Shown here: positions 1 to 64,000 of the stretch, piece by piece
How the letters are laid out: each line of letters begins with the position of its first letter
How positions within the stretch are numbered: the stretch's first letter is position 1
Origin: Synergistaceae bacterium
GTDB taxonomy: Bacteria > Synergistota > Synergistia > Synergistales > Aminobacteriaceae
DNA: 64,000 nucleotides
Direction: 5' to 3'
Assembly: GCA_017445405.1 (NCBI GenBank)
Contig: JAFSUD010000076.1
Span: 1 to 64,000, forward strand
Position numbers and translations under genes: made by a program
The notes under the pieces: model-generated
Database searches by the model: none
What the model saw: only the letters and a program-made list of their open reading frames with translations
Told to the model about the DNA's origin: nothing

Positions 1-616
1 CAAGCACAAGAAGCAGTCTGGCGGACACGGACAGTACGGCGACGTGTACATCAGGTACAGGCCGCTGGAAAGAGGAGCGGGCTTCGAGTTCATAGACAGC
101 GTAGTCGGAGGAGCAGTGCCCCGCAACTTCATCCCTGCAGTCGAGAAGGGCTTGCGCGAGTACATGGTCGCAGGGCCGTTAGCAGGCTTCCCGGTCGTCG
201 ACTTCAGCGCAGAACTGTATTACGGAAGCTATCACGACGTTGACAGCTCGGAAATGTCCTTCAAGCTCGCGACGCGCTTATCATTCCGCAAAGGAATCAT
301 GGACGCTAACCCTGTGCTGCTTGAGCCTGTGATGGACGTTGAGGTTACTGTTCCTGAAAGATTCATGGGCGACGTTATGGGAGACTTCAACTCACGCAGA
401 GGACGCATCATGGGCATGGAGGGACACGGAAAACTTCAGGTAGTGAAGGCTCAGTGCCCGCTTGCCGAGATGTTCAGGTACGCGATAATCCTGCGGTCGA
501 TGACTTCGGGAGAGGGATCGTTCTCGATGGAGTACTCGCACTACGAGGAAGTTCCGGGCGACATTGCGAAGAAGGTAATTGCTGCTCACAAGAAGGAAGA
601 AGAGGACGAGGAGTAG
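1..616 (+). CDS. EF-G-like translation factor GTPase (EF-G-2 type), C-terminal part
   Basis: The frame is open from the window edge; the first full codon is at base 2, so only the C-terminal ~204 residues are seen and the GTPase domain lies outside. The start reads KHKKQSGGHGQYGDVYI, the domain IV signature of elongation factor G, followed by a conserved stretch (PRNFIPAVEKG, then GSYHDVDSSEMSFK) and the domain V segment with LLEPVMDVEVTVPE and RRGRIMGMEG. The extra Lys-His-Lys-Lys and the Tyr-Gly-Asp-Val wording resemble the EF-G-2 paralogues rather than the main fusA product. The C-terminus is acidic and Lys-rich. Role: ribosome-associated, precise function of such paralogues is unsettled. 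A hairpin follows the stop codon. Confidence 0.9.
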   Translation, partial: KHKKQSGGHGQYGDVYIRYRPLERGAGFEFIDSVVGGAVPRNFIPAVEKGLREYMVAGPLAGFPVVDFSAELYYGSYHDVDSSEMSFKLATRLSFRKGIMDANPVLLEPVMDVEVTVPERFMGDVMGDFNSRRGRIMGMEGHGKLQVVKAQCPLAEMFRYAIILRSMTSGEGSFSMEYSHYEEVPGDIAKKVIAAHKKEEEDEE

Positions 617-630
617 AATTAAAATTCATG

Positions 631-655
631 CCCTCCTAAGTCATGCTTGGGAGGG
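631..655 (+). terminator. Hairpin after the EF-G-like gene
   Basis: A 10-bp stem (CCCTCCTAAG with CTTGGGAGGG, one G-T pair) with a 5-base loop lies 15 bases after the stop codon and is followed by a short T-containing run. The 3' arm also contains GGGAGG, correctly spaced for the TTG start of the next gene, so terminator and ribosome-binding site overlap. Confidence 0.6.
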
Positions 656-660
656 ATTTA

Positions 661-1863
661 TTGTGTAAGGGAGTGTATTTGTTGGGAAGATTTACTTCAG
701 CGGAAAAATTTATGTTCTGCACAATTTTTATGTTCTTGACCTTGTTCTGTTACTACTACATTTTCTTTCTAGGATACGATGGCCTTGACTGGTGCGATTT
801 TATAACTCAGAGGGCTGTGTGTGAACAGACAATCAAAGGTACTGAAGTATATTTGTTAAGAGGAGATTCCGAGACAATATACATGGGATTTCATGCTATC
901 CCTTGGGGCTGTATTCTCGGCAACATATTTTACCCTGCGTTTCTCTCGGTTGAAGCAGGAAAGATTTACTTTCTCACTCTCAACATAACCGTGCTTATTA
1001 TTTGTTCTTATGTACTGTACAGAAAAATTAAGCCTGTATCTTATGACTTAGGACTGCTTGCTGCTGTTATGTCTGTGTTGTCAGTAGATTTTTTGTTTTC
1101 CATTTACATGGGCAACGGAGGGGCTGTAGTCTGTATGTTTATGCTGATTGCTTGGGCCGTTTGTGATGAACATCCAATTTTTGCCGGAGTATTAACAGGT
1201 TTGGCAATGATTAAGCCTCAAACCGCAGCACTTATGTGTTTAACAATGCTTCTCATGAAACGCGTTAAGCCGCTCATAGTTGGCGCAGTTATCGATGTCG
1301 CAGCGTGGTTTATAGTGTCAGTCATGACAAAACGTGGAATGTTTGAGCTTATCAGTGAATTTCTGTTTTCATCAGACAAATTATCTGATAGCTTCCAAGC
1401 AGGGATATTTACTCTGGCATTCAATAATGGCTTGATAGCTATGGCTTGCAGCATGCTGCTGGGAATTATCTTTGTGCTTATGCTTCACATTTGTATACCT
1501 GAAAATTTACCACAATACTTCAAGATTTATCCTGCTATGCTTGCGGCTAACTTCTGGTGTTATGGCAACTTCACAGACAGCTACATTCTTATAATTCCTG
1601 CAGTAATTTGCTTGTGGCTAATAACGTTTCAGTCTTCAAGCTCAAAACGTTTCATGTGGTTTTCTCTGAGCCTATGGTGTAGTTACGGGCCAATAATCAG
1701 AAGTGTACTGCGTAGATTTCTGTACTTGATATACAAGCCGTTACCTGATGATGCTGTTTTCAGCATATACATTCCCAGAACTATACATGAAGTCGGCCTT
1801 CTTGTCATTGGAATATTGATATGCCTGGAACTCAGGAAGACATACAGCGAGGTACGCTCATGA
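661..1863 (+). CDS. Polytopic membrane protein, GT87 (DUF2029)-like glycosyltransferase
   Basis: A very hydrophobic protein of about 400 residues with roughly nine to eleven predicted membrane segments. The segment around [16 protein letters not shown] matches the Lys-Pro-Gln motif of GT87/DUF2029 polyprenol-phosphate-dependent mannosyl- or arabinosyltransferases; the family link is moderate. The frame also allows an ATG at 643, but that codon lies inside the preceding hairpin, whereas TTG at 661 has GGGAGG six bases upstream, so TTG is preferred. Its stop overlaps the ATG of the next gene (ATGA), so it is translationally coupled to the UDP-galactopyranose-mutase-like flavoprotein, which supports a role in building cell-envelope glycans. 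Lower GC and more AT-rich codons than neighbours hint at horizontal transfer. Confidence 0.6.
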
Positions 1864-3410
1864 AGAAGGTATTAATTATCGGAGCAGGCCCGGCAGGACT
1901 CACCGCAGCATACGAAATTTTACGGACTGGGGGGGGGGACTATTCCGTAAAAGTCTTTGAGGAATCCTCCTGCATGGGTGGCATCTCCCGCACAGTTACT
2001 CACAACGGCAACCGTATGGATATGGGCGGACATCGCTTCTTCTCCAAAGTCCCGGAGGTCAATAACTGGTGGCAGAACATGATGCCGACTCAGGGAGCAC
2101 TACCCTACGACGACAAACTACTCGGGCGAACTTCAGCCATCACTCCCGGAGGCCCTGATCCGGAAAAGACTGACCGCGTAATGCTCAAGCGCAACAGACT
2201 CTCGCGCATACTCTTCAACAGCAGATTCTTCGATTACCCGATAAGCCTCAAGTTCTCGACAATCCGCAATATGGGCTTCTTCACAACTCTTGCAGCTGGC
2301 TTCAGCTATCTCAAGTCCGCAGCCTTCAAGCGTCAAGAGAAATCCTTAGAGGACTTCTACATCAACCGCTTCGGGAAAAAGTTATACTCTATGTTCTTTG
2401 AGAACTACACACTGAACTTGTGGGGAAGGCATCCGAGCGAGATTTCTCCTGAGTGGGGAGCACAGAGGGTAAAAGGCTTATCCATCACCGCAATCTTGAT
2501 AGATATTCTCGGCAAGGTCTTTCACGTATCATCGCGCAAAGTTGAGACATCATTAATTGAGGAGTTCTCTTATCCCAAGTTAGGGCCGGGTCAGCTCTGG
2601 GAGATAACGGCTGACGAAATCCGGAAGATGGGCGGACAAATTATTACTGATGCGCAGGTAACAGGCCTTCACGTACACGATAACGCAATCACTGAGCTGA
2701 CATACACCAGAGACGGCCAAGAGTTCACGGAATCGGGAGACATAGTGATTTCATCAATGCCTGTGAAAGACTTAGTAGCTGGAATGAACGGTGTACCCTC
2801 ACACATCGCAGAGATAGCTTCAGGTCTGCCCTACAGGGACTACATGACAGCAGGAGTCCTCGTGAAGTCTCTTAACCTCAAGAATCAGACCAGCATCAAG
2901 ACTCTCGGCAATATCATTCCGGACAACTGGATATATGTTCATGACCGAAACGTGAAGATGGGGCGCATTCAGGTCTTCAACAACTGGTCGCCCTACATGG
3001 TCAATGACCCCGAGCACACAGTCTGGCTCGGACTCGAGTACTTCTGCAGCGAGGGCGACTCTCTCTGGTCAATGACTGATGAGGAGTTCTCAGAAATGGC
3101 GGTAAGCGAGATGCTCAAAATGGGGCTGATAACCTCGCGCGATGATGTCCTCGACACCCACGCCGAGCGCGTCAAGAAAGCCTACCCTGCCTACTTTGAC
3201 ACCTACGAGCACATGGACGAACTCCGGGCCTTCCTCGACACAATCCCGAATCTTTACTGCGTCGGGCGCAACGGACAGCACCGCTACAACAATATAGATC
3301 ACTCAATGTGCACGGCGTTTGAGGCGGTCAGGAATATTCTTAGCGGAAGGACTGACAAGAGCAATATCTGGAACGTCAACACCGAGAAGGAATACCACGA
3401 GAGCAAATAA
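1860..3410 (+). CDS. FAD-dependent oxidoreductase, UDP-galactopyranose-mutase/protoporphyrinogen-oxidase-like
   Basis: 516 residues. The N-terminus has the Rossmann FAD-binding motif [14 protein letters not shown] (GxGxxG) and an acidic residue about 20 residues on, then [20 protein letters not shown], typical of the glutathione-reductase-2 fold flavoproteins related to UDP-galactopyranose mutase. The C-terminus has [11 protein letters not shown], the second FAD contact of this group. Such genes sit in polysaccharide loci, and the coupled GT87-like gene upstream agrees. ATG at 1860 overlaps the upstream stop. A run of ten G encodes Gly-Gly-Gly at about residues 24-26, between the first helix and the second beta strand; a one-base slip there would kill the protein early. 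The gene is in frame as read. Confidence 0.75.
1929..1938 (+). repeat. Poly-G tract (G10) inside the flavoprotein gene
   Basis: Ten consecutive G bases fall within codons 24-27 of the UDP-galactopyranose-mutase-like gene. Homopolymers of this length are prone to replication slippage; any change not divisible by three truncates the product after about 30-60 residues. It is one of four frame-shifting repeats in glycan genes of this window. Confidence 0.9.
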
Positions 3411-3420
3411 GCAAAAAATA

Positions 3421-3444
3421 TCCCTCCCAGATTTCCGGGAGGGT
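3421..3444. terminator. Bidirectional terminator between convergent genes
   Basis: A perfect 7-bp stem CCCTCCC/GGGAGGG lies between the convergent flavoprotein gene and the tail-anchored protein gene. On the plus strand it is followed by TTTATTATTG; on the minus strand by an AT-rich run with six T, so it can serve both genes. Confidence 0.7.
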
Positions 3445-3456
3445 TTATTATTGTGT

Positions 3457-4485
3457 CTACAGGAAAAAGTACCTTATCACGAACAGCAACGCTATCAATG
3501 CTCCGCCAAGAAGCCCGAAGAACAATATATCACCCAAGAATGACATTCCGTGCCCCTGCTGCTCGGGCTGCGGCTTGTCCTCCTTTATCTGAATCTTTAA
3601 GTCCTTCGTGATAGTAACTGCTCCCCGTATCTCGTCGCTTATCTTCACGTAGATGAACTTCTTGCCCGCAGTGTCCCGTATCTCGTCAACAGGAAACATC
3701 GGCTCTATGTTGTTATCCTCCATGTACTTCTTGACAAGCGCGCTCGTGCCTTCTCCCTCAATCTTCACGCCGATAATGTCTCCCGGCACAATCTCGGAAG
3801 ATGCCTTGCCCTTCGTGGGGTCAACAAGCGGTGAGCACATTATTATCGTGCCCTCAAAGTTTGAGTTTTCCTTTACTTTCTCTTCCTCTTCGGCCTTCTC
3901 GCGTTCTTCCTGTTCACGCTGCATCTTTGCGAGCTGCTCGGGACTCGGAGGAAGGGGCTTCACTATCTTTGCGCGTTCGAGTTCCTTTCTCGACACCGGC
4001 TCTGCATCGGTCGTAGCACTGAACACGCACTGCGTCATCCCCTCAAAGCTCCTGCGGTACATGCTCTCTATCTGCTTCAGCTTTGGGCGCGTGTAGTTCT
4101 CGTAGAGCTTCTTCTTCTCCTCAATCTTCAGAATACCCTTGAGCTGTTCCTGAAGTTTTCCGCCCCAGTCCTTATCCAGAGGCCCCATCTGCGGAAGTTT
4201 CTTGACGAATGACCGCCAGGCCTGAGACGACTCGATAAGCACTCCGGCAGAGTAAGGCTTTGCGAGCCAGAATACCTGAAACACTGTCTTTCCCGTCTTG
4301 CCCTCAAAGACTACGCAGAATCCTCCGCCCATATCTCCGCGCGACGGCGTGAACGTCGACTTCAGCGCAAGAAACTCCGGCTCGTTGTTCTTGGCCGGTT
4401 CGGGCTTGGGAGCAGGAGGTTCTTCATGTTTTGCGGTTGCTGCAGCTATGTCCCTTATGTCAATATCAAGGCGTTCTTCCGGCAT
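3457..4485 (-). CDS. Hypothetical tail-anchored protein
   Basis: 342 residues, not recognised. The N-terminal ~45 residues are Pro/Lys/Glu-rich. A folded region (about 50-170) follows, then a charged Lys/Glu stretch near 190-205 likely to form a coiled coil, then a second region (about 215-300) with beta-rich character. Residues ~318-341 form a single strong membrane segment at the very C-terminus, so the bulk is probably cytoplasmic and anchored by its tail; there is no signal peptide. The zinc-ribbon miniprotein gene lies just upstream with 6 bases between stop and this start, so the two form an operon. Function unknown. Confidence 0.6.
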   Translation of the reverse strand: MPEERLDIDIRDIAAATAKHEEPPAPKPEPAKNNEPEFLALKSTFTPSRGDMGGGFCVVFEGKTGKTVFQVFWLAKPYSAGVLIESSQAWRSFVKKLPQMGPLDKDWGGKLQEQLKGILKIEEKKKLYENYTRPKLKQIESMYRRSFEGMTQCVFSATTDAEPVSRKELERAKIVKPLPPSPEQLAKMQREQEEREKAEEEEKVKENSNFEGTIIMCSPLVDPTKGKASSEIVPGDIIGVKIEGEGTSALVKKYMEDNNIEPMFPVDEIRDTAGKKFIYVKISDEIRGAVTITKDLKIQIKEDKPQPEQQGHGMSFLGDILFFGLLGGALIALLFVIRYFFL

Positions 4486-4491
4486 AATTAA

Positions 4492-4653
4492 CTACCTTGC
4501 TGAATAGCTCTTGCTGCTCCATGATTTGCCGCGCGGGATCTCTCCGGACACAAGCTCGAGGTAACGGCTCATGCATTCGGGGCAGCGTCTTGTCTGCGAA
4601 GATGAGTCCAGCTCAAATTCTTTCTTGCACTCAAGGCATCTGAACTTTGCCAT
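4492..4653 (-). CDS. Small zinc-ribbon protein (53 aa)
   Basis: A short frame of 53 codons preceded by GGAGG nine bases from ATG. The product has two Cys-x-x-Cys knuckles, CLEC at residues 6-9 and CPEC at 24-27, spaced as in a single zinc ribbon, then a basic Ser/Lys-rich tail. It resembles the FmdB-like or rubredoxin-type regulatory miniproteins in shape, but no specific family is claimed. It is the first gene of a two-gene operon with the tail-anchored protein, and is divergent from the CAP-protein gene. Confidence 0.7.
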   Translation of the reverse strand: MAKFRCLECKKEFELDSSSQTRRCPECMSRYLELVSGEIPRGKSWSSKSYSAR

Positions 4654-4789
4654 GATTTATATTCCTCCATGAAATAATATGTGTAGAATTGCCTGTGATT
4701 ATAGCCCGTAAAAACTTTACTTGCAAACCGCCGGAATATGCCTCAGAAAATACGAATATTTTACGTAATTTTTTTCACGGAAAATTAAT

Positions 4790-4795
4790 TATAAT
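4790..4795 (+). promoter_or_regulatory. Candidate -10 box for the CAP-protein operon
   Basis: The 229-base divergent region between the zinc-ribbon gene and the CAP gene is strongly AT-rich and holds a perfect TATAAT about 88 bases before the CAP start. The -35 region is weak, so this is a by-eye suggestion only. Confidence 0.35.
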
Positions 4796-4882
4796 AGTGC
4801 ACAATTTCACAAGACACTTATTAATTCATATATACCTGAAGAAAACTGCGTAACGTTTTTGTTCTGGAGGCTGTAATTTATC

Positions 4883-6115
4883 GTGAAGCTGAAGAGATTT
4901 TCTGCAGTCCTGTTAATGCTATTCATGTCCGCATCAGCTTATGCGTCGGACGTTTACGACTCTGAACCGACATTCTCGCCGTATTATGCCGGGGCGGTTA
5001 AGAGTTCTGTACTCTATGAGGCGTTGAACGAGCTGAACTATATACGCTGGCTTATCGGAGTCCCGAACAACGTAATGCTTGACACAGAATTAACACGCAG
5101 GGCACAGCACGGAGCAGTTCTCCTTGATGCACTCGACACTCTCACGCACACCCCGGCCAAGCCCGCAGACATGAGCAATGAGTTCTACAGCTTGGGTTAT
5201 GATGCAGCGAGTCACGGAAATATCGCCGTCGCAAAAATCTCTTCCGGCGCGGGAGTTCAGGGCAACATCTCACTGAGCTACAGCACAAAGCTCTACATGA
5301 AGGACTCCGACAGCTACAACATCTCCGAAGTCGGGCACAGAAGGTGGCTCATGAACCCGAGACTCACCCGAACCGGCTTCGGCATCAGCACACGGAACGG
5401 CTACGCAGTTACTTACGTCATCGAGGAGTTCAGCAGCGGCTCGCAGAACATGACTCAGGAGGAATATTCCCGCTATCTCGAGTGGCTGAGGTGGCCTGTA
5501 GCTGACGAGTTCATCACTTGGCCGACATCTAAGCATCCTCATCCGCTCTCCTACTTTGACGCAGAGACGGCATGGTCGGTTACTCTGAACAGGGATATAT
5601 TCGGCACAGCAAGCACAGAAAATGTTACAGTAAGGCTCACTCGCCAGCGGGACGGCAGGACGTGGACGTTCAGCAATTCAGGTAGCAATGGCTACTTCAA
5701 TGTTACAGATGCAGGAGTGGCCTATGACCAGTGCATAATCTTCCGGCCTGAAGGAGTCAGCTCTTACAATAACAATGAGCGTTGGACTGTCGATATTTCG
5801 GGGCTTCTGCGCAGAAACGGAGTTCAGGGCAATATCTCATACACTGTGCTTTTCACTGAATCTGCAACCGGCTACGAAGACCAGAATGTATATGAAGCAC
5901 CCGGCGTGAACAAAGATGTTCCGGTAAGGCGTGAAGTATATTATTACTATTACGACAAGGACGGCAACATTCACTATTACTACTATGACGAGAACGGCAG
6001 GAGGCATGAAAAGGATAATGATTTCTGGCAGTGCAATTCTGGCTTAGGCATAATCACGGCCGGATTAATTCTGGGAATCCCGCGCAGAAAAAAGTATGCG
6101 TTGGAAGATAAATAG
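4883..6115 (+). CDS. Exported CAP-domain (SCP/PR1) protein with Synergist-type C-terminal sorting tail
   Basis: 410 residues from a GTG start with GGAGG upstream. A signal peptide ends near SASAYA (residue ~22). Residues ~50-200 form a CAP domain: LNELNYIRWLIGVPNN opens it, and the SEVGHRRWLMNP segment carries the conserved His. The C-terminal third is beta-rich, ending in two Tyr-rich repeats (YYYYYDKDGN, HYYYYDENG). The last residues read Cys-Asn-Ser-Gly, a hydrophobic stretch, then RRKK; this fits, by recollection, the Synergist-CTERM sorting signal, implying processing and surface attachment at the Cys. Only 24 bases separate it from mglB, so it may be co-transcribed with the sugar importer. 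Confidence 0.75.
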   Translation: MKLKRFSAVLLMLFMSASAYASDVYDSEPTFSPYYAGAVKSSVLYEALNELNYIRWLIGVPNNVMLDTELTRRAQHGAVLLDALDTLTHTPAKPADMSNEFYSLGYDAASHGNIAVAKISSGAGVQGNISLSYSTKLYMKDSDSYNISEVGHRRWLMNPRLTRTGFGISTRNGYAVTYVIEEFSSGSQNMTQEEYSRYLEWLRWPVADEFITWPTSKHPHPLSYFDAETAWSVTLNRDIFGTASTENVTVRLTRQRDGRTWTFSNSGSNGYFNVTDAGVAYDQCIIFRPEGVSSYNNNERWTVDISGLLRRNGVQGNISYTVLFTESATGYEDQNVYEAPGVNKDVPVRREVYYYYYDKDGNIHYYYYDENGRRHEKDNDFWQCNSGLGIITAGLILGIPRRKKYALEDK

Positions 6116-6139
6116 TTTATTTTTAGGAGGTAAATTATC

Positions 6140-7153
6140 GTGAAGAAGTTAGCAGTAATCGCAGCAGCAGTATTAGCACTCTCGGCAGTAGCAGCATTTG
6201 CCGCAAGTGATGCCCTCGTCGGCGCGTGCATCTACAAGTTCGATGACACGTTCATGACCGGTGTCCGCAACGCAATGCGCGCAGAGATGGAGAAGCAGGG
6301 CGGAGAGCTCGAGATCGTCGACAGCCAGAACCGCCAGCCCACGCAGAACGATCAGGTCGATGCGTACATCTCCAAAGGCGCAAATGCCCTCATCGTCAAC
6401 CCCGTTGACCGCACAGCAGCAGAGCCGCTCATGCAGAAGGCAAAGGCAGAAGGCCTCCCGATCGTGTTCGTGAACCGCGAGCCTTACGCAGAAGTCATGA
6501 ATGCTTACGACAAGATCTGGTACGTCGGAGCAAAGGCCGAAGAGTCCGGCACGCAGTCAGGACAGATCATCGCCGACTACTTCAAGAACAACCCGAAGGC
6601 TGACCGCAACGGCGACGGCAAGATTCAGTACATCATGATTCGCGGAGAGCAGGGACACCAAGACGCAACCCTCAGAACAGAGTACTCACTGAAGGCCATC
6701 AAGGACGCAGGATTTGAGGTAGTCGAACTGGGCAACGACACCGCCAACTGGGACAAGGTTCAGGCCACCGACAAGATGAAGGGCTTCATCTCCGCAGTGG
6801 GCATCGACAACATCGAGGCAGTCCTCGCGAATAACGACGATATGGCACTCGGCGCAATCGAGGCACTCAAGGCAGAGGGCTACAACATGGGCGACGCAGG
6901 CAAGTACATTCCTGTAGTCGGTGTTGACGCGACAGCTCCCGCACTCGAGGCAATGAGCAAGGGCGAGATGCTCGGCACAGTCCTTAACGACGCAGACAAC
7001 CAAGGCTTTGCAGCAGTCAGAGTCGCAGTTGTGGCAGCAGATGAGAAGCCTGTAACTGAGGAGTCGATCGGCTACACCATCACTGACGGAAAGTACATCT
7101 GGATTCCTTACAGACCTGTTACCGTCGAGAACTACAAAGAGTTCATGAAGTAG
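6140..7153 (+). CDS. mglB: Galactose/methyl-galactoside-type sugar-binding protein MglB (copy 1)
   Basis: 337 residues from GTG with AGGAGG nine bases upstream; the signal peptide ends near AAFA (about residue 21). The periplasmic-binding-protein type I fold is clear: DNQ-like ligand contacts in the QNRQPTQNDQVDAYI segment, NPVDRTAAEPLM, FVNREP, the DRNGDGKIQYI calcium-site-like loop typical of MglB, and VLANNDDMALGAIEALK and VVGVDATAPALEAM near the C-terminal lobe. It delivers sugar, probably galactose or glucose, to MglA/MglC encoded downstream. Organism envelope type is diderm, so it would be periplasmic. About 60 percent similar by eye to the next gene, a tandem paralogue. Confidence 0.85.
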   Translation: MKKLAVIAAAVLALSAVAAFAASDALVGACIYKFDDTFMTGVRNAMRAEMEKQGGELEIVDSQNRQPTQNDQVDAYISKGANALIVNPVDRTAAEPLMQKAKAEGLPIVFVNREPYAEVMNAYDKIWYVGAKAEESGTQSGQIIADYFKNNPKADRNGDGKIQYIMIRGEQGHQDATLRTEYSLKAIKDAGFEVVELGNDTANWDKVQATDKMKGFISAVGIDNIEAVLANNDDMALGAIEALKAEGYNMGDAGKYIPVVGVDATAPALEAMSKGEMLGTVLNDADNQGFAAVRVAVVAADEKPVTEESIGYTITDGKYIWIPYRPVTVENYKEFMK

Positions 7154-7172
7154 AGACAACGTGATTCTTATT

Positions 7173-7197
7173 GCCCCCGTTGAAATCCGGCGGGGGT
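7173..7197 (+). terminator. Hairpin between the two mglB genes
   Basis: A GC-rich stem (GCCCCCG with CGGGGG, short loop) followed by TTTATTTG sits 20 bases after the first mglB stop and 27 bases before the second mglB start. It is likely a partial terminator or mRNA-stabilising hairpin giving excess of the first binding protein over the transporter. Confidence 0.55.
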
Positions 7198-7223
7198 TTA
7201 TTTGATGAAAGAGGTGAAATTTC

Positions 7224-8216
7224 TTGCGTAAAGTTTTTATGACAGCATTAGTGCTTGTTCTGGCAGTTGCTTGCTGTGCTCATGCTGACGAAGTGAAAAT
7301 AGGCGCATGTATATACAGATTCAATGACGCGTTCATGCTGAGGTTCAGAAATGCGATGTCGGCAGAGAGTGAGAAACTCGGTGCAGTGATAACCATAGCT
7401 GACGGCCAGGATAACCAGACTACACAGGATGAACAGGTTGATGCGTTTATCGCAGACGGCGTGAATGTTCTGATAGTGAATACTGTTGACCGGATGGCTT
7501 CACAGTCAATCATCGACAAAGCCAAAGCCGCAAATATTCCCGTCGTGTTCATCAACAGAGAGCCGACTCCAGAGATGCTTGCGACTTACGACAAAGCCTA
7601 TTACGTCGGAGCGAAGGCCGAAGAGTCAGGCACAGAAACCGGAGAGCTGGTAGCGTCATACTTCAAGGCACATCCTGAAGCGGACAAGAACAAGGACGGT
7701 AAATTGCAGTTCATCCTCCTGAAGGGGCAGAATGGGCATCAGGATATGATTCTGCGCTCGAAATACTCGGTTGAAGCTGTGAAGAATGCAGGGATTGAGC
7801 CTGTAGAACTCGCAAGCGCAATAGCCAACTGGGACAAGCTCGAGGCAATGAAGATAATGAACGGCTTCATCATGTCGATCGGCCCAGAGAACATCGAGGC
7901 AGTAATCGCTAACAATGACGAAATGGCACTTGGGGCTATCGAGGCACTGAAGGCTCAGGACTACAACACCGGCAATCCTGAGGCATACATCCCAGTTGTC
8001 GGAGTCGATGCGAACGCTTCAGCACTCGAGGCGATGGATAAGGGCGAAATGCTCGGGACAGTCCTCAATGATGCGGATAATCAGGGAATCTCTGCGGTGA
8101 GACTTGCTGCTGCTCTTGCTGAGGGCAAGGACACCGGCACGATAGGCTACGAGATAACTGACGGAAAATATATCTGGATACCGTACCAGAAAGTTACGAG
8201 AGGTGAGAAACAGTGA
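7224..8216 (+). CDS. Sugar-binding protein, MglB paralogue (copy 2)
   Basis: 330 residues from TTG, preceded by GAGGTGA. The signal peptide ends near CCAHA. It keeps all MglB hallmarks: QDNQTTQDEQVDAFI, NTVDRMASQSI, FINREP, the DKNKDGKLQFI loop (calcium-site-like) and VIANNDEMALGAIEALK. Being the gene directly coupled to mglA (its TGA overlaps the GTG start), it is probably an alternative receptor for the same permease with different ligand preference. The two copies differ most in the N-lobe surface and near the C-terminus, which is shorter here. Confidence 0.82.
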   Translation: MRKVFMTALVLVLAVACCAHADEVKIGACIYRFNDAFMLRFRNAMSAESEKLGAVITIADGQDNQTTQDEQVDAFIADGVNVLIVNTVDRMASQSIIDKAKAANIPVVFINREPTPEMLATYDKAYYVGAKAEESGTETGELVASYFKAHPEADKNKDGKLQFILLKGQNGHQDMILRSKYSVEAVKNAGIEPVELASAIANWDKLEAMKIMNGFIMSIGPENIEAVIANNDEMALGAIEALKAQDYNTGNPEAYIPVVGVDANASALEAMDKGEMLGTVLNDADNQGISAVRLAAALAEGKDTGTIGYEITDGKYIWIPYQKVTRGEKQ

Positions 8217-9742
8217 GTGAATATCTGCTCGAAATGAAGAACATCACCAAGACTTTCCCCGGCGTTAAGGCTCTCGACAACGTCAACCTCAACGTCCGCA
8301 AGGGCACAGTTCACGCGCTCATGGGTGAGAACGGAGCAGGGAAATCTACGCTGATGAAGTGCCTGTTCGGAATCTATGAACCCAACGGCGGAGAGATCTA
8401 CCTTGACGGCAAGAAGGCGAGCATACATTCAGCGCGTCAGGCAATGGATCAGGGTATTGCGATGGTGCATCAGGAGCTTCACCCTATACGCTTCCGTTCC
8501 GTCATGGAGAATGTGTACTTGGGGAGATTTCCCGGACACATGGGAGTAGTTGACCATAAGGCAATGTACGAGCGCACAAAGGCACTCTTTGAGGATTTGG
8601 AGCTTGACGTTGACCCGCTGGCTTTGGCAGGTGAACAGAGTGCAGCTATCCTTCAGATGATGGAGATTGCGCGCGCAGTGGACATGAAGGCAAAGATTAT
8701 CATTCTTGACGAGCCTACGTCTTCACTGTCTGACCGTGAAGTTGACCACCTGTTCAAGATTATCAACCGCCTGCGTGCACAGGGAGTCGCATTCATCTAC
8801 ATATCCCACAAGATGAAGGAGATACTCGAGATTTCCGATGAGATAACCGTAATGCGTGATGGTACGTATGTCGGGACTTGGCCGGTAACCGACGAGAAGG
8901 GCGAAAAACTCACGATAGACTTCATCATCAAACAAATGGTCGGTCGCGAGATGACTAACCAGTTCCCGCCTCGTGAGGGCAAACCGGGAAGTGATGTAGT
9001 CCTGAAGGTTGAGAAGGTGTGCTCGCCTCTGCCGAAGTCGTTCCAGAATGTGAGCTTCGAGCTTCACAAGCAGGAGATTCTGGGAATAGGCGGACTCGTC
9101 GGAGCACAGAGGACGGAGTTTGTCGAGGCACTGTTCGGACTCAGGGGCATAGCGTCAGGAGAGATCATGCTTAACGGAGCACGCTACACGAACAAGTCGC
9201 CCGGCTTTGCGAAGTCAAGAGGCCTCGCACTTCTCACGGAGGAGCGCAGAGCAACAGGCATTTTCGGAATACTGCCCATTCTTGAGAACACGGTAATTGC
9301 GAACCAGAGGAACTATGCACACTTCGGAGTCCTGAATGACAGCAGGAGAGTGAAAGACGCTGATGAAGAGTGCAAGAAGCTCAACGTCAAGACTCCATCA
9401 CTCAACACACTGATTCAGAATCTTTCCGGCGGTAACCAGCAGAAGGTGTTGATTGCGAGGTGGCTGCTCACGAACTCAGACATACTGATTCTTGACGAGC
9501 CTACACGAGGAATCGACGTTGGGGCCAAGTACGAGATATACAACATCATGCTTGAGCAGATAGCGCAGGGAAAGAGCATCATCATGATTTCGTCGGAGAT
9601 GCCCGAGCTTATGGGGATGAGCGACCGAATCATGGTAATGTGCGAAGGCAGAGTAACGGGCTTCCTGAACAAGGGCGAGTACTCACAGGAAAAGATAATG
9701 GCACTAGCGACACAGTTTGCGGGCCGTAAAGACGCAGCATAA
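8213..9742 (+). CDS. mglA: Sugar ABC transporter ATP-binding protein MglA
   Basis: 509 residues, GTG start overlapping the previous stop by four bases. It is a fused double ABC ATPase as in MglA/RbsA: first Walker A GENGAGKST (near residues 39-47), Walker B IIILDEPTSSLSD; the second half has LSGGNQQKVLIARWL signature and ILILDEPTRGIDVG Walker B, while its Walker A is degenerate (GGLVGAQRTE), as is normal in this family. It energises import through MglC. The length matches the family (about 500). Confidence 0.92.
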   Translation: MSEYLLEMKNITKTFPGVKALDNVNLNVRKGTVHALMGENGAGKSTLMKCLFGIYEPNGGEIYLDGKKASIHSARQAMDQGIAMVHQELHPIRFRSVMENVYLGRFPGHMGVVDHKAMYERTKALFEDLELDVDPLALAGEQSAAILQMMEIARAVDMKAKIIILDEPTSSLSDREVDHLFKIINRLRAQGVAFIYISHKMKEILEISDEITVMRDGTYVGTWPVTDEKGEKLTIDFIIKQMVGREMTNQFPPREGKPGSDVVLKVEKVCSPLPKSFQNVSFELHKQEILGIGGLVGAQRTEFVEALFGLRGIASGEIMLNGARYTNKSPGFAKSRGLALLTEERRATGIFGILPILENTVIANQRNYAHFGVLNDSRRVKDADEECKKLNVKTPSLNTLIQNLSGGNQQKVLIARWLLTNSDILILDEPTRGIDVGAKYEIYNIMLEQIAQGKSIIMISSEMPELMGMSDRIMVMCEGRVTGFLNKGEYSQEKIMALATQFAGRKDAA

Positions 9743-9767
9743 ATTCACAGACAGGAGAAAATATATT

Positions 9768-10988
9768 ATGGCGAACACATCACGTTCAAAGCGTTTAATG
9801 ACTGTCGGAGGGCTGATATTCCTTGTGTTGGGAATAGCTCTCTATTTCCTGAAAGCTCCGCTGGGGCTTAACCGCAAGATTTACGACCTGCCGGTATTCC
9901 TGATCATCATCGGGATATGCTCTGCGTTCAAGGGCTTCACTGCGAAGGAGAAGACGGAGGAAGAAGCAGCACTTGCAGGAAAGACCTTCACCGAGTTTCT
10001 GACCAACAACGCGATACTTCTAGCAATGTTAGTTCTCGTCGTTGTAATCTGTATCCTTCAGCCGCGATTCATGCAGATTCGTGTTGCTCTGGACATTCTG
10101 ACTCAGTCATCGCCGAAGCTGATTATGGCTCTGGGAATCTGCTTTGCCCTGTTGATTGCAGGTACAGACCTCAGCGCGGGCCGTATGGTCGGACTCGCCG
10201 CAGTCATCTCCGCGTCAATGATGCAGACGGCGACATATGCAAACCGGTTCTTCCCTGACCTTCCGCAGTTGTCGCTGTGGATACCTATAGCTGCAGCGAT
10301 ACTGGCATGTATGCTCTTCGGTGCGCTGAACGGCTTTATCGTTGCAAAGTATGAGATGCACCCATTCATTGCGACGCTGGCGACTCAGGTCATCATCTAC
10401 GGAGTCTGCTCGCTGTACTTCGACATGCCCCCCAACAACTCACAGCCCATCGGAGGCATTCGTCCCGACTTCGCACAGATAGGACAGTTGAGGCTCTTCA
10501 ACGGACTCTGGAAGGGCTTTCCCGGCATAAGCATACTTATTCCGATAGCAATAGTTATCTGCATAATCATCTGGTTCGTCCTAAACAAGACAGTGTTCGG
10601 AAAGAACGTTTACGCAATCGGAGGCAACCGTGAGGCTGCAGTTGTGGCAGGAATTAACGTCTTCAGCAACATCATGTTCATCTTCATTCTTGCGTCATTG
10701 CTTTACGGTATCGCTGGAGTTCTCGAGGCAGCAAGGACGGCCGGAGCAACGAATAACTACGGACTTGGCTACGAGACTGACGCTATAGCTGCGTGCGTTG
10801 TCGGCGGAGTGTCAATGAGCGGAGGTATTGGAAAAGTTGGCGGTATCGTGATGGGAGTGCTTATCTTCACGGTGATTCAGTACGGTCTGCAGTTCATCAA
10901 TGTATCTCCTATGTGGCAGCAGGTCATCAAAGGCGTAATCATTGCGGTGGCAGTTGCAATAGATATGACGAAGTACCGCAAGAAGTAA
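9768..10988 (+). CDS. mglC: Sugar ABC transporter permease MglC
   Basis: 406 residues. The frame is open further upstream but ATG at 9768 has AGGAG eight bases before it and follows the mglA stop by 25 bases. It has about ten hydrophobic segments and the family motifs ALGICFALLIAGTDLSAGRMVGLAA, NGFIVAKYEMHPFIATLAT and the conserved cytoplasmic loop with GRNVYAIGGN-like sequence (here GKNVYAIGGNREAAVVAGI), which contacts MglA. An N-terminal extension of ~90 residues with two extra membrane segments precedes the core, longer than in E. coli MglC (336). It closes the mglBBAC operon. Confidence 0.9.
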   Translation: MANTSRSKRLMTVGGLIFLVLGIALYFLKAPLGLNRKIYDLPVFLIIIGICSAFKGFTAKEKTEEEAALAGKTFTEFLTNNAILLAMLVLVVVICILQPRFMQIRVALDILTQSSPKLIMALGICFALLIAGTDLSAGRMVGLAAVISASMMQTATYANRFFPDLPQLSLWIPIAAAILACMLFGALNGFIVAKYEMHPFIATLATQVIIYGVCSLYFDMPPNNSQPIGGIRPDFAQIGQLRLFNGLWKGFPGISILIPIAIVICIIIWFVLNKTVFGKNVYAIGGNREAAVVAGINVFSNIMFIFILASLLYGIAGVLEAARTAGATNNYGLGYETDAIAACVVGGVSMSGGIGKVGGIVMGVLIFTVIQYGLQFINVSPMWQQVIKGVIIAVAVAIDMTKYRKK

Positions 10989-11011
10989 CAGAAAGTAAGC
11001 TGAAAAGTTAA

Positions 11012-11043
11012 GGACATACCTCATAATGGGGTATGCCCTTTTT
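11012..11043 (+). terminator. Intrinsic terminator of the mgl operon
   Basis: A stem of CATACC with GGTATG extended by two G-C pairs across one mismatch, followed by five T, lies 24 bases after the mglC stop. Confidence 0.65.
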
Positions 11044-11094
11044 GTGGAGAGAGCCTGTCTTCTGTACTACACTAAAATGGACTTGCTGGAATTA

Positions 11095-11337
11095 CTACCA
11101 TCTTCCGCAAGAACTAAAGTGATGCTTATGATCCGGACTCTTACTGCAACGCTCCTTTACAGCGCGGGGAACTTCATGGGAGGCGACAGTCTTTCCGCAA
11201 CTGGAACACCTATAGTGCACCTCTCCTCCTATGGCAACATAAACAGCTCCGAACGAGTAAGAAGTAGCTGGAATATACGCAGGAGTCAGAGCACCGAGAA
11301 CAACCACGACGGCCAGCAGGCGCAAAAATCTCTTCAT
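11095..11337 (-). CDS. Small exported Cys-rich (zinc-ribbon-like) protein
   Basis: 80 residues from ATG at 11337 with AAGGAGA nine bases upstream; a longer frame exists but this start has the ribosome site. The N-terminus MKRFLRLLAVVVVLGALTPA is a signal peptide or anchor. The mature part holds CSSCGKT (Cys 44 and 47), Cys 64 and Cys 77 with a His-rich HKHHF near the end, a likely metal-binding knuckle. Family not recognised. It is a single gene, convergent to mgl and divergent from the MerR gene, with 102 bases between the two starts. Confidence 0.6.
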   Translation of the reverse strand: MKRFLRLLAVVVVLGALTPAYIPATSYSFGAVYVAIGGEVHYRCSSCGKTVASHEVPRAVKERCSKSPDHKHHFSSCGRW

Positions 11338-11439
11338 AATTGACTCATCTCCTTGTCTTAACGAATGCATGAGGGATTTTTTGTGTGTAAATGGTAGTAT
11401 ATGCACCGGCACTTACATTAACAGGAGGAGATAATAACT

Positions 11440-11898
11440 TTGCCATACACGATTAAAGACATGTCCGAGCTTACCGGGCTTCCAGCATCTACACTGAGAT
11501 ATTATGACAAACAAGGACTTCTGCCTAACTTGAGGCGGGATCACAACAATACGCGTGTCTTCACAGAAGACGACTACACGCAGCTGCGGATAATAGACTG
11601 CCTTAAACGTTCCGGCTTATCGATCCGGGACATCAGGAGCTTTATCGATATGACCAATCGCGGAGATGAGGCACTGACAGAGAAACTAGCTATCTTCACG
11701 AACAGGCGGGAGATGCTCAAACAGGAACTGTCTGACCTGCAGGAAATTCTTGACATGATAGAGTACAAGTGCTGGTACTACACGAAGGCATGTGAAGCCG
11801 GAAGCGAAGAAAAAGTGAAGGGATTATCTCTCTCTGAGATACCAGCAGAATTCAGAAAGGCTAGAGAGCATCTGCATAAGTTTACATCACCAGCTTGA
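11440..11898 (+). CDS. MerR-family transcriptional regulator
   Basis: 152 residues, TTG start with AGGAGGAG eleven bases upstream. N-terminal winged helix-turn-helix: YTIKDMSELTGLPASTLRYYDKQGLLP is the classic MerR recognition region, continuing with NNTRVFTEDDYTQL and a dimerisation coiled coil at about residues 80-115. The C-terminal effector part is short with one CWYY and one KACEAGS Cys; no metal-binding loop is visible, so a stress or small-molecule signal is more likely than a metal. It may regulate the divergent Cys-rich exported protein gene. Confidence 0.85.
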   Translation: MPYTIKDMSELTGLPASTLRYYDKQGLLPNLRRDHNNTRVFTEDDYTQLRIIDCLKRSGLSIRDIRSFIDMTNRGDEALTEKLAIFTNRREMLKQELSDLQEILDMIEYKCWYYTKACEAGSEEKVKGLSLSEIPAEFRKAREHLHKFTSPA

Positions 11899-11923
11899 CA
11901 GAATCAGCAAAGGCCTGTAAAAT
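11895..11923 (+). promoter_or_regulatory. Promoter of the tRNA cluster
   Basis: TTGACA and TAAAAT with a 17-base spacer, ending 16 bases before the first tRNA. The -35 box overlaps the merR stop codon. Confidence 0.7.
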
Positions 11924-11938
11924 TCCTGAATTGTTGAA

Positions 11939-12014
11939 GCCGGTGTAGCTCAGTCGGTAGAGCAGCTGACTTGTAATCAGCAGGTCGGAGGTTCGAATCC
12001 CCTTGCCGGCTCCA
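11939..12014 (+). tRNA. tRNA-Thr (anticodon TGT)
   Basis: A 76-base cloverleaf: acceptor GCCGGTG pairs with TGCCGGC (two G-T pairs), D-loop AGCTCAGTCGGTAGAGC, anticodon arm GCTGA-CTTGTAA-TCAGC giving TGT, T-arm with GGTTCGAATCC. The 3' CCA is encoded. It reads ACA and ACG or ACU by wobble depending on modification. Confidence 0.95.
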
Positions 12015-12061
12015 GTAAGTAACAAGTAAACTTGACAACAGAATAATGCAATGCCAAATGT

Positions 12062-12147
12062 GGTGGAATGGCCGAGTGGTCAATGGCAACAGACTGTAAA
12101 TCTGTCGACGGGAGTCTACCATGGTTCAAATCCATGTTCCACCACCA
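12062..12147 (+). tRNA. tRNA-Tyr (anticodon GTA)
   Basis: An 86-base class II tRNA with a long variable arm. Acceptor GGTGGAA pairs with TTCCACC, anticodon arm loop CTGTAAA gives GTA, T-arm GGTTCAAATCC. The 3' CCA is encoded (discriminator A). Confidence 0.95.
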
Positions 12148-12156
12148 TTTTTATAA

Positions 12157-12229
12157 GCCGATTTAGCTCAGTCGGCAGAGCACATCCATGGTAAGGATGG
12201 GGTCTTCGGTTCAAATCCGAAAATCGGCT
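12157..12229 (+). tRNA. tRNA-Thr (anticodon GGT)
   Basis: Acceptor GCCGATT pairs with AATCGGC; D-arm AGCTCAGTCGGCAGAGC; anticodon stem CATCC/GGATG with loop ATGGTAA gives GGT; T-arm GGTTCAAATCC. Discriminator T is followed by TCA, not CCA, so the tail must be added after transcription, unlike the two tRNAs upstream. Confidence 0.93.
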
Positions 12230-12313
12230 TCAGTATCAGAGAATAACAGCCATTAAGTGTTAAAGACTTCAGGGCTTTTTTCTTGCCTGATATGCCGGAG
12301 AATTACGCAGACT

Positions 12314-12342
12314 TTGACCAGCAATAACGATTAGTCTATAAT
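12314..12342 (+). promoter_or_regulatory. Promoter of the PilO/PilP/secretin operon
   Basis: TTGACC and TATAAT with a 17-base spacer, 39 bases before the first gene of the pilus-type operon. Confidence 0.65.
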
Positions 12343-12381
12343 TTCTCACAATAAATCACACAAAAAATTAATCACATAATC

Positions 12382-12882
12382 ATGAATAAGAATACTTACT
12401 TGATATTTATGGGCTTGTTCTTTCTTCTGTGCTTCTCATTAAGCGGAGGCGTATGGTGGTCTCTAAGTGAACTTGAAGCAGTACGTGAAGAATATGATTT
12501 GCTGGAAAGTGAGCGCACAAGTTCAGTAGCTATGATGGAGACTATGCAGAACAGGAATTTAGACCTGACAGAGATAACAGGCCTCAATATAGATAACGCG
12601 GTGTCTGCACATGATGCAGTAGAGTTTTATTCGCACGTCCGGCAGGCTATAGAGAAAAATAACATGGAAGTTATCTCTATGAACTCTGACAGCGACAATG
12701 ACGGCATATTATCTCTTCAGCTTCAGGGCAGCTATTACGCTCTCGCACATGTAATAGCAGACTGGCGGGTTATGCCATTCGCCAGCCGCATAAATTCTCT
12801 CAAGCTCAAGAGAGATGCAGGTTCGCCCTCAAACACAATTTCTGCGCAGGTAATCATTGAAGCCATGATGGAGGGTAAATAG
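12382..12882 (+). CDS. PilO-like type IV pilus / type II secretion inner-membrane protein
   Basis: 166 residues. One membrane segment (residues ~8-28) is followed by a short coiled coil (SELEAVREEYDLLESERTS region) and a ~100-residue domain that reads like the ferredoxin-like fold of PilO/GspM: a helix with SAHDAVEFYSHVRQAIEKNN, then strands LSLQLQGSYYALAHVIADW, the motif in which PilO proteins show a 'G.Y..l..fl..l' pattern. PilO forms a periplasmic platform with PilN and PilP that links the inner-membrane motor to the secretin. First gene of a three-gene operon; sequence similarity is weak, the call leans on architecture and neighbours. Confidence 0.6.
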   Translation: MNKNTYLIFMGLFFLLCFSLSGGVWWSLSELEAVREEYDLLESERTSSVAMMETMQNRNLDLTEITGLNIDNAVSAHDAVEFYSHVRQAIEKNNMEVISMNSDSDNDGILSLQLQGSYYALAHVIADWRVMPFASRINSLKLKRDAGSPSNTISAQVIIEAMMEGK

Positions 12883-12885
12883 CTC

Positions 12886-13494
12886 ATGCATGATCTTCAT
12901 GAAGGCTTCATACATTTCTGGGAAATATTAACCGGCGTATTTGATGACGACCGCTCAAAGTTACTGCGCATAATGAGTTTCGTGATGCTGTTCATGGGCT
13001 GCATATGGGCAGGCCTCAACTACTTTAAGGCTGACAGAATAGCTAACCTTGAAGAAACAATAGATCACCCTGCTTCTTCTGCACGCGCCAGAGGAAGAAA
13101 TGAAGCCCTAGAAAAACTCATGGAAGCAGCCCGCACCGTCGGAACAATGCGCAGAGGCGGAGAAGCAATAGCAAACGCAATCAGCCAGATGAACACGAGT
13201 CCTTTCAGCCTCGACGGCTATGACGAGTACGGCATCGAGGACTTAAGCGGAGTTACAGAGTTCGCCCCGGAATCAGTGCCTGAACATGAAGAACCCAGAC
13301 AAGAAGTCCTCATCAAAGCCCTCATGATCTCAGGCAGGACAAGATACGCAGTCATAGATTACGCCAGCCAGAAAGGTGCAGTAATCCGTCAGGGCCAGGA
13401 ACTTCCCGGAGGAGGAGGCCGTGTAGTCAGAATAACAGCAGAAGGCCTCACAGTCAGAGACAACGGCAAAGAATACACATACTCCGTTAAGTAA
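12886..13494 (+). CDS. PilP/GspC-like periplasmic linker protein
   Basis: 202 residues. One membrane segment at residues ~27-45, a long low-complexity and helical linker (about 50-135), then a compact C-terminal domain with EVLIKALMISGRTRYAVIDY and GAVIRQGQELPGGG followed by RVVRITAEGLTVRDNGKEY, the pattern of the HR/PilP domain that binds the N-domains of secretins. It starts three bases after the PilO-like gene and precedes the secretin gene, the canonical order. Confidence 0.65.
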   Translation: MHDLHEGFIHFWEILTGVFDDDRSKLLRIMSFVMLFMGCIWAGLNYFKADRIANLEETIDHPASSARARGRNEALEKLMEAARTVGTMRRGGEAIANAISQMNTSPFSLDGYDEYGIEDLSGVTEFAPESVPEHEEPRQEVLIKALMISGRTRYAVIDYASQKGAVIRQGQELPGGGGRVVRITAEGLTVRDNGKEYTYSVK

Positions 13495-13562
13495 TTAATG
13501 TAGTATAATATCCGCATATTTCACCTACACAAATTTTATTATGAAGAGAAGTGAACTTTACC

Positions 13563-15332
13563 TTGCGAAAGAGCCTTTGTTCTCTCGTTATTCTTGTTAT
13601 CTTGTTGTCATGCGGGCATTCTGCAGCTCTTGAGAGAGCCGGGAAATTCACCGGGCCTTTCTTGACAGGGTGCACTATCTATCAGCTTGGCATGGATGAA
13701 TTTGTGCTGAAACTTGTCGGCAAGAAATTACCTGAACCTAAAGCAGATATAGACGGCTCTTCTCTTGCTGTGAGTATTGAGGGAGTACAGGCAGCTAAAA
13801 TCGAGAGGCTGACTTCTTCAATAGAAAATTTTGTGGAAACAACGCCGTTATTGCAGGACTTCGAGCTTCATAATGTCTCAGAAGATAACTTGTACAGAGT
13901 AGAGCTTCGCCTAGAGGCACAATCTGACGTTACCATATCTCAAGCGTTTAAGACATCAACCGGTTACACGTTCAGAATAAAGGTTAAGCCCTACCAAGAA
14001 AAAGCACACAGCTATATGCCGTTATCATCAGCCCCCAAGCCGTCAGTAATTTTCCCAGAGACAACATTACCCTTCAGAGCAGAAACAAGAACTACTATAG
14101 AGTTCCGCGACGCAGAGCTTCAGGATGTGTTCAGATTGTTCATGGCAGCATTAGGCAGAAATATCATCATCGACTCATCGTTCCCAAGAAATACGCTCGT
14201 AACTATGACGCTCGTAGATGTCAGGATAGACGAGATCATGAACTACCTGCTCAGGACGTATGACATAGCTTGTTATGCCTACGCTCCCAACATTACGGCC
14301 TTCGGGACGCGCGAGGCTCTCTATAAGCTCTCTGGAGCAAAGCAGCTTAAGACTTTCAAGGTCTCTTACGCTAACCCCCAGAGAGTAGGCGAAATCCTCA
14401 AGAACCTGCTCGGCTTCTCCGTTACGCTCATACGTGACTCTGCAGGTTCAGGCAGCAACGCCAGCACCAGTAGCTCAACCAGCACCGGCTCAAGCGTAAG
14501 TGCCAATGAGGTGAGAGCAGCAACTGCAGGTACTGGTTCTGTCTCGGAAGTCATGATCGATGAGAGATTGAGGACGCTTTACGTCAAGACTAACCCCGCA
14601 AGAATGGAGGAAGTAGAGGAATTAATCTCTCTGCTTGATGTCCCGCTGAGGCAGGTATTGATAAGGGCGAGCATCTTCGAGTTCAACGACACAGCGACTC
14701 TCGATGTCCAGAACAGCCTGAATCTCGTCTATGACCGCTGGACTCTCGAGAGCAATCCCGGAAGCGGAACAGGCCTTCTCTCCTACGTTGACCAGACATA
14801 CAGTCAGGGGAGATCCGCATTCGACAGGTACATTACTGCTGCATTCAGTGCACTCGAGGCCAAGAACAAGGGCAAGACCGTAGCTAATCCTTCAGTGATA
14901 ACGATAGAGGGCGAAGAAGCAAAAATTACCCTCAAGCAGGACATCATGTATTCAGCAGGAGCAGATGACAACGGCAACCCTACGTGGAGCACGACAGAGG
15001 TAGGGCCTGAGCTTACATTTACGCCGGTGATAGAGGATAAGGGCTTCATTAACCTGAACATCAAGATAAACACCGGAGACTATCTCGGCAAAGACAGCGA
15101 CGGAAATATCATCACTACAGACCGCAACGTCGAGACGCATATACGGGTGCGCGACGGGATGCCGTTTGTTGTGGGGGGACTTTTTCAGGACATCAACAGC
15201 AGGCTCACGACGAGGATTCCGATTCTGGGAGATATTCCGTTATTGGGAAATCTCTTCACCTACAACTCCACAGAGAACAACAAGACTCAGGCCGTCATGA
15301 TAGTTACTCCCTACATTCTCGACTCTAAGTAG
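13563..15332 (+). CDS. Secretin (PilQ/GspD type) outer-membrane channel
   Basis: 589 residues from TTG at 13563, chosen because AAGTGA lies eight bases upstream and it gives a compact signal peptide ending near SCGHSA; a GTG at 13551 is also open. Residues ~180-250 are an STN/N0-type domain (EFRDAELQDVFRLFMAALGR), then an N1/NolW domain (LKTFKVSYANPQRVGEIL) interrupted by a Ser/Gly/Thr-rich loop of about 25 residues, and a C-terminal secretin domain ending VVGGLFQDINSRLTTRIPILGDIPLLGNLF and VMIVTPYIL, the family signature. It forms the outer-membrane pore for a type IV pilus or type II secretion machine. ATPase, PilM, PilN and pilins are not in the window. Confidence 0.9.
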   Translation: MRKSLCSLVILVILLSCGHSAALERAGKFTGPFLTGCTIYQLGMDEFVLKLVGKKLPEPKADIDGSSLAVSIEGVQAAKIERLTSSIENFVETTPLLQDFELHNVSEDNLYRVELRLEAQSDVTISQAFKTSTGYTFRIKVKPYQEKAHSYMPLSSAPKPSVIFPETTLPFRAETRTTIEFRDAELQDVFRLFMAALGRNIIIDSSFPRNTLVTMTLVDVRIDEIMNYLLRTYDIACYAYAPNITAFGTREALYKLSGAKQLKTFKVSYANPQRVGEILKNLLGFSVTLIRDSAGSGSNASTSSSTSTGSSVSANEVRAATAGTGSVSEVMIDERLRTLYVKTNPARMEEVEELISLLDVPLRQVLIRASIFEFNDTATLDVQNSLNLVYDRWTLESNPGSGTGLLSYVDQTYSQGRSAFDRYITAAFSALEAKNKGKTVANPSVITIEGEEAKITLKQDIMYSAGADDNGNPTWSTTEVGPELTFTPVIEDKGFINLNIKINTGDYLGKDSDGNIITTDRNVETHIRVRDGMPFVVGGLFQDINSRLTTRIPILGDIPLLGNLFTYNSTENNKTQAVMIVTPYILDSK

Positions 15333-15351
15333 CCTGAAGCATACACAGCCG

Positions 15352-15382
15352 ATCCCCTGCTTGATTAACTCATGCGGGGGAT
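15352..15382 (+). terminator. Terminator after the secretin gene
   Basis: ATCCCCTGC pairs with GCGGGGGAT around a 13-base loop, followed by TATTCATTT. It lies 19 bases after the stop. Confidence 0.65.
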
Positions 15383-15470
15383 TATTCATTTCTTGACGCT
15401 TAACAATGACCGTGTAATATAATATATTCTCATTCATAACGCATAAATTTTTCAGGAGGCTAATTTTTTT

Positions 15471-16049
15471 ATGGCACAGGTAGCAGATACTACGAGCTTT
15501 TACGTCGGCTTGAAATTACGCTGGCAGGACGGCATATGGGAAATAGTAGAGTATGACCACCACAAGATGGGCAGAGGCGGAGCAGTTGTCCGCACAAAGT
15601 TACGCAACGTCGAGACCGGCTCAATCGTCGAGAACTCTTTCAAGCCCGGCGAGAAGTTCGAGCGCATCATCTACGAAGACAAACCCGCACAGTACTCTTA
15701 CCGCGACGGAGAAGACTACGTGTTCATGGATCTCGCGACTTACGAGGAAATGAGGCTCTCTCCTCAGGTGCTCGGCAACGCAGCAAAGTATCTTGTTGAC
15801 GACATCGAGATTCAGCTCGAGTACTTCGAGGGCAAGGTCATGGGCATAGAGCTTCCCAAGAGCGTAACCATGAAGGTAGTAGATACTCCTCCAGCATTCA
15901 AGGGCGACACAGTAACCGGAGGCGGCAAACCTGCAACGCTTGAGACAGGATTAGTAGTAACCGTGCCCGTGTTCGTTGAGCCGGGTGAAGATATAGTTGT
16001 TGACACACGCACCGGCGCGTACCTTGAGCGCGCAAAAAAAGGTAATTAG
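15471..16049 (+). CDS. efp: Translation elongation factor P, with Arg at the modified-loop tip
   Basis: 192 residues, ATG with CAGGAGG upstream. All three OB/KOW-type domains are present; the C-terminus GDTVTGGGKPATLETGLVVTVPVFVEPG and VDTRTGAYLERA is the family signature. EF-P relieves ribosome stalling at polyproline. The loop that reaches the peptidyl-transferase centre reads HHKMGRGGAVV: the usual Pro-Gly-Lys becomes Met-Gly-Arg35, so the target of EpmA-type lysylation or 5-aminopentanolylation is replaced by Arg. EarP-dependent factors also carry Arg there, but no earP is in the window. Followed two bases later by the Asp23 gene. Confidence 0.95.
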   Translation: MAQVADTTSFYVGLKLRWQDGIWEIVEYDHHKMGRGGAVVRTKLRNVETGSIVENSFKPGEKFERIIYEDKPAQYSYRDGEDYVFMDLATYEEMRLSPQVLGNAAKYLVDDIEIQLEYFEGKVMGIELPKSVTMKVVDTPPAFKGDTVTGGGKPATLETGLVVTVPVFVEPGEDIVVDTRTGAYLERAKKGN

Positions 16050-16051
16050 CC

Positions 16052-16456
16052 TTGCCTGAGGATAAACCCGTAAATGGCGGAGCAATTCACATCTCAGAAG
16101 ACGTGATAGCAGAGTTAGCCCGCAAAACCATTCAGGGAATACCGCACATCAGGACATCCTCAAAGCTCGGCTCAAAATTCGGGCTTGGCCGGAAATCGGG
16201 AGGCATTCAGGTATCTGTTGAACACTCGCAGGGGTGCATAGACATAGATACATTTGTGCTTGTGAAGTACGGCCAGAGGATTCCTGATTTGGCGTGGGAC
16301 GTTCAGGAGAAGATAAAGGATAACCTCGAACGCTACACCGGCTACAACGTCAGAGCAGTGAACGTGAATGTTCAGGGGATATACTCTGACCCTGCAGATA
16401 GCTTCACGATGGATGTAGAGCCTGAGCAGGACGGACAGGACGACGAGGAAGACTGA
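16052..16456 (+). CDS. Asp23/Gls24-family protein
   Basis: 134 residues, TTG start two bases after efp. Domain: GAIHISEDVIAELARKTIQGI near the N-terminus, GGIQVSVEHSQGCIDIDTFVLVKYGQRIPDLAWDVQEKI and VRAVNVNVQGI in the middle, the Asp23 fold. In Firmicutes such proteins bind a membrane anchor (AmaP) and affect envelope homeostasis; in this efp-asp23-nusB arrangement the role is a conserved but unproven envelope or translation link. The tail is acidic (EPEQDGQDDEED). Confidence 0.85.
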   Translation: MPEDKPVNGGAIHISEDVIAELARKTIQGIPHIRTSSKLGSKFGLGRKSGGIQVSVEHSQGCIDIDTFVLVKYGQRIPDLAWDVQEKIKDNLERYTGYNVRAVNVNVQGIYSDPADSFTMDVEPEQDGQDDEED

Positions 16457-16458
16457 GC

Positions 16459-16917
16459 ATGTATTTTCTCTGGAAGAATACGCCGATAGGTATAATCCGT
16501 GTCTCATGCGACGGCCTCTGTGAATTTGCTGATGAAGCAGTGAAATCAAAGCTGAGGCTCTACAGCATTACTCTTTCACCGTCCGGTCGGAAGGAAGAGG
16601 CGGATGTGAGTATAGTGCTGTCTGAGGAGAACGTGATACCTGAAGCGAAGAAGAGCATAGAGAAACATTTTGCCTCAATCATGCGTCCGATGGGCATAAA
16701 GGCCTCTGTGGTGTGGGCATCTCCGGAAAAGAGCGTTTATGCAGTCCTGCGCTCGCCTTGGGTGTGGGCAGGAATAGCATCATGCATTGCCGTAATGGTA
16801 AATGCCGGTTCTGCAGGATTCTTCTGGGTAGCATTCTGGGGAGCTGCAGCATGGTTTGCAGTTCACGGTCTGGGAATATTACTGCGCAGTCTTGGGAGGG
16901 CATATCATGGCAGATAA
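16459..16917 (+). CDS. Small two-helix membrane protein between asp23 and nusB
   Basis: 152 residues, not recognised by sequence. The N-terminal ~95 residues are soluble and mixed alpha/beta; residues ~97-113 and ~116-142 make two adjacent membrane segments. It starts two bases after asp23 and its end overlaps nusB by 11 bases, so all are co-translated. By position it could be the membrane partner of the Asp23 protein (as AmaP is in Firmicutes), but that is inference. Confidence 0.6.
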   Translation: MYFLWKNTPIGIIRVSCDGLCEFADEAVKSKLRLYSITLSPSGRKEEADVSIVLSEENVIPEAKKSIEKHFASIMRPMGIKASVVWASPEKSVYAVLRSPWVWAGIASCIAVMVNAGSAGFFWVAFWGAAAWFAVHGLGILLRSLGRAYHGR

Positions 16918-17407
16918 GAGAAAGTTTATAGGCCGGAAGTTCGGGGCGATTCACCGTTCGCGTGAGCTTGCCGTGCAGTTCCTGTACTCTCAGGACGTGT
17001 GCCCGAGCCGGGATGTCAGCGATTCGCTCGAGCTGTTCCTGACTCTCGACGACGTGGCTCAGGACGACAAGCCTGAAGTGAAGGCGAGATGCCGGGAGCT
17101 TGTGCGTCAGGTGCGGGAGAGGATGGACGAGATAGACGCTGTGCTGCTGAGAGTAGTTACAGGGTGGAGGCCGGAGCGCATGGTGAGCGTTGACAGGACG
17201 ATTCTGAGGCTTATGGTGCTCGAGGGATTCCTGATGAAGAGTCTGCCTGTGAAGTCGGCGATAAGCGAGGCTCGGACTCTTGCGGGAGACTTCGGGACGG
17301 ATAACTCTGCACGTTTCGTGAACGGAGTGATGCACAAGGCAGCGAGGTACTTCGGGAGTGAAAGTGAGAGCGTGGAGGAAGGAGAAGGCGTGAATGGCGG
17401 AAGTTGA
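16907..17407 (+). CDS. nusB: Transcription antitermination factor NusB
   Basis: 166 residues. ATG at 16907 with GGGAGGG upstream is chosen over an earlier in-frame codon. The all-helical NusB fold is visible: RSRELAVQFLYSQDV at the N-terminus, then VSVDRTILRLMVLEGFL, LPVKSAISEARTLAGDFGTDNSARFVNGVMHKAA. NusB with NusE (S10) binds boxA RNA in rRNA antitermination. The 3' end overlaps the start of a glycosyltransferase gene by 14 bases, an unusual partner. Confidence 0.93.
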   Translation: MADKRKFIGRKFGAIHRSRELAVQFLYSQDVCPSRDVSDSLELFLTLDDVAQDDKPEVKARCRELVRQVRERMDEIDAVLLRVVTGWRPERMVSVDRTILRLMVLEGFLMKSLPVKSAISEARTLAGDFGTDNSARFVNGVMHKAARYFGSESESVEEGEGVNGGS

Positions 17408-18359
17408 TATATTGCTGGCTGCTTATAACGGGGAAAAATATATCGCAGAACAGATAGCTTCTCTTCTTGCACAGACATTCCAAGATTTCAGAATCATTAT
17501 CCGAGATGACGGCTCAACTGACAATACACCCGCAATAATTGAGGAGTACGCAGCCAAATATCCGGACAAGATAAAGGTTGTTCATGATAATGCTGTATGC
17601 AGAAACGCAACAAGCAACTTTTTCCAGCTCCTGAAGTATGCAGAGGCCGATTACGTAATGTTCTGTGATCAAGATGATGTATGGCTACCCTACAAGGTAC
17701 AGATTTCTATTGATTACATGAAGAAGACAGAACAAGACGCGCCAAGAAAGCCCGTAATGGTATTTACCGGCCTTGAAGTTACAGGCAGCAGGCTTGAGCG
17801 TACGGATAAATTTATGGCTTTGGGGGTCAGTAAGAGGTGTTATGAGTTCGAATCTCTGCTAATGGGCAATTGTGCCTCAGGATGCACCGAGATGATGAAC
17901 AGGCCGTTATGGAGCAGGTTAGGCAGCTACGATGATTGCATAGACCTTCACGACCACTGGGCAGCATTATACGCGAGCGTGTCAGGAGTAATCCGTCATA
18001 TTCCTATGGCATTAATACTATATCGTCAGCATGGCAGCAATGTTATAGGCGCAAAGACTGAAGGAATGGCTCTGAGAATAGCTAAGTTCGTGCGTGATGT
18101 TACTCTAAGGACAATAACTAAGTGGAAATCTTCGCGCGAGACATTTAAGCGTCTATACAAGAAGTTCATGCTTCTGCGTGAAAGGATGCCAGAAGACACT
18201 GCACCGGACAGGCTAAAAGCACTTGATGACTGTATAGTGATGTTCAGCCCTAACAGTTCTGCGGGAGCTAAGTTTGCTGCAATGCGAAGGCTGAGATTCA
18301 TGCAGCATCATGGACTGTTCGAGTACTTGAAAATGGTTGTGAGGCTGATAATGCTATGA
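17394..18359 (+). CDS. GT2-family glycosyltransferase (rhamnosyltransferase-like)
   Basis: 321 residues. GT-A fold: VDILLAAYNGEKYIAEQI at the N-terminus, IIRDDGSTDNTPAII (nucleotide-binding Asp pair), the DQDD motif (VMFCDQDDVW, residues ~90-99) that binds the metal and sugar nucleotide, and the acceptor region ending YRQHGSNVIGA. Most like rhamnosyl- or similar O-antigen transferases. Its ATG overlaps nusB by 14 bases. The C-terminal ~100 residues form a helical tail. A close paralogue follows immediately; comparing the two shows where the second is broken. Confidence 0.85.
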   Translation: MAEVDILLAAYNGEKYIAEQIASLLAQTFQDFRIIIRDDGSTDNTPAIIEEYAAKYPDKIKVVHDNAVCRNATSNFFQLLKYAEADYVMFCDQDDVWLPYKVQISIDYMKKTEQDAPRKPVMVFTGLEVTGSRLERTDKFMALGVSKRCYEFESLLMGNCASGCTEMMNRPLWSRLGSYDDCIDLHDHWAALYASVSGVIRHIPMALILYRQHGSNVIGAKTEGMALRIAKFVRDVTLRTITKWKSSRETFKRLYKKFMLLRERMPEDTAPDRLKALDDCIVMFSPNSSAGAKFAAMRRLRFMQHHGLFEYLKMVVRLIML

Positions 18360-18383
18360 CATATTTTAAGAGGAGGCGGCGAT

Positions 18384-19067
18384 TTGGCAGAAGTAGATAT
18401 ATTGCTCGCGGCATATAACGGAGAGAAATTTATTGCAGAACAGATAGAGTCGATTCTTGCGCAAACGTATCAAGATTTCCGGCTGATTATCCGCGACGAC
18501 GACTCTACAGATAATACCCCGGCAATAATAGAGGAATACGCAGCCAGATATCCGGACAAGATTCAAGTAGTTCATGATGATGCTGTATGCAGAAGTGCAG
18601 CAGCTAACTTCTTCCAGCTCCTAACATATGCCAGTGCCGATTACGTCATGTTCAGCGATCAAGACGATTACTGGCTGCCGTATAAGGTGCAGGCTCTTTT
18701 GTGGCACATGAAGGAAGCAGAACGAGCTAATCCAAGAAAACCCGTGATGGTGTTCACAGGATTTGAAGTTGTGGATAAGGAACTTCACAGCATGAAGATA
18801 TACGGGAGCGTTGATGTGCCTGAATATCTTTACAGCTTTACAACAATGCTAATGATGAATAACTGCGTGGCGGGGTGTACAGAAATGATAAACCGTGTGC
18901 TTTATAAGAACATAGGCGGCTATGACGAGAGATGCGGTTATCATGACGCGTTTACGGCTCTATATGCGAGTGCTGTCGGAGTGATAGTGTATCTGACAAT
19001 GCAATCAATAAAGTATAGACAGCATGATAATAATGATATAGGTTACACTGGGGGGGGGGGGCAATAA
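18384..19067 (+). CDS. GT2-family glycosyltransferase, frame cut by a G12 tract
   Basis: TTG start with AGGAGG upstream. The 227 residues keep the whole catalytic part: DILLAAYNGEKFIAEQI, IIRDDDSTDNTPAII, SDQDDYW and the RQHDNNDIG acceptor motif, about 60 percent identical to the preceding gene. Directly after this motif comes a run of twelve G and a stop two codons later. In the frame reached by loss of one G the reading continues for 25 codons (Asn-Asn-Thr-Leu..., basic) to a TAA at 19138-19140; past that TAA the same frame stays open to 19321 and still resembles the helical tail of the paralogue. The gene is therefore either phase-variable, decaying, or both. Confidence 0.75.
   Translation: MAEVDILLAAYNGEKFIAEQIESILAQTYQDFRLIIRDDDSTDNTPAIIEEYAARYPDKIQVVHDDAVCRSAAANFFQLLTYASADYVMFSDQDDYWLPYKVQALLWHMKEAERANPRKPVMVFTGFEVVDKELHSMKIYGSVDVPEYLYSFTTMLMMNNCVAGCTEMINRVLYKNIGGYDERCGYHDAFTALYASAVGVIVYLTMQSIKYRQHDNNDIGYTGGGGQ
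19050..19061 (+). repeat. Poly-G tract (G12) ending the second GT2 frame
   Basis: Twelve G bases directly after the codon for Thr in the RQHDNNDIGYT segment. Eleven or fourteen G would join the catalytic part to the tail-like frame downstream. Confidence 0.9.
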
Positions 19068-19323
19068 TACTCTCATAAAGCGCGCAAAAAGTTACGTTAA
19101 AAGATGGAAACGATTCCCACATCTTCTGCGCAGAGCATAACTTTTCAGAGAGAGATTCTCAGCTCTATTAACGCCCGATAAACTTCACATTCTCGACAGC
19201 TTCATAGCCCTTCTTAGCACAAACAGGCTGTCCAGATTCTTCACCCTAATCACCGGCAGATTCCCAGTCCCCGGCAATTTACTGTTCAAGTTAAAGTTTA
19301 TAACTAAGGCTATGTTGTGCTGA
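19063..19323 (+). pseudogene. Out-of-frame C-terminal tail of the second GT2 gene
   Basis: No separate gene lies between 19068 and 19383. Reading from 19063 gives Asn-Asn-Thr-Leu-Ile-Lys-Arg-Ala-Lys, 25 codons to a TAA at 19138, then a further 60 open codons (Leu-Phe-Arg-Glu-Arg-Phe, later Lys-Leu-His-Ile-Leu-Asp) to TGA at 19321. Spacing and character match the tail of the upstream paralogue (LRERMPEDTAPDRLKALDD), so this is the detached 3' part of the gene, carrying one extra stop. Confidence 0.6.
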
Positions 19324-19332
19324 CACAATAAA

Positions 19333-19360
19333 TCCCCCTGCCATAACTTCAACAGGGGGA
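19333..19360. terminator. Terminator of the gat operon (and possibly the GT2 genes)
   Basis: An 8-bp perfect stem TCCCCCTG/CAGGGGGA with a 12-base loop. On the minus strand it lies 23 bases beyond the gatB stop and is followed by TTTATTGTG, the same tail seen after other hairpins in this window; on the plus strand a weaker T-run follows. Confidence 0.65.
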
Positions 19361-19383
19361 CACGTTTTCTCTGTTACTTCACA

Positions 19384-20844
19384 CTACTTCACGGCTTCAG
19401 CTATCGCTTCTGCTACTTCCTGTGGCTTGGCCTGCCCCTTCGTCTCCTTCATCACTAAACCCTGCAGAAACTTTAACTTCTTGCCCTTCTTGTCTCTGCC
19501 GGAGCGAATCTCCTCCAGCACGTCAGGGTTCGCCGCAATCACCGACGTGATTATGTCGTTCAGCGCGTTTCCGGCAACTCCGCCCTCAGTTATGCCAAGT
19601 GCCTTCACTGCGTCGTCAATACTTGCGTCGTTCGCGACCATATAGTCAAAGACTTCTTTACCCTGCGTCGTCGAGAGCTTGCCCTCATCAACCCGCACAA
19701 CAAGTCCCGCAAGCACTTCCGGCTTCATCGCGAAGTCCGCAATCTTCTGGCCTCTCTCGTTCATCACACGCAGCACTTCAGTACGTACCCAGTGTGCAGC
19801 CCTCACAGGATTCGCTCCCGCCTTCACGCACGCCTCGAAGTAATCCGCAAGTGCCTTATCGTCAGTCAGCACCTCCGCAACCTCTCGGGGCAGCCCCCAG
19901 TCGTTCACGTACCTGTTCGCCCTCACGTCGGGCATCTCCGGCATCATGGCTGTAACTTTGTCTATCCACTCCTGATTCACCATCAGCGGAGGCAGATCCG
20001 GCTCAACAATGAACTTCCTGTAGAACTCCTTCACTCGGGACGGCGAGGTTATCCCTTTCGCGTCGTTCCAGTGCCTCGTCTCCTGCAGGATCTCCCCTCC
20101 GGAAAGCAATATCTTCTTCTGACGCTTTATCTCGAACTCAATAGCCCTCTCCAGTGCACGGAATGAGTTCATGTTCTTCACCTCAACCTTGCGACCCCAG
20201 CGTCCGTCACTGCACTTCAGCGACACGTTCGCGTCAAACCTCATCATGCCTTTATCGAGGTCGGCATCGCTCGCTCCGGCGTAACGCACTCGCCTCTGAA
20301 GGTTCATCGCGTACTCTACGGCCTCTGCTGAAGACGAGATGTCGGGTTCGGACACGATCTCCCCGAGCGGCATTCCTGCCCTGTTGTAGTCAACGTAGGA
20401 GGTCGACGCTCCCTCGAGCCTGCCGTCCGATGCGCTGTGATGCATTGCTGCTGCGTCCTCCTCAAGGTGCAGGTGGTTCACGCGAATCTTCTTCAGATTC
20501 CCTTCTGCGTCGTGCACCTCGATGTAGCCGTTCGCAACGACGGGCAAATCGCACTGGCTTATCTGGTAGCCCTTCGGCAGGTCGGGGTAAAAGTATGACT
20601 TCCTGAAGAATAATGATTTTGGCTGTACCGTGCAGTTGAGCGCGAGGCCTGCGAGCATACCCTTCTCAACGACGGTGTGGTTGAGGCGCGGAAGGCTTCC
20701 GGGGAGTCCCATGCACACAGGGCAGATGTTCGTGTTAGGCTCGGACTCGGGGTTAGTTGAGCACGAGCAGAATATCTTCGTGTCAGTCTTCAGGCGTATG
20801 TGTATCTCTATGCCTATTACGGGTGTGAATGTCAGTTCGGCCAT
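19384..20844 (-). CDS. gatB: Asp/Glu-tRNA amidotransferase subunit B
   Basis: 486 residues. An upstream in-frame extension exists inside gatA, but ATG at 20844 lies one base after the gatA stop with GGAGGG in gatA's last codons. The signature TPVIGIEIHIRLKTDTKIFCSC opens the protein; LPRLNHTVVEKGMLAGLALN, GYQISQCDLP and the catalytic cradle HLHLEEDAAAMHH follow; the C-terminal GatB/YqeY tail domain is present (VVRVDEGKLSTTQGKEVF). Converts Glu-tRNA(Gln) and/or Asp-tRNA(Asn) to the amide form with GatA and GatC. Confidence 0.95.
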   Translation of the reverse strand: MAELTFTPVIGIEIHIRLKTDTKIFCSCSTNPESEPNTNICPVCMGLPGSLPRLNHTVVEKGMLAGLALNCTVQPKSLFFRKSYFYPDLPKGYQISQCDLPVVANGYIEVHDAEGNLKKIRVNHLHLEEDAAAMHHSASDGRLEGASTSYVDYNRAGMPLGEIVSEPDISSSAEAVEYAMNLQRRVRYAGASDADLDKGMMRFDANVSLKCSDGRWGRKVEVKNMNSFRALERAIEFEIKRQKKILLSGGEILQETRHWNDAKGITSPSRVKEFYRKFIVEPDLPPLMVNQEWIDKVTAMMPEMPDVRANRYVNDWGLPREVAEVLTDDKALADYFEACVKAGANPVRAAHWVRTEVLRVMNERGQKIADFAMKPEVLAGLVVRVDEGKLSTTQGKEVFDYMVANDASIDDAVKALGITEGGVAGNALNDIITSVIAANPDVLEEIRSGRDKKGKKLKFLQGLVMKETKGQAKPQEVAEAIAEAVK

Positions 20845-20845
20845 G

Positions 20846-22348
20846 TTAATCAATCCCTCCGTTCGCGATTTTCGGTGTACCCAAGTTACGCTCAAGAATG
20901 ACTCCGGCGTTCAGAAGCTCGGGGTCGCTCCATCTCGGGCCGATAAGCTGAAGGCCTACAGGAAGTCCCCTCTGTGCTGAAGGATTACCCCCCTGTTCCC
21001 CCCCTAAGTTAGGGGGGGTTAGGGAGGGTTGCCCTAACGCATACCCCGTGAAGAATGACAGTCCCGGAAGTCCGGCCAGGTTCACCGGCAGAGTGTATAG
21101 GTCGGTCTCGTAGCCCTTCATCGCGTCGTCGTCCTCCTCGCCTATCTTGTGGGGCAATGACGGCGTAACAGGCTGCAGGATGAAGTCAGTCTCTCCGAAC
21201 GCACGCGCGAACTCCTGAGCTATGAGCGTCCGCACCTTCGTCGCAGCAACATAGTACTCGTCGCAGCGTGAAGGCTCAGTCAGGCATGTACCCGCAATGA
21301 TCCTCGACTTCACTTCGCTCCCGAAGCCGTAAGACCTGACCTCCTCGAACATCTCCTTAACGCCCGCAGCATCGGTTACCGTGTAGCCGAGCCGGACTCC
21401 GTCGTAACGCTCAAGGTTGGTGTGTGCCTCGCTCATTGCCAGAGCGTAGTAGCACGCCACAGCATACTTCGCAACAACAGGCAGCGATACCTCAGTGATG
21501 ATTGCTCCCTCGTCCTCGAGAACCTTGCGGGTCTTCTTCATTGCCTCAGCTATCGGAGCATCAAGCGTGAAGCTCTGGAACTCCTTCACGAGCGCGACAC
21601 GTTTACCCTTGAGGCTAACGTCCTCCCTGTGAGTGAAGTCGGGGTTCTTCTCGCGGAAGCAGCTCGAGTCCATCGGGTCATACTGGGCGAGCACGCTCAT
21701 CACGAGCTGGAGGTCTCTCACCGTGCGGGCGAACGGGCCTATCTGGTCAAGCGATGAGCCGTAGGAGATGAGGCCGTACCTGCTCACCATGCCGTAGGTG
21801 GGCTTGAGGCCGTAGACTCCGCAGAAGCTCGCGGGCTGACGGATTGAGCCGCCTGTGTCGCTCCCGAGAGAGAAGGGAACGTAGCCTGCACTGACCGCTG
21901 CAGCACTTCCGCCTGATGAGCCGCCGGGGACACGCGAAATGTCGTTAGGGTTGTGCGTCGGGCCGAATGCAGAGTTACCGCAGGTGTTGCCCATCGCGAA
22001 CTCGTCCATGTTGACCTTGCCCATGAGGATCGCTCCGGACTCGCGGAGGTACTTCCAGGCTGTCGCGTCGTAGGGAGGTCTCCAGCCGCCGAGAATTTTG
22101 CTCGCGGCTGTTGTGCGTATGCCGGTAGTGCAGAGGTTATCCTTGAGGACTGTGGGGATTCCGGCAAGAAGGCCTTCGGGGTTCTCGCAGGGCTGCGGTG
22201 TCGAGTCGGTGCGTGTAATGAAGGCGCGGACGTTTGGCTCTAATGCGTCTATTCTGGCCTTGCATGAAGCGAAAAGCTCAGAGGCAGAAAATTTTTTGTC
22301 CTTCAGGCCTGATATTGCGTCGTGTAAATTAAGCTCGTATAGTTCCAT
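20846..22348 (-). CDS. gatA: Asp/Glu-tRNA amidotransferase subunit A, with in-frame palindromic insertion
   Basis: 500 residues, amidase-signature family. The catalytic Ser-cisSer-Lys set is visible: Lys in TVLKDNLCT, and the Gly/Ser-rich core RVPGGSSGGSAAAVSAG with SLGSDTGGSIRQPA. GatA makes ammonia from glutamine for GatB. Near the C-terminus, between GYALG and GLPVGLQLIGP, the protein carries an extra run (SLTPPNLGGEQGGNPSAQ) absent from the usual family sequence; it is encoded by a GC-rich palindrome. As the insertion is in frame and just before a conserved strand, the enzyme is probably functional. Confidence 0.95.
   Translation of the reverse strand: MELYELNLHDAISGLKDKKFSASELFASCKARIDALEPNVRAFITRTDSTPQPCENPEGLLAGIPTVLKDNLCTTGIRTTAASKILGGWRPPYDATAWKYLRESGAILMGKVNMDEFAMGNTCGNSAFGPTHNPNDISRVPGGSSGGSAAAVSAGYVPFSLGSDTGGSIRQPASFCGVYGLKPTYGMVSRYGLISYGSSLDQIGPFARTVRDLQLVMSVLAQYDPMDSSCFREKNPDFTHREDVSLKGKRVALVKEFQSFTLDAPIAEAMKKTRKVLEDEGAIITEVSLPVVAKYAVACYYALAMSEAHTNLERYDGVRLGYTVTDAAGVKEMFEEVRSYGFGSEVKSRIIAGTCLTEPSRCDEYYVAATKVRTLIAQEFARAFGETDFILQPVTPSLPHKIGEEDDDAMKGYETDLYTLPVNLAGLPGLSFFTGYALGQPSLTPPNLGGEQGGNPSAQRGLPVGLQLIGPRWSDPELLNAGVILERNLGTPKIANGGID
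20986..21030. repeat. Palindromic GC-rich element inserted in gatA
   Basis: The core CCCCCCCTAAGTTAGGGGGGG-like palindrome (two 10-base arms around a central base, 20998-21018) is flanked by further C6 and G-rich runs (ACCCCCCTGTT, TTAGGGAGGG). It encodes the foreign-looking Pro-Pro-Asn-Leu-Gly-Gly stretch of GatA. It looks like a dispersed repetitive palindromic element that tolerates insertion into coding sequence. Confidence 0.7.
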
Positions 22349-22353
22349 GATGA

Positions 22354-22644
22354 TTACTCCTCAATTATTCGCGGCACTTTGACATATGCTCCGTCTACGT
22401 GTCGGCTCTCGTCAAGTATGCCCTGCGTGTTCGTGAAGGCTATCACTGTGTCCTCACGCAATGGACACTCGAGAGCCTCTGCAAAGCTGAAGGGTTCAAC
22501 GTTCGTGAGGTCGAGCTCCTTGAAGCTGTCGAGCATGTCAAGAAAGTTATTGATGTAACGGGTAGCGTTATCGAGTTCCTGCTCAGTGAGGACTAAGCGG
22601 GACTCTAAAGCTATCTCGTTGACTTCATGAGCATCAAGTTTCAA
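22354..22644 (-). CDS. gatC: Asp/Glu-tRNA amidotransferase subunit C
   Basis: 96 residues, TTG start with AAAGGAGAG upstream. The GatC pattern is clear: VNEIALESRLVLTEQELDN, then INNFLDMLDSFKELDLTNVEPFSF, and a C-terminal VDGAYVKVPRIIEE. It stabilises the GatA-GatB complex. Order gatC-gatA-gatB on the minus strand, five bases between gatC and gatA. Confidence 0.95.
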   Translation of the reverse strand: MKLDAHEVNEIALESRLVLTEQELDNATRYINNFLDMLDSFKELDLTNVEPFSFAEALECPLREDTVIAFTNTQGILDESRHVDGAYVKVPRIIEE

Positions 22645-22698
22645 GATAGATTAACTCTCCTTTGTGTCAATGGGGATAAATTTTTCGTGAGTATTATA

Positions 22699-23541
22699 TC
22701 AGCGTAACAGAGTGTTTAAGATTCCTGCTTCCAAGTCCGCAATGTTATAGATAGTATCAAGTACGCTGAAAGTTTCATGAAGGGCGTGTTTTGAGGATAG
22801 CCAGCCTTTGCCGTCCGTTATCCATACAAATTTTAAGCCGTTAATGTTCTTTGCCTTTTCTGCAATGAGCCTGTAACTTCTGGCCGTCTCATTAAGTTTT
22901 GAGCCTCCTGATGTGTAAAAATTTGTCTCGAAAACGTAAATATTTGCGGATGTCCTGACAGCAAAGTCCCAGCGTTTATCGGGCAGAAATTCTGACGGCA
23001 GGGAAGCGTTCCAGATATGATTCAGCGCGGAAGTAGTGATCTCTCTGGCGTATTCTGCACCTGATTTCTTGATGTAGCTCTCTACTAGTCTTTCCATCTG
23101 ATGGCCGCCCCTGTTCTTGCGCCCGTTTGAATCTAAGCCTACTTCAACGCCTGTAACATAGTCATTCAAGCTGCAGATTATATGATTGGCCAGCATGTCG
23201 AATAAGCCTGTTTCCCGCATGAAGTAAGCATACTCTTCAGGCGTTTGCTGCATTCTGCCGAAATGATAGGTTACAGCTACGTTATCATCCTGACAGTACA
23301 TCTCATAACTTCTTACGGCCAACAGCAATGGTATAGCCTTCAGGCATTCAGGATATTTTGTTATGACACGCTTAAACTCTGCCTCTATATTATTGGCGTT
23401 CACAAGCAAGTTTAATATATTGATCTCATCCTTCAGAGATGCCGCATTTTGGTAAACTTTTGCGAAATCAGTATAGTAATCGAAGCCATTTATAGATTCC
23501 CTGAAGGTTTCAAGCCACTCATCAAAATTCCTCTTATTCAT
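22699..23541 (-). CDS. DpnII/MboI-type restriction endonuclease (predicted GATC-specific)
   Basis: 280 residues. Family hallmark: GVEVGLDSNGRKNRGGHQME, then the nuclease core RWDFAVRTSANIYVFETNFYTSGGSKLNETARSY, a PD-(D/E)xK variant in which Asp and Glu-x-Asn are the likely metal ligands. DpnII enzymes cut unmethylated GATC. The start overlaps the methyltransferase stop by four bases (ATGA), so expression follows the protective methylase. AT-richer than the flanking genes and off the core genome pattern, which fits acquisition by transfer. Confidence 0.85.
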   Translation of the reverse strand: MNKRNFDEWLETFRESINGFDYYTDFAKVYQNAASLKDEINILNLLVNANNIEAEFKRVITKYPECLKAIPLLLAVRSYEMYCQDDNVAVTYHFGRMQQTPEEYAYFMRETGLFDMLANHIICSLNDYVTGVEVGLDSNGRKNRGGHQMERLVESYIKKSGAEYAREITTSALNHIWNASLPSEFLPDKRWDFAVRTSANIYVFETNFYTSGGSKLNETARSYRLIAEKAKNINGLKFVWITDGKGWLSSKHALHETFSVLDTIYNIADLEAGILNTLLR

Positions 23542-24314
23542 GCATTCATCAGCCTTTCTATTGATAGATTTATGTACTCGGAATTATTATCAATCCCTAT
23601 GTATTTACGCCCTAATTTCTTGCAGGCCACGCCGGTTGTGGATGAACCGCAGAACGGATCAAGCACAACATCTCCTTCATGAGTTGATGCCAAAATCAGC
23701 CGTTCAAGAATATACAGAGGCTTTTGCGTTGGATGTCTGCCGTAAATTTTCTCGCTCTTGGGAGTCAATGTACCTGTCCATACATCTTTCATTTGTTTTC
23801 CGCCGTTAAGTTCCTTCATAAGCTGATAGTTGAAATAATGACGGGAATGCTTGTCATTTTTCTGTGCCCATAAGATAGTTTCCGTGCTGTGAGTGAAGCA
23901 TCTGCAGGCAAGATTAGGAGACGGATTAGTTTTTTGCCACGTGATATTGTTGATGATCTTGAAACCTTCCTGTTCCAGTGCCATACCAACAGAATATATA
24001 TTATGCAATGTCCCGCTGACCCATATTGTGCCGTCGGGCTTCAGGATTTTACGGCAAAGATTGAGCCACCTGCGGTTGAAGTTATGCTTATCTTCAAGCG
24101 TATTCAGCTTGTCCCAGTCGCCTTTGTTGACTGAGACTCTTTTTCCTCCGCTGCACGATATACCGTCATTAGACAAGAAATAAGGCGGGTCAGCAAATAT
24201 CATGTCAATACATTCTGTCTGCATCTGCCCAAGAGCCTGAAACGTATCGCATAAATACAATTCTGAACTCGCATCCTCAAAAAATGGGATTAAACAGTTA
24301 GCATCATTATTCAA
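23538..24314 (-). CDS. DNA adenine methyltransferase, beta class, DpnA-like (predicted GATC)
   Basis: 258 residues, TTG start. The order DPPYFLSNDG (motif IV) near residue 40 and DPFCGSSTTG (motif I, AdoMet site) near residue 222 marks a beta-class N6-adenine methylase; the segment GDWDKLNTLEDKHNFNRRWL and TWQKTNPSPNLACRCFTHSTETILWA are typical of DpnA (M2 of the DpnII system), which also methylates single-stranded DNA. The alpha-class M1 (DpnM) usually found beside it is absent here. Upstream spacing (95 bases to the nitroreductase operon) suggests an own promoter. Confidence 0.85.
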   Translation of the reverse strand: MNNDANCLIPFFEDASSELYLCDTFQALGQMQTECIDMIFADPPYFLSNDGISCSGGKRVSVNKGDWDKLNTLEDKHNFNRRWLNLCRKILKPDGTIWVSGTLHNIYSVGMALEQEGFKIINNITWQKTNPSPNLACRCFTHSTETILWAQKNDKHSRHYFNYQLMKELNGGKQMKDVWTGTLTPKSEKIYGRHPTQKPLYILERLILASTHEGDVVLDPFCGSSTTGVACKKLGRKYIGIDNNSEYINLSIERLMNA

Positions 24315-24408
24315 GTGATTGAATCTCCTTCGTGTGTGAATGCAGGTATTATAGCAGTGAAGATATTTGCAGGAATAAGCCGGGCAGTAAATCCCGGCAC
24401 GTGAATTG

Positions 24409-24987
24409 TCAGTCTATTATCTTGCTGCGTCCTTCGTGTAATGGCTTGGGTGATGGCTCTCTGCCGTCAAGGTAGCCCAGCAGCACAAAGCATCTCGCAA
24501 TATACCCTTCCGGAATCTCCCAGTCCCTCAGAAATTTTCTGCCGTCGGGATTGTCGAACGTCTCCTCACCACGCGCAACTATGCATGACGCAAGCCCGAG
24601 TGAATGAGCCTCGAGAATCATGTTCTCAGCACAGCAGAAAGCATCCGCAACACTGTACAGGAAATCTTCCGGCCCGAAGATTACGCACACGCTCGGCGCA
24701 CCATAGAACCCGCTCTTGATGTTAGGGTCGTCAATGATGCTCGGCTGCTCCTCAGACACATAGTTCCCCAGAAGTGCCGACCTGTCGAACTGCGCAATGT
24801 TCAGCTTCCCGAGCTGTTCCGTCAACTTTGCGTTATGCACTCCGACAATGATGCTTCCCTGCCTTCCTCCGGCGTTCGGTGCTCTGAGTCCTGCCTCTAT
24901 AACCTTATCCATATCCTCACGCGTAATCTGTCTCGCCTGATACTTCCTGATTGAGTGCCTCGTCCTGATGATGTCTAACAGCTCCAT
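24409..24987 (-). CDS. Nitroreductase-family FMN oxidoreductase in the CGG-repeat peptide operon
   Basis: 192 residues. ATG at 24987 has AGGAGGTG seven bases upstream; the longer frame runs into the upstream gene. The family start IIRTRHSIRKYQARQITREDMDKVIEAGLRAPNAGG gives the FMN-phosphate Arg-His-Ser-x-Arg, and AENMILEAHSLGLASC is the dimer and FMN loop of nitroreductases. It begins two bases after the stop of the radical SAM gene, strict translational coupling. In RiPP clusters such enzymes oxidise azolines to azoles or reduce dehydro residues; here a tailoring role on the Cys-Gly-Gly peptide is inferred only from position. Confidence 0.85.
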   Translation of the reverse strand: MELLDIIRTRHSIRKYQARQITREDMDKVIEAGLRAPNAGGRQGSIIVGVHNAKLTEQLGKLNIAQFDRSALLGNYVSEEQPSIIDDPNIKSGFYGAPSVCVIFGPEDFLYSVADAFCCAENMILEAHSLGLASCIVARGEETFDNPDGRKFLRDWEIPEGYIARCFVLLGYLDGREPSPKPLHEGRSKIID

Positions 24988-24989
24988 GT

Positions 24990-26018
24990 TTACACCTCCT
25001 TCCAGCATTGAGGATCTTGCGCGTAAAAATCTCCGTACGTTCCCTTCGCGACTGCAGGGCATCCCCGGCAATACGGCAGCAGCTCACACCTTGAGCACTT
25101 CATGAACTTGCTGTACTCCCTGTAACTCTCCATTTCGCCGAGCCACAGGTCAGAGAGTTTGTCATGTAACGCATTGCCGACTCTGCTGTCTCTGACTCTC
25201 CTGCACGCGTAAACGTCTCCTGAGGGTAATATCGTCAGGTGAGCATTCCCGCAGTTACACCCGCCGTAAATCCTGCCCTGTTCTGCGTCACTGGGTATTA
25301 CGAACCTTCCGGCCTCGTAGTCGTAGAGAGTCCACAAGTGGTCTTTGCTGTCAAAGTATGTTTTGCAGCCCTGCGATTCGTAGTGCCTGAACTTCTCATC
25401 ACACACGGCCAAGAACTCACGGTAACGTTCCGGAGTAATATTATTGTTTCCTGAATCAGGGCAGTATCTTGCGAACGAGTACACTTCCGCTTCAGCCTCA
25501 ACAGCAGCATCTATCACTTTTGGAATCTCGTCTATGTTCGTGCCTGACACAGTGGACATTATCACCGAACATATACCCGCCTTATTGATGGCGCGTATCG
25601 CATTCAGGGTTGCATCGAATGAGCCGGGCTTCCTGAAGTAGTCGTGAGTCTTTCTCAGGCCGTCAAGCGAGACTTGATACTTCTCACAGCCGAGAGCCTT
25701 TAGCCTCGCGCATACGTCATCATCAATGTGAAAAGGGTTGCCCAGAATCGAGAAGCCTATTCCGTGTGAGCTGAACGTCTCCAGCAACGGCCAGAACTCG
25801 GGGTGAAGGATTGGGTCGCCTCCCGTGATGTAGAAGTGCGGAGTGCGTCCGAATGTGCTGCAGAAGTCGAGGCAGTTCACGAACACTCGGTGAATGTCCT
25901 CACGAGTCATGCTTTCAGGAATATGTGTATTGCCTCCGGAATAGATGTAGCAGTGCTTGCACCGCTGGTCGCATTCATCTGTGATGTGCCACTGGAACGA
26001 GAAATAGCGCATATGCAT
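24990..26018 (-). CDS. Radical SAM/SPASM peptide-modifying enzyme (ACGX-type)
   Basis: 342 residues. Cys16-x3-Cys20-x2-Cys23 (CDQRCKHC) binds the radical-SAM cluster; YITGGDPILHPEFW is the GGE-like AdoMet motif (here GGD), followed by a TIM-barrel. The C-terminal SPASM region has CNCGN, YACRR and the cluster MKCSRCELLPYCRGCPA, enough cysteines for auxiliary Fe-S clusters. Such SPASM proteins mature Cys-rich peptides (sactipeptide or ranthipeptide chemistry). The gene starts 46 bases after a peptide gene with repeated Cys-Gly-Gly, so that peptide is the likely substrate. An internal ATG two codons on is also possible. Confidence 0.85.
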   Translation of the reverse strand: MHMRYFSFQWHITDECDQRCKHCYIYSGGNTHIPESMTREDIHRVFVNCLDFCSTFGRTPHFYITGGDPILHPEFWPLLETFSSHGIGFSILGNPFHIDDDVCARLKALGCEKYQVSLDGLRKTHDYFRKPGSFDATLNAIRAINKAGICSVIMSTVSGTNIDEIPKVIDAAVEAEAEVYSFARYCPDSGNNNITPERYREFLAVCDEKFRHYESQGCKTYFDSKDHLWTLYDYEAGRFVIPSDAEQGRIYGGCNCGNAHLTILPSGDVYACRRVRDSRVGNALHDKLSDLWLGEMESYREYSKFMKCSRCELLPYCRGCPAVAKGTYGDFYAQDPQCWKEV

Positions 26019-26025
26019 AAATATA

Positions 26026-26047
26026 CCCCGCCGAAGAACCAGCAGGG
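26026..26047 (-). terminator. Hairpin between precursor peptide and maturase genes
   Basis: An 8-bp stem (CCCTGCTG/CGGCGGGG with G-T pairs, 6-base loop) sits between the peptide stop and the maturase start, just before the maturase ribosome site. No T-run follows, so it may be an attenuator, or an mRNA end-stabiliser raising precursor over enzyme. Confidence 0.4.
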
Positions 26048-26064
26048 CATTGTGTCAGTGATTG

Positions 26065-26205
26065 CTACTTCTTGCCGCCGCACGCTGAAGGTTTGCTGCC
26101 TCCGCATGAGACTGACGAGTCCTTTTTGCCTCCGCATGATGAAGGCTTGCTGCCTCCGCATGATGATGCATTGCTACCCCAGTCCGCTAAGTCTTTCAGT
26201 GCCAT
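26065..26205 (-). CDS. Cys-Gly-Gly repeat peptide, candidate RiPP precursor (ACGX-repeat type)
   Basis: 46 residues from ATG with CAGGAGG nine bases upstream. A short leader (MALKDLADWGSNA) precedes four Cys-Gly-Gly units at Cys 16, 24, 34 and 42, each after Ser or Ala and each followed by Ser-Lys-Pro or Lys-Lys. No signal peptide. The repeat (S/A)-C-G-G matches the ACGX-repeat peptide idea used for NCBI families that pair with SPASM enzymes; I recall this and cannot check it here. It is the first gene of peptide, SPASM enzyme, nitroreductase. It lies 101 bases from the HxlR regulator start, on the opposite strand. Confidence 0.8.
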   Translation of the reverse strand: MALKDLADWGSNASSCGGSKPSSCGGKKDSSVSCGGSKPSACGGKK

Positions 26206-26306
26206 GATTATTGCCTCCTGTAAAAAGTTTGCTGTTCATGATAGCGATAATCTTTCCTTCTCACAAGTACGCACCTATTTGTTACCGCATGTATAATTCA
26301 AGCATT

Positions 26307-26645
26307 ATGATTCATAAACACGAATTACCAGAATGTCCCGCAGCTACAGCAATACAGTTAATCGGCAGCAAATGGAAGCTGTTAATTATCCGCTGCCTTC
26401 TTCAGCGTCCTCACAGGTTCAGTGAACTCAAGCGTGCTCTGGAGGGCATAAGCCATAAAGTCTTGGCCGAGTCCCTGCGCTCAATGGAGGCTGACGGACT
26501 CATCACCCGCAAAGTCTATGAATCAGCTCCGCCTCTTGCCGTCGAGTACTCACTAAGCGAACTCGGCATGACGTTAAAGCCTCTGCTCTCAGCTATGGAG
26601 GACTGGGGAAAGTTCTACAAGGGACTGCTCGCTTCTCAAATGTAA
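26307..26645 (+). CDS. HxlR-family winged-helix regulator
   Basis: 112 residues from ATG at 26307; the frame extends upstream but the extra residues are not HxlR-like. ECPAATAIQLIGSKWKLLIIRCLLQRPHRFSELKRALEGISHKVLAESLRSMEADGLI is the HxlR winged helix; Cys10 in the Glu-Cys-Pro motif is at the redox-sensing position of HypR/YodB-type members. Divergent from the CGG-peptide operon across a ~100-base AT-rich gap, so it is the obvious candidate for its control, perhaps responding to thiol stress. Start codon lacks a strong ribosome site. Confidence 0.8.
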   Translation: MIHKHELPECPAATAIQLIGSKWKLLIIRCLLQRPHRFSELKRALEGISHKVLAESLRSMEADGLITRKVYESAPPLAVEYSLSELGMTLKPLLSAMEDWGKFYKGLLASQM

Positions 26646-26666
26646 ACTCGAAAATATTTCAGTTCG

Positions 26667-26696
26667 TTGACAACAATATTATCTCATTCTTATAAT
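26667..26696 (+). promoter_or_regulatory. Promoter of the biotin operon
   Basis: TTGACA and TATAAT with an 18-base spacer, 32 bases before bioY. No clear BirA-type dyad (TTGTAAAC with GTTTACAA) was seen around it. Confidence 0.7.
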
Positions 26697-26727
26697 TGCG
26701 CGGAAATTTTAAGAAGGGAGTATTTAT

Positions 26728-27282
26728 TTGTTGCGGGGTCAAGCCATCAAGTCATCAATCCTGTGCTCAATGTTCGCTGCGTTAATCGCCGTCGGAGCGT
26801 TCATCAAGATACCTGTTCCTGTAGTGCCCTTCACGCTTCAGTTCTTCTTCACTACAACAGCCGGACTCTTTCTTGGAGGCAAGTACGGCGCGTGTTCGGT
26901 GATGATTTATGTGTGTCTGGGACTTGCAGGGCTGCCTGTATTTGCTAGCGGAGGAGGAATAAGCTATGTCCTTCAGCCGAGCTTCGGATACCTGCCCGGT
27001 TTTGCGCTGGGGGCTTACGTTACAGGAAGAATAGCAGAAAGCACCATAACTCCAAGCTACAGAAGGCTACTCACCGCAAATTTTGCAGGCCTTCTCATTG
27101 TTTACGCTGTCGGGATGATGTATTACGCACTCATAAGCAATCTCTATCTCGGGACTCCGATCGGGTTATGGCCGCTGTTCCTGTACCGCTTCATTCTGGC
27201 TGTGCCGGGAGATATTGTGTTATGCATCGCAGGAGCAGCACTCGCGAAAATCTTACTTCCCGTCATCAAGGAGAGACACTGA
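26728..27282 (+). CDS. bioY: Biotin transporter BioY
   Basis: 184 residues, TTG start after AAGGGAG. Six hydrophobic segments with the S-component pattern: AALIAVGAFIKIPVPVVPFTLQFFFTTTAGLFLGGKYG at the front, and FGYLPGFALGAYVTGRI in the middle. BioY is the substrate-binding part of the ECF-type biotin importer and can act alone or with a shared energising module. It leads the bioY-B-D-A cluster, so the cell both imports and makes biotin, or salvages late intermediates, since bioF, bioC and bioH are not here. Confidence 0.9.
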   Translation: MLRGQAIKSSILCSMFAALIAVGAFIKIPVPVVPFTLQFFFTTTAGLFLGGKYGACSVMIYVCLGLAGLPVFASGGGISYVLQPSFGYLPGFALGAYVTGRIAESTITPSYRRLLTANFAGLLIVYAVGMMYYALISNLYLGTPIGLWPLFLYRFILAVPGDIVLCIAGAALAKILLPVIKERH

Positions 27283-27286
27283 ATAG

Positions 27287-28258
27287 ATGAGTTACGCTGA
27301 AACATTGGCCTCTGAGGTCATGAACGGATACAGCATCACGAAAGGTGAAGCTATGAAGCTGTATCATGAACCTCTTGAAGAATTGTGCTCAAAGGCTGAC
27401 GAGATACGCAAAAAATTCTGTGCTGACAAATTCGACGTGTGCACAATCATCAACGGCAAAAGCGGCCGTTGTTCCGAAAACTGCAAATTCTGCGCTCAGT
27501 CCGCACACCACAAAACTAACGCAGAGAATTACCCGCTGCTCTCTCCCGATGAGATGCTCGGGAAAGCACGTCATGACTCATCTCACGGGGCAGTGCATTA
27601 CGGCATCGTAACCTCCGGACGGAATCTCACTGATGATGAAGTGGATAGAGTCTGCGAGGCCGTCAGAAGGATTCGTGCGGAGACAGGGTTATCGGTGTGC
27701 GTATCTCTCGGTCTGCTTACTGAGGAGCAGTACAGGCGGTTGAAGTCTGCGGGAGTCGTCAGAGTCCACAACAACCTCGAGACATCAGAGAGATATTTTC
27801 CGCAAGTCTGCACCACCCACAAATTTTCCGACAAAGTAGCGGCAATCAAGGCGGCCCGGCGTGCGGGGCTTCCCATCTGCAGCGGAGGTATCTTCGGGAT
27901 CGGCGAGAGCGTCGGGGACAGAATCGATATGGCGTTGTCCCTGCGTGAACTCGGCGTTAAGAACGTACCCGTCAACATGCTCAACCCCATACAGGGGACT
28001 CCTCTGGCGTTGAACGAGGTGCTCGGCGAAAGTGAGCTGCGGAGAATCATTGCGGTCTACAGGTTCATTCTGCCTGACGCACTAATCAGGCTCGCGGGAG
28101 GACGCGGACTCTTGGCCGACAGAGGCAGGAGATGTTTCGAGTCGGGAGCTAACGCCTCAATCTCCGGCAACATGCTGACGACTGCGGGCTATACGCTTGA
28201 GAGTGATATGAAGATGTTTGACGAACTGGGCTTCAAGGTAGGGTACTGTGATGATTAA
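27287..28258 (+). CDS. bioB: Biotin synthase
   Basis: 323 residues, ATG four bases after bioY. The radical SAM cluster is Cys-x3-Cys-x2-Cys in GRCSENCKFCAQSAHH; the barrel continues with YGIVTSGRNLTD, VSLGLL and RVHNNLETSERYFP (YNHN-like motif), NMLNPIQGTPL, and IRLAGGRG near the end. Inserts sulfur into dethiobiotin, with the second [2Fe-2S] ligands partly visible. The stop overlaps the bioD start region. Confidence 0.95.
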   Translation: MSYAETLASEVMNGYSITKGEAMKLYHEPLEELCSKADEIRKKFCADKFDVCTIINGKSGRCSENCKFCAQSAHHKTNAENYPLLSPDEMLGKARHDSSHGAVHYGIVTSGRNLTDDEVDRVCEAVRRIRAETGLSVCVSLGLLTEEQYRRLKSAGVVRVHNNLETSERYFPQVCTTHKFSDKVAAIKAARRAGLPICSGGIFGIGESVGDRIDMALSLRELGVKNVPVNMLNPIQGTPLALNEVLGESELRRIIAVYRFILPDALIRLAGGRGLLADRGRRCFESGANASISGNMLTTAGYTLESDMKMFDELGFKVGYCDD

Positions 28259-28931
28259 GAGAACGAATATTTTTGTTGCAGGGACTGGCACGGACATAGG
28301 CAAAACGTACATTGCGGGGCTTATCCTGAAAAAGTTTCTTCGTGCCGGGATAAACGCTGCATACTTCAAGGCTGCAATGAGCGGGAACATAAGGGATGCT
28401 TTCACCAATGCTCCAGTGCCCGGAGATGCCGTGTTCGTGAAGAAGGTATCGGGTTCAAGCCAGCCGTTGAGCGAGATGTGCCCGTATGTCTATGAGGCTG
28501 CTTACTCTCCGCACCTAGCTGCAAGACTCGAGGGGAATCCTGTAGATTTTGATGTTGTGCTCAGGAAGTTTGACGAGCTTTCTGGAAAATATGACTGCGT
28601 GATTATGGAAGGATCAGGAGGGATTCTGTGCCCGATAAGACTCGACAGCAAAACTATATGGCTCGAGCACTTCATCAAGGCCAGAAACTTGGACTGCATC
28701 CTAGTGGCTGATGCAGGACTCGGGACGATTAACGCCGTCGGTCTCACAGCACACTACATGATGGCCAAGAACATAGCCCTCACAGGAATAATCCTGAATC
28801 ACTTTCAGGCGGGAAACGTCATGCACGAGGATAACCTCAAAGTCTGCGAATCCATCACGGGAGCGAATGTCATTGCTTGCGTCAGAGACAACGACGAAGA
28901 GATCAATTTTGCCGGAGGTATCACGTTATGA
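28251..28931 (+). CDS. bioD: Dethiobiotin synthetase
   Basis: 226 residues from ATG at 28251 (a GTG one codon earlier is also open), overlapping the bioB end. FVAGTGTDIGKTYIAGL is the P-loop of BioD; GSGGILCPI and VADAGLGTINAVGLTAHYM complete the active site. Converts DAPA, CO2 and ATP to dethiobiotin. Its last ~33 codons are duplicated just downstream, and its stop overlaps the ATG of a chimeric mini-frame. Confidence 0.93.
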   Translation: MIKRTNIFVAGTGTDIGKTYIAGLILKKFLRAGINAAYFKAAMSGNIRDAFTNAPVPGDAVFVKKVSGSSQPLSEMCPYVYEAAYSPHLAARLEGNPVDFDVVLRKFDELSGKYDCVIMEGSGGILCPIRLDSKTIWLEHFIKARNLDCILVADAGLGTINAVGLTAHYMMAKNIALTGIILNHFQAGNVMHEDNLKVCESITGANVIACVRDNDEEINFAGGITL

Positions 28932-29238
28932 TCTGGTATCCGTACACGCAGATGAAGAACATGAAGACTCCTTACGAGATAGTGAAGGCAGAGGGAGTTT
29001 ATCTCTGCACGAAGGATAAGAAGCTGATTGACGATGACAGCCTCAAGGTCTGCGAGGCCATCACGGGCTTGAAGGTCATTGCCTGCGTAAGGGATAACGA
29101 CGAGGAGATCAATTTTGCCGGAGGTATCACGTTATGATCTGGTATCCATACACGCAGATGAAGAATATGAAGACTCCCTACCAGATAGTAAAGGCAGAGG
29201 GAGTTTATCTCTACACGAAGGATAAGAAGCTGATTGAC
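28833..29238 (+). repeat. Tandem duplication (offset 206 bp) across the bioD/bioA junction
   Basis: Two ~200-base copies, 28833-29032 and 29039-29238, each holding the last ~33 codons of bioD, the ATGA overlap and the first 35 codons of bioA. They are clearly homologous but differ at many third positions and several amino acids, so the event is old, or one copy came from a different strain. Confidence 0.85.
28928..29137 (+). pseudogene. Chimeric BioA-BioD mini-frame
   Basis: 69 codons: the first 35 (MIWYPYTQMKNMKTPYEIVK through KKLID) match the BioA N-terminus, the next 34 (Asp-Ser-Leu-Lys-Val-Cys... to GGITL) match the BioD C-terminus. It keeps ATGA overlaps with bioD upstream and bioA downstream, so it would be translated between them. 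The fusion cannot be an active enzyme; it is a by-product of the duplication, possibly keeping translational coupling alive. Confidence 0.8.
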
Positions 29239-30330
29239 TCCGTGTCGTCATGGTGGAGCGCAATTCACGGCTACAATCACCCGGAAATCAACGACGCAAT
29301 AATTTCGCAGATACACAGATTCTCTCACGTTATGCTGGGCGGTCTCACTCACGAACCAGCACAGAGACTCTCGGCCAAGTTAAGCGAATGGCTGCCGGGG
29401 AGTCTGGATTACTGCTTCTTCTCTGACTCGGGGAGCGTTGCTGTCGAGGTCGCTCTGAAGATGGCTCTGCAGTACTTCATCAACAGGGGAGACTCCCGGC
29501 GCATCATGACTCTTGCGCTTGAGCACGCATATCACGGCGACACGTTCAGGGCAATGGAGGCCGGAGATGATGAGGATTATCACTTCATCCTTAAGGCCTG
29601 CGGAAAGAACGAGAACATCATACACATTCCCACATCGATAAATGCTCTCGGGAAGGCTTTTGCTGAATACGGCGAGAGGCTTAACTGCTTCATCGTTGAA
29701 CCTCTTCTGCAGTGCGCAGGAGGAATGAGGATTTACGGCGTTGACTTCCTGACGCGCGCGAGGGAACTCTGCGACAAGTACGGTGTGCTTCTCATCTTTG
29801 ACGAAGTAGCTACGGGCTTCGGACGGACGGGCAACCGATTCGTTGCTGACATTGTTACGCCGGACATCCTGATTCTCGGAAAAGCATTGACGGCAGGGTA
29901 TACAGGCCACGCAGTAACTGTTGCGAACGAAAAAGTGTTTAAGGGTTTCTGCGATGATGACCCCAGCCACGCATTGATGCACGGCCCTACGTTCATGGGC
30001 AACGCATTAGCCTGTACTGCTGCCCTGAAGTCAATAGAGCTGTTTGAACGCGACGATTACCTCGCAAAGATTAAGCGCATAGAGGAAATTGCGAGGGAAA
30101 GCATGAGGAATTTTTCTGCGCGCGGAGTGAAAGAAGTACGTGTGATAGGCGGGTGTATATGCATTGAGTGTGAGAGTGCGGAAGTTACGAGAGGCTTTCA
30201 GGATTTTGCGTTCGACAACGGAGTATTCAGCCGTCCTTTCCTGAAGTATATATACGCAATGCCGCCGTATATCATCACAGAGGGAGAACTCTTGAAGATT
30301 ATTAATGTGATGCAGAGATGGTTTGCCTAA
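29134..30330 (+). CDS. bioA: Adenosylmethionine-8-amino-7-oxononanoate aminotransferase
   Basis: 398 residues, class III PLP aminotransferase. WYPYTQM opens BioA proteins; WWSAIHGYNHPEI, SDSGSVAVEVALKMA, HAYHGDT, LIFDEVATGFGRTG and the PLP lysine in DILILGKALTAGYTGHAVT are in place. Makes DAPA for BioD using AdoMet (or Lys). Length slightly below the usual ~430. Its start overlaps the mini-frame stop. Confidence 0.95.
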   Translation: MIWYPYTQMKNMKTPYQIVKAEGVYLYTKDKKLIDSVSSWWSAIHGYNHPEINDAIISQIHRFSHVMLGGLTHEPAQRLSAKLSEWLPGSLDYCFFSDSGSVAVEVALKMALQYFINRGDSRRIMTLALEHAYHGDTFRAMEAGDDEDYHFILKACGKNENIIHIPTSINALGKAFAEYGERLNCFIVEPLLQCAGGMRIYGVDFLTRARELCDKYGVLLIFDEVATGFGRTGNRFVADIVTPDILILGKALTAGYTGHAVTVANEKVFKGFCDDDPSHALMHGPTFMGNALACTAALKSIELFERDDYLAKIKRIEEIARESMRNFSARGVKEVRVIGGCICIECESAEVTRGFQDFAFDNGVFSRPFLKYIYAMPPYIITEGELLKIINVMQRWFA

Positions 30331-30383
30331 TCCTGCCTTCAACGCGCTATAATCACCTCAATTTTTCATGAGGGGGATTAATC

Positions 30384-31532
30384 GTGAACTATAGAGAACT
30401 TGGAAACACCGGCCTCAAGGTCAGCGAAATAGCTTTAGGCTGCGAGGGCATGAATGAGGACAATTACGCCATGTGCGCAAAGCTCTTTGATGTTGCAGAG
30501 CAGAAGGGTATCAACTACTTTGACCTTTACTCGCCTAACCCGCAGTTACGTTCAGCAATCGGCAGAGCACTTCAGGGACGCAGAGATAAATTCATCATTC
30601 AGTCTCATCTGTGCTCAGTGTGGAAGGACGGGCAGTATTTACGCTCCCGCAATCTTCAGGAAGTAAAGGCAGCTTTTGAGGGATCGCTAAGGCTTCTGCA
30701 GGCTGAGTGTATTGAGGTGGGGATGATTCACTACTGCGACGCTCTGGACGACTGGCAGACCATCATCGGCAACGGAATACTTGACTACGCGCGCGAACTC
30801 AAGGCAGCAGGAAAGATAAAGCATATCGGCCTCAGCTCCCACAATCCGCAGGTAGCACTAAAAGCTGTAGAGAGTCATGCAATCGAGGTTCTGATGTTCA
30901 GCGTGAATCCGTGCTATGACCTTCAGCCCGCAAGTGAGGATGTCGAGCAGTTATGGGCGGACGAGAGCTACTCATCTCACCTCACCAACATGAACCCGGA
31001 GCGCGAGAAGCTCTACGAGACCTGCCAGAGACTCGGAGTCGGAATCACCGTGATGAAGTGTTTCGGAGGCGGAGATCTGCTGAGTGCCGAACTCTCTCCA
31101 GCCGGAGCAGCACTCACCGTTAATCAGTGCATCGCCTACGCACTGAGCAGACCCGGAGTCTCGTGTGTCTTGGCCGGAGCGCACAGTACCGAACAGCTCG
31201 AGGAATCAGCAGCCTACGAGGACGCGCCCGAGAGCGAGAGGGATTACGCGCTTGCTTTGGCATCGTTCCCCAAAATCAGCTGGGAAGGGCACTGCATGTA
31301 CTGTTCACACTGCGAACCCTGCCCGATGAAGATAGACATTGCGAACGTTACGAAATTCCTGAATCTAGCTCAGGCAGGAAAGAGTGTTCCTGAGACGGTG
31401 AGGGAACATTACGCTGTGCTTGAGCATCACGCCGGAGAGTGCATAGGCTGCGGAATGTGCGAGAGACGCTGCCCGTTCGGAGTGAAGATACGCGCAAACA
31501 TGAAGAGTGCAAGGGAGCTATTCGGACTGTAA
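30384..31532 (+). CDS. Aldo/keto reductase with C-terminal 4Fe-4S domain
   Basis: 382 residues from GTG with GAGGGGG upstream. TIM-barrel AKR: MNYRELGNTGLKVSEIALGCEG, then INYFDLYSPNPQLRSAIGRAL (the Asp-x3-Tyr region is altered: Tyr is Tyr-Ser-Pro), HIGLSSHNPQVALKA. The C-terminal ~80 residues have CMYCSHCEPCPMKI and CIGCGMCERRCPFGV, a ferredoxin-like pair of clusters. Such fusions are common in strict anaerobes and probably couple sugar or aldehyde redox to electron carriers. Substrate unknown. Confidence 0.85.
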   Translation: MNYRELGNTGLKVSEIALGCEGMNEDNYAMCAKLFDVAEQKGINYFDLYSPNPQLRSAIGRALQGRRDKFIIQSHLCSVWKDGQYLRSRNLQEVKAAFEGSLRLLQAECIEVGMIHYCDALDDWQTIIGNGILDYARELKAAGKIKHIGLSSHNPQVALKAVESHAIEVLMFSVNPCYDLQPASEDVEQLWADESYSSHLTNMNPEREKLYETCQRLGVGITVMKCFGGGDLLSAELSPAGAALTVNQCIAYALSRPGVSCVLAGAHSTEQLEESAAYEDAPESERDYALALASFPKISWEGHCMYCSHCEPCPMKIDIANVTKFLNLAQAGKSVPETVREHYAVLEHHAGECIGCGMCERRCPFGVKIRANMKSARELFGL

Positions 31533-31557
31533 AAATTTTTGTTATACTTGCCGAAAT
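31530..31557 (+). promoter_or_regulatory. Possible sigma-28 promoter of the flagellin gene
   Basis: TAAA and GCCGAAAT are separated by 16 bases, close to the flagellar sigma-28 consensus (TAAA, 15 bases, GCCGATAA), about 45 bases before flagellin. By-eye match only. Confidence 0.45.
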
Positions 31558-31602
31558 TGATAAAGGATTCCCATAACACAATGCAGGAGGCAGAAATTCA
31601 TC

Positions 31603-34110
31603 ATGAACGTGGGCAATAACAACACCATAAACATGGTCTATAATGCCCTGACCGCCACGAATAAAGCCATCGAGAAAACTGCCCGCGCCCTCTCAACAGG
31701 ACAGAGGACAGCGAGCGCATCCGATAACGCGGCAGGAATGGCAATAGGCATGAATATATCAGCGCAAGTAGCCGGAGTAGACCGTGCAATCCGCAACACA
31801 CAGGACGGAATATCACTTTTACAGACAGCAGAGGGCGGACTAGATCAGATAAACTCTATGCTTCAGAGAATGCGCGATCTCTCAGTTCAGGCAGCTAATG
31901 ACACCCTCACATCTCAGGACAGAAGCTATATCCAGAACGAGATAGACGAACTCCGCAAGAACATCGACAACGTAGCATCAAACACGACGTTCAACAGCAA
32001 GCGTTTGCTCGACGGCAGCTCGTCAGCTTACTGGACTTCCGACGACCTGAGCACAAAGCTCAAAGTTTCAGGAGCACTCACACGCATAGACCAGTTCGGG
32101 CAGACTCAGCGTGTCGAGGGAAATTACCGCATCGAGATCCGCGCAAAGGCAGGGCAGGGAGAAGTCCAGAAGTCAGGAATATTCACTCTCAGCAAGACTC
32201 AGCCCGTGAAGGACGCGAGCACCTACGACTACGAGATCGACATCAATAACGGCATCGACACATTGACCGGCGGGGCTTCCGGCTCAGGCTGGCAGTTCGC
32301 TGACGGAGTACTGACGATAACCGGCGCAGGGAAATACAGCATCATCGGCGACGGCACAGAGACAGATAACCGCATAGTGATTCGCGAGGGCATAGACGCA
32401 CAGGTCAAGCTCAAAGACGTAAACATCTCTTCAGGAACAGACAGCGCGTTTCAGATAACCGGCTCAAACGTCAAAGTGTTTCTTGAGGGCGAAAATGTAC
32501 TTGAGGGAGGAGAGGCAGGTCTCGAGGTCAGAAACTCCCTTGACGGCGGACGCAAAGCATCTCTCGAGATTAACAGCATCGAAGGACTCGGCTCTGAAGA
32601 AGGCACGCTCACAGCAACAGGCTCGGGGAACGGTGCAGGCATTGGCGGAGCTAGCGGCGAATACACCACAGGCGCAATCACCATCAACGGCGGAACGATT
32701 ATTGCGACAGGAGGAGGCTCTGCTGCGGGCATCGGCGGAGGAGGTTCGTCGGAAAACGGCTCGCACGCAAACATCACCATCAACGGCGGAAACATCACGG
32801 CAACAGGCGGAGGAGCAGGTATCGGGAGCGGTCTTGACGGTCCGGAAGATGACTCCAGCGTCGACAGAATCATTATCGCCGGAGGAAAGATTACGGCAAC
32901 AGGAGGAGACGGCTCGGCAGCAATCGGAGGAGGTGAAGGCTCGAACAGCGGCCTCATCAGGATAGATCACTCTGCAGAACTTCACCTTAGCGGCTGGGTT
33001 GATGAGGAGAACGGAGAGACTGACCCCATCGGCAGAGGCGAGGGAGGCGCAAAGACAGGGAGCGGCTCTTCTGCACTCTTCAACGATGTAGCCTACACCG
33101 GCAAGACTAATCCTACTCTAGAGGACATTCCGGAGTTCTATACAGCGAGCGGAGTGTTCATAGTTGAGAATCCCCAGAAGCTGACCATCACTCAGGGCAA
33201 CGGCAAAACCGCAGAAATCACTCTCTATTCTCAGGACACTATCGAGGATGTCCGCAAGAAGCTCAATGACGCAATAGCCTTTGACTTGGGGCAGTCAACG
33301 TACACCGACAACATCGACCAGTTCGTCAGCTTCGTGAATTACGGCGAGAATGACTCTCAGGGACTCGAGTCTGTTGCGGGAACGTTCGTGATTCGTTCTG
33401 TTGTTGCAGGGAACGCAGGAAAGCTGACGATTGCGTCTGACAATCACGACCTGATGCAGGCTTTCGGCCTCAATACTATTCAGGAGGCAACAGAAAACGT
33501 CTTCACCGGCTCAGTCTATGAAGCTCACACAGGGAGAGCGATTGCTACGAACGTTGAGGCTCAGGGAAATTCCTTCACTGGACTCATCAGCGATAATGCA
33601 ACGATAGAGTTCGACACTATGGCCGGAGTCAGTGCCCGCTGGGATGCAAGCACTAAACGCTACGTTCTGAGCGGAAGCGATATACCTTACACGACGACTC
33701 TTCACATTGCTGACAGGAGCACATCATTTCAGGTAGGGCAGAGTCAGGGAGAAGATATATACCTGAACATCGGAGACATGAGGTCGGAGTCGCTGGGGCT
33801 TAACCGAGTCGATGTGTCTACGCGTGAGAATGCTGCGAAATCTATTACTACGCTTGATGCAGCGATTCATCAGGTCGGCAAGCAGAGAAGCAAGATAGGC
33901 GCGTACCAGAACGAGCTGGAGTACAATGCGAACAGCCTTACGCAGACGAGCCTACACATGCAGGAATCGGAGTCCCGGATAAATGATGCTGACATGGCGA
34001 AGGAGTACATGGAGTTCGTGAAGCTGCAGATACTCAGCCAGACCGGAACGTCTATGCTCACGCAGTCGCAGCAGAGTGCGCAGTCCTTGATGAATATTCT
34101 TGCGCAATAA
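31603..34110 (+). CDS. Large flagellin with glycine-rich beta-solenoid-like central domain
   Basis: 835 residues, ATG with AGGAGG upstream, about twice normal flagellin length. Residues ~1-135 are the D0/D1 helices (NNTINMVYNALTATNKAIEK, LSTGQRTASASDNAAGMAIG); the C-terminal ~100 close the rod (ENAAKSITTLDAAI, QSAQSLMNILAQ). Between them lies a large insert: a linker, then at ~330-480 several turns reading GGTIIATGGGSAAGIGGG and GGNITATGGGAGIGSG, which suggest a right-handed beta-solenoid; then a flagellin-IN-type segment (KLTITQGNGKTAEITLYSQDTIEDVR). The insert would be surface-exposed along the filament and could bind a glycan or mucin. No glycosidase or protease motif was seen. Confidence 0.9.
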   Translation: MNVGNNNTINMVYNALTATNKAIEKTARALSTGQRTASASDNAAGMAIGMNISAQVAGVDRAIRNTQDGISLLQTAEGGLDQINSMLQRMRDLSVQAANDTLTSQDRSYIQNEIDELRKNIDNVASNTTFNSKRLLDGSSSAYWTSDDLSTKLKVSGALTRIDQFGQTQRVEGNYRIEIRAKAGQGEVQKSGIFTLSKTQPVKDASTYDYEIDINNGIDTLTGGASGSGWQFADGVLTITGAGKYSIIGDGTETDNRIVIREGIDAQVKLKDVNISSGTDSAFQITGSNVKVFLEGENVLEGGEAGLEVRNSLDGGRKASLEINSIEGLGSEEGTLTATGSGNGAGIGGASGEYTTGAITINGGTIIATGGGSAAGIGGGGSSENGSHANITINGGNITATGGGAGIGSGLDGPEDDSSVDRIIIAGGKITATGGDGSAAIGGGEGSNSGLIRIDHSAELHLSGWVDEENGETDPIGRGEGGAKTGSGSSALFNDVAYTGKTNPTLEDIPEFYTASGVFIVENPQKLTITQGNGKTAEITLYSQDTIEDVRKKLNDAIAFDLGQSTYTDNIDQFVSFVNYGENDSQGLESVAGTFVIRSVVAGNAGKLTIASDNHDLMQAFGLNTIQEATENVFTGSVYEAHTGRAIATNVEAQGNSFTGLISDNATIEFDTMAGVSARWDASTKRYVLSGSDIPYTTTLHIADRSTSFQVGQSQGEDIYLNIGDMRSESLGLNRVDVSTRENAAKSITTLDAAIHQVGKQRSKIGAYQNELEYNANSLTQTSLHMQESESRINDADMAKEYMEFVKLQILSQTGTSMLTQSQQSAQSLMNILAQ

Positions 34111-34124
34111 CGTTAATCATTAAT

Positions 34125-34171
34125 GATAGGCGGCTGGCGGTCAGTTCTGAACTAATCACCATCCGCTTATC
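34125..34171. terminator. Long hairpin between convergent flagellin and hemB genes
   Basis: Arms GATAGGCGGCTGG and CCATCCGCTTATC, extended inward by GTCAGTTC and GAACTAATC, form an imperfect ~22-bp stem with almost no loop. It directly follows both stop codons; no T-run is seen, so bidirectional termination or 3'-end protection is inferred. Confidence 0.6.
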
Positions 34172-34172
34172 A

Positions 34173-35138
34173 CTACGCATTAATCCATCCGGCCAAGTCC
34201 AGAGCATGATACGTGATGATAATATCCGCCCCTGCCCTAGCCTGACACACCGCAGCTTCAAGCACAGCATTCTTCTCATTCAGCCATCCCTGAGACGCAG
34301 CAGCCTTAATCATCGAGTATTCTCCGCTCACGCAATAACTCCCTACAGGAACATTCACAGCCTTCTTCACAGCACTCAGCACGTCTAGATACGGCAGACC
34401 GGGTTTCACCATCACCATATCCGCACCTTCCTGAACGTCTAGCAGTGCCTCACGGACACCCTCGCGCGAGTTTCTAGGATCCATCTGGTAAGTTTTCCTG
34501 TCTCCGAAAGCAGGAGCACTACCCGCAGCCTCACGGAACGGCCCGTAAAACGCACTCGCATACTTTACTGCGTAGGAGAAGATGAGCGTGTTAATCAGGC
34601 CCTCAGAGTCAAGAGCTTCACGGATAGCTGCTGTGTGTCCGTCCATCATGTCAGACGGAGCAACTATGTCTGCACCTGCCTGTGCCTGTGAGACGGCGAC
34701 TCTGGAGAGAAGCTCAATGCTTGCGTCATTGTCAACACAGCCATCACGAATCACTCCGCAATGTCCGTGTGAGGTGTACTCGCACATGCATACATCGCCT
34801 ATCACCGTAAGCTCCGGAAATTCCCGCTTGCTCACGCGAATCGCCTGCTGAATCACTCCGTCATCAGCATATGCCTGACTCCCGCACTCGTCCTTGTGTT
34901 CTGGAATCCCGAAGAATAACACTCCCCCGATTTCCGCCTTCACAGCACGTTCTAGAATCGCGGGCAGTGTGTCAGGGCTGTAACGCTTCTGTCCGGGCAT
35001 TGCGGGGATGTCCTCGATGATGTTATGTCCCTCCCTGATGAACACAGGGTACACGAACATTGATGGCGAGAGCCGAGTCTCGCAGACCATATCGCGGATT
35101 GCCTGAGTCAGCCGCAAACGTCTAGGCCTGATAATCAT
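34173..35138 (-). CDS. hemB: Delta-aminolevulinic acid dehydratase (porphobilinogen synthase)
   Basis: 321 residues. RPRRLRLTQAIRDMVCETRLSPSMFVYPVF opens HemB; the zinc ligands are in DVCMCEYTSHGHCG; the two Schiff-base lysines are in FSYAVKYASAFYGPFREAAGSAP and MVMVKPGLPYLD. It condenses two 5-aminolevulinates to porphobilinogen in heme/corrin synthesis. The start overlaps the epimerase end by 17 bases; operon greA, epimerase, hemB. Confidence 0.96.
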   Translation of the reverse strand: MIIRPRRLRLTQAIRDMVCETRLSPSMFVYPVFIREGHNIIEDIPAMPGQKRYSPDTLPAILERAVKAEIGGVLFFGIPEHKDECGSQAYADDGVIQQAIRVSKREFPELTVIGDVCMCEYTSHGHCGVIRDGCVDNDASIELLSRVAVSQAQAGADIVAPSDMMDGHTAAIREALDSEGLINTLIFSYAVKYASAFYGPFREAAGSAPAFGDRKTYQMDPRNSREGVREALLDVQEGADMVMVKPGLPYLDVLSAVKKAVNVPVGSYCVSGEYSMIKAAASQGWLNEKNAVLEAAVCQARAGADIIITYHALDLAGWINA

Positions 35139-36102
35139 GAATTATGCTCAATCCTTCCTCTAAATACACTGACGGCGAATAATTCAGGACTCTCTGTGCA
35201 AGCTCTATTGACGCTGAAGAGTGCAGGATGTCTCCGTCTCGGGGCGGCTCGTGAACGCAGAGTGCTTCTCTTCCGGGAGCAAAGACCGCGTAAATTTTCC
35301 CGAGCAGCTCGTTAAGGCTCGTCCTGACTCCGCAGCCTATGTTGAAGACTCGCCCCGGTGCTTCATCACTCGCAGCAGCAAGCAAGTTAGCCTTCACTAC
35401 GTTCTGAACAGCGCAGAAGTCCCGTGATTGTGTGCCGTCGCCGTAAATCACAGGGACATTCCCGGACTCCACAGCACTAATCCATCTCGGGATCACTGCC
35501 GCATATGCACCGTTGGGGTCTTGTCTCGGGCCGAACACATTGAAGTAGCGCAGGCCTGCACACTCCAAACCGTAGACTCTCGTGAAGAACTCTGCGTACT
35601 CCTCATTCATGTACTTAGTGAGTGCGTAGGGAGAGAGGGATTTTCCCGTGATGCCCTCAACTTTGGGCATGGTCTCATTATCTCCGTATACTGCGCTCGA
35701 CGACGCATAGATTACACGCTTTACGTTATGCTCACGCGATGCCTGAAGGACATTCACGAAGCCTGAGACGTTCACGGCGTTGTAGCTTACCGGGTCAGCA
35801 AGGGATTCCGGGACTGACGCAAGAGCCGCATGATGCAGGACGTAATCACAGCCCCTCACTGCTTCCCTGCATGTGTCTATGTCCGTGATGCTCCCCTCAA
35901 TTAGTGTGAACGATGAGTGCGTGAGTGCAAAGGATACGTTCTCACGATATCCGCGCGAGAAGTCGTCGAGTCCAGCAACTTCCTGGCCTAGAGACAGGAG
36001 AGCCTCTGCGAGGTGAGAGCCGATGAATCCTGCTGCTCCTGTAACGAGCCACTTATGCCGTCCCGTAATTAATCCCGACAGGATTTCAGGGTAATGCGTC
36101 AT
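35122..36102 (-). CDS. NAD-dependent sugar-nucleotide epimerase/dehydratase
   Basis: 326 residues, extended SDR. GAAGFIGSHLAEALL is the NAD-binding motif; catalytic Ser and Tyr-x3-Lys are in ASSSAVYG and SPYALTKYMNEEY; RYFNVFGPRQDPNGAYAAVIPRW is typical of UDP-glucose/UDP-N-acetylglucosamine 4-epimerases of the WbpP group. Supplies sugar nucleotides for envelope glycans, which suits the glycosyltransferases in the window. It overlaps greA by four bases (ATGA) and hemB by 17. Confidence 0.88.
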   Translation of the reverse strand: MTHYPEILSGLITGRHKWLVTGAAGFIGSHLAEALLSLGQEVAGLDDFSRGYRENVSFALTHSSFTLIEGSITDIDTCREAVRGCDYVLHHAALASVPESLADPVSYNAVNVSGFVNVLQASREHNVKRVIYASSSAVYGDNETMPKVEGITGKSLSPYALTKYMNEEYAEFFTRVYGLECAGLRYFNVFGPRQDPNGAYAAVIPRWISAVESGNVPVIYGDGTQSRDFCAVQNVVKANLLAAASDEAPGRVFNIGCGVRTSLNELLGKIYAVFAPGREALCVHEPPRDGDILHSSASIELAQRVLNYSPSVYLEEGLSIIHDYQA

Positions 36103-36605
36103 TTGCTGATTGCTGCTATCTTGAGCCTGCGCGTGCCTCTCGGAATCTTCACGAGGACTTCTTCGCCTACAAGATGCCCGGAGATTGCCTGGCCTACCGG
36201 ACTTTTCTGGGAGATTCTCTGCACTCCGTCGGACGAGAACGCAGCTCCCGAGAGTTCCTCCGAGCCTATGAGGTCGTACGTGTGAGTCTTTCCCCCGTGA
36301 TCCAAGTCCTCAAGGGTGATTCTGAGGCCGACTCCTGCACGTGTCGTGTCGAGCTTCTCGTCGTCAATAACTGTAACCTTGCTGAGTATTGCCTCAAGGT
36401 CGGAGATTCTGTCCTCGAGCTTGGCCTGCTCCTCTTTCGCAGCAGCGTACTCTGCGTTCTCGCTCAGGTCTCCGAATGCTCGGGCTTCTTCAAGCTGGCG
36501 GGCTACTTCCTGACGCTTCGTCGTGCGCAGGTGCGTAAGTTCTTCACTGAGACGTTCATAACCGCTTCGGGTCATCTCATTTGTTTCTGTTTTTCTGGGC
36601 GGCAA
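36099..36605 (-). CDS. greA: Transcript cleavage factor GreA
   Basis: 168 residues, TTG start with GAAGGTGA upstream. GreA features: a coiled coil with TRSGYERLSEELTHLRTTKRQEVARQLEEARAFGDLSENAEYAAAKEEQ, where the tip Asp-Leu-Ser-Glu-Asn reaches the RNA polymerase active site, and the FKBP-like C-terminal domain ending ISQKSPVGQAISGHLVGEEVLVKIP. Rescues backtracked RNA polymerase. First gene of the operon with epimerase and hemB. Confidence 0.95.
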   Translation of the reverse strand: MPPRKTETNEMTRSGYERLSEELTHLRTTKRQEVARQLEEARAFGDLSENAEYAAAKEEQAKLEDRISDLEAILSKVTVIDDEKLDTTRAGVGLRITLEDLDHGGKTHTYDLIGSEELSGAAFSSDGVQRISQKSPVGQAISGHLVGEEVLVKIPRGTRRLKIAAISK

Positions 36606-36681
36606 AATTTTTCACCTTCATCTATAAATTTGCGTGTAGTATTATATATCTCAACCTCAAAACGAAAGGATGTATTTATCT

Positions 36682-37398
36682 ATGGCACAGTACGAAAATT
36701 ATGCTCCCTATCCTGTAGGAGCCGACAGCGTGGAGGCAGTAAATGCCCTCTTCAGGAAAGTGTATCAGTTCATGGCTTTCGGGCTTATCCTCACAGCTTT
36801 AGCAGCTTACTTCACCGCATCTACACCCTTCATGCTCGAGCTTCTCTACACCTCAAGAGCACCGTTGATAATTCTCGGCGTTGCAGAAATAGGTTTAGTT
36901 ATCTGGATGAGTGCAGGCCTCAGCAAGTTATCAGCTAGTGCCGCAAGAAATATTTTCTTCGTCTACAGCATTCTGAACGGATTAACATGTTCGGTTATTC
37001 TGCTTGCCTACACAAGAGAGTCAGTAGCTCAGGCGTTTTTGGCAACGGCAGGAATGTTCGGCGCAATGAGCATCTACGGACTCTACACGAAGCGTGATCT
37101 GACGAGCTGGGGAAGTTTCCTGTACATGGGGCTGATAGGACTTATTATCGGCATGGTGATTAATATGTTCATGGGGTCATCTACTGCAGAAATCGTGATA
37201 AGCATTCTCGGAATAATAATCTTCTTGGGACTCACAGCCTACGACACGGCCAAGATTAAGGCACTTGCCGAAAGCTCCGGCTCTTCCGATGAAGAGATGA
37301 CAGGGAAAATTGCGGTCATTGGTGCGCTGGAGCTTTACTTAGACTTCATTAACCTGTTCCTGTACTTGATACGTCTGTTCGGAAAGCGCAGAGACTAG
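36682..37398 (+). CDS. Bax-inhibitor-1 family membrane protein (YccA/YbhL type)
   Basis: 238 residues. ATG at 36682 has AAAGGA eleven bases upstream; an ATG at 36670 sits too close to it. Seven hydrophobic segments; VYQFMAFGLILTALAAYFTA, GLTCSVILLAYTRESVAQAFLATAGMFGAMS and FLGLTAYDTAKIKALAES with its Asp/Lys-rich end are family signatures. Probably a pH-sensitive calcium-leak channel; exact role in bacteria is unclear. Divergent from greA. A terminator follows. Confidence 0.9.
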   Translation: MAQYENYAPYPVGADSVEAVNALFRKVYQFMAFGLILTALAAYFTASTPFMLELLYTSRAPLIILGVAEIGLVIWMSAGLSKLSASAARNIFFVYSILNGLTCSVILLAYTRESVAQAFLATAGMFGAMSIYGLYTKRDLTSWGSFLYMGLIGLIIGMVINMFMGSSTAEIVISILGIIIFLGLTAYDTAKIKALAESSGSSDEEMTGKIAVIGALELYLDFINLFLYLIRLFGKRRD

Positions 37399-37410
37399 AG
37401 AGTAAACATA

Positions 37411-37440
37411 ATCCCCTGCATAACAAAAGCGGGGGATTTT
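37411..37440 (+). terminator. Terminator of the Bax-inhibitor gene
   Basis: ATCCCCTGC pairs with GCGGGGGAT around a 9-base loop and is followed by TTTTTTG. Confidence 0.75.
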
Positions 37441-37446
37441 TTGTGT

Positions 37447-37617
37447 TCACTTTCTGCCGTATACCCACTTCAAGCCCCAGTGATAGCATTTATCCATTTC
37501 TTCATGGCCGCTGAAGAAACGCACTAACTTTTCTACGCTGAAAGTCTTATCGTTCACGTTCTCGAGCATGGCAAGCGCACACATTCCCTGTTTGGTGTCG
37601 TGTTCGTCGAGCCTCAT
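37447..37617 (-). pseudogene. Duplicated 3' end of the two-domain TerD-family gene
   Basis: 56 codons beginning MRLDEHDTKQGMCALAM and ending CYHWGLKWVYGRK, nearly identical to the last 56 residues of the neighbouring TerD-family gene (one clear change, Gln to Arg before Phe-Phe-Ser-Gly). Offset between copies is 204 bases. An ATG replaces the corresponding GTC of the parent, but there is no good ribosome site, so it is best read as a duplicated fragment. Confidence 0.75.
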
Positions 37618-37821
37618 AATCACACGGCTGGGGGGAAATTTTTTGCGCTCTCACTTTCTGCCGTATACCCACTTCAAGCCCCAGTGATAGCATTTGTCCA
37701 TCTCTTCATGGCCGCTGAAGAACTGCACTAACTTTTCTACGCTGAATGTCTTATCGTTCACGTTCTCGAGCATGGCAAGCGCACACATTCCCTGTTTGGT
37801 GTCGTGCTCGTCGAGCCTCAC
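37447..37821. repeat. Tandem duplication (offset 204 bp) of a gene 3' end
   Basis: Copies 37447-37617 and 37651-37821 are more than 90 percent identical by eye. They are separated by 33 bases that include GGGGGG and AAATTTTTTG. It has the same scale as the bioD/bioA duplication. Confidence 0.85.
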
Positions 37822-38781
37822 TATAATATCTCTGCTGCCCGGACACTTCACCGTAACTATTCCGTCTGCCTCTTTCCAGTTCGCAATGCCCTCATAGATG
37901 AACGTGTAAACAAGTATTCTGCGTATCTGAGAAATTTTCTGTCCGTTCACCCGGAGATTCTCGCCTCCCGCAACGTCGCCAGTCCTGTCGTCGCCGTCAA
38001 GCGCAACATACGGAGCATCATTCAGCTTCCCGAAGTGTTTGCCGAGTGCCTGAACTGAACCTTTGCGTCCGTCCTTCAGCTCGAACAGGCAGCCCAGATC
38101 TAGATCTATTGCTCCTGATGAACTGTTGCCGAACAGAGAGAAGAGTCCCCGTTTTCCCTGCCCCTTGTGCCAGTTCAGGTTAATCACTATTTCTCCGGAG
38201 GCCTTGTCGAGATTTACTTTATGGCCTTTGCGGAGTTCTACAGGCTTGGCCGGAGAGTCCGGGACTGCTTCCTGTCCGCCGTAATGCCTCAGAAGTTCAG
38301 GAAGTCCTCCGTTGAAGCCTCCTGCTACTGCTGCGAATCTCCACTCCGAGTCTTTGCGGTAAATCTCTGCGGAAATTATCGCCCGTTCCTGCTGAAAGTC
38401 TCCTCCTGAGAGCGTAAGCGTCAATGCCGGTGTGCCTCCCTGACTCAGCGTGAGGGTGTGTGAGGAGATTGCGGACATATCGCCCGGGCCGTCAATGCTC
38501 ACCGTGAAGACCAGGCGCGAAATTGCAGGAGGAAGCGAAGAGAGATTGACGGTGAAGTCTGCGCCGTTGTGAGTCTGGGAATAAGTAAGCTCATTATTCG
38601 GTGATGAAGTCTGATTGTAGAAGATCATGTAGCGGTCATCACTCAGCTTGTTATTCCCGTCAACGCCGAAGCATGAGTAATCATACACTGCGCTTCCGGA
38701 CACACTGACATCTACGCTTACGGGCTGTGAGGTGTCTATGTACTTGCTGAGTTTGTCCCTGAAGCCCCGCTCGGCCTGCAT
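37651..38781 (-). CDS. Two-domain TerD-family protein (TerA-like)
   Basis: 376 residues from ATG at 38781, which overlaps the terD stop by one base (TGATG); an earlier GTG exists without ribosome site. The first half is a TerD-like domain (NNKLSDDRYMIFYNQTSS, FTVSIDGPGDMS, EIYRKDSEWRFAAVAGGFNGGL); after a linker the second (residues ~200-376) has the VNLNWH, IDLDLGCLFELKDG pattern of TerA. Ter proteins bind calcium and respond to tellurite, phage and envelope stress; here only this pair is seen, without terB, terC or terZ. Its 3' end is duplicated downstream. Confidence 0.8.
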   Translation of the reverse strand: MQAERGFRDKLSKYIDTSQPVSVDVSVSGSAVYDYSCFGVDGNNKLSDDRYMIFYNQTSSPNNELTYSQTHNGADFTVNLSSLPPAISRLVFTVSIDGPGDMSAISSHTLTLSQGGTPALTLTLSGGDFQQERAIISAEIYRKDSEWRFAAVAGGFNGGLPELLRHYGGQEAVPDSPAKPVELRKGHKVNLDKASGEIVINLNWHKGQGKRGLFSLFGNSSSGAIDLDLGCLFELKDGRKGSVQALGKHFGKLNDAPYVALDGDDRTGDVAGGENLRVNGQKISQIRRILVYTFIYEGIANWKEADGIVTVKCPGSRDIIVRLDEHDTKQGMCALAMLENVNDKTFSVEKLVQFFSGHEEMDKCYHWGLKWVYGRK

Positions 38782-39359
38782 CACACGTTCACTCCGAAAT
38801 TCAGGCACAGAGCTCGCAGTCCGCCCTTGAAGCCCGAGCCGATAGCGTTAAACTTCCACTCTCCGGAATGCCTGTAAAGTTCACCTACAACTACAGCCGT
38901 CTCAATCGAGAAATCTTCTCCCAAGTCATAGTGTATTAGCTCACGTCCCGATGTCTCGTCTACTATCCTGATGTATGCGTTGCTAACTTGGCCGAAATTC
39001 TGCCTGCGTTCGTCTGCGTCATAAATCGTTACCGTGAAGGCTACCTTGTCAACGTTTGCGGGTAACTTCTTCAGGTCAACACGGATTACTTCGTCGTCTC
39101 CTTCTCCTGCTCCTGTCAGGTTGTCGCCGGTATGCTCAACTGCTCCCGATGAGTGCTTCAGGTTGTGGTAGAAGATGAAGTCTGCATCGCTGGCTACTTT
39201 TCCGTTTGCGCCTGTCAGGAAAGCTGACGCATCGAGGTCAAAGTCATAGCCTCCGTCATACTTCTTAACGTCCCAGCCCAAGCCGACAAGTATTTTTGAC
39301 AGGTTAGGATTACCCTTCGTGAGGTCTATTTTCTGTCCCTTAACAAGATTTATAGGCAT
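38781..39359 (-). CDS. terD: TerD-family calcium-binding stress protein
   Basis: 192 residues, ATG with AGGAGG seven bases upstream. The TerD pattern is clean: [34 protein letters not shown] (acidic calcium ligands), [30 protein letters not shown] (second calcium loop), [39 protein letters not shown]. It is first in the operon with the two-domain relative. Confidence 0.92.
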
Positions 39360-39425
39360 GATTTCTCCTCCTGAATGTTACAATTTTTGCGGTGAATACA
39401 ATTATAACAATAGAGGTGATTATTC

Positions 39426-41327
39426 GTGTACAGGAAACTTTTTGCAGCACTCTTTACGCTTCTCGCTCTAGCATTCTCGGCACACGCTCAGGCTCTGCGT
39501 GATGACTATGACGTTGTAGTTGCGGGCGGAGGCACAGGAGGCACAGCAGCAGCGATTCAGGCCTCGCGCATGGGAATGAACGTGTTAGTCGTCGAGAGTA
39601 CGGGGATGCTCGGCGGTCAGGCCACAGCAGCAGGAGTTAGCACTATGGACGACCTCAGCGGGCAGATGAGCGGACTCTACCGTGAGTTCATGGAGCGCGT
39701 CGAGGAGTATTACGCATCACGGGGCAAGTCAATAACGACGTGTTACTGGGACGCACAGAACAAAGCCTTTGAGCCGAGAATAGGCAGCAGGATTCTAGCG
39801 GACATGGCAAGAGGAGAGGACGCTCCGGATATTCTTTACAGGTCGCGAGTCGTCGGCGTGGGAACGGAGGACGTTATAGCTGTGAGTTCCGGCAACATGT
39901 CTTCAGGAAAACGCGTGAACAGCGTCATCATCCAGACACCGCAGGGAAAAATCAACATAGCCTGCAAAGTCCTCATTGACGCGACAGAATACGGCGACGT
40001 TATCCCCATGACCGGAGCAGCCTATCGTGCAGGAAACAGCGTAACACCGAACATCAGCAATGACGCAATGATTCAGGACATAACGTGGACAGCGATAATG
40101 CGCAAATATCCTGACGGAGTCCCCCCGCACCTCAAGCCACGAACACCGCTGCCAAGCTACGATCTGGCCAAGTTCAACTACAGGGAGTACGTTACGAGGG
40201 ACGGAGCGACCTTCAAGGGAGTGTACCCTGTCGAGCAGCCTGTGAACTTCGCAGCGCATAACGCCTACAGAGGACTCCCGGACACATTTCTGCCGGGAAA
40301 TTTCACATCAGACTCCGGCAACTGGGACGAATGCACGAAGACTTCCGTAAACTGGGGCAATGATTATCCCGGCCAATACATGTGGGGCAAGAAATACGGA
40401 CTCCCTGTCGCATACCTAGAGGATGCAGAGTTACGCGCGAGAGTCGAGAGGGACGCGCTCATCAAGACTCTGCACTTTATCTACTATGTACAGAACGAAC
40501 TCGGCGAATCGTGGTCGGTGGACGAGGACGAGTACAACGAGCTTCCTGAAGCTGCGAAGGATTTACCTGACGAGTGGAAGGAGATAGCCCGGCACATGCC
40601 CCCGATTCCCTACGTGAGGGAGTCGAGACGCATCGTCGGAGACCGCACCCTGACATCAGAGGAACTCTTCAGGAACTCTCAGAGCTACAGGGACGGGAAT
40701 CACAATAACGAGTTCAGCAATGCAATAGCGATAGGCCGGTACTCTCTTGACCTTCACCACGCAAGAGAAGATTCAGATATGGACATGGACGAGAAGGAGG
40801 AGTACATGACATCGCGTTTTCCTGCCGGGAATTTTCAGGTGCCTCTTGATGTGCTGATACCGCAGAATGTTGACGGCTTCCTCGCTGCTGAGAAGAATAT
40901 TTCTGTGTCGCGTCTCGCTGCGGGAGCGTTGAGGCTTCAGCCCATTACCATGATGACGGGACAGGCTGCGGGAGCTTTGGCTGCGTTGTCGGTGCTCGGG
41001 GATACACAGCCCCGTGAAGTGAAGGCTATTCGTGTACAGAGTGTATTGCTTGATGCAGGAGTGGATTTGTCGCTGTGCAGGTATATTGACGTGCCGGGAG
41101 AACATAAATATTACGCGTCGGTGCAGCTTGCGAATCTTTACGGACTGCTCGAGCCTCTGAGTTATCCCGGAGAGAATGAGGCGGGAGAGTTCGGGATTGA
41201 CGAGCTGGTAACTTCGGGGGATATTGCCCGGCTGAGGGAACGTGCAAAGGTTGCAGTGCCTTCATTGACGGAGAACATGACTCGCGGAGAAGCAGTAGAT
41301 CTCGCGGTTAAGGCTATGGAGAAGTGA
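39426..41327 (+). CDS. Exported FAD-dependent oxidoreductase
   Basis: 633 residues from GTG. A signal peptide ends near FSAHAQA; the mature start DYDVVVAGGGTGGTAAAIQASRMGMNVLVVES is a Rossmann FAD site, followed by GMLGGQATAAGVSTMDD, typical of the FAD-dependent oxidoreductase family (PF12831) whose members are often exported. A C-terminal motif GAGALRLQPITMMTGQAAGALAAL-like (here AAGALRLQPITMMTGQAAGA) closes the FAD domain. The last 45 residues look like the start of an SLH-like module. It probably reduces or oxidises an external small molecule; substrate not deducible. Confidence 0.8.
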   Translation: MYRKLFAALFTLLALAFSAHAQALRDDYDVVVAGGGTGGTAAAIQASRMGMNVLVVESTGMLGGQATAAGVSTMDDLSGQMSGLYREFMERVEEYYASRGKSITTCYWDAQNKAFEPRIGSRILADMARGEDAPDILYRSRVVGVGTEDVIAVSSGNMSSGKRVNSVIIQTPQGKINIACKVLIDATEYGDVIPMTGAAYRAGNSVTPNISNDAMIQDITWTAIMRKYPDGVPPHLKPRTPLPSYDLAKFNYREYVTRDGATFKGVYPVEQPVNFAAHNAYRGLPDTFLPGNFTSDSGNWDECTKTSVNWGNDYPGQYMWGKKYGLPVAYLEDAELRARVERDALIKTLHFIYYVQNELGESWSVDEDEYNELPEAAKDLPDEWKEIARHMPPIPYVRESRRIVGDRTLTSEELFRNSQSYRDGNHNNEFSNAIAIGRYSLDLHHAREDSDMDMDEKEEYMTSRFPAGNFQVPLDVLIPQNVDGFLAAEKNISVSRLAAGALRLQPITMMTGQAAGALAALSVLGDTQPREVKAIRVQSVLLDAGVDLSLCRYIDVPGEHKYYASVQLANLYGLLEPLSYPGENEAGEFGIDELVTSGDIARLRERAKVAVPSLTENMTRGEAVDLAVKAMEK

Positions 41328-41441
41328 TTTTGCGGGCGGGCGGGAGGGACTGTTAAACGTGAAGGTATACCGAGCGTTTAACACAATACATAGAACGGCA
41401 TTTTATGAATATACCGCTCATCTCAACAACCCTTTACAGCA

Positions 41442-44400
41442 TCAACAGTACTTCACATTCCGGCCTAGTGATCGTACATATTCCTTCATGAACGCCGGAA
41501 TCTCTCTGCCCTCATGCTTCACCACTACAAGCCCCTTCCTGATGTTCACGCTCTGAATACCGTAAAGACTCCCGAAATGCTTCACCGCCATCAATCCAGC
41601 AAGATACTTCACTTCTCCCGGCAATGGCCCGAACCTGTCCCGCATCTCCTTCACCAGTGCATCAAGCTCATCTGACCCTAACGCATTAAGCATCCTCCGG
41701 TAAACTGTTATTCTCACGTCATCTTGAGGTATATAGCCGGAAGGGATAAATCCGCTCCCCCTGTCAGACTCCACCTCGACAACTTTTCGTTTCTCGACTC
41801 CGCGTAACTTGTTCAGCTCGTCCTCGAGCAGACGGTAGAAGATGTTGTAGCTAGAGTTCTTCACGTTGCCGTGCTGATGAGTCCCTCCGATCTCTCCTCC
41901 GCCCCTGATGTCTAAGTCCCTCCGCGCAATCTCGTAACCCGAGCCGAGTTCCGTCATCGTCGCGATAGCCTCGATACGGTCGAGCGTGTCCTGATTCAGT
42001 GATGCTTTGTCAGGGTAGAAGAAGTACGCAAACGCTTTCTCGCCTCTCCTGCCTACACGTCCTCTGAGCTGGTACATCTGAGCGAGGCCTAACTCTTCGG
42101 AGTTGTCAATGATGATCGTGTTCGCTCTCCCGACATCTAATCCGCTCTCAATTATTGTTGTCGCAAGAAGAATATCTGCCTTCCCTGAGTAGAAATCCAG
42201 CATAGTAGCCTCTAACTCTTTCTCCGGCATCTGGCCGTGTGCTGTCCTGATGTTGGCCTCCGGGAAAAACGCCTCTAACATCTTCAGGTACTCTGGCATC
42301 CTAGAAATTTTGTTGCTCAGAAAATACACCTGCCCTCCGCGATTCAGTTCGTACGTTATCGCCCGCCTTATCGTTCCTGGACTGAATGTCCCGGTGTAGG
42401 TCGTTACCGGGAGTCTGTCCTCCGGGGGAGTCGACAGCACAGAGATACTCCGCAGCCCCCGCAATGACATAGCGAGTGTTCTCGGAATCGGTGTCGCACT
42501 CAGGCTCAGAATGTCAACGCTCCCATACGTCAGCTTCAGGCTCTCCTTGTGCATCACTCCGAATCTGTGTTCCTCATCAATTATCAGCATTCCCAATTTC
42601 CGGAACTTCACGCCCTTCTGCAGCAGCTTGTGAGTCCCGATGAGTATATCTATCTTTCCCTCTCCTGCATGAGCTATTGTCTCCTTCGCCTGTTTGGAGG
42701 TTACGAATCTCGAGAGCAGACCTATTTTCACAGGAAAGCCCGAGAACCTCGACTGAAACGTGCTGTAATGCTGCTGGGCTAATATCGTCGTCGGCACGAG
42801 CACGCACACCTGATAGCCCGACATCACTACCCGGAATGCTGCTCTCATAGCTACTTCTGTCTTGCCGAATCCGACATCACCGACAAGCAGTCTGTCCATC
42901 GGGAATTTGCCGGATAAGTCCTTCATGATTTCGTCTATCGCCTTGAGCTGGTCGGCTGTCTCGTTGAACGGAAATGCCCTCACGAAATCATCATACATTT
43001 CACCGTTTGCGTCGAACGGCCCGCGTCTCTCAAGCTCCCTCTTCGCAAATATCTCCATCAAGACTCTTGCTTCTTCCTGCGCACGCTCCTGCGTCTTCTG
43101 ATAGTTCCTCTTCCAGCTCTTACCCCTCAATGTGTCCAGCTTCACTGCCTCGCTCTCGTGTTCATTGAGGCCCGTTATCTTGTCTGACTGCAGAACAGGA
43201 ATCAGAAGCCTTTGATCCTCCGCAAACTCGATAGACAGAACGTCAAGCGGAACTCCCGAGTCCTTGATTGTCTCGATGCCCCTGAATATTCCCGTCCCGT
43301 AGTCCTCATGCACCACGAGCTGGCCGGGAGAAAGTTTGCCTCCGTCGTTCCAGTCATTAGGTGCACGCCTCTGACTCATAGAGATATTTGCGCTCACTCC
43401 GGAGAGTTCACGGTCGGAGATGAAGGCACGCTTAGTGCTGCGGTCAACGAAGCCCGACGACAATACCCCCTCATGAATCGTGTAGGGCAGTTTCTGGAAC
43501 ACCGGATTGTTAGTGAAGACATCTATGCTGAAGCCGTTAGCCCCGAGCTGCTCACACAGTTTCAGAATAACGTCCGCATCTCCCTTGAAGGCAGGAAGAG
43601 ATTCTGTCATGCACTCCGCATCTGCCTTCTCTGGCTCTGACGTTATCCTCACTATCGGGAACTGTGCAAGCTCCGGAAAAATCCTGCTCCACATCTCCAC
43701 GTGATAGCCCGCACGTACCTCTGAGAATATCTCCAGCCACAGCCACATGAACGCTTCGGCCTGAGTCTCCGTCTTCTCAGGGTCATTGATGATGATTAAT
43801 GTATCTTCCGGCAAAAGCTCAGTTATTGATTTGCTCACTGCCTCAGCCATTCCGTGAAGGGTAATGCTGTCTATTGACATCAGGCCGGAATCGCTCTTCT
43901 GCGTGTCAGGGTAAAAGCTCCCGATTCTCTCCAGCTCGTCATCTGCGAACTCAAAACGCAGCGGCAGAGAATAAGCAGGGTCGTAAACGTCAAGAATGAA
44001 TCCTCTCTGCACGTACTGGCCGGGACTCCACACAAGATTTGAGCGTTTGTAGCCGGAAAGCATGAGCCACTCTGTTACGCGGTCAATGTCGAACTTGTCA
44101 GAGAGAGAAAGAGTCAGCTCGCTTCCTCCGACGAGGCACGAGGCCATCAGTGCACCCGGCGAGGCAGCCAACACGCCCTTAGTTTCCCGCCAGCGCAGGA
44201 GAGTCTCCCCCCGCTCGAGGAGCAATGCGTCGAGTCCTTCTGTGTCAGACGTTAGGGGAAGCTCATTGATGACATATGCCGGCCTGTCCGGAAAAAGAGT
44301 CATGCAGTCCTGAATGAATGTGCTTGCCTGCAGAACATCAGGAAAGATTGTCAGCGTGTGCGTCGCTGATGGAGCGAGATATGCCCTCGCAGGTATCCCG

Positions 44401-44468
44401 GAACGTTCCAGAATAGTTTTGTTGCGCAGTGAGCGGGTTATAGTCTTGACGGCAGGAAGATTCTTCAT
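41442..44468 (-). CDS. mfd: Transcription-repair coupling factor Mfd
   Basis: 1008 residues from ATG at 44468. RNA-polymerase-interaction domain at ~370-450 (PGQLVVHEDYGTGIFRGIET), then helicase motifs: GDVGFGKTEVAMRAAF (Walker A), LVPTTILAQQH, IDEEHRFGV (DEEH box), LSATPIPRTLAMSL, TIIESGLDVGRANTIIID, AQMYQLRGRVGR. A TRCF C-terminal domain closes it. About 130-150 residues shorter than E. coli or B. subtilis Mfd (about 1150), the loss being in the N-terminal UvrB-homology modules. It removes stalled polymerase at lesions and recruits UvrA. Confidence 0.95.
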   Translation of the reverse strand: MKNLPAVKTITRSLRNKTILERSGIPARAYLAPSATHTLTIFPDVLQASTFIQDCMTLFPDRPAYVINELPLTSDTEGLDALLLERGETLLRWRETKGVLAASPGALMASCLVGGSELTLSLSDKFDIDRVTEWLMLSGYKRSNLVWSPGQYVQRGFILDVYDPAYSLPLRFEFADDELERIGSFYPDTQKSDSGLMSIDSITLHGMAEAVSKSITELLPEDTLIIINDPEKTETQAEAFMWLWLEIFSEVRAGYHVEMWSRIFPELAQFPIVRITSEPEKADAECMTESLPAFKGDADVILKLCEQLGANGFSIDVFTNNPVFQKLPYTIHEGVLSSGFVDRSTKRAFISDRELSGVSANISMSQRRAPNDWNDGGKLSPGQLVVHEDYGTGIFRGIETIKDSGVPLDVLSIEFAEDQRLLIPVLQSDKITGLNEHESEAVKLDTLRGKSWKRNYQKTQERAQEEARVLMEIFAKRELERRGPFDANGEMYDDFVRAFPFNETADQLKAIDEIMKDLSGKFPMDRLLVGDVGFGKTEVAMRAAFRVVMSGYQVCVLVPTTILAQQHYSTFQSRFSGFPVKIGLLSRFVTSKQAKETIAHAGEGKIDILIGTHKLLQKGVKFRKLGMLIIDEEHRFGVMHKESLKLTYGSVDILSLSATPIPRTLAMSLRGLRSISVLSTPPEDRLPVTTYTGTFSPGTIRRAITYELNRGGQVYFLSNKISRMPEYLKMLEAFFPEANIRTAHGQMPEKELEATMLDFYSGKADILLATTIIESGLDVGRANTIIIDNSEELGLAQMYQLRGRVGRRGEKAFAYFFYPDKASLNQDTLDRIEAIATMTELGSGYEIARRDLDIRGGGEIGGTHQHGNVKNSSYNIFYRLLEDELNKLRGVEKRKVVEVESDRGSGFIPSGYIPQDDVRITVYRRMLNALGSDELDALVKEMRDRFGPLPGEVKYLAGLMAVKHFGSLYGIQSVNIRKGLVVVKHEGREIPAFMKEYVRSLGRNVKYC

Positions 44469-44634
44469 GTGATTTGCGGACTCCAAACAAGTATTAGATT
44501 TTTTTGCGCAATTATAGCATTGTCATGTGCCATGTTTCGCGCAGGTCATGTGAAAATATCATTAAGTGAGTCCGAAAATGTCTATGCTACAATCTCATGA
44601 AACAAATTTTTGTGAACATAGGAGGTATTTTCTC

Positions 44635-46755
44635 ATGAAGAAATTTTCAGCGTTAATCTACTGCTTCATCATGGCAGCTCTCGTCCTTCCGCTCTCTGGC
44701 TGCGGAGGAGGCGGAGGAAGTGATGACGGCGGGACTGCTACATCAGCAAGCGATAAGCTCATGGTGATAACTTCACCAGTCCTTCAGAAGAACGGAAGCT
44801 ACAGAATTTACCGCGGCGACAGAGTCCGGGTGCGTTCAACCACCGCAGACTATAACCCGACATACTACGTTGCTCCTGTCTCCGGGACTGATAACGTAAC
44901 CATGAACTTAGAGTTTGCTGACTCCATATCTCAGGATAAGCCGATGATCATCACTCAGGAGAACAGCAACGGCACTGAAGATATAGTGTTCTATTACAAC
45001 CCTAACGGCAACGGCCAGACTGACACGACGACAGCATACGGCGACGTTTACATGTGGGGAGGAAGCACTCAGCAGCTCAGTTACTCAGGGCTTAATCTCT
45101 CCGGAGCTTCGGCAAGCTCGGCATTCTTAGCGTCAATCATTGACGGACTCGACTCCGCAAACGAGATCGTCCTCACTCTCGACGGCGACACCGCAACTGC
45201 TGACGGATCGTCTGTCCCTGTCTACAACTACGTGTGGCACGCAGACCCGGATCACCGCGATGAGTATTACACGCTCGAGCTGAACGGCTCAACGGAACTC
45301 ACGGAGTCCGCAATGATGGAGAACGTTACGCCAGTCAAGGGAGTGTACATCAACCACGATATACGCTACATTCCGAACACAATTACTTTCTCGGGCACGG
45401 CCAAGAATGACGACGAGACAGAGTACGCAGCGTACTACTCTGACTCTGTTGCTGAAGAACTCAAAGCGGAATTAGGCGACAATTACGCAGGCCCGTACAT
45501 TTTCGCGACTCTTCCTCAGAGTGCAGGAATGGGCGGAATGGGCGGCAATCCCGGACAGGACAGAGGCACTCCTCCCAACATGCGCGGTGCGGTCAGCAAC
45601 TCGGACATCTCGGCGTTCTCGACGATGACGCATTCCCCTGAAGATGCCTACAATAACCCTGTGCTTCACATTACGGAGTCCGGACTCTACAGGCTCAAGG
45701 GAACATGGCACGGGCAGATATGGATAGACGCAGGCTCTGACGCTCAGGCTGTAATCATTCTCGACAACGTTACTGTGAGCTGCGATGTTGCTCCGGCTCT
45801 GGTGTTCCATGATGTCCACGAGTGCGGCCCGGACGATGAAGACACTGTAGCTTCTGAGTGGAAGACACTCGGCGCAGAAGTCGCGGAAGATGCAGGCGCA
45901 GTAGTAGTTATCGCCAGCGGAAGCACGAATAACTTCACGGGAGCTAACGTCTACAGGATGCTCAAAGCCCAGAAGAAGAAGGACAGCGTAACGACGATTG
46001 ACGGCACAGACGTATCACAGCAGAAGAAACGCTACAAGATGGACGGCGCGTTCTACTCCTTTGTGTCAATGGTCATAGGAGCAGAGAGCGATACCAACCC
46101 CGGCACTCTGAACATCACATCAACGACGTATGAGGGGCTCGACACAGAAATGCACCTGACGATTGACAGCGGGAAAGTCAACGTTACTGCTGAGGACGAC
46201 GGCATCAATGTGAACGAGGACGATATATCAGTCTTCACGCTTAACGGCGGGACGCTAACGGTCATTGCGAAGGGCGGAGACGGAATCGACTCCAACGGGT
46301 ATATTGTGCTCAACAACGGTACGCTTGACATTACGGCTGCTCAGGACAGCAATCAGGATAACGCTCAGGCAGAAGGCCCTATGGATGCTGACAAGGAAAT
46401 TTACAGGTCAGACAGCGTAACTTATACGCACAGAGCATATTCCGGAGGCACGAGCACACAGCCGGATTCAGGCAATACTGACTCAGGCAATACAGACTCG
46501 GGAAACACAGACTCGGGAAACACAGACTCGGGCAATACTGACTCAGGAAACAACCAGTCATTAACTGATAACCCTGTCAGCTACACGACCACTAAAACGC
46601 CCATCAGCATAACCAACTCCAGCGGGCAGGTCGTAATGTCGGTAACCTACACTACCCCTGAACTTGACACTGAGACATCAGACCGCGGCATTGAGACTTC
46701 GGGAGATGTCTTCACGCTGACTCACACGGTCAACAACTTCTCGGGAGTGAAGTAA
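44635..46755 (+). CDS. Lipoprotein with Cthe_2159-like carbohydrate-binding domain (1)
   Basis: 706 residues, ATG with AGGAGG nine bases upstream; the longer frame is ignored. Lipobox LSGCGGGGG (Cys ~24) makes it a lipoprotein. The body resembles the DUF4353/Cthe_2159 family of beta-helix polysaccharide-binding proteins: HITESGLYRLKGTWHGQIWIDAG, ILDNVTVSCDVAPALVFHDV, YEGLDTEMHLTIDSGKVNVTAEDDGINVNEDD and LNGGTLTVIAKGGDGIDSNGY. A tandem linker of DSGNT units (six 15-base repeats) precedes the C-terminal segment, which ends NNFSGVK. Function: attachment to plant or host polysaccharide is inferred. Immediately followed by a paralogue. Confidence 0.75.
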   Translation: MKKFSALIYCFIMAALVLPLSGCGGGGGSDDGGTATSASDKLMVITSPVLQKNGSYRIYRGDRVRVRSTTADYNPTYYVAPVSGTDNVTMNLEFADSISQDKPMIITQENSNGTEDIVFYYNPNGNGQTDTTTAYGDVYMWGGSTQQLSYSGLNLSGASASSAFLASIIDGLDSANEIVLTLDGDTATADGSSVPVYNYVWHADPDHRDEYYTLELNGSTELTESAMMENVTPVKGVYINHDIRYIPNTITFSGTAKNDDETEYAAYYSDSVAEELKAELGDNYAGPYIFATLPQSAGMGGMGGNPGQDRGTPPNMRGAVSNSDISAFSTMTHSPEDAYNNPVLHITESGLYRLKGTWHGQIWIDAGSDAQAVIILDNVTVSCDVAPALVFHDVHECGPDDEDTVASEWKTLGAEVAEDAGAVVVIASGSTNNFTGANVYRMLKAQKKKDSVTTIDGTDVSQQKKRYKMDGAFYSFVSMVIGAESDTNPGTLNITSTTYEGLDTEMHLTIDSGKVNVTAEDDGINVNEDDISVFTLNGGTLTVIAKGGDGIDSNGYIVLNNGTLDITAAQDSNQDNAQAEGPMDADKEIYRSDSVTYTHRAYSGGTSTQPDSGNTDSGNTDSGNTDSGNTDSGNTDSGNNQSLTDNPVSYTTTKTPISITNSSGQVVMSVTYTTPELDTETSDRGIETSGDVFTLTHTVNNFSGVK
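46468..46557 (+). repeat. 15-bp tandem repeat encoding Asp-Ser-Gly-Asn-Thr
   Basis: Six in-frame units of 15 bases in the linker of the first lipoprotein. Copy number changes would alter linker length without shifting frame. Confidence 0.85.
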
Positions 46756-46756
46756 C

Positions 46757-49276
46757 ATGCGCAAGGTATTGACAGCAATTTACTTAGGCTTGACGGCGGT
46801 GCTAGTGCTCTCGCTGTCAGGCTGCGGAGGAGGAAGCTCGAGCTCGTTCGTCAGCAACAATGACGTTCCTGCAGTCGTCGAGGTCGCGTCCCTCGAGTCT
46901 CCGGCGTTCCAGATCGGGAACAGCTACAGGATATTGCGGGGAGCATCACTAACCGGAATGGGCGGAGCGATGTACTACGTCAGCAACACAGGCAATGAGG
47001 CCAAGAAAGCGACCCTAAATCTCGGCTTCTCTGAGGCATTGGGCACTCAGAGTCTCGTGTTCATTGACGACGACACGGGAAAAGCCGTGTTTGCGTATGA
47101 CCCTTCAGGTTCAAGAACTAACTACAAGGCTTCCGGCACAGTCAGCTATTCCGGAGGTACTCAGCTAAAGTACACGAGCCTCAGCATTCCGCAGGGATTC
47201 TTCTCGTCGCTCAACGTCGACACTGCAAGCACGAAGACTATCTACCTGAACGGCGACTCTGCAACGATAGGCGGACAGGCTGTCCCGAGCTATGACTATG
47301 TGTGGCACGCCGACCCTGACCACAGGGACGAGTACTACACTGAAGGCCTCGAGGGCACGGAAATACTCTCAGAGGATTACGTAACTTCAGCGATGACAGC
47401 GACAGACGGAGTGTTTATTGCTCGTGATGTACGCTACCTCACGAACTCCCTGGACTTCACAGGGACAGTTGCGAATGACGAGGAGCAGGAATATGCAGCG
47501 TACTACTCCGAGAGCGTGAGGGCTGTAGTCTCTGACGAGTTAGGCGGAACACTTACAGGGCCGTACATCTTCGCGACTCTGCCCATGTCAGGAATGGGAG
47601 GACAGCCGGGTACTCCTCCCGGCGGAGGCGGAGATTTCGGAGGAGGGACTCCTCTAGGTGTACCCGGAAGCGGCGATTTCGGGGGAGGGACTCCTCCCGG
47701 AGGCAATCCGTTAGAGACTCCTGTAATCTCTGCTATCTCCAGAAACAGAGTGCCTTACGGCGTGCTGCCTGCAGTCGCGACCAGTAACTCGGACATTACA
47801 GCGTTCTCAACGATGACGCATTCAGCAGAAGAAGCCTACTCGAATCCAGTTCTGCACATCACCGAGCCGGGAGTCTACACGCTCACGGGGACATGGAACG
47901 GCCAGATATGGATAGAGGTCGGGGAAGAGAGCACCGACAAAGTCGCGGTCATTCTCGACAGTGTTGATGTAACCTGCACCGTAGCTCCTGCACTTGTCTT
48001 CAAGGAAGTGTACGAATGCGGGCCTGATGACTCGTCAGAAGTTGCCTCAAGAATGGCAGCAGATTCCGGAGATGTCGGAAAATCCGTGATGGAGGATGCC
48101 GGAGCAATAGTTCTCATTGCAGACGACAGCGTGAATAACTTCACCGGAGCTAACGTGTACAGAATGCTGAAACCGCAGGCCAAGAAGAGCAGCGTAACCA
48201 CAATTGACGGGACTGACGTATCGCAGCAGAAGAAGCGTTACAAGATGGACGGAGCATTTTACTCGTTCATGTCAATGGTAGTAGGCGGAGGCGAGAAGGC
48301 TAACGGCGTGCTTAATGTTACGTCAACAACTTATGAGGGACTCGGTGCGGAGCTTCACATGACGTTTGAGAGCGGAGTCCTGAGCGTGTCTGCGCAGGAT
48401 GACGGCATGAACTTCAACGAGGACGATACTTCAGTGTTTACGATGCTCGGAGGAGAGCTGACAGTTACGGCAACAGGAGGAGACGGCATAGATTCGAACG
48501 GATATATAGCGATTCTCGGCGGTTCTCTGGACATAACGGCAGCACAGGACAGCAATGAGCTTAACGCCGGGGCGGAAGGGCCGCTTGATGCAGACTGCGG
48601 AGTCTACATGGCTGACGGAGTAACTTACACTCACAGGGCGTACTCCGGCACAGGAGGAGAGATCACGCCTCCTAGCAGCGGAGATATTACGCCTCCATCG
48701 AGCGGAGACATCACACCTCCTGAAGACAGCGGGGACGTTACACCTCCTAGCAGCGGGGATGTTACACCGCCGGCACAGAGTGAAGATATTACGCCTCAGC
48801 CGAGCGACGAGCCTTCAGAAGACGAGCCGGACGTAACACCGACTCCGACTCCTGCACCTCAGCCGGGCGATAATCCTTCAGGAGACGAGCCGGACATTAC
48901 ACCGAGTCCCGCGTCAGGAGACCTCCCGGACATTACGCCGACTCCTTCATCAGGAGATATTCCGGACATTACGCCGAGTCCTTCATCAGGAGATAACTCG
49001 GGAAGCGTCCCGAACGTTCCGGGAAATATTGTGCAGCCGGATACGCCTCAGAATGACCCGAACAGTTACATCATCCCCAACACTCCAACAACATGGGACA
49101 CTGACACAGTAACTATCGAGAGTTCATCGGGGACGACGACAATCAGCATCGGCGGAACTACGAAGCTCAAGACTGACCCGCAGGCATCAACGCCCCGCAC
49201 AGTCAGCACATCAAGCAATGTGTTCAAGCTGGAACGTCAGGTAAATGATTTCTCGGGCATAGTTGCAGATAACTAA
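46757..49276 (+). CDS. Lipoprotein with Cthe_2159-like carbohydrate-binding domain (2)
   Basis: 839 residues, ATG one base after the preceding stop. Lipobox LSGCGGG (Cys ~24), then the same domain pattern as its neighbour (HITEPGVYTLTGTWNGQIWIEVG, DVTCTVAPALVFKEV, YEGLGAELHMTFESGVLSV, GGDGIDSNGYIAILGGSLDI). A Gly/Pro-rich spacer in the middle (TPPGGGGDFGGGTPLG) and a long Pro/Ser/Asp-rich spacer near the C-terminus made of ITPPSSGD and SGDIPDITPSP units link to a small C-terminal domain ending NDFSGIVADN. Likely a tandem-duplicated surface adhesin or polysaccharide-capture protein. Confidence 0.75.
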   Translation: MRKVLTAIYLGLTAVLVLSLSGCGGGSSSSFVSNNDVPAVVEVASLESPAFQIGNSYRILRGASLTGMGGAMYYVSNTGNEAKKATLNLGFSEALGTQSLVFIDDDTGKAVFAYDPSGSRTNYKASGTVSYSGGTQLKYTSLSIPQGFFSSLNVDTASTKTIYLNGDSATIGGQAVPSYDYVWHADPDHRDEYYTEGLEGTEILSEDYVTSAMTATDGVFIARDVRYLTNSLDFTGTVANDEEQEYAAYYSESVRAVVSDELGGTLTGPYIFATLPMSGMGGQPGTPPGGGGDFGGGTPLGVPGSGDFGGGTPPGGNPLETPVISAISRNRVPYGVLPAVATSNSDITAFSTMTHSAEEAYSNPVLHITEPGVYTLTGTWNGQIWIEVGEESTDKVAVILDSVDVTCTVAPALVFKEVYECGPDDSSEVASRMAADSGDVGKSVMEDAGAIVLIADDSVNNFTGANVYRMLKPQAKKSSVTTIDGTDVSQQKKRYKMDGAFYSFMSMVVGGGEKANGVLNVTSTTYEGLGAELHMTFESGVLSVSAQDDGMNFNEDDTSVFTMLGGELTVTATGGDGIDSNGYIAILGGSLDITAAQDSNELNAGAEGPLDADCGVYMADGVTYTHRAYSGTGGEITPPSSGDITPPSSGDITPPEDSGDVTPPSSGDVTPPAQSEDITPQPSDEPSEDEPDVTPTPTPAPQPGDNPSGDEPDITPSPASGDLPDITPTPSSGDIPDITPSPSSGDNSGSVPNVPGNIVQPDTPQNDPNSYIIPNTPTTWDTDTVTIESSSGTTTISIGGTTKLKTDPQASTPRTVSTSSNVFKLERQVNDFSGIVADN
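48660..49010 (+). repeat. Degenerate Thr/Pro/Ser/Asp-rich repeats
   Basis: Repeated 24-27-base units (ACGCCTCCTAGCAGCGGAGA-like, then CCGGACATTACGCCGAGTCC-like) encode the Pro-rich wall- or surface-spanning linker of the second lipoprotein. All are in frame. Confidence 0.75.
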
Positions 49277-49292
49277 CAGTCTGAAGATTCAC

Positions 49293-49328
49293 GGGAAGCT
49301 CTCTGAAACACGGGGGCTTCCTTTTTTG
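49293..49328 (+). terminator. Terminator of the lipoprotein pair
   Basis: GGAAGC pairs with GCTTCC across a 16-base loop and is followed by TTTTTTG, 17 bases after the stop. Confidence 0.75.
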
Positions 49329-49363
49329 TGTGAGATAATTACGCGGAAAGGATATGAACAGCA

Positions 49364-49726
49364 TTGACAGACTATAATCTTCCTCATGAACATAACAGCA
49401 ATATAAGCACAGTCCTTAACAGAATGCCGGACGCTGATAAATTCTCACAGGCAGCTTCAGTTTTTGCGCAGTTAGGAGACGGAAACAGGCTCAGAATCTT
49501 ATGGATAATCTGCCACTGCAAGGAATGCGTATCAGATATTGCTGCTGCCCTTAACCTCAGCAAAGCCTTAGTCTCTCATCATCTCCAGCTTTTACGCAGA
49601 AGCAATCTTGTAGTCTCTGAACGTGCAGGCCAAGAGATTCACTATTCGCTTGCAGACACACGGGAAGCCGAGTTAATTCATCAGACTATAGATACCATGT
49701 TTGAAATTACATGCCCTAAGTGCTAA
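49364..49726 (+). CDS. ArsR/SmtB-family metal-sensing repressor
   Basis: 120 residues, TTG start with GAAAGGA ~12 bases upstream. Winged helix: FAQLGDGNRLRILWIICHCKECVSDIAAALNLSKALVSHHLQLLRRSNLV. The HCKECVSD stretch stands at the alpha-3 metal-site position (ELCVCD in CadC/SmtB), with two Cys; the C-terminus CPKC and an N-terminal HEHN could add ligands. Adjacent to a heavy-metal P-type ATPase gene, so sensing Zn, Cd or Pb is likely. Confidence 0.88.
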   Translation: MTDYNLPHEHNSNISTVLNRMPDADKFSQAASVFAQLGDGNRLRILWIICHCKECVSDIAAALNLSKALVSHHLQLLRRSNLVVSERAGQEIHYSLADTREAELIHQTIDTMFEITCPKC

Positions 49727-49787
49727 TATACCTGCCGACATTCAAACATTCATTTGATTATTTAACATAATTTGGAGGCGGTTAGCT

Positions 49788-51605
49788 GTGAAAAAACTGC
49801 TGCGTGTGATTTTTGCTGGCCTTCTGCTGGCTGCAGCATGGTTTATCCCGCAATGGAGAATGCTATTGTTTGCGGCTTCGTATGTTCTTGCCGGATATGA
49901 CGTTCTGCTTGAGGCTCTGGAAGGAATACGTGAACGCGAAATTTTCGATGAATGCTTCCTCATGGCAATTGCGACTGTCGGAGCTTTAGTTCTCGGGGAA
50001 TATTCAGAGGCGTGTGCAGTGATGATATTTTATCAGCTAGGCGAACTCTTCGGAGATTACGCATCTGACAAGACGAGAGAGAGCATCACCGCATTGATGG
50101 ACATACGCCCGGATTACGCAAACGTTGAGACAGACGGCCAAGTCCAGAGAGCCGAGCCTGCAGGTGTGAAGACAGGCAGCGTTATTCTCGTGAAGCCCGG
50201 CGAAAAGATACCCATTGACGGCGTAATTATTGAGGGACATTCTGCGCTGGACACTAAGGCGTTGACAGGAGAGAGCATCCCCCGCGATGTTGCAGAGGGC
50301 GATGAAGTCCTCAGCGGGTGCGTGAACATGTCGGGAGTCCTGAGAGTGCGCACAGTCCGGGACTTCGGGGAGTCTGCAGTCAGCAAGATACTCGAGCTTG
50401 TGGAGAATGCCTCCTCGCGCAAAGCTAAGGCCGAAAAATTCATCACTAAGTTCTCCCGTGTCTACACTCCTGCTGTCTGCATAGGTGCGTTATTGCTCGT
50501 AGTAATCCCGTCAATCATCACTCCCTCTGACTTCACGAGATGGCTTTATCGTGCGCTTACGTTCTTAGTGATAAGCTGCCCGTGCGCTCTGGTGCTGAGT
50601 ATCCCTCTCACGTTCTTTGCAGCAATCGGAGGAGCAGGAAGAGCCGGGATTCTCGTGAAGGGGAGCAATTACCTCGAGACTCTCGCGAATCTCTCGTGCG
50701 TCGTGTTCGACAAGACAGGGACTCTGACCCGCGGAGTGTTCGAGGTCGTCGCTGTACACCCGGAAGTGTTGAGCGAGACCGAGCTTCTGCACTTGGCCGC
50801 ACACGTCGAGCGGTACTCGGCTCATCCTGTGGCTGACTCGCTGAGACGGGCTTACCCTGACGAGTCGGACTCCTGCAGTGTTAGTGATGCTGAGGAGCTT
50901 GCGGGCTATGGAGTTCGCGCACTCGTAAATGGAGAGACTGTGTGCGTGGGAAACTCTAAGCTGATGGATAAGGTAGGTGCTGAGTGGCATTCATGCAAGG
51001 GAGACTCGGGCAACGTTATTCATGTTGCTGTGAACGGCAAGTATGCGGGACATGTCGTAATTTCTGATGTCGTGAAGGAAAGTGCAGGGGAGGCAGTGAA
51101 AGCTCTTGCTGGTGAGGGCATCTCAAGAATAGTGATGCTTACAGGAGACACACAGGCCAGTGCTGATAATGCAGCCGAGTCTCTGGGGCTTCATGAAGTG
51201 TATGCGGAGCTGCTGCCCGGCGATAAAGTAGCGAAAGTTGAGGAGTTCGCAAGTGAAGGACGAGTCGCGTTTGTCGGGGACGGGATAAATGATGCTCCGG
51301 TTCTTGCGAGGGCAGATGTGGGCGTGGCAATGGGCGCACTGGGAAGTGATGCTGCTGTTGAGGCGGCTGATGTCGTAATCATGAATGATGACCCCCTGAA
51401 AGCTGCTGAGGCAGTCAGAATAGCTCGCAGGTGTATGCGTATCGTGAAGCAGAATATAGCGTTCAGCGTGGGCGTGAAGGTGCTGTGCCTGGTGCTCGGA
51501 GCGTTGGGCTTGGCCGGAATGTGGGCAGCGGTGTTTGCTGATGTCGGCGTTATGGTGATTGCTGTGATGAATGCGATGCGGGCGATGTTCGTGAAGGAGG
51601 TGTGA
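49788..51605 (+). CDS. Heavy-metal P1B-type ATPase (Zn/Cd/Pb exporter, CadA/ZntA-like)
   Basis: 605 residues, GTG start after GGAGG. ISCPCALVLSIPLTFFAAIGGAGRAG has the CPC translocation motif of P1B-2 pumps; VVFDKTGTLTRG is the phosphorylation site; HP locus SAHPVADSL; VAFVGDGINDAPVLARADVGVAMG is the hinge. No N-terminal metal-binding domain: the protein starts directly with membrane helices. Upstream of it, TCAAA and TTTGA with a 6-base gap (49742-49757) could be an operator for the ArsR-type repressor. It exports toxic divalent metals. Confidence 0.92.
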   Translation: MKKLLRVIFAGLLLAAAWFIPQWRMLLFAASYVLAGYDVLLEALEGIREREIFDECFLMAIATVGALVLGEYSEACAVMIFYQLGELFGDYASDKTRESITALMDIRPDYANVETDGQVQRAEPAGVKTGSVILVKPGEKIPIDGVIIEGHSALDTKALTGESIPRDVAEGDEVLSGCVNMSGVLRVRTVRDFGESAVSKILELVENASSRKAKAEKFITKFSRVYTPAVCIGALLLVVIPSIITPSDFTRWLYRALTFLVISCPCALVLSIPLTFFAAIGGAGRAGILVKGSNYLETLANLSCVVFDKTGTLTRGVFEVVAVHPEVLSETELLHLAAHVERYSAHPVADSLRRAYPDESDSCSVSDAEELAGYGVRALVNGETVCVGNSKLMDKVGAEWHSCKGDSGNVIHVAVNGKYAGHVVISDVVKESAGEAVKALAGEGISRIVMLTGDTQASADNAAESLGLHEVYAELLPGDKVAKVEEFASEGRVAFVGDGINDAPVLARADVGVAMGALGSDAAVEAADVVIMNDDPLKAAEAVRIARRCMRIVKQNIAFSVGVKVLCLVLGALGLAGMWAAVFADVGVMVIAVMNAMRAMFVKEV

Positions 51606-51653
51606 TAGAATCACGGGCATCACCCAAAAATTTACGTGAAAGGAACGTTGACG

Positions 51654-51809
51654 ATGAGCAATAACGACGCTACAATACAAGCCACAAGCCACAAGCCACA
51701 AGCCACAAGCCACAAGCCACAAGCCCAACTCATGTCCGCTAATATCCGTAATAGTCCCCGTGTACAAGACAGAGAAGTATCTAGACCAGTGCATAACCAG
51801 CATAATTAA
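51654..51809 (+). CDS. Leader frame of the heptamer-repeat GT2 gene (out of frame as read)
   Basis: ATG with AAAGGA ten bases upstream opens a 51-codon frame (MSNNDATIQATSHKPQATSH...) that runs through seven heptamers and stops at TAA inside the glycosyltransferase gene. With six copies the frame would join Ser-Cys-Pro-Leu-Ile-Ser-Val-Ile-Val-Pro-Val-Tyr, the true N-terminus of the glycosyltransferase. So this is the 5' end of that gene in the OFF register. Confidence 0.75.
   Translation: MSNNDATIQATSHKPQATSHKPQAQLMSANIRNSPRVQDREVSRPVHNQHN
51677..51725 (+). repeat. Heptanucleotide repeat (ACAAGCC)7
   Basis: Seven perfect copies of ACAAGCC directly after the start region of a GT2 gene. One unit changes the frame by one base, so copy number controls whether start codon and catalytic part are in register; six copies would be in frame, seven are not. 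Confidence 0.95.
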
Positions 51810-52704
51810 CCAGACCTACACGAACTTAGAAATAATTCTTGTTGATGACGGCTCACCTGATAACTGCCCGGCCAAATGCGACGAATGGGCACGCAGGGAC
51901 AGCCGGATACATGTGATTCATAAGCCTAACGGAGGCCCTGATACTGCGCGTAACGCAGGACTTGACGCAGCAAAAGGAGAATTTGTCGGGACAATAGACA
52001 GCGATGATTTCGTTGCGCCGGAGTTTTACGAGAGGCTCTACAAACTGCTGACGGAGCACGATGCAGATATCAGCATGTGCAGAATTATCGGAGTGAATGA
52101 AGACGGCTCAATAATTAAGAGTGTATCTGAAAATGAACCAGAATATGCGGTACTCTCAAACGAAGACTTGATGAATGGATTTCTGCATGGCTGGGGAGAG
52201 TTCACTAATATCTGGGTGAGCTGGGATAAGCTCTACAGAGCAGAAATATTCCAGAATCTAAGATTTGCAGGAGGCAACCATGAGGACAGCGGAACACTTC
52301 ACAGGATTTTCGGCAACTGTCAGAAGCTCATATCAACAACGGAACGCCTATGTTACTACCGCCACCGTGAAGACAGCACAATGGGAAAACTGCACAGAGG
52401 ATTTCAGATCACAAGTTTTCAGTCAATGGTCTACGCAGGCAAAGACAGCTATGAATACTTTATGAGCATTGGGAGGCCGGATATTGCTGATATGTGCTTG
52501 CGGAGGCTCGGCGGGGCTTTGAGGTACGGCTTAAATAACATGAACTATTTGCAGAACAGAGGGGAATTTGCCTGTCTGCCTGATACTTTCAGGAAAATGA
52601 TGCTGTCTCACAGTTTCGGGACAAAGCTGCGTGGCGTAAAACTTGCGCTGTGCTGGCTGTGTAGTATATTTAGGCCATTCACACGCAAGGAGAAGAATAC
52701 ATGA
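51760..52704 (+). CDS. GT2-family glycosyltransferase, heptamer-controlled, OFF as read
   Basis: 314 residues from the first start codon in its own frame (GTG 51760, no ribosome site). Catalytic features: IILVDDGSPDNCPAKCDE, GGPDTARNAGL, IDSDDFVAPEFYERL (DxD), and a helical C-terminus. The frame is open upstream to 51658 and encodes Leu-Ile-Ser-Val-Ile-Val-Pro-Val before this GTG, which every GT2 needs as its first beta strand, so the true start is the ATG at 51654, out of register. PatB-like gene follows with ATGA overlap, so switching may affect it too. Confidence 0.8.
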   Translation: MYKTEKYLDQCITSIINQTYTNLEIILVDDGSPDNCPAKCDEWARRDSRIHVIHKPNGGPDTARNAGLDAAKGEFVGTIDSDDFVAPEFYERLYKLLTEHDADISMCRIIGVNEDGSIIKSVSENEPEYAVLSNEDLMNGFLHGWGEFTNIWVSWDKLYRAEIFQNLRFAGGNHEDSGTLHRIFGNCQKLISTTERLCYYRHREDSTMGKLHRGFQITSFQSMVYAGKDSYEYFMSIGRPDIADMCLRRLGGALRYGLNNMNYLQNRGEFACLPDTFRKMMLSHSFGTKLRGVKLALCWLCSIFRPFTRKEKNT

Positions 52705-53891
52705 CCTACGATTTCACGACAACACATAAACGCTTTCACACCGGCTCGGGAAAATGGAACACCCTCCTTCAGTACGGCCTAACTGAGGACACAGACATTA
52801 TCCCTTTCTCTGTTGCTGATATGGAGTTCACGACAGCTCCCGAGATAGCTGACGCTCTCAAGCACGCAATAGACTCTTCCGTCATAGGTTATGCCGGCCC
52901 GACAGCAAATTATCTTGATTCAGTATGCTCATGGATGAAGACTCGCCACAACTGGGACGCAAAGCCCGAATGGATTCTGAACACTCACGGAGTAGTAGAT
53001 GCGTTCTTTGAGGCGGTCAAGGCCTTCACGAATCCGGGAGACGGCGTGATGCTCCTGACTCCCGTGTATCACCCGATGTACATGGCCGTAAACTTCACAG
53101 GAAGAAAGCTCGTCGAGTCTTCACTCGTCAGCACAGGGACTCGTTACGAGATAGATTTTGCGGACTTTGAGCGCAAGGCCTCAGACCCGAGCGTCAAGTT
53201 GCTGATTCTCTGCAGCCCTCATAATCCGGTCGGGAGAGTCTGGACTCGTGAGGAGCTTACACGAATCGGGAACATCTGCCTGAAGAATCACGTGCTTGTG
53301 GTATCAGACGAGATACACGCCGACCTTGTGATGCCCGGACACGCTCACACAGTGTTTGCGTCAATAAGTGAAGAGTTTGCGGATAACTGCCTCGTCCTGA
53401 CTGCGCCGAGCAAGACGTTCAACATTGCGGGACTCCAGACATCTAACATCTTCATTCCGAACGATGAGCTTAGAGCGAAGTATCTTGACGAACTCAAGCT
53501 CACGAACCCGATGCCTACCTGCGGTATATTGGGCTATGTTGCGAGCGAGGCAGCATACACATATTGTGCGCAGTGGCTTGACGAGTGCCTGAAGGTCATT
53601 GATGAGAACAGAAGAATTATTGCTGACTTCATGGCTGATGAGCTTCCGCAGGTTAAGGTGTATGACCTCGAGGGTACTTACCTGCTTTGGCTCGACATGA
53701 ACGGACTGGGCATAGATTACCGTGAACTTGAGCGCATTAACCGTGAAGAGGCGAGGCTGTTCTTTGACGAGGGATATATTTTCGGGAAACAGGGCGAGGG
53801 CTTCGAGAGATGGAATATTGCGTGTCCGAAGAGGTATATTCATGACGCATTAAGTAGAATGAAGCTATCTTACACCAAGCATATAAGGTAG
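52701..53891 (+). CDS. PatB/MalY-type pyridoxal-phosphate C-S lyase/aminotransferase
   Basis: 396 residues. Fold type I PLP enzyme: FSVADMEFTTAPEIADAL opens MalY/PatB proteins; VYHPMYMAV, LILCSPHNPVGRVWTREEL and VVSDEIHADLVMPGH bind cofactor; the Schiff-base Lys is in TAPSKTFNIAGLQ. Typical activity: cystathionine or cysteine-S-conjugate beta-lyase releasing thiols. The start overlaps the glycosyltransferase stop, so this gene is coupled to a phase-variable frame. Length matches the family (about 390). Confidence 0.9.
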   Translation: MTYDFTTTHKRFHTGSGKWNTLLQYGLTEDTDIIPFSVADMEFTTAPEIADALKHAIDSSVIGYAGPTANYLDSVCSWMKTRHNWDAKPEWILNTHGVVDAFFEAVKAFTNPGDGVMLLTPVYHPMYMAVNFTGRKLVESSLVSTGTRYEIDFADFERKASDPSVKLLILCSPHNPVGRVWTREELTRIGNICLKNHVLVVSDEIHADLVMPGHAHTVFASISEEFADNCLVLTAPSKTFNIAGLQTSNIFIPNDELRAKYLDELKLTNPMPTCGILGYVASEAAYTYCAQWLDECLKVIDENRRIIADFMADELPQVKVYDLEGTYLLWLDMNGLGIDYRELERINREEARLFFDEGYIFGKQGEGFERWNIACPKRYIHDALSRMKLSYTKHIR

Positions 53892-53894
53892 AAT

Positions 53895-53985
53895 GATTGC
53901 GCGTCCGGACTGCCTAGAGGTCTGCGTGGCTCGTCCCATTAAGTTGGGACTGTTCGTGGAGAGGTGGCCGGGCACATTTTTTGTG
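53895..53985 (+). ncRNA. Candidate structured RNA or complex terminator
   Basis: GCGTCCGG (53901-53908) pairs with CCGGGCAC (53968-53975), directly followed by T6. Inside lie a perfect 6-bp hairpin GTCCCA/TGGGAC (53933-53950) and a possible GAC/GTC hairpin. About 75 bases with a multi-hairpin shape and terminator tail suggest a small RNA; the sequence does not match tRNA, SRP, 6S or RNase P motifs I know. Confidence 0.35.
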
Positions 53986-54039
53986 CTAGAATGCTGGCAT
54001 GATTACCGCAACACATAAAACAAACAGGAGATATTGACA

Positions 54040-55182
54040 ATGACGAAAGAAATCGTTACACTAGAGCACCGAGCACCGAGCACCGAGCACCGAGCACCGA
54101 GCACCGAGCACCAGCCCGCAATTGCACCCGAGCAACAGGTCGCGCAAGCACACGAAGTTTCCCAAGACTCCCCGTTAATCAGCATCATAGTACCCGCCTA
54201 TAACTGCGGAAAGTTCATAGCTAAAGCACTGGACAGCCTCATCAATCAGGACATACCATCACGAAACTACGAAGTCATCATCACAGACGATGGCTCGACC
54301 GACGACACAGGCACAATCTGCGACACCTACGCACAAAGATTCCCGTTCATTCACGTAACTCACACCCAGAACTTCGGAGCATCCCACGCCCGCAATGCTG
54401 CCCTGCCTCAATGCAAGGGAGAGTACATTACGTTCTGCGATGCTGACGATTTCGTCTCTCCTCAGCTTGTCTCTGTGCTCATGAAAGCAATTGATGTTCA
54501 CCGCAGGCCGGATTTATTGGTGTGGCGTGTCTTCATGGATATTCCTATGCGGGGCTGGTCTGTCTTCCCTGAAAGCGGCTGGCCAAGCTATGACATTCAG
54601 AGCATGAAGTCTTCTGCAGAGAATACATCAGGACGTGATGAACTCTTCACAAAAATTGTTGGCGACGTTAGAGTACAGGGCTTCACCCACAATAAGGCAC
54701 TCCGTCGCGGCATCATTGGGGATATTCGCTTTGATGAGAGCTTGATTTACGCCGAAGATGAAGTGTTTTTCCTTAACATCCTTGAATGTCATGAACACCT
54801 CAGAGTGTGCTATCTGGATTATTACTTGTACTGCTACGTCCAGCACAAAGCTACAGGACTCTTGAGAGACCCCGCTAACCAATACGACAATAACGGCGTA
54901 ACTAGATTCATGTCAGCGCAGAAGAAAATACTCGCGATGAAGAATATTCCTCCGTCGGCATCAAACACTGTGAAGGGCAGAATATACGCTCTGTCATTGC
55001 AAAACCTCTTTAACTTGCCGGAAACATTAACCCCAGCAGCATATAACACACTGAGAGCCAACATGCATAAATACGCCAGATATTACTACCTTAATTTGTC
55101 ATACACTATGCGGGAAAAGGTCAGGGCATTCATCAAACACATTCTTGTACTTCTGCACATTCACAAGCCGCGCAGGAAATAA
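54040..55182 (+). CDS. GT2-family glycosyltransferase, heptamer-controlled, ON as read
   Basis: 380 residues, ATG with AGGAG nine bases upstream (a TTG six bases earlier is too close to it). After MTKEIVTLEHRAPSTEHRAP-type repeats (residues ~8-25) and a Pro/Gln/Ala-rich spacer comes the GT-A fold: SPLISIIVPAYNCGKFIAKAL, IITDDGSTDDTGTI, GASHARNAAL, ITFCDADDFVSPQL (DxD). In this reading seven GAGCACC copies keep start and catalytic part in one frame. The leader layout (TTGAC-ATGA, repeat, spacer, Ser-Pro-Leu-Ile-Ser) mirrors the other heptamer gene. Confidence 0.88.
   Translation: MTKEIVTLEHRAPSTEHRAPSTEHQPAIAPEQQVAQAHEVSQDSPLISIIVPAYNCGKFIAKALDSLINQDIPSRNYEVIITDDGSTDDTGTICDTYAQRFPFIHVTHTQNFGASHARNAALPQCKGEYITFCDADDFVSPQLVSVLMKAIDVHRRPDLLVWRVFMDIPMRGWSVFPESGWPSYDIQSMKSSAENTSGRDELFTKIVGDVRVQGFTHNKALRRGIIGDIRFDESLIYAEDEVFFLNILECHEHLRVCYLDYYLYCYVQHKATGLLRDPANQYDNNGVTRFMSAQKKILAMKNIPPSASNTVKGRIYALSLQNLFNLPETLTPAAYNTLRANMHKYARYYYLNLSYTMREKVRAFIKHILVLLHIHKPRRK
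54064..54112 (+). repeat. Heptanucleotide repeat (GAGCACC)7
   Basis: Seven perfect copies in codons 9-25 of a GT2 gene. The unit sequence differs from the ACAAGCC unit of the other gene, so the two arose or were recruited separately although copy number is the same. Confidence 0.95.
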
Positions 55183-55239
55183 TTTGCTGTATACTATGGG
55201 GCAAATTTCACATTCACACCTTAAAAGGAGACATGAATT

Positions 55240-56286
55240 TTGCTCATAAGCATTATAGCTTTCGTAGTAGTTATAGCTGTCTGCGTTATCGTCCATGAGT
55301 ACGGACATTACATCACAGCAAGAATCTTAGGCGTTCAGGTTCACGAGTTCGCGTTCGGAATGGGCCCGGCAGTCCTTCAGCACCGCGCAAAAAACGGTAT
55401 GCTCTGGTCGTGGCGGCTCTTCCCGATCGGAGGCTTCTGCCGTCTCGCCGGCATGAATGAGGAAGACGATGGAGAGTACGTCATACCCGGACGCGGCTTC
55501 AATGAACAGTCTGCGTGGAAGAGATTCTTAATCCTCCTCAACGGCTCGGCCTTCAACGTCGCTCTCGCTGTCGTCCTGATGGCAGTCTTCCTCTGGGGGC
55601 ACGGCATCCTCGACATGGACAGCACCAGAATCGGCGAGATCATGCCCGGCTTCCCGAGCGAACAGGCAGGACTCCGAGTCGGCGATGAAGTCCTCAAGGT
55701 CAACTCCCACGAGGTCAGCAAGTGGCGCGAAATGTCCGAACTCATCCGCACAGAAAGCACACAGAATCCTTCACTCACTCTCACAGTCAGGCGCGGAGAA
55801 GACATGCTCACTCTCACAGCCAATGTCCCCAACAATGAGGAGTACGGAAGGCCTATGCTCGGAGTGTCTCCGTCGTATGTGCGCTACGGATTTGCTGAGG
55901 CTTGCAGGTCTTCACTCAGCTACACCTACAGAATGACTAAGCTCATGCTTCAGGGACTCGCGGAATTTGTGCTCGGCAGACAGGAAGCAGACGTTACCGG
56001 CCCTGTCGGAATCGCCTCAATGTCAGGGCGTGCTCTGCAGTCCGGCATGTGGGACTTCATGACCTTCATAGCGATTATTGCTCTGAACTTGGGCATCCTG
56101 AATCTCTTCCCGATCCCTGCTCTTGACGGAGGAAGACTCTTGTTCGTCATGCTAGAGATGATTACCCGCAGAAGGCTTCCCGAGAAAGTAGAGAACTGGA
56201 TTCACACGGCGGGCTTCGTAGTGTTAATCTCATTGATGATTCTGATAACGTGCAAGGATGTCTACACGTTGTTCTTCACGCGCTAG
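55240..56286 (+). CDS. rseP: Site-2 intramembrane metalloprotease RseP
   Basis: 348 residues from TTG with AAAGGAG upstream. VIVHEYGHYITARILGVQVHEFAFGMGP gives the zinc HExxH in the first membrane helix; GEIMPGFPSEQAGLRVGDEVLKVNSHEV is one PDZ domain; LNLGILNLFPIPALDGGRLLFVMLEMI holds the LDG zinc ligand. Four membrane segments. Cleaves membrane proteins such as anti-sigma factors. Often followed by ispG, as here, 9 bases downstream. Confidence 0.93.
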   Translation: MLISIIAFVVVIAVCVIVHEYGHYITARILGVQVHEFAFGMGPAVLQHRAKNGMLWSWRLFPIGGFCRLAGMNEEDDGEYVIPGRGFNEQSAWKRFLILLNGSAFNVALAVVLMAVFLWGHGILDMDSTRIGEIMPGFPSEQAGLRVGDEVLKVNSHEVSKWREMSELIRTESTQNPSLTLTVRRGEDMLTLTANVPNNEEYGRPMLGVSPSYVRYGFAEACRSSLSYTYRMTKLMLQGLAEFVLGRQEADVTGPVGIASMSGRALQSGMWDFMTFIAIIALNLGILNLFPIPALDGGRLLFVMLEMITRRRLPEKVENWIHTAGFVVLISLMILITCKDVYTLFFTR

Positions 56287-56295
56287 GAGGCACTC

Positions 56296-57342
56296 ATGAA
56301 CAGCAAGAGACAGGTGAATATAGGCGGCCTCACGATCGGCGGAGATGCTCCGGTCAGGGTAGAGAGTATGCTGAAGGTGTCGCTCGACAAGCGCGAAGAA
56401 TGCACAGCACAGTGCGGGAGGCTTAAGGCCTGCGGGTGCGAGATGGCGAGAGTTGCTCTGCCTGATAAGAAGTATGCTGAAGATTTGCGGCACTTAGTCA
56501 ACAGCACATCACTCACTCTGATGGCGGATATACATTTTGACCCTGCGCTCGCGATTCTGGCGATGGAGTCGGGCTGCAGGGCAATACGCATAAATCCCGG
56601 CAACATGCCTCTTGACCGGCTCGGCGACGTAATCTCATGCGCAAAGAGCAATGATGTAGTTATCCGCATCGGCGCGAACGGAGGGAGCGTCTCTCAGCTT
56701 CAGTTGGTGCAGGCAGAAGGAGACAGGGCAAAAGCGTTATTTCTGGCAGTGTGCGAACAGGCAGAATTACTGCTGCGAAATGACTTCACTAACATGATAC
56801 TTTCGGCCAAGTCGTCAAGCGTTCCCGAGTGCATTCGTGCTAATGAGATGATTGCTGAGAAGTACCCCGAGTTTCCAATGCACATAGGCCTGACAGAAGC
56901 AGGGCCGGGAGACGGAGGAGTCGTGAAGGGGAGTGCGTGCATCTCTGCATTGCTGATGAGGGGAATCGGAGATACATTGAGGGTGTCATTGACGGACGAG
57001 CCGGAGCGAGAGGTGCGTGTAGGCTACGAGATTCTGAAGGCGTTAGAGCTGAGAGTGAGAGGCGTGAATCTGATCTCCTGCCCGACGTGCGGAAGGAGAC
57101 GCGCTGACGTGATGAAGCTAGTGAAAATCGTTGAGCCATTGCTGGCGAATCTGCCTGACGGAGTGAGTGTTGCGGTGATGGGGTGCGAAGTGAACGGCCC
57201 GAAAGAGGCGAGACATGCACAGTTCGGGATTGCCGGGACGCCGGGAGGAGCTGTGCTGTTCCGTGAAGGGAAACCTGCGGGCGAGTACTCATTCTCTGAG
57301 CTGGAGGAAGTATTGCCCGGGTTTCTGAAGGTCAGTCAATGA
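56296..57342 (+). CDS. ispG: 4-hydroxy-3-methylbut-2-enyl diphosphate synthase IspG
   Basis: 348 residues, ATG with AGGAGG upstream. VNIGGLTIGGDAPVRVESMLK opens the TIM-barrel; MADIHFDPALAI and IRINPGNM follow; the C-terminal domain carries the 4Fe-4S cysteines in SCPTCGRRRAD and MGCEVNGPKEARHA. Makes HMBPP in the MEP isoprenoid pathway. The usual Thr after Ser in QSM/VQSMTNT-type start is changed to VESMLKVS, a minor variation. Confidence 0.94.
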   Translation: MNSKRQVNIGGLTIGGDAPVRVESMLKVSLDKREECTAQCGRLKACGCEMARVALPDKKYAEDLRHLVNSTSLTLMADIHFDPALAILAMESGCRAIRINPGNMPLDRLGDVISCAKSNDVVIRIGANGGSVSQLQLVQAEGDRAKALFLAVCEQAELLLRNDFTNMILSAKSSSVPECIRANEMIAEKYPEFPMHIGLTEAGPGDGGVVKGSACISALLMRGIGDTLRVSLTDEPEREVRVGYEILKALELRVRGVNLISCPTCGRRRADVMKLVKIVEPLLANLPDGVSVAVMGCEVNGPKEARHAQFGIAGTPGGAVLFREGKPAGEYSFSELEEVLPGFLKVSQ

Positions 57343-57421
57343 AGGAGGCTGAATTACGTCTGATAATAAGCTGCAAGAGTCAATAAGTTCTTAAGAAGTT
57401 ATAACAAAGAAGGGAGGGAAA

Positions 57422-57690
57422 CCGTTTACAGAAGACTATTAAGCAAATTAGCTTTTCACTTGCAGGCGGCATAGCGGGTAGGATATGCGCAGCTTCTTAA
57501 GCGGCAGCGGCGCACGCCTTTAGGCAGAACCAAGCGGGAAGCTGTTTTTTCTGCCCGTACGTTAGCGGTAAAGTTAAGCCTCCGGAGCGTTACACCAAAC
57601 GTTAGCAGCAGTAATATCGTGAAAGCGGGCGCGAAGAACGAGAAAGGGAGCGAGAAAGCTAATAACTTTTTTATAAGTCTTCTGTAACGG
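57422..57690. mobile_element. Inverted-repeat-bounded non-coding island (MITE-like or structured RNA)
   Basis: No gene is seen from 57343 to 57697. Inside, CCGTTTACAGAAGACT at the left and AGTCTTCTGTAACGG at the right form a 15-bp inverted pair with one extra T, and homology goes on inward (ATTAGCTTT with AAAGCTAAT). The ~269-base span contains GC-rich hairpins (GCAGAA/TTCTGC) and two direct ACGTTAGC copies. It abuts the first of three tandem exported genes. Either a miniature inverted-repeat transposable element or a long structured RNA. Confidence 0.5.
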
Positions 57691-57697
57691 AAGCATA

Positions 57698-58333
57698 ATG
57701 AAGTATCGTGCGTTTATTCTAGTTGCTGTGATTTGCCTGATGAGCTGCTGCCACGTTTATGCCGCTGAACCTGACCACGTATACATCACAGGAGAAGTTA
57801 AGGACGGCCTCTACACTAACCGGACTCTCGGAGCAGAAGCGTATTTCGGCGAGAACTGGAAAGTGTTATCACGCGAAGAGATTATTTCTCTCATGGGAGC
57901 AACCGCATCATTGTCGCCGACTATTGAGTAAGTTACGCAGGGACAGATTCCAGTGTTCTATGTCAGGACTAATGACTGGAGCGCGAACATCAACATGACA
58001 GTCAGCAATCTCGGCATCTTCGGAGAGGCTATAGTGTCAATGTCCGGTGATAAGTTTATGGACGAACTCATGAAGTACCTTTCCGGAGTGCTGTCAAAAG
58101 CGTATACGGAGATGGGAGCGCAGGATTTCAGGCTTGAGCGCGTAAAGCTGAAGTTTCTAGGCACTGAAGGAGAAGGCTTCAGCATAACCTCAAAGGTCGC
58201 GGGCACAGTAACCATGTATCAGAAGATGGCAATATGCATAAGAGGAGAATACGGCTACAACATAACTGCCACGAGCATCGGCTATGACATCACTGATAAT
58301 CTGCTGTCAATGTTCCGCAGAATAAGCGAATAG
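57698..58333 (+). pseudogene. Exported small protein paralogue 1, interrupted by TAA
   Basis: 212 codons with one in-frame TAA at codon 78. Before it: signal peptide to VYA-AE and DHVYITGEVKDGLYTNRTLGAEAYFGENWKVLSREE; after it in the same frame from 57932: VTQGQIPVFYVRTNDWSANINMTVSNLG and, at the end, LLSMFRRISE. The two paralogues downstream have Glu at the stop position (EEL), so a single GAA-to-TAA change fits. Family not recognised; mature domain about 185 residues, exported. Confidence 0.8.
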
Positions 58334-58350
58334 TTAATGGAGGCACTATC

Positions 58351-58983
58351 ATGAAATACCGCATGTTTGCCCTGTTCGCAGTAATTTGCCTGATAGTATG
58401 CTGTCCTGCATATGCCGATGAATCAGACTATACACAGATCACCGGCGAGATTAAGGACGGCCTCTATATTAACCGGACTCTCGGAGCGGAAGCGTATTTT
58501 GATGAGAATTGGCGCGTGCTGTCAAGAAAAGATATAGCCACTTTAACCGGAGCTGCTGCATCTGATTCACCGGCACTTGAAGAACTAACAAGCGGTGCTA
58601 TGCCTGTTTTCTGCGTCTCAACGAAAGACGGAAGAGCTAACATCAACATCACTGTAATTCATCTTGGGGTTTCGGCAAGTCTGCTTTCTGATCCTGACAG
58701 CGTGTTCATGGATATGTTCGCTGAGAGTGCCCGCAATGGAGCAGCTAACGTATTGACCGAGATGGGGATTAAGGATTTCACTGCAGAGCGCATGAAGACT
58801 TCTTTTCTCGGCGAGGAATATCACAGCGTTTATTCCACATCAAAGCTGAACGGTTTTATCAATCAGTACCAGAAGCTGGTAATATGCATCAGGGGAGAAT
58901 ACAGCATTACGGTTACAGCGACTAGCTTAGGCAGGGACGCAATTGACGAAATGCTCTCAATGTTCCGCAGAATAGGCAGCTAA
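58351..58983 (+). CDS. Exported small protein paralogue 2
   Basis: 210 residues. Signal peptide ends near AYADE; the core motif TGEIKDGLYINRTLGAEAYFDENWRVLSRKDIATL is shared with both neighbours, as is the C-terminal ISITVTATSLGRD-like segment and LSMFRRIGS. A beta-alpha-beta fold of the PsbP/Mog1 size is possible but unproven. GGAGG lies ten bases before the ATG. The whole family is unknown to me. Confidence 0.7.
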   Translation: MKYRMFALFAVICLIVCCPAYADESDYTQITGEIKDGLYINRTLGAEAYFDENWRVLSRKDIATLTGAAASDSPALEELTSGAMPVFCVSTKDGRANINITVIHLGVSASLLSDPDSVFMDMFAESARNGAANVLTEMGIKDFTAERMKTSFLGEEYHSVYSTSKLNGFINQYQKLVICIRGEYSITVTATSLGRDAIDEMLSMFRRIGS

Positions 58984-59000
58984 TGAAAGGATGGTTAATG

Positions 59001-59651
59001 ATGAAGTACCGTACGTTTATTACAGCAGCAGTTCTCTGCATCATGGCCTGCTGTTCAGTTTATGCGGCAGAGACCGACAAAGTCTACATCACCGGCGAGG
59101 TCAAGGACGGAGTTTACACTAACCGTGCTATAGGAGCGGAGATATATCTTGATGACAGCTGGCGTATTCTGTCAATGAAGGAGATAGCGGCTCTTAACTC
59201 TGCAGCACTCAAGAGCATAGAGAATTTGTCATCCCCCACGCTGGAGGAACTCACGAACGGAGATCTCCCTGTGCTGTACGCTGTTACGGAGGACTTTGCA
59301 GACAGCATAAACATAACGATAACTAACATCGGTGCAGGTGTAGGAGATTTTCTTGCTGACCCAGACAGCAGAGCGATTCTTGATGAGATGATGGAGGACA
59401 TGGCCAAGAACATGCGCGAGGCAAATTCAGCTATGGGCGTGAACAGCACCGTAAACACAATCAGGGTTAATTTTGCCGGTGCAGAACGGGCTGGCCTGTC
59501 AGTAAAGACAATGGTAACTGAGACGAGGCCCATGTATCAGAAACAGATAATGTGCTTCAAGGGAGAATATCTTTTCCAAGTTACGGTGAACAGCAAGAAC
59601 CGGGACATAACAGACGATATATTATCCATGTTCCGCAGAACAGAAGATTAA
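59001..59651 (+). CDS. Exported small protein paralogue 3
   Basis: 216 residues from ATG at 59001, aligned with the MKYR start of the paralogues and nine bases after AAAGGA; ATG codons at 58983 and 58998 are also open. Signal peptide ends VYAAE; TGEVKDGVYTNRAIGAEIYLDDSWRILSMKEIAAL is the family core, with a 10-residue insertion after it (KSIENLSSPT). It ends SMFRRTED. Third of three tandem copies, so the family arose here by duplication; function unknown. Confidence 0.7.
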   Translation: MKYRTFITAAVLCIMACCSVYAAETDKVYITGEVKDGVYTNRAIGAEIYLDDSWRILSMKEIAALNSAALKSIENLSSPTLEELTNGDLPVLYAVTEDFADSINITITNIGAGVGDFLADPDSRAILDEMMEDMAKNMREANSAMGVNSTVNTIRVNFAGAERAGLSVKTMVTETRPMYQKQIMCFKGEYLFQVTVNSKNRDITDDILSMFRRTED

Positions 59652-59675
59652 GTGAAGCAAGTGCGCGGCCGGGAA

Positions 59676-60224
59676 TTACTGTCTTGGCCGCGTAAATGTC
59701 TCCCTAAAGTCCTGAAGGTTCATTGCAAGAAACGATTTATCCTTCTGCCACGTCAAACCCGTCTTTCCTGCAGCAAACTTCATGAACTCCTCCCAGTTAT
59801 CCGGCTTCTCCATCATGCATATTGATTCTCTGGAAATTATCAGATAGCAATATTCCGTGTCATAACGCAGGGCAGAAAAACTCTTGTATGTCAGATTCAT
59901 GCTCCCCTCGCCGGAAACCTTCACGCTATCCGCAAAAAACTCATACTGCATCACAGGCAGCTTCCCTTTCCTCGCAGACACAACTTTATCCGCCTGAACC
60001 TGCGCCGGAAAATCCGTACTCACTGCCAGCCACGTACCCGGCAAAAGCAGCAATGCCCTCGCCCAAACAGGCAAAGGCACTGCCACCGCCAAGAACACCA
60101 GCACAAGCCCAACACAGAACCTCACAGCTATTCCCGTCTTCTCAAACGTGTAGTACTGCGTCCGGAAAAGCAGAGTCAGAGTCTTTCTCGTGTGCTCAAT
60201 TTTCGCAGTGTATACCGGCTTCAT
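59676..60224 (-). CDS. YcxB-like membrane protein
   Basis: 182 residues. Two adjacent hydrophobic segments at about 30-50 and 53-70, then a beta-rich domain with EFFADSVKVSGEGSMNLTYKSFSALRYDTEYCYLIISRESICMMEK, the layout of YcxB/bacterial-PH-like domains that follow two membrane helices. It ends five bases before the GH31 gene's region on the same strand, so it is co-transcribed downstream of the glycosidase. Role unknown. Confidence 0.6.
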   Translation of the reverse strand: MKPVYTAKIEHTRKTLTLLFRTQYYTFEKTGIAVRFCVGLVLVFLAVAVPLPVWARALLLLPGTWLAVSTDFPAQVQADKVVSARKGKLPVMQYEFFADSVKVSGEGSMNLTYKSFSALRYDTEYCYLIISRESICMMEKPDNWEEFMKFAAGKTGLTWQKDKSFLAMNLQDFRETFTRPRQ

Positions 60225-60228
60225 GCTA

Positions 60229-62721
60229 CTATTCCGTCATGCCGATTAGGTCAAACTTCTCCGTCGACACCACAACGTCAAACGAATCTTTCTCCGGCTT
60301 CGGGAACTTGATTCTGATTGTCCGGTCTGACATGCTGTAGTACCAGCCCGACTCTGCATCTTCCCAGTAATCACGCACTAGGTACTGCGTCAGCTTCTCG
60401 CCGTCAACGCTCACCCAATAAGCCCCCTTCTCCTTGCTGATGAGTGAGATTGTGAGACTCGTTATTGTGTCCTGATAGCTGCCCTCACGAGTGAAGGATA
60501 TAGTCTTGCGGTCGCCTGACTTCACCGTGATTCTGGTCTGTGAGTACACTCCGCGCTTGTAGTCCTGAGTGTGTCCGTCATCATCGTAGAACGTGAACTC
60601 CGAGTCAGAGTCTGCAGAGATGAGCAGGTCAAGATGGTGCATTGTGTCGCGCGTAATGTTCGTAACGTCATCGCTCGTCATGAAGATTCCATTGCCCCGC
60701 AGGAACATCGGAATGCTCCCGAGACTCACAGGCACTCTCACAACTTGGCCGCCGGTGTAACGCTTCATGCTGTCGTTCATGTGATACCAGTTCGTCCCTG
60801 CAGGAAGGTAGACCTCGCGGGTCTCCGCTCCCTTTTCGAGGACATTCGCAACGAGCACAGAAGGCCCGAACATGAACGTTAGGTGCTTATCCGTATAGCA
60901 CGCCTTATCCTCCGGGAACTCCAGGAACAGCGGTCTCATCACTGGCAATCCGCCAACACTCGCCTCATGCATCAGCGAATACAGGTAAGGAAGCATCTTG
61001 TAACGCAACGCAAAGGCCTCACGCACATAGTCCAGATTCTCCTCATACATCCACGGCTGGGTTACCGTGTTGTCAGAGTTAGCAGAGTTGATTGTGAATC
61101 TAGGCTGAAATATCCCGCTCTGAATCCACCGCAATAACAGCTCCGCCTCCGGTGCTCCTCCTGCAAAGCCCCCTATGTCGCAGCCCATGTTTGCACAGCC
61201 AGATAACCCCATCCCGAGAATCGTCGCTACGTTGAACTTCAGAGTCCTCCAGTCCGTGAGGTTGTCTCCTCCCCAGACCTGCGCATATCTCTGAATCCCT
61301 GCATAGCCCGCTCGGTTAATCACGTAAGGCCGTTCATTGGGGTATACGTTCGCAATTGCCTTGTGAGCAACATACGCCATCATGTTGGAGTGAATTATCT
61401 TCAGCTCCGCCATAGTCCCAGCAGCACACCGCGCATCCCTGTCCTCGATGCCGTCCATCTCGCAGTTGTCGTTCCACACCGTTTTAGTGCCCTTGCGCAG
61501 AATCTCCGACTCCAAAAGCTCGCGCCATGCCTCGCGCCCTGACTCGCTAGTGAAGTCTATGAACCTTCCTTCTCCGCCCCACCACCGGCCGTAATAGTCG
61601 CCTGTGCCGTCGGGAGTCTTGATGAATGCGCTGCGCTCCTCATAATATTTTGCGTAAGGGTGATTCTTGAGGACTCCGGGCTTCAGGTTGCAGATGACGT
61701 TGATTCCCCGGGCGTTCATCTCTGAGAAGAACTCTTCAGGATTCGGAAAGCGTCTGCGATTCCAGTTGAACGTGTAGCGCAGTCCGTCAGACTCTCCGGA
61801 AGAATACCCCGACGCAAGCCAGAAGTTATCAATATATATGTGCTCCTTCTCGTGCTTGTCTATGACGCGGTAAATTTCCTTGTCGCAGTCCCGCTCAAGC
61901 TCTGCGTAATACATTGTTGACGCGCAATAGCCCAGAGACTGTTTCGTCGGAAGTATCGTGCGCCCGGTCAGCCATGTGTAGCGTGAGACTATCTCCTTCA
62001 CGCTGCCGGTGATGAGGAAGAGGTCAATATCTCCTCCGTCAGCCTGGTAGTAGCAGTAACGCTCCCAGTAGCCGGAAATCTCCTGCCCCATGTCGAACAC
62101 GCAGTCGTGGGAGTTGTTGTAGAACAGACCAAGTGATGACAGAGATTCATCATTCACGCGAATGTAGAAGGGTATGTGCTTGTACATGGGGTCGCCAAAT
62201 TCCGGGTCATGGCCGATTGCGTCTTTAGGGGACATGCGCAGACGACGGCCCTTCTTGTCGAGATGCCCTGTCTTCTCGCCGAAGCCGTAAAAGTGATCGT
62301 GCTCTCTGTCCATGCATGAGTAGTGAGAGAGTCGCCCGAGATGGTCTCGCTCGAATGCACGCTCCGGCAAATCACGGTAGATTATGCGTCCCGAAGAGTC
62401 AGTGAGAGTGAACGACAGAGGAGATTTCCTCATGGTGAGGGTGAATGAGGCTGTGCGGAAGGTCAGGGAGTCGGGAGAGTCCTCGCACGCAACATCGAGA
62501 GGAGTAATGCGTTCACGTTCACCGGAGAAGAGGGAGTCGAGGGAGTCCGGCCAAGCTGTACGCACGAGAGCATACGACGCTTCAGGAAACTCCCGCGAGA
62601 ATGAGACTCGGATTCTCACTATGTCATCAGTCATGAAGACGAGCATAACGTCAGCAGAGTCGCCGTGAATGATGCAGCCGTTATCCGTCTTTGTATGCGA
62701 TAGATATTTTCTCAGCAGCAC
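60229..62721 (-). CDS. Glycoside hydrolase family 31 alpha-glucosidase-type enzyme
   Basis: 830 residues, GTG start with AGGAGG upstream. GH31 features in order: N-terminal beta-sandwich, WLASGYSSGES, the nucleophile region TVWNDNCEMDG (Asp ~416), the acid/base region WGGDNLTDWRTLKFNVATILGMGLSGCANMGCDIGGFAGGAPEAELLLRWIQSGIFQPRF, and C-terminal beta domains. Substrate could be alpha-glucoside, alpha-xyloside or sulfoquinovoside; the subfamily cannot be fixed. No signal peptide, so probably cytoplasmic and linked to imported oligosaccharides. Its N-terminus is duplicated upstream. Confidence 0.9.
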   Translation of the reverse strand: MLLRKYLSHTKTDNGCIIHGDSADVMLVFMTDDIVRIRVSFSREFPEASYALVRTAWPDSLDSLFSGERERITPLDVACEDSPDSLTFRTASFTLTMRKSPLSFTLTDSSGRIIYRDLPERAFERDHLGRLSHYSCMDREHDHFYGFGEKTGHLDKKGRRLRMSPKDAIGHDPEFGDPMYKHIPFYIRVNDESLSSLGLFYNNSHDCVFDMGQEISGYWERYCYYQADGGDIDLFLITGSVKEIVSRYTWLTGRTILPTKQSLGYCASTMYYAELERDCDKEIYRVIDKHEKEHIYIDNFWLASGYSSGESDGLRYTFNWNRRRFPNPEEFFSEMNARGINVICNLKPGVLKNHPYAKYYEERSAFIKTPDGTGDYYGRWWGGEGRFIDFTSESGREAWRELLESEILRKGTKTVWNDNCEMDGIEDRDARCAAGTMAELKIIHSNMMAYVAHKAIANVYPNERPYVINRAGYAGIQRYAQVWGGDNLTDWRTLKFNVATILGMGLSGCANMGCDIGGFAGGAPEAELLLRWIQSGIFQPRFTINSANSDNTVTQPWMYEENLDYVREAFALRYKMLPYLYSLMHEASVGGLPVMRPLFLEFPEDKACYTDKHLTFMFGPSVLVANVLEKGAETREVYLPAGTNWYHMNDSMKRYTGGQVVRVPVSLGSIPMFLRGNGIFMTSDDVTNITRDTMHHLDLLISADSDSEFTFYDDDGHTQDYKRGVYSQTRITVKSGDRKTISFTREGSYQDTITSLTISLISKEKGAYWVSVDGEKLTQYLVRDYWEDAESGWYYSMSDRTIRIKFPKPEKDSFDVVVSTEKFDLIGMTE

Positions 62722-62944
62722 GGTTCATCATCCTCCTATCAGGTCAAAGCCTTCACGTGATACTTGCGCAAAGGAAGCGTGCTCGCTCTGGCAGTGCCGT
62801 AAACGGCAGCCTACGGTCATATACCACCCTTCACCCGCAGAGTCGCCGTGAATGATGTAGCCGTTATCCGTCTTTGTATGCGATAGATATTTTCTCAGCA
62901 GCATAGCTACATTCCTATCAGGTCAAAGTCCTCAAACGATACCG
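62653..62944 (-). repeat. Diverged duplication (offset ~183 bp) across the GH31/GH31 junction
   Basis: The first 23 codons of the downstream GH31 gene (62653-62721) recur at 62836-62904 with two base changes, and the last codons of the upstream GH31 (FDLIG) recur at about 62732-62746. The middle is strongly diverged. The pattern parallels the bioD/bioA case. Confidence 0.75.
62728..62904 (-). pseudogene. Chimeric GH31 mini-frame
   Basis: 58 codons from ATG at 62904, two bases after the stop of the upstream GH31 gene. Residues 1-23 (MLLRKYLSHTKTDNGYIIHG...) match the N-terminus of the downstream GH31; the rest (GEGWYMTVG... to EGFDLIGG) resembles a GH31 C-terminus (compare AAEGWYYSQSK and FEDFDLIGM). 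Non-functional as an enzyme; a junction by-product like the BioA-BioD one. Confidence 0.7.
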
Positions 62945-64000
62945 TCAAAGTAATATCGCGTCTCGGGTTAGGATACTTCACGATTACTGCGCGCTTGCTC
63001 TGACTGTAATACCAGCCCTCTGCTGCCTTCTCGAACTTGTTGCGGTTCAGGTAGTGCTCGAGCTTCCTGTCTCCCAGCGCAACCCAGAAGGGACTCCTCT
63101 CCTTCTTCACCATCTCAACGGTTACGTTCTCCACAAAGTCCTGATACTCTCCTTCTGCAGAAAACTCCACCTTCACCACACTCTGCCCCGTCATCTTCAC
63201 GTGAGTCTTCCTGAACTTGCCCTGCTGGTAGTCGTTGCTCACGCCGTCGTCGTCATAGAGCGTGTAGTCTCTCTCTTGGCCGGGTATCATGATGAAGCGA
63301 AGGCTCGTAACTTTGTCGCGCTCCATGCTCATCGGCTGGTTGTCGGCGATAGGGATTATTGCTCCCTCGCGAAGGAACATCGGAATACTCGACATGTCAA
63401 CAGGAATCTCGATAGTCTGTCCGCCCTCGTAGCACGTGAACTTATCCGTCCAGTAGTTGTTGCTCCACGCATACCACTTTGTGCCAGCAGGAAGATACAC
63501 GCGCTTTGTCTCTGCTCCCTTGTCAATCACATTTGCGACGAGAATATCTCTGCCGAACATGAACTCGAAGCTCTCATCCCAGACGTTGGGGTCATTCTGG
63601 AACTCGTACACCAAAGCCCGCATGATTGGCGCGCCTGTTGCTGAGGCCTCATACTCCAGAGAGTAGAGATAGGGCAGCATGAGATACCTGAAGAGTATTG
63701 CGTCGCGGATTATGTCCGTCGAGTCCTTGTACATCCACGGCTCGGTTACTGTATTGTCGTTGCTGGCAGAGTGAATCGAGAACCGCGCCTGAAAGATTCC
63801 GTTCTGCACCCATCTCACAAAGAGTTCTTCCTCCGGTGCTGGCCCGGCGAACCCTCCGATGTCCGCTCCCTCGTTAGGCTGTCCCGAGAGTCCCATTCCC
63901 GTAATCGTAGGGATGTTGTACTTGAGAGCTTCCCAGCATGTGAGGTTGTCCCCGCACCATGTCTGTGCGTACTTCTGAATCCCTGAGCTTCCGCTCCTGC
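62907..64000 (-). CDS. Second glycoside hydrolase family 31 enzyme, C-terminal part
   Basis: The frame is open to the window edge, so the N-terminus lies outside. Visible is the acid/base region WCGDNLTCWEALKYNIPTITGMGLSGQPNEGADIGGFAGPAPEEELFVRWVQNGIFQARF and the C-terminal beta domains to FEDFDLIGM. It is a clear paralogue (about half identical by eye) of the downstream GH31; GDNLTCW keeps the acid/base Asp. The pair arose by tandem duplication and diverged, suggesting two related alpha-glycosides. Transcribed first in the operon GH31, GH31, YcxB-like. Confidence 0.9.
   Translation of the reverse strand, partial: RSGSSGIQKYAQTWCGDNLTCWEALKYNIPTITGMGLSGQPNEGADIGGFAGPAPEEELFVRWVQNGIFQARFSIHSASNDNTVTEPWMYKDSTDIIRDAILFRYLMLPYLYSLEYEASATGAPIMRALVYEFQNDPNVWDESFEFMFGRDILVANVIDKGAETKRVYLPAGTKWYAWSNNYWTDKFTCYEGGQTIEIPVDMSSIPMFLREGAIIPIADNQPMSMERDKVTSLRFIMIPGQERDYTLYDDDGVSNDYQQGKFRKTHVKMTGQSVVKVEFSAEGEYQDFVENVTVEMVKKERSPFWVALGDRKLEHYLNRNKFEKAAEGWYYSQSKRAVIVKYPNPRRDITLTVSFEDFDLIGM

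Follow-up and report, generated by a model that had tools for sequence, protein, structure and literature searches.

The 64,000-nt stretch of DNA analysed here (the window) carries a three-gene operon for a short Cys-Gly-Gly repeat peptide, a SPASM radical SAM enzyme of the rSAM_ACGX family (TIGR04340) and a nitroreductase-family flavoprotein, which faces a divergent HypR-like regulator across an operator-like element conserved in two phyla. Since the enzyme belongs to TIGR04340, the locus is of a kind already catalogued, the ACGX system. We read it, tentatively and as a whole, as an intracellular ACGX-type RiPP cassette under thiol-stress control, in which the cysteines of the peptide would be oxidised enzymatically to give a stress-protective product. 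Some Cys-directed modification of the peptide is very probable. A role of the cassette in oxidative or electrophile stress is likely, because the regulator is of a stress type, the associated NAD(P)H reductases are exchangeable and SirTM/Zn-Macro genes are neighbours of the cassette in relatives; the intracellular redox role suggested in the preliminary description of this DNA is thus favoured by both regulator and neighbours.

Locus layout and precursor peptide

The span 24409-26205 holds precisely the three genes of the operon, all on the minus strand of the window, and stops short of further parts of the system, namely the divergent regulator and the conserved promoter/operator at 26280-26238 (Table 1). 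The preliminary description of the peptide/SPASM/nitroreductase layout was borne out in its coordinates, the four repeat units, the ribosome site and the two-base gap; its three-gene operon stands, but it had missed the HypR-like regulator, the operator and the SirTM/Zn-Macro association of relatives. Between the stop codon of the radical SAM gene and the ATG of the nitroreductase at 24987 stand only the two bases AC, and an AGGAGG sits within the 3' end of the radical SAM gene. As had been described, no transporter, other export gene or protease gene was found in the peptide/radical SAM/nitroreductase operon. Elsewhere in the window lie a biotin operon (bioB 27287, bioD 28248, bioA 29134), with a short frame at 28867-29137 that joins the bioA start to the bioD end much as a tandem duplication of the bioD/bioA junction would leave it, and, on the plus strand at 31603-34110, a gene for a flagellin-like protein of 835 aa, the middle of which holds a long, repetitive, Gly-rich insert.

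Table 1. Features of the ACGX locus, in positions of the window.
Feature	Position	Strand	Evidence
Precursor peptide, 46 aa	26065..26205	-	Homologous peptide 5' of the enzyme in 90 loci
SPASM radical SAM enzyme rSAM_ACGX (TIGR04340), 342 aa	24990..26018	-	547 bits; Pfam Radical_SAM and SPASM
Nitroreductase-family flavoprotein, 192 aa	24409..24987	-	PF00881, 80.5 bits; nearest solved structures are nitroreductases
Divergent DUF24/HxlR regulator, HypR (YybR)-like	~26304..26645	+	PF01638, 99.5 bits; start codon provisional
Operator-like element AAATAGGTGCGTACTTG, overlapping the -35 region	26264..26280	-	Kept in 62/90 loci
Promoter-like site TTGTGA-N17-TATCAT of the peptide operon	26238..26266	-	9/12 matches; alone not above chance
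Terminator-like hairpin directly 3' of the nitroreductase	24379..24398	-	Alone not above chance

The window peptide, MALKDLADWGSNASSCGGSKPSSCGGKKDSSVSCGGSKPSACGGKK, runs from an ATG at 26205 to a TAG stop codon ending at 26065, behind the strong ribosome site ACAGGAGG, and is composed of the leader MALKDLADW, four (S/A)CGG units and a C-terminal KK. Its Cys codons are all TGC, and no in-frame TGA for selenocysteine is present in it. Among short frames of up to 80 codons, one with at least four CGG was found in the real window and none in 100 simulated windows; a chance open frame was ruled out by this simulation together with the conservation at the protein level.

Of 102 loci, 90 have ahead of the enzyme a readable peptide with a MALxxLxxW leader and repeated Cys-Gly units, which agrees with the RiPP-type precursor and SPASM maturase originally proposed. 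Two observations had been named beforehand as speaking against that proposal, a SPASM gene without the peptide in relatives and a frame unconserved at the amino-acid level; what we found is that the enzyme is hardly ever without the peptide and that the leader codons have a pN/pS of 0.14 in the window's genus, where the CGG codons vary synonymously. The leader is thus under purifying selection. In the 90 peptides, which carry two to fifteen Cys each, the cysteines (547 in all) stand before Gly in 98% and after Ala or Ser in 97% of cases, the cores are nearly free of hydrophobic and aromatic residues, and Lys stands at the end of most.

Absence of the peptide in relatives was considered and rejected, as the 12 of 102 loci with no readable peptide were inspected and nearly all were explained. 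Contig ends cut L082, L084, L085 and L092, and L057 is truncated; the leader is frameshifted or replaced while the core is intact in L087 and L108; the peptide region is masked by N in L149 and partly so in L078; and L058-L060, which are a paralogous subfamily, have a precursor of the Nif11 type instead of the ACGX peptide. L090 alone among the 12 exceptions has kept its leader and has no core. In this locus (Mediterraneibacter glycyrrhizinilyticus An427) the ACGX leader MALSNLFGWRKKADAEP runs into a frame with no CGx unit and the enzyme is intact, the core being either lost or a repeat collapsed in assembly. The paralogues L058 (in G077) and L059-L060 (in G046), ACGX enzymes of the window's genus that are 43-49% identical and occur paired or single, adjoin a 296-aa protein and Nif11-type precursors with a GG motif and short variable cores, e.g., GGDCSCPTCGIEPWDW; L058 is also accompanied by a HlyD-like protein and a peptidase-containing ABC exporter. 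These paralogues are a separate exported RiPP system on the same enzyme lineage.

The catalogued precursor model, TIGR04341 (target_ACGX), gave no match to the window peptide at E<1 and its cut-off was passed by a peptide in none of the 43 genomes of the window's genus, whereas a Bacillota peptide scored 119 bits; the precursor of the genus is therefore of a divergent, SCGG type. The window peptide is short (46 aa, 4 Cys) and has SCGG/ACGG in place of ACG(A/S/T), i.e., Gly rather than Ala, Ser or Thr at position +2. In other respects the window follows the ACGX system: its enzyme is over the cut-off, the upstream peptide has the same MALxxLxxW leader and Cys-Gly repeats, and the divergent DUF24 regulator and operator-like element are shared with Bacillota members, but its operon is without PNPOx-ferredoxin, Zn-Macro and SirTM genes.

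Maturase, regulator and exchangeable reductase

The search of peptide and enzyme against family models that had been suggested at the outset thus held for the enzyme and failed for the peptide; the guess of TIGR04340 was exact, with 547.1 bits in the profile search against a cut-off of 400. The window enzyme has the RS motif CDQRCKHC and all SPASM cysteines, and in 95 enzymes the RS and SPASM cysteines are invariant, as are Cys 49, 111, 206 and 254. The closest other family is SbtM, the thio(seleno)oxazole maturase of Geobacter (TIGR04082), at 167.2 bits versus 107 for the next, and the SbtM model had the best E-value after TIGR04340 in all 17 members scanned. Cys is the target in both, but the window enzyme scores far under the SbtM cut-off of 350 and is without the first ~195 residues of the SbtM model, and the window peptide has no selenocysteine codon. 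SbtM removes four H from Cys to give a thiooxazole (PMC11002830). Because SbtM is the closest other family and takes four H from Cys, a mass shift of -4 Da per Cys would be expected here, and by this analogy it fits better than -2 or -20 Da. That the exact product is a thiooxazole in the (S/A)-Cys-Gly units, at -4 Da per Cys, we regard as possible and somewhat short of probable. No biochemistry was found in the literature for any TIGR04340 enzyme, and searches for ACGX, for TIGR04340 and for SirTM together with radical SAM yielded no paper on the system.

The regulator has both the HxlR-type HTH (PF01638) and an N-terminal redox Cys. Its best PDB match was 4a5m, YybR (HypR) of B. subtilis, with residues 10-111 of the query on 13-113 of the chain, and the N-terminal Cys aligned to HypR Cys14 and is conserved in 81 of 81 relatives. 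HypR, YodB and CatR sense HOCl, quinones and diamide via the N-terminal Cys, and some of them control flavin reductases (PMC6943732). The window therefore resembles HypR-HypO and the related DUF24 redox regulons of Bacillus subtilis in a regulator closest to HypR with the sensing Cys kept and a flavin reductase probably under its control, but its regulon would additionally make a RiPP and its operator-like sequence is its own.

The AAAAAAGTGCGTACTTG element is common to the ACGX loci of Synergistota and Bacillota; as GGTtAYAAAAAAGTGCGTACTTG it overlaps the -35 region, ~70-140 bases upstream of the peptide, and the promoter spacing and the -10 are conserved beside it in relatives. Its 13-base core was found with at most 2 mismatches in 62 of 90 loci from two phyla (~0.003 expected per locus), and the window element at 26280-26264 is the sole match within 2 mismatches in the window genome. 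We infer that the element is the operator of the regulator. A wider regulon including the SirTM pair of the genus was examined and rejected, with no match near the SirTM loci and few matches genome-wide. One-mismatch copies of the element off the ACGX locus were seen in two Lachnospiraceae genomes (G188:C12:229123 and G190:C40:199079), where they may mark further regulon genes.

Of 88 loci, 63 have a nitroreductase 3' of the enzyme and 20 have an MDR-family protein that is most similar to quinone oxidoreductases; one of the two is present in 83 of the 88 and both in none (hypergeometric p ~2e-15, the loci not being independent). That the two replace each other points to a reductase role common to both and speaks against an oxidase that tailors the peptide; the nitroreductase is therefore unlikely to be a dedicated tailoring enzyme.

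In the mechanism that we propose, the HypR-like DUF24 regulator would sense thiol or electrophile stress via its N-terminal Cys and would control one promoter through the operator-like element, and we infer the direction of this regulation as well. A short soluble peptide would be made, whose MALxxLxxW leader is probably a recognition tag because the enzyme is without a separate recognition domain. In each (S/A)-Cys-Gly unit the TIGR04340 enzyme would abstract H from the Cys and oxidise this residue, most likely to an SbtM-like 5-thiooxazole. The outcome would be a row of unusual thiol(ate) groups in the cytosol, which could scavenge electrophiles or oxidants or bind metal ions. The nitroreductase, or elsewhere the quinone-oxidoreductase-like enzyme, would serve in the same stress response by electrophile detoxification or peptide reduction. 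Since the operon has no exporter or protease and the peptide is short, charged and hydrophilic, a cytosolic product is most likely.

Distribution and the SirTM/Zn-Macro neighbourhood

The enzyme was above the TIGR04340 cut-off in 23 of 188 Synergistota genomes, and a scan of GTDB representatives gave more than 563 relatives, the best 80 of which were mostly from Lachnospiraceae, Oscillospiraceae and other Clostridia. Only these best 80 of >563 were kept from the scan, so that the counts lean toward close relatives, and some loci are near-duplicates; a few MAG titles among them (Brocadia, Bacteroides, Succinivibrio) may be binning errors. In a quick enzyme tree the window falls in a clade of its own genus together with the same-family genome G089 (locus L040), and the Synergistaceae genome G039 (L048) falls inside Bacillota, so that a transfer between phyla probably took place at least once.

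The class M sirtuin SirTM and the Zn-macrodomain protein Zn-Macro, an ADP-ribosylation pair, both adjoin the cassette in 33 of 61 non-Synergistota loci, mainly of Bacillota, and a PNPOx-like protein with two [4Fe-4S] ferredoxin clusters stands beside it in 43 of 63 mainly Bacillota loci. The identity of the two is supported by PDB matches to SirTM (5a3a) and to protein-ADP-ribose hydrolase (5kiv/8rsl), and by the class M motif TQG, present in 41 of 42 sirtuins. SirTM and Zn-Macro are absent beside the window cassette, which in the window's genus stands alone with its own regulator; such a pair lies on a different contig of the window genome, and the co-occurrence of ACGX and SirTM in the genus was not significant (p = 0.07). 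In a sample of 150 Lachnospiraceae genomes, which are not independent, SirTM was found in 19 of 22 ACGX genomes versus 55 of 128 others (p = 1.5e-4), within 6 kb of ACGX in 12 of the 22.

GcvH-L is the only known SirTM target, and targets outside the lipoyl operon are a stated open question (PMC11490716). GcvH is missing from 18 of the 19 sampled Lachnospiraceae genomes that have both ACGX and SirTM, and in genomes of this kind ACGX peptides are locally encoded candidate targets. They are not a general SirTM target, because 45 of the 74 SirTM genomes in the same sample have neither ACGX nor GcvH, and a universal role was thereby ruled out. PNPOx-ferredoxin paralogues accompany SirTM in several genomes that lack ACGX and GcvH and are therefore an equal or better candidate target. 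A distant paralogue of this protein adjoins SirTM in ACGX-less Lachnospiraceae (e.g., G213:C30, G200:C56 and G311:C56), so that SirTM, Zn-Macro and PNPOx-ferredoxin may be a separate unit.

These observations bear on a reading in which the conserved association is with the SirTM/Zn-Macro/PNPOx-ferredoxin module, with PNPOx-ferredoxin or another protein as the target of ADP-ribosylation, and ACGX merely belongs to the same stress response. The paralogues beside SirTM and the 45 genomes just mentioned speak for it, but it leaves the ACGX cassette itself unexplained, and in the window's genus the cassette occurs alone with its regulator; we consider it doubtful, though worth keeping in view.

Comparison with the SirTM/Zn-Macro extended operon of staphylococci and streptococci (GcvH-L/LplA2/OYE/LLM) shows that ACGX relatives likewise group a class M sirtuin and Zn-Macro with oxidoreductases, with the ACGX peptide and maturase in the place of GcvH-L/LplA2, whereas the pair is not in the window operon. 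In L040 of G089, from the same family as the window, SirTM, Zn-Macro and PNPOx-ferredoxin are divergent from the cassette, and GcvH and LplA are there too, as a pair beside SirTM. An operon at 10312-12647 of L040 encodes GcvH, a ligase resembling LplA and a small radical SAM protein; it is convergent with SirTM and is possibly a lipoyl branch of the same stress module. A more far-reaching idea, quite improbable at present, is that the mature ACGX peptide would be a ribosomal redox- or electrophile-scavenging carrier that replaces lipoylated GcvH-L in the SirTM/Zn-Macro system; SirTM would ADP-ribosylate the peptide or a protein handling it and so switch it off, Zn-Macro would remove the mark under stress, and the NAD(P)H reductases would recharge the carrier.

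Alternative products and wider meaning

Apart from the thiol-stress cassette proposed above, the product might serve metal buffering, with thiooxazole thiolates chelating copper or another soft metal in the cell as an anaerobe radical SAM counterpart of the MNIO-made bufferins and captophorins. In MNIO-made peptides, EGKCG repeats carry 5-thiooxazoles and bind copper (PMC12668002), which keeps this reading alive. The x-Cys-Gly repeats of ACGX peptides resemble these Cu-binding repeats, with two to fifteen Cys per peptide and no export genes, and intracellular use is plausible for the multi-Cys-Gly repeat peptide of the window as for bufferins and captophorins. The window, however, has a radical SAM maturase and no MNIO (DUF692) among its four genes, its regulator differs and is of the DUF24 thiol-stress type rather than a metal sensor, and no recurrent metal transporter, chaperone or metalloregulator was identified among the neighbours, so metal buffering appears unlikely.

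It also seems improbable that the enzyme makes thioether cross-links as in sactipeptides or ranthipeptides; the peptide would then be compact and cyclised and might act as an antimicrobial or a signal. Many characterised SPASM peptide maturases do make thioethers, and the solved folds nearest to the structural model of the enzyme were SuiB, SkfB and anSME; these represent the generic SPASM fold, which does not distinguish thioether from thiooxazole. Against this, the sacti- and ranthipeptide maturase models scored far under their cut-offs (StsB 69.5/625, SkfB 58/300 and PapB 57.1/340 bits), the cores lack the hydrophobic residues usual in sacti- and ranthipeptides, and the conserved cassette has no exporter, protease or immunity gene. 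As for the nitroreductase as a SagB/McbC-like oxidase of azolines to azoles, which would leave ordinary thiazoles on the peptide, flavin azoline oxidases are nitroreductase-fold proteins and the gene is translationally coupled to the maturase, but in 20 of 88 loci an enzyme of the unrelated MDR family takes its place, the two never occurring together, and no YcaO cyclodehydratase is among the conserved neighbours identified, which makes this reading very improbable.

ACGX cassettes are common, with >563 relatives in one scan, the best 80 of them mostly from gut Clostridia, and no study of their product was found in the literature. What is new here is a thiol sensor resembling HypR, together with a defined operator-like site, an exchangeable reductase and a frequent co-location with SirTM/Zn-Macro, and this context turns an unknown RiPP into a specific hypothesis of stress physiology. 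It bears on the question of SirTM substrates beyond the lipoyl operon (PMC11490716), and the enzyme, if it makes thiooxazoles, would be an anaerobe radical SAM route to the MNIO chemistry of copper-binding peptides.

Follow-up and report, generated by a model that had tools for sequence, protein, structure and literature searches.

Tandem heptamer arrays behind a promoter-like start element in glycosyltransferase genes of a Synergistaceae genus: a probable system of frame-switching loci

Two neighbouring GT2-family glycosyltransferase genes of a Synergistaceae bacterium, GT-A and GT-B (1.3 kb between the genes and 2.4 kb between their arrays), each carry seven tandem copies of a heptamer just behind the start codon. 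The unit differs between the two genes, and the glycosyltransferase frame is in register with the start codon in only one of them, raising the question of whether such repeats are switches of the reading frame. The window, i.e. the whole stretch of 64,000 nucleotides analysed here, corresponds to contig C41 of G000, a genome of 2.53 Mb (87.6% complete, 103 contigs), and (GAGCACC)7 and (ACAAGCC)7 were the only heptamer arrays with at least three exact copies in it (Table 1). GT-B is very probably a phase-variable (contingency) locus, in which gain or loss of a heptamer would switch the GT2 frame.

Table 1. Features of the GT-A and GT-B loci (positions in the window).
Feature	Position	Strand	Description
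P1 of GT-A	51603..51611	+	TGATAGAAT
Shine-Dalgarno of GT-A	51640..51644	+	AAGGA
P2 of GT-A	51648..51676	+	TTGACG-17-TACAAT
GT-A	51654..52704	+	GT2-family gene, start ATG at 51654
Array of GT-A	51677..51725	+	(ACAAGCC)7, OFF register
Aminotransferase class I/II gene	52701..53891	+	between GT-A and GT-B; kept left flank of the GT-B locus elsewhere
P1 of GT-B	53984..53992	+	TGCTAGAAT, an extended -10 promoter element ahead of the Shine-Dalgarno
Shine-Dalgarno of GT-B	54026..54030	+	AGGAG, 9 nt ahead of the ATG
P2 of GT-B	54034..54062	+	sigma-70-like TTGACA-17-TACACT, overlaps the start codon
GT-B	54040..55182	+	GT2-family glycosyltransferase, frame open
Start codon of GT-B	54040..54042	+	ATG, in the P2 spacer
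Array of GT-B	54064..54112	+	(GAGCACC)7, ON register
M50 (RIP) metalloprotease gene	55240..56286	+	kept right flank of the GT-B locus

Arrays and reading frames

The sequence-only reading placed (GAGCACC)7 in a GT2 gene standing in the ON register, and this was confirmed by an exact array (100% matches, 21 bases past the ATG and in frame with GT-B), by a frame unbroken to the stop at 55182 (380 codons from the ATG, 382 from an in-frame TTG at 54034), and by a GT2 domain (PF00535) above the curated cut-off at residues 50-160 of 382 (E 3.6e-34). The repeat is a perfect tandem in the 5' coding region with a unit length that is no multiple of 3, and a perfect array of 49 bases is far beyond chance expectation. 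GT-B is on with 7 units and would also be on with 4 or 10; its start, rebuilt with 6 or 8 units, gave peptides of 43 and 56 residues respectively, bearing out the earlier claim that one unit gained or lost abolishes the frame. The glycosyltransferase frame of GT-A (from CCG at 51736, reading PLISVIVP) was open, yet out of frame with the start ATG: the gene is off with seven units, and 6 or 9 would open the frame.

In the proposed mechanism, a transcript from P1 would carry the Shine-Dalgarno sequence and the start codon just ahead of the heptamer array. A 7-base unit would be lost or gained, most likely via slipped-strand mispairing, and the change would move the GT2 reading frame into or out of phase with the ATG, only one of the three registers yielding the enzyme. 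In the genome as assembled, GT-B is on and GT-A is off.

Related loci were collected from a genus set of 43 Synergistaceae genomes (mostly MAGs, many from ruminants; single assemblies of different species). In GT-A, GT-B and 40 readable loci, full-length product or early stop was computed to be set by the register. Fifteen of these 40 (chance matches, contig ends and array-less loci having been left out) were on and 25 were off, all three registers were represented and the genes were mostly intact; one of the 15 on loci, L027, carries a later stop codon. At most loci no start codon of the glycosyltransferase frame occurs in the stretch from the array to the conserved domain, and translation must therefore begin before the array. 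The out-of-frame genes might instead be decaying pseudogenes or assembly errors, and the data are indeed mostly MAGs, with an in-frame array followed by a later stop codon in contig C63 of genome G010. This explanation is, however, very improbable, as nearly all loci with an out-of-frame gene retain an open frame of 230-490 codons and the on share of 15/40 fits one register in three. The mixture of on and off states is what is expected from a freely moving register with nearly all genes still open. All 20 distinct heptamer units were stop-free in all frames, a weak indication given that about 89% of random units of the same composition would be so too.

Spread of the arrays and replacement of the unit at one site

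The sequence-only reading had proposed a search of relatives for heptamers before GT2 domains, and arrays were found genus-wide. The pattern TTGACRRTG-N14-TANANT gave 58 matches in 28 of the 43 genomes, compared with about a dozen for the reversed pattern. Among 56 distinct matches inspected, 9 look like chance; nearly all of the 47 others have a Shine-Dalgarno sequence before the pattern and a tandem 7-mer (rarely a 5-mer or 8-mer) directly after it. When the pattern plus a Shine-Dalgarno sequence was scanned for in one genome per species (84,980 species), 104 matches were obtained, 20 of them in Synergistales records, many from goat, deer and reindeer gut: 17 with arrays (at least 2 exact copies), one with an array interrupted by Ns, and two with remnants. 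The other 84 matches showed no heptamer array save one weak case (2.4 copies), and one had a tetramer array. Other genera of the family contained the motif at a low rate, with no array in the 9 matches inspected, and the GT-B protein used as a query gave no match in named genomes.

Within G000, a 5-mer or 7-mer array was located near the start in many of the 20 GT2 matches. Over 552 kb, 24 rows of arrays with at least 3 copies were listed (two rows being parts of one interrupted array), together with at least 15 runs of G or C that are nine or more bases long; some of this sequence was picked for the motif or a glycosyltransferase match, and the array density is not a genome-wide estimate. Among the G000 contigs read, three (C33, C58 and C82) have their position 1 within an array of 5-mers or 7-mers, which is expected if array lengths differ in the population, though such breaks could also stem from units common to several loci.

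The GT-B locus could be followed between species: the gene order aminotransferase, glycosyltransferase, M50 protease is kept in L021-L025, and the glycosyltransferase and protease genes are adjacent in L027 and L030. Identity at this site was 77-87% for the protease but just 44-51% for the glycosyltransferase. The unit at the site is GAGCACC in G000, CAGCCGA in G041 and G025, ATCGCCC followed by AACGCCC in G015, CGCCCAA in G010, and a vestigial array in G020; both on and off states occur there between species. Switch position and period are kept at one syntenic site, and the sequence is replaced. As the units differ by species, the peptide repeat is not what is conserved.

The array would be translated in the ON state, and a functional N-terminal repeat peptide might be encoded by it. 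This is so improbable as to be nearly negligible: the unit, the register and the copy number vary between genes and species at the same locus, and the proteins of array-less relatives (L026, L028) start directly at the domain. The sequence-only reading had judged the peptide unlikely to be functional and had named its conservation as evidence against a switch; the opposite of such conservation was found at the syntenic site. Selection for frame-switching N-termini, also proposed there, is now strongly supported by the kept site and unit length, the changing unit sequence and the presence of all three registers, and is further backed by the mostly intact genes and by the same element on unrelated surface-glycan families.

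These array-controlled families comprise GT2, GT4, GT8, LicD, WbsX, Acyl_transf_3, PS_pyruv_trans, Bac_transf and lectin domains. The targets belong mostly to surface-glycan families, with a nitroreductase and a phosphoribosyltransferase as exceptions. With the same element on many such genes, sugar-transfer steps would switch independently and the surface polysaccharide would be diversified. Large C-type lectin proteins are encoded behind arrays at L251:8143-11289 (also with a papain-like peptidase) and L053:1596-3029; surface or secreted proteins may thus switch too.

In a second class, of about five loci, the array falls within a short leader ORF, and one of the registers brings the stop of this leader into overlap with the following gene's start (TAATG, ATGA or similar). 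Such leaders stand, for instance, ahead of sugar-transfer genes of the ATP-grasp type (L245, L254) and of a nitroreductase gene (L226). From this arrangement the register is predicted to decide translational coupling, by setting the overlap of leader stop and next start. In G041, leader-type arrays precede the non-glycan genes L226:3603-4595 (nitroreductase) and L232:5699-6670 (phosphoribosyltransferase-domain).

Fifty-one bases, from before the Shine-Dalgarno sequence through the -10 box, are identical in G010 ahead of the L027 GT2 gene and the L058 gene, the start of which resembles the GT8 set (L058 is placed by that likeness). This one clear case suggests that the start element was copied between unrelated genes. 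Within genomes, units were shared only slightly more often than expected by chance (11 of 67 pairs against a shuffled mean of 5.1, p 0.027).

A promoter-like element at the edge of the arrays

The "TTGAC-ATGA start zone" that the sequence-only reading had described is indeed common to both GT2 genes, but that description missed the leader-ORF class and a promoter abutting the array: the zone is a near-consensus sigma-70 promoter-like element (TTGACA-17-TAnAAT), P2, placed between the Shine-Dalgarno sequence and the repeat. Its -10 box abuts the array, ending 1 nt ahead of it in GT-B and exactly at it in GT-A, and the two best promoter matches in 3.8 kb were those at the two arrays (10/12 matches, 17-base spacer). 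Further upstream, P1 fits a normal promoter, to judge by its place, with a transcript that would take in the ribosome site as well as the start codon and array; the best match to the P1-type extended -10 (TGNTATAAT) peaked 33-38 nt before the P2 -35 in 47 loci. A P2 transcript, if made, would start within the array.

The association of P2 with arrays was tight. A census covered 457 kb of G000 and 400 kb of the relative G041, chosen without regard to the promoter except for contig C3 of G000, which was first met via the promoter pattern (the other G000 contigs were first met via glycosyltransferase matches). An abutting P2 (up to 2 mismatches in 12, spacing 16-18) was present in 13 of 17 judgeable 5-mer or 7-mer arrays, the other 4 having no good P2; random positions gave 0.23% per orientation, or about a 0.5% chance per array. 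Arrays of 6-mers numbered just two in this census, had about 3 copies and lacked P2. Protein homology alone yielded 45 GT2 loci, of which 14 of the 15 with an array carry P2, compared with 4 of the 30 array-less ones (Fisher p 2.4e-7), and two of these four (L023, L045) look like vestigial arrays. The array started -2 to +5 nt from the end of the P2 -10 in 56 of 57 loci, within the interval searched, and the unit lengths of P2-linked arrays were 7 (47 loci), 5 (9 loci) and 8 (one locus), with 5, 7 and 8 being the lengths tried.

P2 is not needed for simple frame switching, and three further roles were weighed for it. The first, that P2 serves genes further down the operon, was given up as a general rule, since roughly half of 30 array genes lacked a nearby follower on the same strand in the sequence covered, in which several loci end soon past the stop.

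The second role is transcriptional tuning, in which an active P2 and the number of units past its -10 would set the transcript level, possibly besides frame switching. Both the census and the comparison of GT2 loci are in line with it, as is the precedent of hmw1A of H. influenzae, where the P2 -10 shares bases with the first heptamer and the transcript level falls as units are added (PMC8262952); in the leader class, moreover, a P2 transcript would hold the next gene's own Shine-Dalgarno sequence. In the main class, however, such a transcript would start inside the array without the glycosyltransferase start codon and could not make the enzyme, and the three registers with open frames indicate translation through the array. 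Tuning appears rather unlikely.

The third role concerns the array itself. RNA polymerase opening and initiating at the array edge could promote slippage and raise instability alongside the frame switch, and initiation may have helped to create tandem units there. P2 tracks the array and not the gene, the array begins almost at the end of the -10, and its unit length is near the usual distance from -10 to +1. In other bacteria, however, the same motif occurs with no array, meaning that P2 alone makes no arrays, and this role is unlikely. Quite doubtful is the broader proposal of a dedicated composite module copied among unrelated glycan genes (a Shine-Dalgarno sequence, a near-consensus promoter over the start codon and, where transcription from it would begin, a short tandem array), in which P2 would make or destabilise the array, with initiation as the mutagenic driver. 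With a promoter tied to the edge of the array, it becomes a testable question whether transcription initiation drives repeat slippage.

The -10 box was mostly TACAAT or TAAAAT in P2, and TATAAT in P1. Avoidance of a rare ATA codon as the reason for TACAAT was rejected, ATA being 31% of the Ile codons here.

Relation to known systems and other repeats of the window

Phase variation by SSR is itself already known; the genus-wide promoter/start/array element is new. The LPS glycosyltransferase genes of H. influenzae (lic2A, lgtC) are the classical case of SSR frame switching, and a GT2 gene of strain R2846 has (AGTC)14 right after the start codon, as given in an excerpt of PMC2651432. The Synergistaceae loci resemble these genes in having an SSR in the 5' coding region, a length change of which would switch a surface glycosyltransferase. 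They differ in the unit (tetramers there, mostly heptamers here), in its sequence, which varies at one site here, and in the P2 that abuts the array, a promoter not described for the LPS genes in that excerpt (PMC2651432).

In hmw1A/hmw2A of the same species, an array of the heptamer ATCTTTC separates two promoters and belongs to the 5' untranslated region of the transcript from P2, and the hmw1A array tunes the transcript with graded output (PMC8262952). The heptamer array at the -10 of P2 and the two-promoter layout are shared with the Synergistaceae loci, where the promoter is a consensus match. In contrast to hmw1A/hmw2A, with one unit sequence and an adhesin as target (PMC8262952), the Synergistaceae loci have the array past the start codon and within the reading frame, and their targets are glycan genes; in the main class the array does not occupy an untranslated region ahead of the start codon, as both the Shine-Dalgarno sequence and the ATG come first and at most loci no start follows. 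The Synergistaceae element joins both layouts, i.e. an SSR after the start codon and an array at the -10 of a promoter.

The number of candidate genes per genome, with the poly-G/C tracts of G000 in addition, recalls the phasomes of Campylobacter and Neisseria (PMC6321876, PMC5953494), in contrast to which the present system has 5- and 7-mer arrays with a common promoter/start element in an uncultured Synergistaceae genus. In the open-licence literature, no report of the system was found under Synergistetes phase variation, rumen Synergistaceae SSRs or phase-variable Fretibacterium. Together the loci would make up a contingency-locus system of large size in a gut lineage that is uncultured, and switches of this kind could matter for how gut bacteria resist phages and interact with their hosts.

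Other repeats were observed in the window. Two tandem duplications of about 205 bp (28835-29238 and 37436-37820; 90% and 95% matches) are unrelated to the arrays. A G12 tract (19050-19061) lies towards the 3' end of the open frame that comes after a GT2 match at 18399, where a change in length would alter the C-terminal tail. A G10 tract (1929-1938) in the 5' part of a flavoprotein-like gene, in frame as assembled, is likely a second kind of phase-variable tract.
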